Shown here one piece after another: positions 1-21,422 of a stretch of DNA of 21,422 nt (position 1 is the first letter of the stretch; the number at the start of each line of letters is the position of its first letter). This stretch comes from a virus, in IMG/VR virus record IMGVR_UViG_3300027907_000331, positions 1 to 21,422 of that record; one strand, 5' to 3'. A model generated the notes under the pieces. The model was not told where the DNA came from and did not search any database. It worked only from the letters and a program-made list of their open reading frames with translations. A program made the position numbers and the translations under genes.

Positions 1-132
1 GACTCGTTGACGATATTGGCGTCGTGTGCTGGAGGTGGTAAACACCACCCAGGCCATGCAGGCATTGGATGATGACGAGCGATCTATGTTCAACATAGGT
101 CGTCAAGGCGACGCCAATATCGTCAACGAGTC
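1..132. repeat. 24-bp perfect inverted repeat at the window edge (arms 1-24 and 109-132)
   Basis: Bases 1-24 are the exact reverse complement of 109-132, with 84 bp between them. The second arm is normal BRO-N coding sequence (encoding DANIVNES). The first arm breaks the reading frame of the same gene with a stop at 8-10. The left arm therefore looks like a fold-back copy joined to the gene, by an assembly or sequencing artefact or by a real inverted junction. Confidence 0.9.
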
Positions 133-835
133 TGGTCTCTACACTTTAATCCTTCGCAGTCGTGACGCTGTAAAGAAAGGCAGCAAGCCTCATGCGTTTC
201 GCAAATGGGTTACCTCTGAAGTCCTCCCGGCCATCCGCAAGCAAGGTCACTACGAAGACTCCAAAGGTGTGATGACTCCGATGGTTGATGATCTACTTGG
301 CAAGGCGGGAGCTCTGCGACTGAGTAACGTCATGCGCTGCCGTGTTGCCAAGTTGGATGCCGAACATCAACGCAGTGCGACCGCCAAGTTGGCGTCAGCT
401 GTACATGCTTGCTTCGGTGTTCCTCGAATTGAGTTGATCCCGATCGCTCAATTCGATGCTGCCGCCAACTTCGTCGCAAGCTACGCGATTGAAGGCGAGT
501 ACATCGCTCGCGAACCAGCGTCCGACCGCCTGAGCATCCACTTCCCACTGGAAGAGCTCACTAACCGCCGGCCGGAAATGCTCGAAGATCGCGGCAATGG
601 CCGCGCATGGCTCGATGTCAGCATGCAGGACCTTTGCTCGCGGCCTCAGGATCTGTCGCTGTGCGAGAAGATCCTTTGCGAGCTGCGCGATGCGGGTTAC
701 GAAATCGATGGTGCTTGGTTTGAGGTCCGCAGCCTGCGCAACAGGCTGGGCCAACTGAATTCGTTCTTGATCGGGCTCGGCAACGCTGTGCAGCAACCGA
801 CTCGCTATGCAGTGGAATTGAGGGATGCAGCATGA
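26..835 (+). CDS. BRO-N family phage antirepressor-like protein, 5' end missing or disrupted
   Basis: The first ~75 codons match the BRO-N domain found in phage antirepressors and baculovirus BRO proteins: NTTQAMQAL near the start, then GLYTLILRS and FRKWVTSEVLPAIRKQGHY. BRO-N is a DNA-binding domain. The remaining ~190 residues, with an FGVPRIELIP stretch, are a C-terminal region I cannot name. Full-length members have another 25-35 residues before this point, so the GTG at 26 is probably an internal codon and not the true start. Upstream in the same frame there is a stop at 8-10, and bases 1-24 are an inverted copy of 109-132, so the natural 5' end is not present. The stop overlaps the next gene's ATG (832), giving a tightly coupled pair of antirepressor-type genes. 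An antirepressor would bind or displace a prophage repressor; that role is inferred from family only. Confidence 0.8.
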   Translation: MLEVVNTTQAMQALDDDERSMFNIGRQGDANIVNESGLYTLILRSRDAVKKGSKPHAFRKWVTSEVLPAIRKQGHYEDSKGVMTPMVDDLLGKAGALRLSNVMRCRVAKLDAEHQRSATAKLASAVHACFGVPRIELIPIAQFDAAANFVASYAIEGEYIAREPASDRLSIHFPLEELTNRRPEMLEDRGNGRAWLDVSMQDLCSRPQDLSLCEKILCELRDAGYEIDGAWFEVRSLRNRLGQLNSFLIGLGNAVQQPTRYAVELRDAA

Positions 836-1557
836 GCGCGCTGATGACGGTGCCATTTCACGGCGTGAATCTTTCATTGGTTGAGCACGACGGTCAGCCG
901 TATGTTCCGATGAAATCCATTGTTAACGGTATTGGCCTGGACTGGGCAACTCAACAGGCCAAGCTGAAGAATAACGAAGCTCGGTGGGGGTATAGGCTTA
1001 TCCCTATACCTTCGCAGGGTGGTGAGCAGGATGCTGGTTGCTTGCCGCTTCGAAAACTTCCAGGCTGGATGCAGTCAGTAAGTGTCGCAAAAGTCTCTGC
1101 GCTGGTACGTGATCGGCTGATTGAATACCAAAACGAGTGCGACGACGCCCTCTGGCAATACTGGAACGACGGGCATGCCGTAAATCCTCGCTCTCAGTTG
1201 CCAGCAGCAAATGATTCCGCTGTCGAGTTCGGCAAGCTGGCACTGGCGCATCTGCCCAACCTCGGCGACATCAGCAAGCAGGCGCTACTGAGTCACATCA
1301 GCGAACTGGCATTCGGTCAGAGGTTGATACCACTGCCCCGAGTGGAGGAAAGCTTGAAGCTGGCGGGTGAGGTTGGCGCATTGTTCGGGGTAAGTGCGCA
1401 AAAAATTGGTCGCCTTGCGAATCAGCATGGCCTTAAAACGGATCAATACGGCGAGCTTCGTCTCGACAAGTCGAAGTACAGCGATCGGCAGTGCGAGACC
1501 TTTTTCTACAACAGTGCAGCAGTCGACCGTTTCCGGGAGATTCTCAGCGAAGGTTGA
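832..1557 (+). CDS. Phage antirepressor with P22_AR_N domain
   Basis: 241 aa. Residues ~5-115 match the phage antirepressor N-terminal domain (P22_AR_N): VPFHGVNLSLVEHDGQPYVP, then GLDWATQQAKL, LPLRKLPGWM and a C-terminal QYWNDGHAVNPR stretch. The C-terminal part (about 130-241) resembles a small helical DNA-binding region (GVSAQKIGRLANQHGLKT has a helix-turn-helix look) followed by a basic end. The ATG overlaps the stop of the preceding BRO-N gene. In P22 and relatives Ant binds and inactivates the prophage repressor; the same activity here is inferred. Antirepressor genes inside tail operons are known in temperate phages, but two consecutive ones of different domain types are less common. 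A terminator-like hairpin follows at 1600-1620. Confidence 0.85.
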   Translation: MSALMTVPFHGVNLSLVEHDGQPYVPMKSIVNGIGLDWATQQAKLKNNEARWGYRLIPIPSQGGEQDAGCLPLRKLPGWMQSVSVAKVSALVRDRLIEYQNECDDALWQYWNDGHAVNPRSQLPAANDSAVEFGKLALAHLPNLGDISKQALLSHISELAFGQRLIPLPRVEESLKLAGEVGALFGVSAQKIGRLANQHGLKTDQYGELRLDKSKYSDRQCETFFYNSAAVDRFREILSEG

Positions 1558-1599
1558 GGCGCGACAGCCAGGGACGGCCTACCCCTGATCTACGAAGAA

Positions 1600-1620
1600 C
1601 CCCGTTCATGCGGGGCTTTC
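1600..1620 (+). terminator. Terminator-like hairpin after the antirepressor pair
   Basis: CCCCG (1600-1604) pairs with CGGGG (1611-1615) around the loop TTCATG, followed by CTTTC. The stem is short but perfect and the T-tract weak. It separates the antirepressor pair from the lipoprotein gene. Confidence 0.5.
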
Positions 1621-1674
1621 GTGTTGCTCCCTCGTTGGTGATAGAGTTTCGCCAAATCTCAATGAGGGAACGAC

Positions 1675-2022
1675 ATGAAATTGTTCGTAGGGGCTGTGGC
1701 TTTTGTGTTGCTGGCGGGGTGTACAACGCCTTCTGATTTGAAATCAGGTAGCCCCGTATTTTCTTCAGCGACAAAGAAGTCGCCCAAGCAATATGCGCTT
1801 TGCGTCTTACCAAAGTGGCAAGATTCGAACGCTGGTTCGACGATGACTGAGACTGAAGACGGTTATCGATTGGTTATGTCCAATCCTGGCGTTGGGCAGA
1901 CTGATGAACTCCTCGAAGTCGAAAAGACAACCACTGGCGCATCTGTCCGTCACTTCCAGCGCATCGCTTGGGTGCAGGTTGGTAGAGGCGATGTCTCAGA
2001 TGCGGTTAAAAAATGCATATGA
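1675..2022 (+). CDS. Small phage-encoded lipoprotein, possible superinfection-exclusion or conversion factor
   Basis: 115 aa. The N-terminus is a short signal peptide ending in the lipobox L-A-G-C, with the lipidated Cys at residue 16. Thr-Thr-Pro at +2 to +4 does not carry the inner-membrane Asp signal, so outer-membrane sorting is expected. Two further cysteines (C43 and C114) could form a disulfide in the periplasmic domain. A purine-rich RBS (GAGGGA) precedes the ATG. The gene has a hairpin on each side (1600-1620 and 2041-2061), the arrangement of a moron inserted between late genes. Lipoproteins beside tail tip genes in other temperate siphophages often block infection by related phages at the receptor, but I see no homology that proves this here. 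No convincing promoter was found upstream. Confidence 0.8.
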   Translation: MKLFVGAVAFVLLAGCTTPSDLKSGSPVFSSATKKSPKQYALCVLPKWQDSNAGSTMTETEDGYRLVMSNPGVGQTDELLEVEKTTTGASVRHFQRIAWVQVGRGDVSDAVKKCI

Positions 2023-2040
2023 GCAATCAGTAAAACAATG

Positions 2041-2061
2041 CCGCCCTCGGGCGGTTTTTTT
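2041..2061 (+). terminator. Rho-independent-type terminator between lipoprotein and tail gene I
   Basis: CCGCC (2041-2045) pairs with GGCGG (2050-2054) across a four-base loop, followed by seven T's. The RBS of gene I (GGAG, ~2069-2072) begins just 8 bases after the T-run. Confidence 0.75.
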
Positions 2062-2077
2062 ATGGGCGGGAGAAAAA

Positions 2078-2686
2078 ATGCCAATCGTCGCGATCGATTA
2101 TCAGCCACTCACAACAGTAAAACTCTATGGAGCCCTCAGGCAGTTTGGCCGGGAGTTCAGACTATCGGTCAGAACTCCCGCTGAGGCGATCAAGGCGCTT
2201 TGCGTCCAGATCCCAGGCTTTGAGCGTTTTATTTCCAATGCAAAATCTAGAGGCATTGAGTTCGCAGTCTTCCGTGGTTCGAAAAATCTGGAAGAGCAAG
2301 AGCTGGGTTACAGCGGAACCGGGGAAATTCGCATCGCTCCAGTAATTACTGGCAGTAAACGGGCCGGTTTGCTGCAGACAATCGTCGGTGTGGCAATGAT
2401 TGCTGCGTCATTCTTCGTGCCCGGCAGTACACCTGCAGCGGTAGCTGCGAGTGGGGCCATGCTCAGCGGTGGCATTGCGCTGACTGCTGGTGGCGTAATC
2501 CAAATGCTCAGCCCACAACCAAAGGGCCTGAAGACCAGCGCCGCACCCGAGAACACCCCCGGCTATGCCTTCGGCAGCGCGAAGAACACCACCGCATCCG
2601 GTAACCCCGTCCCGCTCTGTTACGGCAAGCGCCGGGTAGGCGGAGCAATCATCAGCGCCGCGATTTACGCCGAAGACCAGATGTAG
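2078..2686 (+). CDS. Tail tip assembly protein I (lambda gpI-like)
   Basis: 202 aa from ATG 2078. The frame is open upstream, but that extension would run back through the lipoprotein gene and the terminator, and a good RBS (GGGAG) sits 5-9 bp before 2078, so this start is chosen. It matches the lambda tail assembly protein I family: an N-terminal ubiquitin-like region with LYGALRQFGREF at ~17-28, a central glycine/alanine-rich hydrophobic hinge (about 97-148), and a C-terminal GNPVPLCYGKRRVGG motif that is typical of the family. gpI acts with gpJ, gpL and gpK in building the tail tip. The next gene is J, as in lambda, separated by a hairpin. Confidence 0.9.
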   Translation: MPIVAIDYQPLTTVKLYGALRQFGREFRLSVRTPAEAIKALCVQIPGFERFISNAKSRGIEFAVFRGSKNLEEQELGYSGTGEIRIAPVITGSKRAGLLQTIVGVAMIAASFFVPGSTPAAVAASGAMLSGGIALTAGGVIQMLSPQPKGLKTSAAPENTPGYAFGSAKNTTASGNPVPLCYGKRRVGGAIISAAIYAEDQM

Positions 2687-2706
2687 CCAAACCGTCGAAC
2701 ACGCAG

Positions 2707-2727
2707 CCGCCCATGAGGCGGTTTTTT
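2707..2727 (+). terminator. Terminator-like hairpin between tail genes I and J
   Basis: CCGCC (2707-2711) and GGCGG (2717-2721) flank the loop CATGA, followed by six T's. The J RBS (GCCTGGAGAAAAGC) follows directly. Nearly the same layout recurs at 2041-2078 and 10162-10201. Confidence 0.65.
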
Positions 2728-2744
2728 ATTGCCTGGAGAAAAGC

Positions 2745-5700
2745 ATGAGCGCAGCACAGCAGCTTGATATTTACGGCGCCAAGGGCGGATCGGATAAACC
2801 GAAGACGCCGATTGAGGCGCCCGACAGCCTGCGCTCAGTGGCCATGGCCAAGATCCTGATCGCGATGGGAGAGGGCGAGTTCGCTGGCAATCCAACCGCG
2901 CAGGACATCTACCTGGACAACACGCCGCTGCAAGATCCCCAAGGCAACATGAACTTCCCAAACGTGAAGTGGGAGTACCGCAACGGTTCTATTGAGCAAG
3001 GCTACATCCAAGGCATTCCGTCGGTAGAGAATGAAACTGCCCTGGGTATCGAGCTGCGCAGCGGCACGCCTTATGTGCGGGCTATCAGCAATACCGAACT
3101 GTCGGCCGTGCGCCTGCGTTTCGCCTGGCCTGCGCTGCAATCGGTTGATGCCAGCGGTAACGTGAACGGCTACCGGATCGAGTACAAGGTCGAGCTCGCC
3201 ACCGACGGCGGCGCCTATCAGCAAGTGCTGAGCGAGGCAGTGGACGGCAAGACCACCAGTACCTATGAACGCACGCGGCGCATCGATTTGCCGGCAGCTA
3301 CCAGTGGCTGGCTGATGCGTGTCACTCGCATCACGCCCAACCAGAACAACAACAAAATCGCCGACACCATGCAGATCGCCGGCTTCACCGAAGTCATCGA
3401 CGCCAAGCTTCGGTACCCAAACACTGCGCTGCTCTACATCGAATTCTCCGCCGAGCAGTTCCGCAGTATTCCGGCGGTTACTGTTGACACCAAGCTGAAG
3501 AAGATGTCGGTGCCGAGCAATTACAACCCGGAAACCCGGTCTTACACCGGCATCTGGGACGGCACGTTCAAGCAGGCGTGGACTGATAATGCGGCCTGGA
3601 TGACCTACGACATCACGACTTCCGACCGTTTTGGCCTGGGCCGTCGGATCAAGCCATGGATGGTCGACAAGTGGGAGCTGTACCGGATTGCTCAGTATTG
3701 CGATCAACTGGTACCGGACGGCAAGGGCGGGCAAGAGCCGCGCTTCATCTGCAACCTCAACCTGCAGGGCAAGGCTGACGCCTGGTCGCTGCTGCGCGAC
3801 ATCTCGGCGATTTATCGCGGCATGACCTACTGGGCACAGGGGCAGCTGTTCAGCTTTTCCGACATGCCGCGCGCGACCGACTTCGACTTTGCCTACACCC
3901 GGGCGAACGTCATCGACGGCAAGTTCACTTACTCGAGCGCTTCGGAGCGCACCCGGTACAGCCGAGCCCTGATCAGCTACGACAATCCAGCGAACAACTA
4001 CGACACGGACGTCACCGCCGTGACCGACGCCAAGCTTCAGCGGCGTTACGGCGACAACCCGCTGGAGGTCAGCGCGATAGGCTGTACCCGTGAGTCGGAG
4101 GCGCAGCGCCGCGGCAAGTGGGCGCTGCTGACAAACTCCAAGGATCGCGGGATTTCGTTCAAGGTTGGTTTGGATGGTCGCATCCCGCTGCCTGGGTACG
4201 TCATCCCGGTGGCCGACGAACTGTTGGCAGGGCGTGCGATTGGCGGGCGAATCTCCGCAGTTGCTGGTCGCACCATCACCCTAGACCGCGACACTCAAGC
4301 CAAGGCCGGCGACCGACTGATCCTGAACCTGCCCAATGGGAAGTGCGAAGGGCGCACCGTGCAGACCGTGGCAGGCCGAGTGGTGACCGTCACTGTCGCG
4401 TATTCGGTGGTACCGGAGCGCGAGCTGGTATGGGCGCTCGACGCTGACGATTTGGCGGTGCCGCTGTACCGGGTGACCAGCGTATCCCGTCCCGAGCCGG
4501 GCGTGTTTGAGATCTCGGCCGTTCAGTACGACCCGAGCAAGTTCGCGCACATCGACACCGGTGCCCGCCTGGAAGAGCGGCCCATCAGTGTGATTCCGAT
4601 CACCGTGGTACCGGCGCCGACCAGCGTCACCCTGACCGCAAGCTCAGTGGTCTCCCAAGGCATCGCCGTTGCTACCATGACGATCACCTGGCCGGCGGTG
4701 AACGGCGCGGTCGGGTATGACGTGGAGTGGCGCAAGGACAGTGGCAACTGGATCAAGCTGCAGCGCACCGGGATGACCAGTGTCGACGTGGTCGGTATCT
4801 ATGCTGGCGCCTATGTGGCCCGCGTCCGCGCGGTGAGTGCTTTCGACATTTCGTCGATCTGGCGCAACTCGATCCTGACCAACCTCAAGGGCAAATCGGG
4901 TCTGCCGCCGGCGGTGTCCTTTTTGACCGCGACACCGTTGTTATTCGGCATTGGCCTCAAGTGGGGTTTCCCGGCTGGCGCCGAGGACACCCAACGTACG
5001 GAGATCTGGTATGGCCCGGCCAACAATCTAGCCGCAGCTACCAAGCTGGCAGATCTGGCTTACCCGCAAAGCGACTACGCCATGCAGAGCCTGCTGGCGG
5101 GTGCCAAATTCTTCTTCTGGGCGCGCTTGGTGGACCGAACCGGGAACATCGGTCCATCCTATCCCGTCGGCAACGGGGTGATGGGCCAGGCCAGTGCAGA
5201 TGCTGGGCCGATCCTTGATCAGATAGCTGGCCAAATCAGCGAGACCGAGCTAGGCCAAACCCTGCTTGAGCGTATCGAGCTGATCGATGGCCCGCCAACG
5301 CTGGTCGGTTCTGTTGCGCAAAGGGTTGCGTCGGAAGCTGTGGCGCGCGCAGCTGCTGACCTGGTGAACGCTAATGCCATCAGCAAGGAAGTCACAGACC
5401 GGGCAGCCGCGGTGCTGTCCGAGGCACAAGCTCGGGTTGCTGAAGATCTGGCGAACGCCGGCAAAATCACCCAGGAAGCTACAGATCGGGCGGCTGCAGT
5501 TCTTGCCGAGGCTCAGGCGCGTGCCGCAGCAATAACTAGCGAGGCGAACACGCGCTCCTCGGCTGACTCAGCCCTAAGCACTCGCATCGATACGGTCACG
5601 GCATCCACTGGCAGCAATGCCGCAGCTATCCAGACCGAAATCACCGCTCGGACCGATGCCGACTCAGCACTCGGGACTCGCATCGACACCGTCGCGGCCG

Positions 5701-8201
5701 GTACAGCCAGTAATCTGGCGGCCATCGGTACCGAAATCACGGCCAGAACCAGCGCAGACAGCGCGCTGGGCACCCGCATTGATACAGTCGTGGCAACCGC
5801 AACCACTGACAGGAATAGTGCGAGCGCCGCAGTGACTGGCGAAGCCACGGTTCGAGCCAATGCTGACACGGCACTGGGCTCGCGCATCGACACGGTGTCG
5901 TCGACGCTGACCGGTAAGGCTGATGCCTCGGCCGTGACTGCGCTGACGACCCGAGTGACTGCAGCCGAGGGGGTGAATACCTCTCAAGGCACCGCAATCA
6001 CAGGCCTGCAAAACGCACTGCCAGGCAAGGCCGATGCCTCGGCGGTCAACAGCTTGACCACCCGTATGGAATCGGCAGAAGGAACGATCAGCAGCCAGGG
6101 TTCGGCGATCACCGGGCTGAACAACAGCCTGACGACCACCAACACCAACGTGACCGCTGCGCAAACCGCGGCGAACGCGGCGAACACCCTGGCTGGTGGC
6201 AAGGGCAAGGTGCTGGTGCAGACGGCGGCACCGGCGGCGGCCGATCAGCTGGTACAGAACCTGTGGATCGACATCACCGGCGGGGCGAACACGCCGAAGC
6301 GCTGGACCGGCTCGGCGTGGGCGGCAGTGACCGACAAGGTGGCGACCGATGCGGCGGCAGCGGCAGCCAACGCCCTGTCGGTGGCCAACACCAAGGCCGA
6401 CGCCTCGGCAGTCAGTGCATTGGATTCACGGGTGAGCAGCGCCGAAGGGGTGATTACTTCGCAGGGCAGTAGCCTGACCCGGATCGATAACACGCTGACG
6501 CGTGTGGGCGATAACTCGCCGACCAGTGTTTACCAAAGCCTGTTTAACGGGTTGGCCGTGGACACCTGGGCCAAAACAACCGCGGCCACAGGGGCCGTTG
6601 AATTGTTGTCGAATGTGGCGGGGAACATTAGCGGGGCCACCCTCACACTCGACATCCAGACGGCGGCGAACTGGTGGGGGGCGACCAATAAAAAGATTCG
6701 GTTTGATCCGAATCGGTTATACAAACTGTCGGTCCGTGTGCAGCAGGTGTCCGTCCGAGCTGGGACAGCCCCTCAGTTCTATGCAGGGCTAGACTGTTTC
6801 GCCGATGACGGAATTACCCGGATCAACACGAATGGTGCGAACTCGTCGAGCTCGTCGCATTACGTGGTGGCGTCGGCGAAAGTGTTGGCTGTGGGGGAAT
6901 GGACCGAGCTGGTCACGTATGTAAAAGGGCATACCACGGGTACTGGCGGATCGGGAGCGGGCACCGTTGCCAATCCGAAGGCGCTTAGGGTGGGTTCTCG
7001 TTACATCTCGCCGATGTTGATTGCCGGATACAACAACCTCGGCGGTGTGGTGGCGCTGGACTATTTCACCATTGAAGACGTCACGGATCAGGTGCAGATC
7101 GACGCGACCTCGGCCGCGTTGTCGTTGCTGGATTCGTCGGTGACACAGCAAGGCGCGACCCTGACCAGTCAGGGCAGCAGCATTACGTCGCTGTCCAACA
7201 GCCTGACCACCACCAACACTAACGTGACCGCCGCGCAAACCGCGGCGAATGCGGCGAACACCTTGGCCGGTGGCAAGGGCAAGGTGCTGGTGCAGACGGC
7301 GGCGCCGGCGGCGGCCGATCAGCTGGCGCAAAACCTGTGGATCGACATCACCGGCGGGGCCAACACACCGAAGCGCTGGACCGGTTCGGCGTGGGTGGCG
7401 GTGACCGACAAGGTGGCGACCGATGCGGCGGCGGCGGCAGCCAGCGCCTTATCCGTGGCCAACACCAAGGCCGATGCCTCGGCGGTCAGCAGCCTGACCA
7501 CTCGGGTCACCGCGACCGAGACCCAGATTACCGCCCAGGCGAACAAGCTGGATGGCATCTATGTTCAGGTCAATCCGGTGCTTGCGGGTGACGAGAGCGG
7601 CTATGCCGGTTCGACCGCCAGCTTTGTCGGCGTTTGGTCCGAGCAGTCGGCGCGGATTGAAGACGGTGTTGCGCTGGGTCAGCGAATCGATGACGTCACC
7701 GCTTCTGTTGGCGAGGTTAGTGCGGCAGTCCAGACAGAAACTACCGCGCGAGCGTCCACGGATGGCAAGCTCGGTACGATGTGGACCGTGAAAATGCAGG
7801 TCAATGCCCAAGGCCAGTATGTGGCGGCCGGTATCGGCCTGGGTATCGAGAACGGCCCGGCTGGCTTGCAAAGTACTTTCTTGGTCAGTGCGGATACGTT
7901 CGCCGTGGTCAATGGCATCAACGGCACGCTGTCTTCGCCGTTTGCCGTGACGGGCGGACAAGTGTTCATCCGTTCGGCCTTTATCCAAGACCTGTCGCTG
8001 TCGTTCGGCAAGATCAGCGACAACATTCAATCGGATAACTACGTGGCCAACAGCACGGGCTGGAAGCTGAGCAAGGCTGGCGGCATGGAATTGAACTCAA
8101 CGGTTGCTGGCCAAGGCCGGGTGCAGGTCACTAATCGGGCCGTAAAGGTCTGGGACGCTAACGGGGTGCTGCGGGTGCAGCTGGGGGATCTATCGGCATG
8201 A
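2745..8201 (+). CDS. Tail tip attachment / host-specificity protein J (lambda gpJ-like), enlarged
   Basis: 1818 aa, against 1132 for lambda gpJ. Residues ~1-620 are the conserved tip hub region: early KILIAMGEGEFAG, an LRFAWPAL segment, and Tyr/Trp-rich hub sequence. Two fibronectin-III-like domains follow (about 623-710 and 716-810). Residues ~850-1125 are an alanine/threonine-rich coiled-coil shaft with 32-36-residue repeats (TRIDTV...EITARTxADSALG, starting near nt 5581, 5677 and 5773) and KADASAVxxLTTR repeats. A 98-residue block at 1127-1224 is repeated at 1485-1582. Between the copies lies a ~230-residue beta-rich segment resembling a carbohydrate-binding module. The C-terminus (~1660-1818) is the central-straight-fibre type (GKISDNIQSDN, GWKLSKAGGMELNS). 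J sits at the tail tip and contacts the cell receptor. The RBS is GGAGAAAA. Confidence 0.95.
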   Translation: MSAAQQLDIYGAKGGSDKPKTPIEAPDSLRSVAMAKILIAMGEGEFAGNPTAQDIYLDNTPLQDPQGNMNFPNVKWEYRNGSIEQGYIQGIPSVENETALGIELRSGTPYVRAISNTELSAVRLRFAWPALQSVDASGNVNGYRIEYKVELATDGGAYQQVLSEAVDGKTTSTYERTRRIDLPAATSGWLMRVTRITPNQNNNKIADTMQIAGFTEVIDAKLRYPNTALLYIEFSAEQFRSIPAVTVDTKLKKMSVPSNYNPETRSYTGIWDGTFKQAWTDNAAWMTYDITTSDRFGLGRRIKPWMVDKWELYRIAQYCDQLVPDGKGGQEPRFICNLNLQGKADAWSLLRDISAIYRGMTYWAQGQLFSFSDMPRATDFDFAYTRANVIDGKFTYSSASERTRYSRALISYDNPANNYDTDVTAVTDAKLQRRYGDNPLEVSAIGCTRESEAQRRGKWALLTNSKDRGISFKVGLDGRIPLPGYVIPVADELLAGRAIGGRISAVAGRTITLDRDTQAKAGDRLILNLPNGKCEGRTVQTVAGRVVTVTVAYSVVPERELVWALDADDLAVPLYRVTSVSRPEPGVFEISAVQYDPSKFAHIDTGARLEERPISVIPITVVPAPTSVTLTASSVVSQGIAVATMTITWPAVNGAVGYDVEWRKDSGNWIKLQRTGMTSVDVVGIYAGAYVARVRAVSAFDISSIWRNSILTNLKGKSGLPPAVSFLTATPLLFGIGLKWGFPAGAEDTQRTEIWYGPANNLAAATKLADLAYPQSDYAMQSLLAGAKFFFWARLVDRTGNIGPSYPVGNGVMGQASADAGPILDQIAGQISETELGQTLLERIELIDGPPTLVGSVAQRVASEAVARAAADLVNANAISKEVTDRAAAVLSEAQARVAEDLANAGKITQEATDRAAAVLAEAQARAAAITSEANTRSSADSALSTRIDTVTASTGSNAAAIQTEITARTDADSALGTRIDTVAAGTASNLAAIGTEITARTSADSALGTRIDTVVATATTDRNSASAAVTGEATVRANADTALGSRIDTVSSTLTGKADASAVTALTTRVTAAEGVNTSQGTAITGLQNALPGKADASAVNSLTTRMESAEGTISSQGSAITGLNNSLTTTNTNVTAAQTAANAANTLAGGKGKVLVQTAAPAAADQLVQNLWIDITGGANTPKRWTGSAWAAVTDKVATDAAAAAANALSVANTKADASAVSALDSRVSSAEGVITSQGSSLTRIDNTLTRVGDNSPTSVYQSLFNGLAVDTWAKTTAATGAVELLSNVAGNISGATLTLDIQTAANWWGATNKKIRFDPNRLYKLSVRVQQVSVRAGTAPQFYAGLDCFADDGITRINTNGANSSSSSHYVVASAKVLAVGEWTELVTYVKGHTTGTGGSGAGTVANPKALRVGSRYISPMLIAGYNNLGGVVALDYFTIEDVTDQVQIDATSAALSLLDSSVTQQGATLTSQGSSITSLSNSLTTTNTNVTAAQTAANAANTLAGGKGKVLVQTAAPAAADQLAQNLWIDITGGANTPKRWTGSAWVAVTDKVATDAAAAAASALSVANTKADASAVSSLTTRVTATETQITAQANKLDGIYVQVNPVLAGDESGYAGSTASFVGVWSEQSARIEDGVALGQRIDDVTASVGEVSAAVQTETTARASTDGKLGTMWTVKMQVNAQGQYVAAGIGLGIENGPAGLQSTFLVSADTFAVVNGINGTLSSPFAVTGGQVFIRSAFIQDLSLSFGKISDNIQSDNYVANSTGWKLSKAGGMELNSTVAGQGRVQVTNRAVKVWDANGVLRVQLGDLSA
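6123..6415 (+). repeat. In-frame direct repeat in J, copy 1
   Basis: 293 bp that recur exactly 1074 bp (358 codons) downstream, with only scattered, mostly third-position differences. It encodes the NSLTTTNTNVTAAQ shaft, a small WIDITGGANTPKRWTGSAW domain and a KADASAV shaft segment. Confidence 0.9.
7197..7489 (+). repeat. In-frame direct repeat in J, copy 2
   Basis: Second copy of the 6123-6415 block, in the same frame. The copies bracket a putative receptor-binding insert (about nt 6510-7120), so recombination between them could delete, duplicate or swap that module without a frameshift. Confidence 0.9.
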
Positions 8202-8521
8202 GTTTCGGGATGAAGATATGGGGCGCTGATGGGGCGCTTCAGATGGATGAAAACGCATTCACCATGCGTGTGGTGATGTCGACACTGGTGACTTTTCCAG
8301 CGGCCGGCAAGGCGAATCAGGATTTTTCGGTGCCGGGTAGTGACGCAACAAACTCGGTGGCGATCGTGATTCCTGTGGGCCCCTATGACGAAGGCAGCGC
8401 TCGGCAGTTTGAAACTGAAATGCTGTCGGGAGTGGCGCGGGTGTACAACCACACGCGCACGTACGCCGCCAGCCTATCCACCAGCGGGACCATGCGTTTG
8501 ATGGTCATACGGTTTGCCTGA
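8198..8521 (+). CDS. Small phage tail-tip-associated protein
   Basis: 107 aa. The ATG overlaps the J stop codon (ATGA), so it is translationally coupled to J. The N-terminus MSFGMKIWGADGALQMDEN has the same plan as the next protein (MSYGLSFINNNNQVVIDSE): MS-aromatic-G, a short hydrophobic strand, then an Asp-rich turn. Both are predicted to be mostly beta strand with no membrane segment or signal peptide. Proteins with this N-terminal pattern lie directly after J in many lambda-like Pseudomonas prophages and are annotated only as phage tail proteins. A role at the tail tip or fibre is inferred from position. Confidence 0.75.
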   Translation: MSFGMKIWGADGALQMDENAFTMRVVMSTLVTFPAAGKANQDFSVPGSDATNSVAIVIPVGPYDEGSARQFETEMLSGVARVYNHTRTYAASLSTSGTMRLMVIRFA

Positions 8522-9198
8522 TGAGTTACGGACTGAGTTTTATCAACAACAACAATCAGGTGGTGATCGACTCCGAGTTTGCTCGCCTCACTGTGATCTG
8601 CAGCGGCCGCTATGCGCCGACGCAGGAATCAGGGCTGGGTTCGGTGACGAATTTTCCCAGGGTGATTACCAGTGCTGAACCGCCGCTGGTGTTCTGCCGG
8701 CCCGACACTGGCGGCACTGCCGGGCTGACGGCTATGCAGGTGATCGGCTCGGCCGGTAACTGGACTGGGTTTTATGTGCGGGCCTATGACGTCAACACCA
8801 ACCAACCGAACGGGCGCTACTTCGCGGCCACGTTTGGCGCGCAACCGGTGTCGCAGTTCGGCCTTCGCTTATGGGATGGGACGACCAAGCTGTTGTTCGA
8901 TTCGGGAACACCGGCGGCGCTGTTTACCAGGTCGTTCCAGAACTGGAACTATTTGCGCTATGAAACCTCGGCAACCGGTAGCACCCGAATTTTTTATAGT
9001 GTGCCGTTCAACTTTCCAGAAAACGAATACCTGCTGATTAATACCTTCGGCATGAACATGCTGACGGGTTCGTATTCCGGAAGAATGGTTAAAACATTGT
9101 GGGACTTCAATGCCGGTGCGCTCTACGCCGTGACGGATGGATTTAGCAACCCGTTCGCATTTTTCATGCCAGCGGTATTCGCCAAGATCAGTGTTTAA
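8521..9198 (+). CDS. Phage tail protein, beta-rich, shares N-terminal pattern with its upstream neighbour
   Basis: 225 aa. The ATG overlaps the preceding stop (TGATG). The N-terminus MSYGLSFINNNNQVVIDSE resembles that of the 107-aa upstream protein, so the two may be ancient duplicates at that end. The rest is rich in aromatic and small residues (GNWTGFYVRAYDV, LRLWDGTTKLLFDSG), typical of beta-sandwich tip or fibre components. No enzymatic motif is visible. Its position between J and the tail fibre suggests a minor tail or tip-decoration protein. A GC hairpin without a T-run follows the stop (CCCC 9217-9220 / GGGG 9226-9229). Confidence 0.75.
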   Translation: MSYGLSFINNNNQVVIDSEFARLTVICSGRYAPTQESGLGSVTNFPRVITSAEPPLVFCRPDTGGTAGLTAMQVIGSAGNWTGFYVRAYDVNTNQPNGRYFAATFGAQPVSQFGLRLWDGTTKLLFDSGTPAALFTRSFQNWNYLRYETSATGSTRIFYSVPFNFPENEYLLINTFGMNMLTGSYSGRMVKTLWDFNAGALYAVTDGFSNPFAFFMPAVFAKISV

Positions 9199-9254
9199 AC
9201 CAGCGTTTGCATCCCGCCCCAGTACGGGGTTCACTTAAAATTGAGGACGATAAA

Positions 9255-9761
9255 ATGGCTAAGCAGACGATACTGCTCGGTACTTCACCGAGCGGAGTCG
9301 GCGGGGATACGCCGCGGAGCGCATTTACTAAAGCTCAGAGCAATTTTGATGAATTGTATGCGCGCCAAGCATTACTTGGCACTGCGTCTAACGTAAATCT
9401 CGGTACTGCCGCCGGCAATGCAATGCCAGTTGGCGGATTCGGTCTGGGGACCCAATTCAATCCTGGGCTACCGCTCTTGAGTGATGCTTCGGGCGTAGAA
9501 ATCTATTCCACTGGTTTCTATCGATACGCCAGCACAACACAGGGGCGCCCGACGTTTGGTACAGGGTTTGGGGCGCTTATCGAACTGTCGGCATTGTTCA
9601 GTGGCGGCGCTAACTACGGCGGCCAAATCGCTGTTGATTACGCAACTTCGGAAATGGGGTTTCGTTGTCTATCTGGTTCAGCGGGTTTTTCTGCTTGGCG
9701 CAAGATCTACCACGATGGCAACACCACGCGTGCCGCTGACGGCACATTGAAGGCGATCTGA
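9255..9761 (+). CDS. Short tail fibre protein
   Basis: 168 aa from ATG 9255, preceded by GAGGA at proper spacing; the frame is open back to 9207 but has no supporting RBS there. The N-terminus, MAKQTILLGTSPSGVGGDTP followed by RSAFTKAQSNFDELY, is a recurring virion-anchoring start of Pseudomonas phage fibre proteins. The C-terminus contains FSAWRKIYHDGNTTRAADG, the W-x-K-IYHDGNT fibre knob motif also seen in pyocin and T4-type short fibres, and ends soon after with TLKAI. It probably forms a trimeric fibre or fibre tip. The following gene starts 3 bp after the stop and may bind or extend this fibre. Confidence 0.8.
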   Translation: MAKQTILLGTSPSGVGGDTPRSAFTKAQSNFDELYARQALLGTASNVNLGTAAGNAMPVGGFGLGTQFNPGLPLLSDASGVEIYSTGFYRYASTTQGRPTFGTGFGALIELSALFSGGANYGGQIAVDYATSEMGFRCLSGSAGFSAWRKIYHDGNTTRAADGTLKAI

Positions 9762-9763
9762 TT

Positions 9764-10141
9764 ATGACAAGAGCTGCGATTAACATTCTGGGCACGACTG
9801 GTGCCACTTACGACTTTGTTACTCAGGGCGACACGCCAGTGACTTCTTCGCGAATCTCGAAGGGCGTTTACAAAGTTACCGGGTGCCTGGGCATGGTGCC
9901 TTTCCCCCCCGTCGACGAGGGCTGGGGCTATACGGTCAATCAGGTCGATAACCGCGCTGATGTTGAGACCGTTTTTGCCGACGGGGAACTACTGGTGACT
10001 GTGACAAAGGACGGCCAGCCCTACGACCTGAAGCACATGATCACCTTGCACATCCTGGTACCAACCCCTGATCCCGTGAAAGTTTCTGAAATTTCCGACG
10101 AGGTGTCTCCACCTGGTGAAGAGCCTACTGTCGAAGCCTGA
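9764..10141 (+). CDS. Tail fibre-associated phage protein
   Basis: 125 aa, starting 3 bp after the fibre gene stop. It has the pattern GVYKVTGCLGM...EGWGYTVNQVD followed by alternating strands and an acidic, proline-rich tail (SPPGEEPTVEA). Small proteins of this layout commonly follow the short fibre gene in Pseudomonas prophages. They may be a C-terminal fibre module encoded separately or a fibre assembly factor; the sequence does not decide. No signal peptide or membrane helix is present. A terminator-like hairpin (10162-10185) follows. Confidence 0.7.
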   Translation: MTRAAINILGTTGATYDFVTQGDTPVTSSRISKGVYKVTGCLGMVPFPPVDEGWGYTVNQVDNRADVETVFADGELLVTVTKDGQPYDLKHMITLHILVPTPDPVKVSEISDEVSPPGEEPTVEA

Positions 10142-10161
10142 ATCAATAGATTCAAACGCAA

Positions 10162-10185
10162 CCCGCCATCGAGCGGGATTTTTTT
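10162..10185 (+). terminator. Terminator-like hairpin between the fibre genes and the lysis genes
   Basis: CCCGC (10162-10166) pairs with GCGGG (10173-10177); loop CATCGA; then A and seven T's. It is followed at once by GCCTGGAGAAAAGTG and the endolysin ATG, the same arrangement as before J. Confidence 0.7.
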
Positions 10186-10200
10186 GCCTGGAGAAAAGTG

Positions 10201-10626
10201 ATGACCGTTTCCGAAAAAGACCGCGACATCCTTGCTCGCACGTTGTGGGGCGAGGCCCGCGGCGAAGCGCTGGCCGGCCAGATCGCCGTGGCCTGGACCA
10301 TCCGCAACCGCGTGAACGACGGCAAGGCCAAGTCGTGGTGGGGGGAGGGCTATGCCGGCGTGTGCCAGAAGCCGTACCAGTTCAGCTGCTGGAACAAGAA
10401 TGACCCGAACTTCGCTTCCCTGAGCGGCGCCGAGGCGATTCCTTTCCGCGAGCTGGCGCAGGCACGGATAGCCGCTGACCAGGTGATCGATGGAACGGTG
10501 CCGGATCCCACCGGCGGAGCCACGCATTACTACGCGACCACCATGCCCAAGCCACCGGCCTGGGTGAAGGGCGCCACGCAGACACTCGCGCTTGGCCACC
10601 ACATCTTCTTCAAGGATGTGCCATGA
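10201..10626 (+). CDS. SleB-family cell wall hydrolase (phage endolysin)
   Basis: 141 aa. The N-terminal ARTLWGEARGE contains the conserved Glu (residue 18) of the SleB / cell-wall hydrolase_2 family of lytic transglycosylase-like muramidases. QIAVAWTIRNRV and a CQKPYQFSCW segment follow, both hallmarks of the family, and the C-terminus has GATHYYA. The protein is a single catalytic domain with no signal peptide or membrane anchor, so it would need a holin to reach peptidoglycan. The RBS is GGAGAAAA. A GTG lies just before the ATG, but the ATG at 10201 has the better spacing. The stop overlaps the ATG of the Rz-like gene. Its role is to degrade peptidoglycan at the end of the lytic cycle. Confidence 0.9.
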   Translation: MTVSEKDRDILARTLWGEARGEALAGQIAVAWTIRNRVNDGKAKSWWGEGYAGVCQKPYQFSCWNKNDPNFASLSGAEAIPFRELAQARIAADQVIDGTVPDPTGGATHYYATTMPKPPAWVKGATQTLALGHHIFFKDVP

Positions 10627-11138
10627 GCCCGGTCACGCTGAAACTGGCGCTGGCTGGAGTGCTGGTGCTGGTCACCGCCGGTGGCGTGTGGAAGGTTCAG
10701 GACTGGCGCTATGGAAAGAAGCTGGCCGAACAGGCCGGACTGCACCAGTCAGACCTCGACGCCATCAGCAATGCCGCCGCCACCGCCCAACGGACCGAGC
10801 AGTACAAGCGCCTGGCGCTTGAGCAGCGTCTTTCGGCCAGTGACCAATCCCACCACGAGACTTTGACTAATGCACAGAAAGACCAGGCTCGCCTGCGTGA
10901 TCGCCTTGCCACTGCTGATTTGCGGCTGTCAGTCCTTCTCGACACCTCGGATTCAGCCGGTGGCTGTGCAATGCCAGCCGGTACCGCCGCCGGCAGCGTG
11001 GTTCATGGAGGAACACGCGCCCGACTTGACCCAGCGCATGCTCAACGAATTATTGGAATCACCGACGCCGGCGACCAAGGACTGATCGCCTTGGCGGCCT
11101 GTCAGGCCTACGCCAAAGAAGTCTTAACACCGAAGTGA
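10623..11138 (+). CDS. Inner-membrane spanin (Rz-like)
   Basis: 171 aa. An N-terminal membrane anchor (residues ~5-22, LKLALAGVLVLVTAGGVW) is followed by a long charged, glutamine-rich region likely to form a periplasmic coiled coil (about 30-105), then a looser end with GGCAMPAGTA. This is the layout of the i-spanin family, which joins with an outer-membrane lipoprotein to fuse the two membranes in the last step of lysis. It starts inside the endolysin stop codon and wholly contains the Rz1-like gene in another frame. It is longer than lambda Rz (153 aa) and resembles the DUF2514-type Rz proteins of Pseudomonas phages. Confidence 0.85.
   Translation: MSPVTLKLALAGVLVLVTAGGVWKVQDWRYGKKLAEQAGLHQSDLDAISNAAATAQRTEQYKRLALEQRLSASDQSHHETLTNAQKDQARLRDRLATADLRLSVLLDTSDSAGGCAMPAGTAAGSVVHGGTRARLDPAHAQRIIGITDAGDQGLIALAACQAYAKEVLTPK
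10870..11085 (+). CDS. Outer-membrane spanin lipoprotein (Rz1-like), fully nested inside the Rz-like gene
   Basis: 71 aa in the +1 frame relative to the Rz-like gene, and entirely inside it. It has a short basic N-terminus, a hydrophobic stretch and a lipobox I-C-G-C with Cys at residue 20, then a proline-containing region (PVPPPAAW) typical of Rz1 proteins. The mature lipoprotein would be ~52 residues. Lambda Rz1 is nested in Rz in the same way, so the gene is real although small and overlapping. It would sit in the outer membrane and bind the C-terminus of the Rz-like protein. The extra Cys residues at 9 and 18 fall in the signal peptide. Confidence 0.85.
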   Translation: MHRKTRLACVIALPLLICGCQSFSTPRIQPVAVQCQPVPPPAAWFMEEHAPDLTQRMLNELLESPTPATKD

Positions 11139-11143
11139 AAAAG

Positions 11144-11183
11144 AGCGGCCGGATTGGATGCGTCAACATCCGACCCGGCCGCT
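11144..11183. terminator. Long hairpin after the lysis genes
   Basis: Arms 11144-11160 and 11167-11183 pair at 15 of 17 positions plus one G-T, around the loop CGTCAA. On the + strand it is followed by GTCCCTG, not a T-run. On the minus strand it is followed by CTTTTTC, so as a classical terminator it works better leftward. It marks the border between late operon and accessory region. Confidence 0.55.
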
Positions 11184-11497
11184 GTCCCTGCAGAACGTCC
11201 CTGCAAGTCCCGCCAAGACTCCTGCTCTGTGCACAAAGCAGAGCGAGCCTATCACCTGTTTATTTATACAGTAAAGGTCTTGCTATCCATGTCTTCACCC
11301 ATCATCCCTTGGATGGGCGGCAAACGCCGTCTGGCCGATCGCCTTATTTCGCTGTTTCCACCGCATGAATGCTACGTCGAAGTCTTTGCCGGCGGGGCCG
11401 CGCTGTACTTCATGCGCCCCCAAGCCGCGCCCGTCGAAGTCCTCAATGACATCAATGGCGACCTGGTGACGCTGTACCGCGTGGTGCAAAACCACCT
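11184..11497 (+). repeat. Direct repeat, copy 1: LexA box region plus 5' part of the adenine methylase
   Basis: It matches 19802-20124 (offset 8618, rising to 8627 after a 9-bp TTTCCACCG duplication in copy 2), with scattered substitutions across the length. It includes the GCTCTG/CAGAGC inverted repeat, the LexA box, the RBS and the first ~70 codons of the methylase. Confidence 0.9.
11256..11271. promoter_or_regulatory. LexA (SOS) box upstream of the adenine methylase
   Basis: CTGT-N8-ACAG, a perfect LexA consensus with an A/T-only centre (TTATTTAT). It ends 17 bp before the methylase ATG, where LexA binding would block transcription. The same sequence is kept in the diverged copy at 19874-19889. 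Confidence 0.85.
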
Positions 11498-12083
11498 CGA
11501 AGAGTTCGTGCGCCAATTCAAATGGGCGCTCAGCTCGCGGCAGGTGTTCGAGTGGCAGAAGATGACCCGCCCGGAAACCCTTACCGACATCCAGCGTGCC
11601 GCGAGATTCTTCTACCTGCAGCACCATGCCTTCGCCGGCAAGGTCACCGGACAAACCTTCGGTACCGCGACCACCAGCCCGGCCATTAATCTGCTGCGCA
11701 TCGAGGAAAACCTCTCGGCCGCCTGGCAACGCCTCTCCGGTACCTACGTGGAAAACTTACCTTGGCTGGAATGCGCCAAGCGTTACGATCGTGCCCATAC
11801 CTTCCACTACATGGACCCGCCGTATTGGCAAACTGCAGGGTATGGGGTGGATTTTCCGTTTGAAAACTACGAGCACATGGCCGATTTCATGCGACGCTGC
11901 AAGGGCAGGGTGATGGTCAGCATCAACGACCACCCGGACATCCGCCGGGTGTTCGAGGGCTTTCACTTCGAGGCGTTGGATATCCGTTATTGCAATACCA
12001 ATCAGCGCCAAGGCAAGGCCGAGGTCAGCGGGGAGTTGGTGATCATGAACTGGGTGCCGGCAGCGTTGGGTGGTTTGTTCTAA
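11289..12083 (+). CDS. dam: D12-class DNA N6-adenine methyltransferase, SOS-controlled
   Basis: 264 aa. It has the D12-class order: N-terminal PWMGGKRRL (SAM-binding motif, GGK at 10-12), VEVFAGGAALYF, NDINGDLVTLY, then the catalytic DPPY at 176-179 followed by W. The reaction is transfer of a methyl group from SAM to N6 of adenine in DNA; the target sequence cannot be read from the protein. The frame is open upstream to 11154, but that would place the LexA box inside the coding region. ATG 11289, with AAAGG upstream, is therefore preferred. It is transcribed alone; the lysis genes end 150 bp before it behind a hairpin, and a terminator follows at 12238. It could protect phage DNA from restriction or alter host methylation on induction. 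A truncated relative lies at 19907. Confidence 0.9.
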   Translation: MSSPIIPWMGGKRRLADRLISLFPPHECYVEVFAGGAALYFMRPQAAPVEVLNDINGDLVTLYRVVQNHLEEFVRQFKWALSSRQVFEWQKMTRPETLTDIQRAARFFYLQHHAFAGKVTGQTFGTATTSPAINLLRIEENLSAAWQRLSGTYVENLPWLECAKRYDRAHTFHYMDPPYWQTAGYGVDFPFENYEHMADFMRRCKGRVMVSINDHPDIRRVFEGFHFEALDIRYCNTNQRQGKAEVSGELVIMNWVPAALGGLF

Positions 12084-12196
12084 TAGGCGTAGCGGGGGAA
12101 GAAAAAGCCTCGCATCTGGACATATACCCTATAGGCACATAGTTCGTGAACGAGTGATCATAAGGTTCAGTAGATGTAGGATTTTTAGCATCGATA

Positions 12197-12224
12197 CCTT
12201 GTGATGTATAAATACATCGCAAGG
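12197..12224. repeat. 28-bp near-perfect palindrome
   Basis: Arms 12197-12209 (CCTTGTGATGTAT) and 12212-12224 (ATACATCGCAAGG) pair at 12 of 13 positions with a 2-bp centre. No T-run follows directly. The dyad symmetry and AT-rich centre fit an operator or protein-binding site as well as a hairpin. Confidence 0.75.
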
Positions 12225-12237
12225 CATCGTAAATTAC

Positions 12238-12269
12238 AAGCGCTGGCGGCAATGTCGGCGCTTTTCTTT
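12238..12269 (+). terminator. Terminator between the methylase and the convergent zinc-ribbon/ClpP-like gene
   Basis: AAGCGC (12238-12243) pairs with GCGCTT (12258-12263), followed by TTTCTTT. It lies between genes that converge and would end methylase transcription. Confidence 0.65.
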
Positions 12270-12311
12270 ATGTCCTGATCTTTGCCTCGCCTTGTCATAC
12301 CACTCTTTGGC

Positions 12312-14078
12312 TTACCGCTTGGACTCCTGAGCCATGCTTCGCAACAGGCCCGCCGCTTTCTTCGAATCACTCATTGACAGGATCGTGTCGTACAACAGGA
12401 TCAGACTGTTGCATGTAGTGGCCGGATCATTAGAGAACTTTTCAGGGGTCGCAATAACCTCCACTGAACGCCGATCCTTCGCCATCATTGCAAGAAGCAC
12501 TCTTTCAAAGTCTTTATCGTAGCTCGAGAACGGCTGCGCTTTTGTCGGGTTGGTAGCCGTTTGTTTTATTACGTCCGTCAGGGCCGCGAGGTCTTCATTG
12601 GTCAGTTCCTTCGGGACCTTATCCATCAGGTCCATAGTGGGTGTTTTGTTGTCCATACCGAGGAAGGTCACGCAATGGCTAGGGTTTGTTCTACCGAAGA
12701 ACTTCACTTCGGCAATCTGGGAGCGCCAGTAGCGGATAAGGGCCAAATCGGGTGCTCGGATCAAGTAACCTGGCACAATCGAGCCAGTGATCAGCGTCTG
12801 GACATCTGTTTGGATCTCAGCCATTGATCGGCCACCTTGCACACCTTCGACCACCGTCTTTCTCAGCTTGGCGTAATTGTTCGTGTCGTAGATCGACAGC
12901 GCCGCGTAAACAGGCGTTTTCAGCAGCGACTGCTCGATAATATTGGCATCCCGCCAATCTGAGACGCCTGACAGGCCGAAGTAGCGGGAGTCCACCACCG
13001 AGGTGATGATGTTCTGCTCTTTCAGCTCCTCCGTGGTGGGGAACCACATGTTTTGGGGGCTGGTGGTGATCGCCTTCGCAACGAACTGTGGCGTAGCACC
13101 TACGCGAGAGAGCACCTCCCTGAAACTGGCGTTTACATTGAGCTCGTCGCTGCCCCTAACCCCATTCACAGAGGCACTGTGGAAGCCAATCCGGCCCTGC
13201 TCACCGATGTAACGTTCGCGGCCTGCTAGGAAGGCTAGGGCACAAGCACTAGAGCAGCTAGTGCGGGTGTAGGTGATGAGCTGGCGCTGGGAGATCAGAC
13301 TCGCGAGCTTGTTTGCCTCCGCAATTCGGCCGCCTGTGCTATTCAGATGAATGACTCGAACCGTAGGGGAAGAGTCAAGCATGTTCCGGACGGCATCAGT
13401 GGTGCCAATAGGAATGCCCCCGGCTAGCTCTAGCTCGGTGTCGTTGCGCATCAGGCGGAGTGAGTACGGTGGTATGTTGTCGGTGCCCCGGATCATATCG
13501 ATCCCTTCGCGGATAAGGGGAATATCGTCAACGATAAAGCCTGCAAACAGGCGGAATGCACCAAGGCAGACCATCACATTGGCTATCACCGCCCAGAAAT
13601 ACTTGCCGCCGCGCGAAACGTGGGCAGATGCAGATCGGATCACCCCGACAATCTGCCAAACCGACGCAGCAATGATAACGACGTAGTAGGCCAAGATCAG
13701 GGCGCCTTGTTTCTGTGTGCCCAGATTCACGGCGTCGCTGAACTTGCCCAAGGTAACGGACAGGAGGGCTATGAAGATTGCAATCAAGAAGCCGAACAGC
13801 CAGTAGGAGACTCCGAGCGAATATTCCCCGCGCCAGTGTTTGGCGATGAAGTTGTACGACCTGGGTTGGTTGACCTTCGGGGGCGTGGCCGCCGGAGAGG
13901 CAGGGTCATCGCCCCATCGTCTCTCCACGACAGGGGCTGGTTCTTCAGCCGGGATGAATTCCTCGGTGCTGCCGACATCGGCTTGCGCGTTGGTGACCGG
14001 CTGGCCGCAGTTGAAGCAATAGTTGGCGTCAGCCGCGTTCGCTGTTCCACACTTCGTGCAATAGAGCGTTCCTTTCAT
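12312..14078 (-). CDS. Zinc-ribbon, three-helix membrane protein with ClpP-like (COG3904-type) serine peptidase domain
   Basis: 588 aa. Residues 1-25 form a zinc ribbon (C7xxC10 and C21xxC24). A Pro/Glu-rich linker leads to three hydrophobic helices (~86-110, 125-147, 160-183). Charge distribution (KHWR before helix 1, R/H/R/K between helices 2 and 3) puts the ribbon in the cytoplasm and everything after helix 3 in the periplasm. Residues ~205-360 look like the ClpP/crotonase fold seen in COG3904: VIHLNSTGGRIAEA supplies an oxyanion-type Gly-Gly, TSCSSACALAFLAG the probable nucleophile Ser277, and GRIGFHSAS the probable His300. Cys275 and Cys279 flank the serine. The C-terminal ~200 residues are helical and unassigned. 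The RBS is AGGGGA. A membrane-bound peptidase is inferred; its substrate is unknown. It stands alone on the minus strand among prophage accessory genes. Confidence 0.75.
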   Translation of the reverse strand: MKGTLYCTKCGTANAADANYCFNCGQPVTNAQADVGSTEEFIPAEEPAPVVERRWGDDPASPAATPPKVNQPRSYNFIAKHWRGEYSLGVSYWLFGFLIAIFIALLSVTLGKFSDAVNLGTQKQGALILAYYVVIIAASVWQIVGVIRSASAHVSRGGKYFWAVIANVMVCLGAFRLFAGFIVDDIPLIREGIDMIRGTDNIPPYSLRLMRNDTELELAGGIPIGTTDAVRNMLDSSPTVRVIHLNSTGGRIAEANKLASLISQRQLITYTRTSCSSACALAFLAGRERYIGEQGRIGFHSASVNGVRGSDELNVNASFREVLSRVGATPQFVAKAITTSPQNMWFPTTEELKEQNIITSVVDSRYFGLSGVSDWRDANIIEQSLLKTPVYAALSIYDTNNYAKLRKTVVEGVQGGRSMAEIQTDVQTLITGSIVPGYLIRAPDLALIRYWRSQIAEVKFFGRTNPSHCVTFLGMDNKTPTMDLMDKVPKELTNEDLAALTDVIKQTATNPTKAQPFSSYDKDFERVLLAMMAKDRRSVEVIATPEKFSNDPATTCNSLILLYDTILSMSDSKKAAGLLRSMAQESKR

Positions 14079-14149
14079 CCTGTTCCCCTGGTACTGCGTT
14101 GCGTTGGCATGTATGTCCAGTCAAGCCACTGGAAGGGTTAATGCAACGT

Positions 14150-14257
14150 TTACTGCACATGCAGCTTTTCGCCTGCGTTACTGACCAGAGGGTTGGGCAG
14201 GCTCAGCACATCGACGAAGGTGTAAATGCCACGGTTTTGGGAGTGTTGTCCGCACAT
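14150..14257 (-). CDS. Possible 35-aa small protein with a strong RBS
   Basis: ATG at 14257 (minus), stop TAA at 14150-14152. The start is preceded by AGGAGGA with 7-bp spacing, one of the strongest Shine-Dalgarno matches in the window. The peptide starts MCGQHSQNRGIYTFVDVLSL and ends NAGEKLHVQ: polar, no membrane helix or signal peptide, one cysteine. It lies 71 bp upstream of the zinc-ribbon/ClpP-like gene on the same strand, so it could be its leader or operon partner. It diverges from umuD across the LexA box at 14321-14336. No family is recognised. The case rests on the RBS and an intact frame, so it could be chance. Confidence 0.4.
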   Translation of the reverse strand: MCGQHSQNRGIYTFVDVLSLPNPLVSNAGEKLHVQ

Positions 14258-14320
14258 AAGCATTTCCTCCTGTCGAAATACCTAACAAGAAAATTGACCG
14301 GAACGACGCTTCAAAGTTAA

Positions 14321-14336
14321 CTGTATGCATGTACAG
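14321..14336. promoter_or_regulatory. LexA (SOS) box upstream of umuDC
   Basis: CTGTATGCATGTACAG, a perfect CTGT-N8-ACAG. It ends 20 bp before the umuD-like ATG (14357). TTGACC at 14294-14299 could be a -35, but no strong -10 is visible. The divergent minus-strand genes could also be affected. Confidence 0.9.
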
Positions 14337-14356
14337 TATATGTAGAAGGCGGCGTC

Positions 14357-14782
14357 ATGAGCTTTACAATTCTAGGTCCGATTTCCGAGGGCGGCGCGAA
14401 ACTGCCGTTGTGCTCGTTCCGGGTTCCGGCTGGGTTCCCCTCGCCGGCAGCGGATCACATTGAGCAGCACATCTCACTGGATGAGGTCTTAAATATCAGG
14501 GCGCCGCACGTCTATTTGATCGCTATCACTGGGGAGAGCATGCAGGGGGCCGGAATATTCGAGGGCGATCTTGCGGTGGTGGACAGGTCGATCGAACCGG
14601 TCCATGGCCACATTGTGGTGGCGCTGTTGAACAACGATCCCATCTGCAAGCGACTGTGCAAGCGCGGAAACGAAGTGATTCTGCTCTCAGAAAACCCGAA
14701 ATATCCAGCCCGCTACATCCTTGAGGGTGACGAGTTGTCGATCTGGGGCGTAATCACCTGCACAGTGCGCAGTCATGTCTAA
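14357..14782 (+). CDS. umuD: UmuD-like autoproteolytic subunit of DNA polymerase V (RulA/UmuD family)
   Basis: 141 aa. It has the self-cleavage region VPAGFPSPAAD (predicted cut between Ala25 and Gly26, Ala replacing the Cys of E. coli UmuD), then the catalytic Ser61 in TGESM and Lys98 in NDPICKRL, which form the Ser-Lys dyad of the LexA/UmuD peptidase family. After RecA-stimulated cleavage the processed dimer joins UmuC as a translesion polymerase. The perfect LexA box upstream gives SOS induction. The stop overlaps the umuC start by 8 bp. Carriage by a prophage or plasmid (rulAB-like) is common in Pseudomonas. Confidence 0.93.
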   Translation: MSFTILGPISEGGAKLPLCSFRVPAGFPSPAADHIEQHISLDEVLNIRAPHVYLIAITGESMQGAGIFEGDLAVVDRSIEPVHGHIVVALLNNDPICKRLCKRGNEVILLSENPKYPARYILEGDELSIWGVITCTVRSHV

Positions 14783-16052
14783 ACCTGCGCCGGTCTTCGG
14801 TCTGATCGATTGCAACTCCTTCTATGCGAGTTGCGAGCGCGTGTTTCGCCCGGACCTGGCCAAGGTACCCATCGTTGTCCTGTCGAACAACGATGGGTGT
14901 GTGATCGCCCGGAGCTACGATGCCAAACCTTTCGTGAAGATGGGCGAGCCGTATTTCCAGATCAAACCCAAACTCAAACAGCACGGAATCGTGCCGTTCT
15001 CATCGAACTACGCGCTTTACGGTGACATGAGTGAGCGGGTCATGACGTTGATTGAGTCGCTGGTACCGGCAGTCGAGGTGTACAGCATCGACGAAGCCTT
15101 CGTTGATCTCACTGGTATAGCGGGCCTGGACCCCCTTGGCCGACAGATCCGCGCCCAAGTCCTTCGCTGCACCGGCATTCCAGTCGGCGTCGGCATTGCC
15201 CAGACCAAGACCCTGACCAAGCTGGCCAATCACACGGCAAAGCGTCTGCAAGCCCAGACGGGTGGGGTGGTGAACATTACCGACCCGGTCAAGCGTGACT
15301 GGGTACTGCGCAATACGGACGTGGCGGAGGTGTGGGGCGTCGGGCGACGGATGAAAATTCACCTGGATGCCATGGGCATCAAGAGTGCCATGGATCTGGC
15401 CAAGGCCGACCCGTGGACATTGCGCAAGAGCTTCAGCGTGGTGATCGAGAAGACGGCACGGGAGCTCGCCGGCACACCCTGCCTGGAACTGGACGAGCCT
15501 GACCCACCGAAGCAGGAGATCTGCTGCAGCCGGATGTTCGGCAAGCGTTTAAAGGAACTACCGCCCATCAAGGAGGCCGTGGCCACCTACATGATGCGCG
15601 CCTCGGAAAAGCTAAGAGCCCAAGGCTCCCTGTGCAAAAAGATTCGAGTCAGCATCCGCACCGGGATGTTCAATCCGGAGGAAGCCAAGTACGCCAACGG
15701 TGTGGTGATCGACCTGCCATACCCGACCGACGATGTGCGACTGTTAACTAGGATGGCTGTCGACGCTCTCGATCATGTGTTTCGGCCGGGTTTCAACTAC
15801 AGCAAGGCAGAAGTCCTGCTGCTGAACCTCTGCCAGCCAGGTGAATACACCGAAGATTTGTTTGCCGAATCTCAACCAGGCGCCTCAACAAAGCTGACGG
15901 GGGTACTGGATCAGATCAATCAACGATGGGGGAGGGGGACGCTTCGCTCGGCCAGTGTGCCGAGCAACCCGGATTGGGGCATGCGATGCGAAATGATGAG
16001 TCAGAGTTACACCACCAGGTTGGATCAGTTGTGGAAGGTGTCTTGTGTTTGA
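14775..16052 (+). CDS. umuC: UmuC-like Y-family DNA polymerase V catalytic subunit (RulB/UmuC family)
   Basis: 425 aa, close to E. coli UmuC (422). The metal-binding palm motifs are intact: FGLIDCNSFYASCERVF with Asp12, and YSIDEAF with Asp106-Glu107. The VGVGIAQTKTLTKLANH motif and thumb (WGVGRRM) follow, and the C-terminus (WGMRCEMMSQSYTT) is the normal family ending, so the gene looks complete. It is translationally coupled to umuD and shares its LexA box. The product performs error-prone bypass of DNA lesions; in a lysogen it would raise UV survival and mutation. No integron-type insertion interrupts it. Confidence 0.95.
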   Translation: MSKPAPVFGLIDCNSFYASCERVFRPDLAKVPIVVLSNNDGCVIARSYDAKPFVKMGEPYFQIKPKLKQHGIVPFSSNYALYGDMSERVMTLIESLVPAVEVYSIDEAFVDLTGIAGLDPLGRQIRAQVLRCTGIPVGVGIAQTKTLTKLANHTAKRLQAQTGGVVNITDPVKRDWVLRNTDVAEVWGVGRRMKIHLDAMGIKSAMDLAKADPWTLRKSFSVVIEKTARELAGTPCLELDEPDPPKQEICCSRMFGKRLKELPPIKEAVATYMMRASEKLRAQGSLCKKIRVSIRTGMFNPEEAKYANGVVIDLPYPTDDVRLLTRMAVDALDHVFRPGFNYSKAEVLLLNLCQPGEYTEDLFAESQPGASTKLTGVLDQINQRWGRGTLRSASVPSNPDWGMRCEMMSQSYTTRLDQLWKVSCV

Positions 16053-16486
16053 GGGGATGTCTTCGGTCGGCAGGACGCCGTAGGTGGGTAGCTGATGCGG
16101 AAAGTTCTTTCCCCAAAACGCAACCGTTTGGGCCAATGTTAATTGGACTGTAAGGTATCGAAAAAGATGCTGGTTTTAGGAGAGGAATTGCACGTTAAGG
16201 TATTGATTTTAAGAGGTTTTAGCGTTTTCTAAGCTGCATCCCAGGCTTTGACACCGCAATGTCACACCCGAGTCATGAGGGCAGAAATGCAAAGCCTCGC
16301 AGGTTCGCGGCCTAGGGGCTTCTATTTTCGCCTCCATCCCTTAATGTCTGGCGAACGTAGCGGCGAGAATACAGTGTTGAATCGGCGATTCACTGTTGCG
16401 AATGGTGGATTGTGTTCGGTTGGCAGAACGCCGGGATGGTGATAGATGAGCCGCCCCCACCCGCCAGCGGGGGTTAGGCTCCAGCC
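16053..16486. other. Non-coding stretch downstream of umuC
   Basis: No ORF with an RBS or family resemblance was found. It contains hairpins CCCAAA/TTTGGG just after umuC (~16113-16133, possible umuC terminator without a T-run) and ACAGTG..GAATC/GATTCACTGT (~16372-16395). There are two imperfect copies of a GGCAGRACGCCG motif (~16070 and ~16421). A strong GC hairpin (CCCCC/GGGGG, ~16453-16473) lies after the stop of the 52-aa peptide gene. Confidence 0.5.
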
Positions 16487-16645
16487 TTAGGCTCTTACTT
16501 TGGCAAGCAAATAGCTTGCACAGAGCACCAGTACTGCAGCGGTTACTGGGCCGACACCGGCAGCGCAAAGCGCTGCTGTTGCCGCGCCGAACGCATAAAT
16601 GCGCTGAGCGAGAGCCTCTGAACCGTTCAGCTCGGTAATACTCAT
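16487..16645 (-). CDS. 52-aa hydrophobic peptide, bacteriocin- or toxin-like
   Basis: ATG at 16645 with GGAGGGG 8-9 bp upstream on the minus strand; an upstream in-frame start lacks this RBS. The peptide begins MSITELNGSEALAQRIYAFG and continues into an alanine/valine-rich hydrophobic segment (residues ~20-48) with a GVG turn, ending in the basic LAKVRA. The plan is a short polar leader plus one or two tight membrane-spanning helices. Candidate roles are a small membrane toxin, a holin-like peptide or a class II bacteriocin-like peptide. There is no Gly-Gly leader cleavage site, and no transporter or immunity gene is adjacent. I do not recognise a named family. Confidence 0.55.
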   Translation of the reverse strand: MSITELNGSEALAQRIYAFGAATAALCAAGVGPVTAAVLVLCASYLLAKVRA

Positions 16646-17011
16646 CGTATCCCCTCCCAGAACTGCCACCCCAGTCCCTAATTGCGGCTGGTAGGGAGGT
16701 GGCTGGCTCAGACTGCGCCGCTATTTTGTGTTTACCAGACACAGGGCACGGCACCCAACCGGTTCATAGGCACCACGGGTAAAAGCCTGTGGTGTCAAAG
16801 TGTTGGCGATGTTCGCAGGGCTTTCGAAAAAGCGCAATAGCTGAAGAAGGCAATGAGGTTTGCAGCCCCTAAAAGCTGTCTAAAACTACCTCGACCTTAC
16901 CCGGTTTCATTGGCTCGAAAGGCGCTTATGTCGGGCTAGGGTTTTAGACAATTTCCAATGCATGCCCTTGAAATACAAGACCTGTAGGCCGTTTCAATTA
17001 GTACTGCTGCA
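16646..17011. other. Non-coding stretch with inverted repeats
   Basis: No supported gene. It contains CACCAC (16771-16776)/GTGGTG (16789-16794) and a larger element, 16877-16950, with 10-bp perfect terminal inverted repeats (listed separately). The stop of the AbiV-like gene is at its right end. Confidence 0.5.
16877..16950. repeat. 74-bp element with 10-bp perfect terminal inverted repeats
   Basis: TGTCTAAAAC (16877-16886) and GTTTTAGACA (16941-16950) are exact inverse copies. Inside, CGAC and GTCG give a further partial nested pairing. The size and ends superficially recall a folded recombination site or a tiny MITE, but no target duplication was established. Confidence 0.6.
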
Positions 17012-17671
17012 TCATTGGGGGTCGTCTGAGCCCTCTTCGTAGGGATTAGCCTCGCGAATCTGTCGGAGCGCCTTGGCTAACTCCCTCACTAATGCGTCCA
17101 GGTCCTGACCCTTTAAATCATCCGGAGTGATTTCGGGTATTTCAATCGGCTCACGCAGGGAAAACTTACCCATCAAGACAGCGTTGTGCTTTTGGTCCCT
17201 TAGCGCGAATTGGGCGAGCTTGATGTTGCGATCCGCCTGCTTTTCGCTAAATCCCTCGGCCGGTTGCGAAACATGGCCTTCGGCAAAGCCGACGTAGAGA
17301 GACTCATTTTTTCGATTGTTTCTGTGCTCGCTCGCTGCCGCGACAGTGTTCAGCATCATGCTACCGAACTCTGAATTGCCAGTACCCAAGGCGAATAAAG
17401 AGTTCTGTAGTCCTTCTGAAATGAGCTTTTGCTCATGATTCCTGAGCCTTTTGAAAAGCTTCTTAAAATCTACCCCATGCCCTGCTAGAACCCTCACCCC
17501 CGCGGCTTGCAGCATTAGGCATTTCGCGATCTCCTCTCTCGCGATATGGGACAAGGTAAAGGCCCGCGCGTAGCGCTGGTTGGCGTAGAGGATTTCGGCC
17601 TCCAGAATCAAGGATTCAGCGTTAGCTGATAGGGCGTCTATGTAATCGTCGATCTGAGCCAGCGAGAGCAT
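17012..17671 (-). CDS. AbiV-family abortive infection protein (HEPN)
   Basis: 219 aa from ATG 17671, which has GGAGGA at ideal spacing; an in-frame start at 17707 adds 12 residues without an RBS. The N-terminal helical region with ILYANQRYARAFTLSHIARE followed by EIAKCLML matches AbiV, a HEPN-type family: aligned 'YxxA..L...A.EE..K' helices. A basic Arg/Asn cluster (EHRNNRKNES) follows at ~130-140 where HEPN proteins often carry RNA-contact or catalytic residues. AbiV of Lactococcus arrests phage development by binding the phage protein SaV and shutting down translation. A prophage-borne copy would be expected to protect the lysogen against other phages. No partner gene is obvious next to it. 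Confidence 0.8.
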   Translation of the reverse strand: MLSLAQIDDYIDALSANAESLILEAEILYANQRYARAFTLSHIAREEIAKCLMLQAAGVRVLAGHGVDFKKLFKRLRNHEQKLISEGLQNSLFALGTGNSEFGSMMLNTVAAASEHRNNRKNESLYVGFAEGHVSQPAEGFSEKQADRNIKLAQFALRDQKHNAVLMGKFSLREPIEIPEITPDDLKGQDLDALVRELAKALRQIREANPYEEGSDDPQ

Positions 17672-17800
17672 CGGAAACTCCTCCATGAGAGTTTGAATTC
17701 CCCCCAAAATACATCCGTTTGCGTCAACGTTTATTGGGGTGATGATGGTGATCGTAAATGGCAGGTAACTTTAGGTCTGAAATGGCGTCAAGCAATTGAA

Positions 17801-17850
17801 AACAAAAAAATTGGCACCAATCGTTAGGGCATCCCAGGCTTTGATGCCGG
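17801..17850 (-). terminator. Terminator after the 69-aa gene (minus strand)
   Basis: Read on the minus strand: GGCATC..GATGCC hairpin (17847 to 17827), then ATTGG-TG-CCAAT (~17822-17811) running into a seven-T run. It fits the end of transcription from the 17855-18064 gene, before the AbiV-like gene promoter region. Confidence 0.6.
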
Positions 17851-17854
17851 GAAG

Positions 17855-18064
17855 TTACTCTGGGGCCATTATCACAGCAAGCGTCATCTTGATGAATTCT
17901 TCATTCTTATCGATGGCTTCCAGGGCGCCGCGCACGTTGTCGGCGACGTCGGCCGAGCCGCGCTGCTCGACCCAGTTCGAAAGCTCCAGGATGGCGGCTT
18001 CGAGGGCGAGTTGGTTTTCGTTGAGCTTGAATAGCAGGGAGGGGAGTAGGTCTGAGTTTGGCAT
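17855..18064 (-). CDS. 69-aa conserved hypothetical protein
   Basis: Begins MPNSDLLPSLLFKLNENQLA and continues with EAAILELSNWVEQRGSADVA and DNVRGALEAIDKNEEFIKM. It is entirely helical and soluble, with GAGG at good spacing before the ATG. Small proteins of this type recur in Pseudomonas genomes, often near prophage material, without a known function. Gene and frame are supported by the RBS, the balanced composition and a terminator just downstream. It could be a small regulator or an immunity-type partner; nothing in the sequence chooses between these. Confidence 0.65.
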   Translation of the reverse strand: MPNSDLLPSLLFKLNENQLALEAAILELSNWVEQRGSADVADNVRGALEAIDKNEEFIKMTLAVIMAPE

Positions 18065-18176
18065 CGAAAATCCTCGGTTAAGAGGTCAGAGTAGCAGTGC
18101 AACCTGTCGTATGGGCGGAGGCGGGACGAACTAATAGATTTCGCCCCGCTTCGCATGTTTCCAATACCTGAAGCGT

Positions 18177-18554
18177 TTACTTCATATAGTCAACGTACAG
18201 AGTCGAGCCGAGAGGATGCTTTCCAACTTCGTAGTCAGGGTTCAGTGTCGATAGGTTGTGAGCGGCAATGCCTACTCCGGCGACAACACCTATTGCAAGC
18301 GCGCCAAGTGCCAGCGGAGCGCCAATTACGCTAGCCCCAGCAAAGCCGGCAAAGCCTCCCATCGAAAGCTTACGAGCCCGCATATAGATCCGAACCGACA
18401 TATCCTGCTTTTCAATTGCCTGTTCAAGCCACGTCAAGGTTTTCGAGTAGCGATCAAATTCTCCGCATTCCAACACGAAGCTCTCGTGCGCCTTGATCTT
18501 CTCGATAATGAAGTCATTGGTGACTTCGGTGATTTTATAAACGCCAACATCCAT
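18177..18554 (-). CDS. Small glycine-rich membrane protein, unknown function
   Basis: 125 aa from ATG 18554 (MDVGVYKITEVT), preceded by AAGGA at 8-bp spacing; the longer in-frame start at 18596 lacks an RBS. Residues 1-60 are a polar mixed domain with EKIKAHESFVLECGEFDRYS. Residues ~61-95 are a glycine/alanine-rich hydrophobic run (GGFAGFAGASVIGAPLALG followed by ALAIGVVAGVGIA) with repeated small-xxx-small spacing, enough for two close-packed helices or a hairpin in the membrane. The rest is a short polar tail. No family is recognised. GC content appears lower than in the tail genes. It is the last gene before the att site, a usual spot for conversion cargo. Confidence 0.65.
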   Translation of the reverse strand: MDVGVYKITEVTNDFIIEKIKAHESFVLECGEFDRYSKTLTWLEQAIEKQDMSVRIYMRARKLSMGGFAGFAGASVIGAPLALGALAIGVVAGVGIAAHNLSTLNPDYEVGKHPLGSTLYVDYMK

Positions 18555-18916
18555 GGAGAGAGTCCTTAACTTTGTAATATGCAGCATATCGGCCACGATC
18601 TAGCAACCTTTAGGCCGTTCACAGTCCTTGGAAATGCACACGAGGGGCAAGTGCTAAACCTTCGCATGGTGGCAATATGGTATCGTTGTGTTGGAATTCA
18701 AGGAGGGGTTGATTGCAAAGCGATTCCTTGGTGGAGGGTCGACATTGCAACGGTAGGCAGTCAGGGAGGGAGATATTGGCAGAACGCCGTGGATGGTCCT
18801 AAAAAGGTGTGGGGACTTTTTCGGGGATTCGCTATTTCCTGTTCAACTCTGTAAAGCACCGTTTGCAGCGAGCGCCAGAAGAAGACTCAGCAAATGCTGG
18901 GCATTAGGCCCATTTT
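18555..18916. other. Non-coding prophage end before the att site
   Basis: No supported gene. It includes a third imperfect copy of the TTGGCAGAACGCCG motif at ~18777 (best match to 16421) and a TGGGC/GCCCA hairpin at 18898-18912 just before the tRNA-derived sequence. Integrase or excisionase arm sites would be expected near here, but none could be identified. Confidence 0.45.
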
Positions 18917-18966
18917 CAAGCATGGGGTGCTAGGGGTCGAGTGTTCGAATCACTCCGTCCCGACCA
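18917..18966 (+). other. Attachment site: 3' part of tRNA-Pro(GGG) (att copy, no 5' half)
   Basis: It reads as the 3' half of a tRNA. Anticodon loop ATGGGGT at 18922-18928 (anticodon GGG); 3' anticodon stem GCTAG at 18929-18933; five-base variable loop; T-arm GAGTG-TTCGAAT-CACTC (18939-18955); acceptor 3' strand CGTCCCG plus discriminator A and CCA (18956-18966). The 5' anticodon stem pairs at only 4 of 5 positions, and no D-arm or 5' acceptor strand is upstream. This is the expected product of integration at a tRNA 3' end, not a working tRNA gene. Confidence 0.85.
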
Positions 18967-18993
18967 TTATTCCTGAGTAAAATCAGACACTTG

Positions 18994-19019
18994 AGCCGAT
19001 CAACTAGATCGGCTTTTTT
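18994..19019 (+). terminator. Strong terminator downstream of the tRNA-Pro fragment
   Basis: AGCCGATC (18994-19001) pairs perfectly with GATCGGCT (19007-19014) around a 5-base loop, followed by TTTTTT. It lies between the att sequence and the end of the convergent integrase gene. Confidence 0.85.
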
Positions 19020-19044
19020 GTGCCTGCGCAAAACTGGCGCAAAA

Positions 19045-19801
19045 CTACCCGGTGATTTCGCTGATATTCAGGTCCGGAATTGCCTCGGACCAGATGACTT
19101 CCTCGTGGTCGCGCTGGTAGTTTTTGGTCATGCCTTCGCTCGCAGGCCCAGCGATTTTCTGGCCATCCTTTCCGGCTTTCTTGTGCAGGTGCAGTGACAG
19201 TGCTCGCACTTCGTGGAAGCCCGGCATCTCTTCTTCCTTCCATCCTGCGTAACAGTTCGCCGCCTCCCTGGCCTTGGCTGTTTTCTTCTGTACCACATAC
19301 AGAAATCCCTCTCGAACGCCATCGAAGCGCATGTCGAGAATGTCGGTGCGGCGTTGGGCTGTGATCAATGCCAAGTCAATCGCGTTCTGAAGCCAGGCAG
19401 GTGCTTTTTCCCTGATCGCCTTCAGACCTTCTACGGTGTGACGCCGGCGCTGCTTCTTCTCGATGCGATTGATGGTGCTGGCGGCCGGGTTGTCTGGGCA
19501 TAGCCCCTTGGCTGCGGCATGGTTAAAGATGTCAATCAGCAAGGCACGGCACTGGTTGGCGGTGCGCGGGGTGAGAGCGTCCAGCATTTCTGCGATCATA
19601 CGGATCGTGACCTGGTCGACGGCCATACCCTCGAACTGCTTGCGAAAGCGCCGGAAGTGCACCGCGTACAACCCCAGTGTGCCCTTGGCCAACTCGCGAG
19701 GTGGCAGAACGTCGCGCTCGTAGGTGTCGAGGAATCCTGTGAATGTTTCTGTGGCGTTATTCATCACGGCGCCAACCAGGTCAACATCCAGGCTGGCCAC
19801 C
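19045..19801 (-). pseudogene. Tyrosine integrase, N-terminally truncated and missing a catalytic His
   Basis: The remaining frame contains the SAM-like core-binding domain and the catalytic domain of a tRNA-targeting phage integrase. Seen on the minus strand: Arg in ITAQRRTDILDMRF, Lys in VVQKKT, HEVR box, and the Tyr nucleophile in GMTKNY (Tyr codon 19117-19119). The usual GH(A/S/T)S box reads GPAS here: codon CCT at 19144-19146 replaces an expected CAT. Integrases of this type carry ~100 more residues with an arm-binding domain; here integrase sequence ends at about 19801 where the diverged methylase-region repeat begins. The open frame continues into the repeat only to a TTG at 19854, and an internal ATG lies at 19764. 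It is therefore a remnant, probably inactive. The end next to the tRNA-Pro sequence fits normal int-att adjacency. Confidence 0.8.
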
Positions 19802-20124
19802 GTCCGTGCAGATTGTCCCTGCAAGTCCCGCCAAGGCTCCTGCTCTGTGCACAAAGCAGAGCGAGCCTGGCGCCTGTTTATTTATACAGTAAAGGTCTTG
19901 CTATCCATGTCTTCACCCATCATTCCTTGGATGGGCGGCAAACGCCGTTTGGCCGATCGCCTTATCCCGCTGTTTCCACCGTTTCCACCGCATGAGTGCT
20001 ACGTTGAAGTCTTTGCCGGCGGTACCGCGTTGTACTTCATGCGGCCCCAGGCGGCGCCCGTTGAAGTCCTCAACGACATCAATGGCGACCTGGTGACGCT
20101 GTACCGCGTGGTGCAAAACCACCT
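19802..20124 (+). repeat. Direct repeat, copy 2: LexA box and 5' part of a diverged adenine methylase
   Basis: It aligns to 11184-11497 with scattered mismatches and one 9-bp in-frame insertion (TTTCCACCG duplicated). It begins inside the integrase remnant and stops abruptly after the shared AACCACCT. The divergence argues for a related but separate phage source, not a recent local duplication. Confidence 0.9.
19874..19889. promoter_or_regulatory. LexA (SOS) box in the methylase remnant
   Basis: Identical in sequence to the box at 11256-11271 (CTGT-TTATTTAT-ACAG), 17 bp before the ATG of the truncated methylase. Confidence 0.8.
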
Positions 20125-20203
20125 ATTTGAATGCCTTGAGGAAGCGTGGTTCACCGCTCCTCAAGAACCTCGATTTTGGTTGACTGACTTCCTCAGGGCG
20201 TGA
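19907..20203 (+). pseudogene. Truncated D12 adenine methyltransferase remnant
   Basis: The first ~73 residues match the intact methylase at 11289 (PWMGGKRRL, VEVFAGGTALYF, NDINGDLVTLY), with an extra three residues (PFP) from a 9-bp duplication. After the codons for VVQNHL (to ~20124) the sequence changes to unrelated residues and stops at 20203. The DPPY catalytic motif is absent, so no activity is expected. With the integrase remnant just upstream, it fits a decayed older prophage whose interior was deleted. Confidence 0.85.
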
Positions 20204-20258
20204 AGTTGCCCGTCAGCAATGGCAGAGGTTGGCCATTAGCTGCCTGTCGCGTCCAGCT

Positions 20259-20975
20259 TCAAACCCTTTTGCACGTCAACCAGGCACCCCAGAACAGGCT
20301 GCTGAAGAAACGCGTAGCGTCCCCGAACCCGGCGTCGTTCAACAGTTTTTGAACCGCCGCCTCAGAATGTGGCGGGTCAGCGCCCTGGAGGATTTTTCCC
20401 AGCTTGACCTTCACTTCATCCGGGCTGGCTCCGTGCTGCCGCCACCGTTGGCCCCAGGCAGCCAGCAATAGCGGTTGGCTGGCATACGCGTACTGATTTC
20501 CGGCGACAATCAGTGGCGCACCGGGTTTCAGACGAGCCCTAATGGAACGTAAAAGCTGGTGCTTGGCATCATCACCCTCGAGATGATGCAGGACACCGAT
20601 CAAGGTGGCTGCGTCGTAGGACTGGTCTGCTGCCAGGTCTTCAACATGCCCAAGATACAGGTCAGTTCTTTCAAGCAAGTCGTTGGCCTCCAACTGGTGC
20701 TTCGCAGCCTCCAGCATGGGCGCGGATGGATCAACGGCAGTGAAGCGCCAGGCAGGCTCCAGCGTTGCCATCGCAACAATTTCCTGTGCAGTGCCGCCAG
20801 CGCCAACCACCAGTACTTTCGCCGAATTTGTATCGCCGAGGCTTGCCGCCAGCATGCACGCAACAAGATCGTGGCAGGCGTCATAGCCTGCTAATGCGAT
20901 ACGACTCTGTCTTCCGTACTCATTGGCCCGATGGGTATCAAATTTTTCAGCTGAGTTGAGCGGTAATGATTTCAA
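20259..20975 (-). CDS. Class I SAM-dependent methyltransferase
   Basis: 238 aa. It has the glycine-rich SAM motif (VLVVGAGGTAQE, ~55-66), an acidic post-I end (AVDPSAPML, Asp contacting the ribose), and the LIGVLHHLEG motif typical of small-molecule and protein methyltransferases of the Methyltransf_25/12 type. The start is TTG at 20975, supported by GGAGA seven bases upstream; nearby ATGs are in other frames. Substrate unknown. It is orientated toward the prophage scar and is probably an original chromosomal gene. The 3' end lies 55 bp from the remnant methylase stop. Confidence 0.85.
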   Translation of the reverse strand: MKSLPLNSAEKFDTHRANEYGRQSRIALAGYDACHDLVACMLAASLGDTNSAKVLVVGAGGTAQEIVAMATLEPAWRFTAVDPSAPMLEAAKHQLEANDLLERTDLYLGHVEDLAADQSYDAATLIGVLHHLEGDDAKHQLLRSIRARLKPGAPLIVAGNQYAYASQPLLLAAWGQRWRQHGASPDEVKVKLGKILQGADPPHSEAAVQKLLNDAGFGDATRFFSSLFWGAWLTCKRV

Positions 20976-21332
20976 GGCGCTTCTCCATGTCCTTGAATCA
21001 AGTTAGGTCATACAGGGCGATAATAAAAATTCATTAATTTTATGCAACACATTCCTGTTGGGAATGCATCTTTGGCTCTGAGTTTGCTTGGTCGACCGTC
21101 AGCTTTTGTCGATTGCTGGCCGTCGCGACGGGCAGATATCGGCCAAAAGCGGTCGGTGGACAGATGAGTCCAACTTCCCGACCCCGCGCCACAACAACGG
21201 GAGGGCTCCGGCTTTTGTGAACGACTGGGATTGATTGCTTACCCACCCAGTTCCGCCCCCATTGCCGCCATCCTCGTCAGTGTTTCGACATGTGCGACAG
21301 ATTTCAAAAAAAATCGCAAACCCCACGACGCT
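20976..21332. other. Non-coding region upstream of the SAM methyltransferase
   Basis: No convincing gene was found. The minus-strand frames here are low-quality and lack RBSs. An AT-rich patch (~21020-21045, AATAAAAATTCATTAATTTT) could hold the promoter of the minus-strand methyltransferase. The GTCGCGACGGGC-type stretch (~21120-21135) resembles common Pseudomonas intergenic sequence. Confidence 0.45.
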
Positions 21333-21345
21333 TCAGGGCTTGCGA
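21309..21345 (-). terminator. Minus-strand terminator near the right edge
   Basis: On the minus strand GCAAGCCC pairs with GGGTTTGC (one G-T) around a ~13-base loop and is followed by GATTTTTTTT. It would end a gene entering from the right. Confidence 0.7.
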
Positions 21346-21422
21346 CTCATTGGCGATACGCCCCTCAAGTTCCCGGGACGTTTTCTACGGCCAGGCCTGC
21401 CGTGTTCATTACGGAACGTGCT
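21333..21422 (-). CDS. Possible C-terminal end of a minus-strand gene cut by the window edge
   Basis: An open frame of 29 codons runs from the right edge to TGA at 21333-21335, which lies within the terminator hairpin just described. The peptide is strongly basic (NEHGRPGRRKRPGN, ending PMSRKP). No family can be assigned from so short a tail. A stop placed exactly at a terminator is the main support. Confidence 0.35.
   Translation of the reverse strand, partial: STFRNEHGRPGRRKRPGNLRGVSPMSRKP

Follow-up and report, generated by a model that had tools for sequence, protein, structure and literature searches.

What could a single prophage gene accomplish whose product joins a zinc ribbon to membrane helices and a ClpP-like domain? 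The question is raised by a 21,422-nt stretch of viral DNA (positions 1 to 21,422 of the IMG/VR record IMGVR_UViG_3300027907_000331; hereafter the window), in which an open reading frame (ORF) for a protein of 588 amino acids (aa) occupies, on the minus strand, exactly the interval 12312–14078 given in a preliminary description of the sequence. That description had envisaged a periplasmic peptidase with a defence or conversion function.

Structure and predicted membrane topology of the 588-aa protein

From its N- to its C-terminus, the protein comprises a zinc ribbon, three transmembrane helices, a ClpP-like domain and a putatively helical C-terminal domain (all coordinates in this section refer to the minus strand). 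The zinc ribbon (residues 6–28, 13995–14063; CxxC...CxxC) matches Pfam PF13240 (E 1.1e-5); its spacing is CxxC-x10-CxxC, and its score of 25.5 bits lies just above the curated Pfam cut-off of 25. Hydropathy analysis identified the three-helix membrane module (residues 73–190, 13509–13862), with hydrophobic segments at approximately 88–110, 126–147 and 163–184, so that a ribbon followed by three helices, as previously proposed, was recovered. The signature of this module, HWRG..SL..W and W..VG..R, is kept across Gammaproteobacteria. It is followed by the ClpP-like domain, presumably of the COG3904 type (residues 205–370, 12969–13466), supported by PHROGs 30575 and 1827, a PDB profile search and signal-peptide-borne relatives, and probably periplasmic. 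The remainder of the protein (residues 371–588, 12315–12968), in which Cys469 and Cys556 are conserved in the alignment of relatives, is predicted to be helical from a poor AlphaFold model. In L015/L025, the C-terminal domain occurs apart from the other domains, in a short membrane protein; in L025 (9321–10127, minus strand) this protein, which has the C-terminal domain only, adjoins a gene for a NACHT-like ATPase.

The ORF is a real gene under purifying selection, with a dN/dS of 0.16 relative to the nearest homologue (L003, 78% identity). Calculated by part against the same homologue, the ratio was 0.05 for the ribbon, 0.10 for the ClpP-like domain, 0.13 for the C-terminal domain, 0.25 for the membrane module and 0.48 for the linker.

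Charged residues precede helix 1, and the loop between helices 2 and 3 carries R148, R156 and K159. Together with the odd number of helices, this distribution predicts that the N-terminus is inside and the C-terminus outside. Periplasmic placement of the ClpP-like domain is further supported by two alphaproteobacterial relatives. In one of them, a signal-peptide-like N-terminus replaces the anchor, and the alignment extends through the ClpP-like domain into the beginning of the C-terminal domain, while the other carries a signal-peptide-like N-terminus and has its ClpP-like domain fused to an LprI lysozyme-inhibitor domain. The invariant cysteines of the ClpP-like domain likewise favour the periplasmic side. 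Judged from these sequence features, the active site very probably faces the periplasm and the zinc ribbon is probably cytoplasmic, in agreement with the layout first suggested.

Putative catalytic residues and fold

The segment Cys275-Ser276-Ser277-Ala278-Cys279 (13242–13256, minus strand) places the putative nucleophile, Ser277, between two cysteines, and His300 (13179–13181, minus strand) is the putative general base; the preliminary description had numbered both residues correctly. Cys275, Ser277 and Cys279, as well as an SxGG motif, are invariant in 22/22 relatives, and His300 is kept in 21 of the 22, the sole exception being a plasmid protein of Sphingopyxis that has Asp. The catalytic pair and the SxGG motif are also kept across Gammaproteobacteria. 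The position of the ClpP triad Asp is occupied by Asn343 in the 588-aa protein and is variable among its relatives, many of which have N, S, K, A, G, Q or E instead. Since the Asp that completes the triad of S14 ClpP is not conserved, a Ser277–His300 dyad appears likelier than a ClpP triad, as does an arrangement in which some other, as yet unrecognised residue is the third. The cysteines of the CxSxC motif would probably form a periplasmic disulfide (Cys275–Cys279) around the nucleophile.

Profile comparisons linked the domain to ClpP. Residues 230–311 match phrog_30575 (E 4e-8) and phrog_1827, annotated as 'ATP-dependent protease' (E 4e-7), and the ClpP-type PHROG matches span E 4e-8 to 5e-5. 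When the PDB was searched with the family profile, a ClpP came first (E 0.11), with the catalytic Ser aligned on Ser and His on His. The hhalign comparison with E. coli ClpP was weak (probability 5.6%; controls 0.1–0.3%), and comparison with the E. coli SppA profile aligned only the 20 residues around SPGG; no SppA match for the 588-aa protein was found in Pfam or NCBIfam. NfeD1b_N was the Pfam family with the most member matches (2/11), which were marginal (best E 0.012). AlphaFold models built from three sequences (pLDDT 40 for the full length, 38 for the domain alone) were too poor for a fold search. From sequence evidence, a ClpP-like fold, the one named at the outset, is predicted with high probability for residues 205–370. 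Within the ClpP/SppA/NfeD fold class, the most likely activity of the 588-aa protein is that of a protease, and we consider proteolysis itself to be reasonably probable.

The prophage and its cargo slot

The left part of the window represents a lambda-like siphovirus, here a Pseudomonas prophage, which encodes tail protein J, a cell-wall hydrolase and an Rz-like spanin (Pfam, PHROGs); tail protein J is 73–79% identical to those of phages PseuP_222 and Medea1. The gene order in PseuP_222 is J, endolysin, Dam, SRAP and integrase, and that in the window is J, hydrolase, Rz, Dam, the 588-aa gene, an SRAP remnant, umuDC, AbiV, att and a degraded integrase. The D12-class adenine methylase gene (Dam; 11289–12083, plus strand; Pfam E 9e-22), which forms the left border of the cargo slot, matches in its place those of PseuP_222 and L003, and a perfect LexA box is located just before it (11256–11271). 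The right border is the att site (18920–18967), a tRNA-Pro 3' end, which is 100% identical to a stretch beside the integrase of Pseudomonas phage phiPSA1 and is tRNA-Pro in other records. Rfam gave no match on the window. Since the 588-aa gene is situated between Dam and the tRNA-Pro att site, where PseuP_222 has SRAP, it lies in the cargo slot. The umuD-like (14357–14782) and umuC-like (14775–16052) genes (14357–16052, plus strand; Pfam) are found between the same borders, as is the AbiV HEPN defence gene (17012–17707, minus strand; PF18728 E 4e-27, TIGR04498 E 9e-32). Thus, the prophage accessory region is supported, and the neighbours reported earlier (AbiV, an SOS methylase and polymerase V) are correct. 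The C-terminal domain, the SRAP remnant, the att site and Asn343 at the position of the ClpP Asp are additions to the preliminary description.

Several repeats were detected in the window. A segment of approximately 340 bp around the Dam start, including the LexA box (11162–11497), is duplicated beyond att (19780–20124; 91–92% identity); this copy, by the degraded integrase, might have been left by a second, related prophage that used this tRNA-Pro site as well. Within the gene for tail protein J, 300 nt are duplicated (6116–6415 and 7190–7489; 92%). A 43-nt intergenic terminator-plus-RBS-like element is present in three copies (2035–2077, 2701–2743 and 10156–10198) and, since part of it is near-identical in PseuP_222 and phiPSA1, it may be a joint for the exchange of phage modules. 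The cargo region also contains a 139-aa ORF (18177–18596, minus strand) with a glycine-rich hydrophobic stretch and without a confident Pfam match.

SRAP remnant and possible SOS control

Upstream of the 588-aa gene, at a distance of 75 nt and on the same strand, lies a remnant that comprises the first 35 codons of a gene for SRAP ('SOS response associated peptidase'; 14153–14257, minus strand; tblastn, 52% to the N-terminus of the PseuP_222 SRAP); the remaining SRAP sequence was not found in the window. From a perfect LexA box (CTGTATGCATGTACAG, 14321–14336), umuDC diverges on the plus strand, and the SRAP remnant and the 588-aa gene on the minus strand. Chance alone would give about 0.3 LexA boxes in the window, and three are present. 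On the minus strand, no terminator was detected from the box at 14321–14336 or the SRAP remnant to the 588-aa gene. The SRAP remnant, the LexA box and the absence of a terminator together suggest that the 588-aa gene may be under the SOS promoter of SRAP, with expression by read-through; on the other side, a scan of the region revealed no sigma-70-like promoter. In the homologues checked, the 250 nt upstream contained no LexA box, and such a box was rejected as a family-wide feature; SOS control would therefore be specific to the phage of the window.

Distribution of homologues

In the phylogenetic tree, the 588-aa protein groups with L002, L003, L016 and L017 (100/99) and then with L018 and L072 (91/91). 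This close clade of seven loci is patchy and largely mobile, comprising two prophages (the window and L003) and an apparent ICE (L002). The zinc ribbon is present in 6/7 of its members and absent from the other Pseudomonas relatives. The distant Pseudomonas relatives (L019–L024) are ribbonless chromosomal genes with conserved neighbourhoods, and the wider family includes solitary chromosomal genes, which indicates that the family is not defence-specific. The possibility, raised beforehand, that homologues are housekeeping chromosomal genes only does not apply to the ribbon clade and holds in part for the distant Pseudomonas relatives.

Homologues are carried by 10–11 of 387–400 Pseudomonas genomes. 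The combination of the three-helix module with the ClpP-like domain was found in 11/400 Pseudomonas genomes (E 1e-8; one match to the C-terminal domain only) and in 11 of the 369 gammaproteobacterial genomes; a second draw of Pseudomonas genomes returned those already sampled and contributed no further loci. No homologue was present among 50,697 phage records, even for the ClpP-like domain at E 0.1, and viral contigs yielded one homologue only besides the 588-aa gene, which marks this gene as rare cargo. The plasmid search gave just five matches, all remote and alphaproteobacterial. By itself, the three-helix module also occurs in front of C-terminal parts that are unrelated, in one case in a gene adjoining a family member. 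The neighbouring genes of L031 (1213–2730 and 2749–4182, minus strand) have the three-helix module in common and differ in their C-terminal parts, and a tyrosine integrase (L054, 3233–4408) is encoded close to this gene pair.

Genetic context of the closest homologues

The prophage contig L003 carries Dam, a Pycsar pair and SRAP, with the homologue at the contig edge. The Pycsar assignment is based on PycC (E 3e-10) and on a PycTM match (E 5e-12) among the pooled neighbours, taken as the adjacent membrane protein. Homology between L003 and the window covers the 588-aa gene plus 13 nt and stops there. In a related prophage (L027, 3873–5244, minus strand), a Pycsar-like cyclase and an adjacent membrane protein are encoded in the Dam–SRAP interval, which suggests that this interval is a slot for defence cargo. 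In L002, the homologue has a pfkB-like host gene on one side and TraI_2/ArdC/TraG genes on the other, and the region is an apparent ICE whose end is a predicted one. A SIR2 gene matching PDC-S25 (E 1e-86) lies about 2 kb away in L016, the homologue in L072 directly follows HipBA, and in L018 an AbiU2-like protein comes next (E 4e-4, below the cut-off). No defence gene was seen in the neighbourhood of L017. A CdiA C-terminal toxin is encoded near L073, which in the tree is the closest of the relatives without a ribbon.

In total, AbiV, Pycsar or SIR2 is present near three of the seven clade loci, with HipBA at a fourth and, weakly, an AbiU2-like protein at a fifth. A control scan of the neighbours of chromosomal ribbonless relatives also gave matches (a type IV restriction-like PADLOC hit and a few weaker ones). 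With hits at control loci and a clade of seven loci, the co-location with defence genes is suggestive and not statistical proof; its use as proof was dropped. No recurrent neighbour or operon partner was found across the loci, and the 588-aa protein itself matched no PADLOC model. The defence or conversion function postulated at the start is thus partly upheld: the Pycsar, SIR2/PDC-S25, HipBA, ICE-like and, weakly, AbiU2-like contexts of close homologues make it more likely, while the lack of a PADLOC match, the control hits and the solitary chromosomal relatives tell against it. Based on the association with neighbouring genes, a function in conflict comes close to an even chance; phage exclusion specifically is a rather unlikely form of it.

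Possible function

The explanation that we favour, tentatively and as a whole at somewhat less than an even chance, is that the protein is a periplasm-facing ClpP-class hydrolase, carried as mobile single-gene cargo, which protects the cell and the element. The three-helix module would anchor the hydrolase in the inner membrane, with the zinc ribbon inside the cytoplasm. The periplasmic domain, with its probable Cys275–Cys279 disulfide around the nucleophile, would use the Ser277–His300 dyad to cut an envelope protein or peptide of a rival, such as the machinery by which phage DNA enters, or a toxin or peptide arriving from outside, and cutting would shield the cell and the resident mobile element. 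In the prophage of the window, DNA damage may boost expression through the promoter of the displaced SRAP gene. A more elaborate version, in which infection or the entry of a phage is sensed by the cytoplasmic ribbon or by the C-terminal domain, whereupon a disulfide-gated periplasmic Ser-His protease cuts an envelope target, appears improbable; such a trans-membrane immune protease would constitute a single-gene type of defence acting outside the inner membrane.

Alternatively, the protein might be an SppA-like protease of envelope maintenance or peptide resistance, which would clip residual peptides in the membrane, inner-membrane proteins that have misfolded, or antibacterial peptides, and thus a prophage fitness (conversion) gene rather than an anti-phage defence. 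Its general layout is as in membrane ClpP-class proteases, the ribbonless relatives are ordinary chromosomal genes and an alphaproteobacterial relative bears the LprI fusion, but the 588-aa family has Ser-His as opposed to the Ser-Lys of SppA, and its close clade is patchy and mostly found in mobile elements beside conflict genes. Even with the protection from lantibiotics and cationic peptides afforded by Bacillus subtilis SppA (PMC7568657) in its favour, we regard this explanation as possible yet doubtful.

Proteolysis would be dispensed with altogether if the domain were a ClpP-fold scaffold or a non-proteolytic hydrolase that binds and signals across the membrane, the conserved Ser/Cys motif then being structural or serving other chemistry. 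The ClpP acid is indeed replaced in many members, one relative has Asp for His, and the crotonase superfamily includes many non-proteases. However, retention of Ser (22/22) and His (21/22) over deep divergence, and a dN/dS that in the ClpP-like domain is the lowest outside the ribbon, make such a role unlikely. As the degraded integrase, the truncated SRAP and the duplicated Dam fragment indicate that the right end of the prophage is decaying, the gene might also be a chance host gene drifting in a remnant and functionless for the element; with the ORF intact, a dN/dS of 0.16 and two prophages carrying the gene or its homologue in the same cargo region, this is very unlikely.

Should the conflict role assumed in our favoured explanation hold, the cargo of mobile elements would include a ClpP-class protease working on the export side, and defence or superinfection exclusion would extend to regulated periplasmic proteolysis. 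Even without such a role, the analysis offers a starting point for functional work on a family that is widespread and apparently unstudied, with CxSxC...GFH as a clear signature at which site-directed tests can be aimed. The truncated SRAP gene behind its LexA box also offers a concrete case of cargo possibly placed under an existing SOS promoter.

Comparison with known systems

The ClpP-like domain is presumably of the COG3904 type, an uncharacterised ClpP-like family of 'predicted periplasmic proteins', with which it would share the SxGG ... CxSAC ... GFH ... WxP layout and export or anchoring; the 588-aa protein adds the zinc ribbon, the C-terminal helical domain and the mobile cargo setting. 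Nothing was found in the literature on the function of COG3904 or on phage defence by zinc-ribbon/ClpP proteins. The catalytic Ser and His of ClpP align with Ser277 and His300 in the profile search, but ClpP is cytoplasmic with an ATPase partner, has the triad Asp and lacks the flanking cysteines, and the 588-aa protein, which is probably periplasm-facing, differs in all these respects. Enzymes of the NfeD1b/1510-N type are also membrane-associated ClpP-class serine proteases and employ a Ser-Lys dyad, whereas the 588-aa family has a conserved His where ClpP has His, and no neighbouring stomatin was seen.

SppA (protease IV) of Bacillus and E. coli is likewise a peptidase of the ClpP class that is anchored in the cytoplasmic membrane and faces its outer side; unlike the 588-aa protein, it relies on Ser-Lys catalysis and possesses neither the zinc ribbon nor the HWRG module. 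The B. subtilis enzyme, a membrane protease that assembles as an octamer, renders cells resistant to lantibiotics and cationic peptides, and a K199A mutant of SppA is included in the same report (PMC7568657). Phage superinfection-exclusion membrane proteins such as P22 SieA and T4 Imm resemble the 588-aa protein as prophage-encoded inner-membrane cargo, with DNA entry as a possible target (PMC11436027). According to this review, in which the word 'protease' is absent, SieA is a prophage inner-membrane protein that blocks DNA entry. Such exclusion proteins act without a recognised protease domain, unlike the 588-aa protein. Since the latter has no SppA Ser-Lys dyad and no defence-model match, it would appear to belong to neither the SppA nor the SieA family, and the two are best regarded as precedents only.
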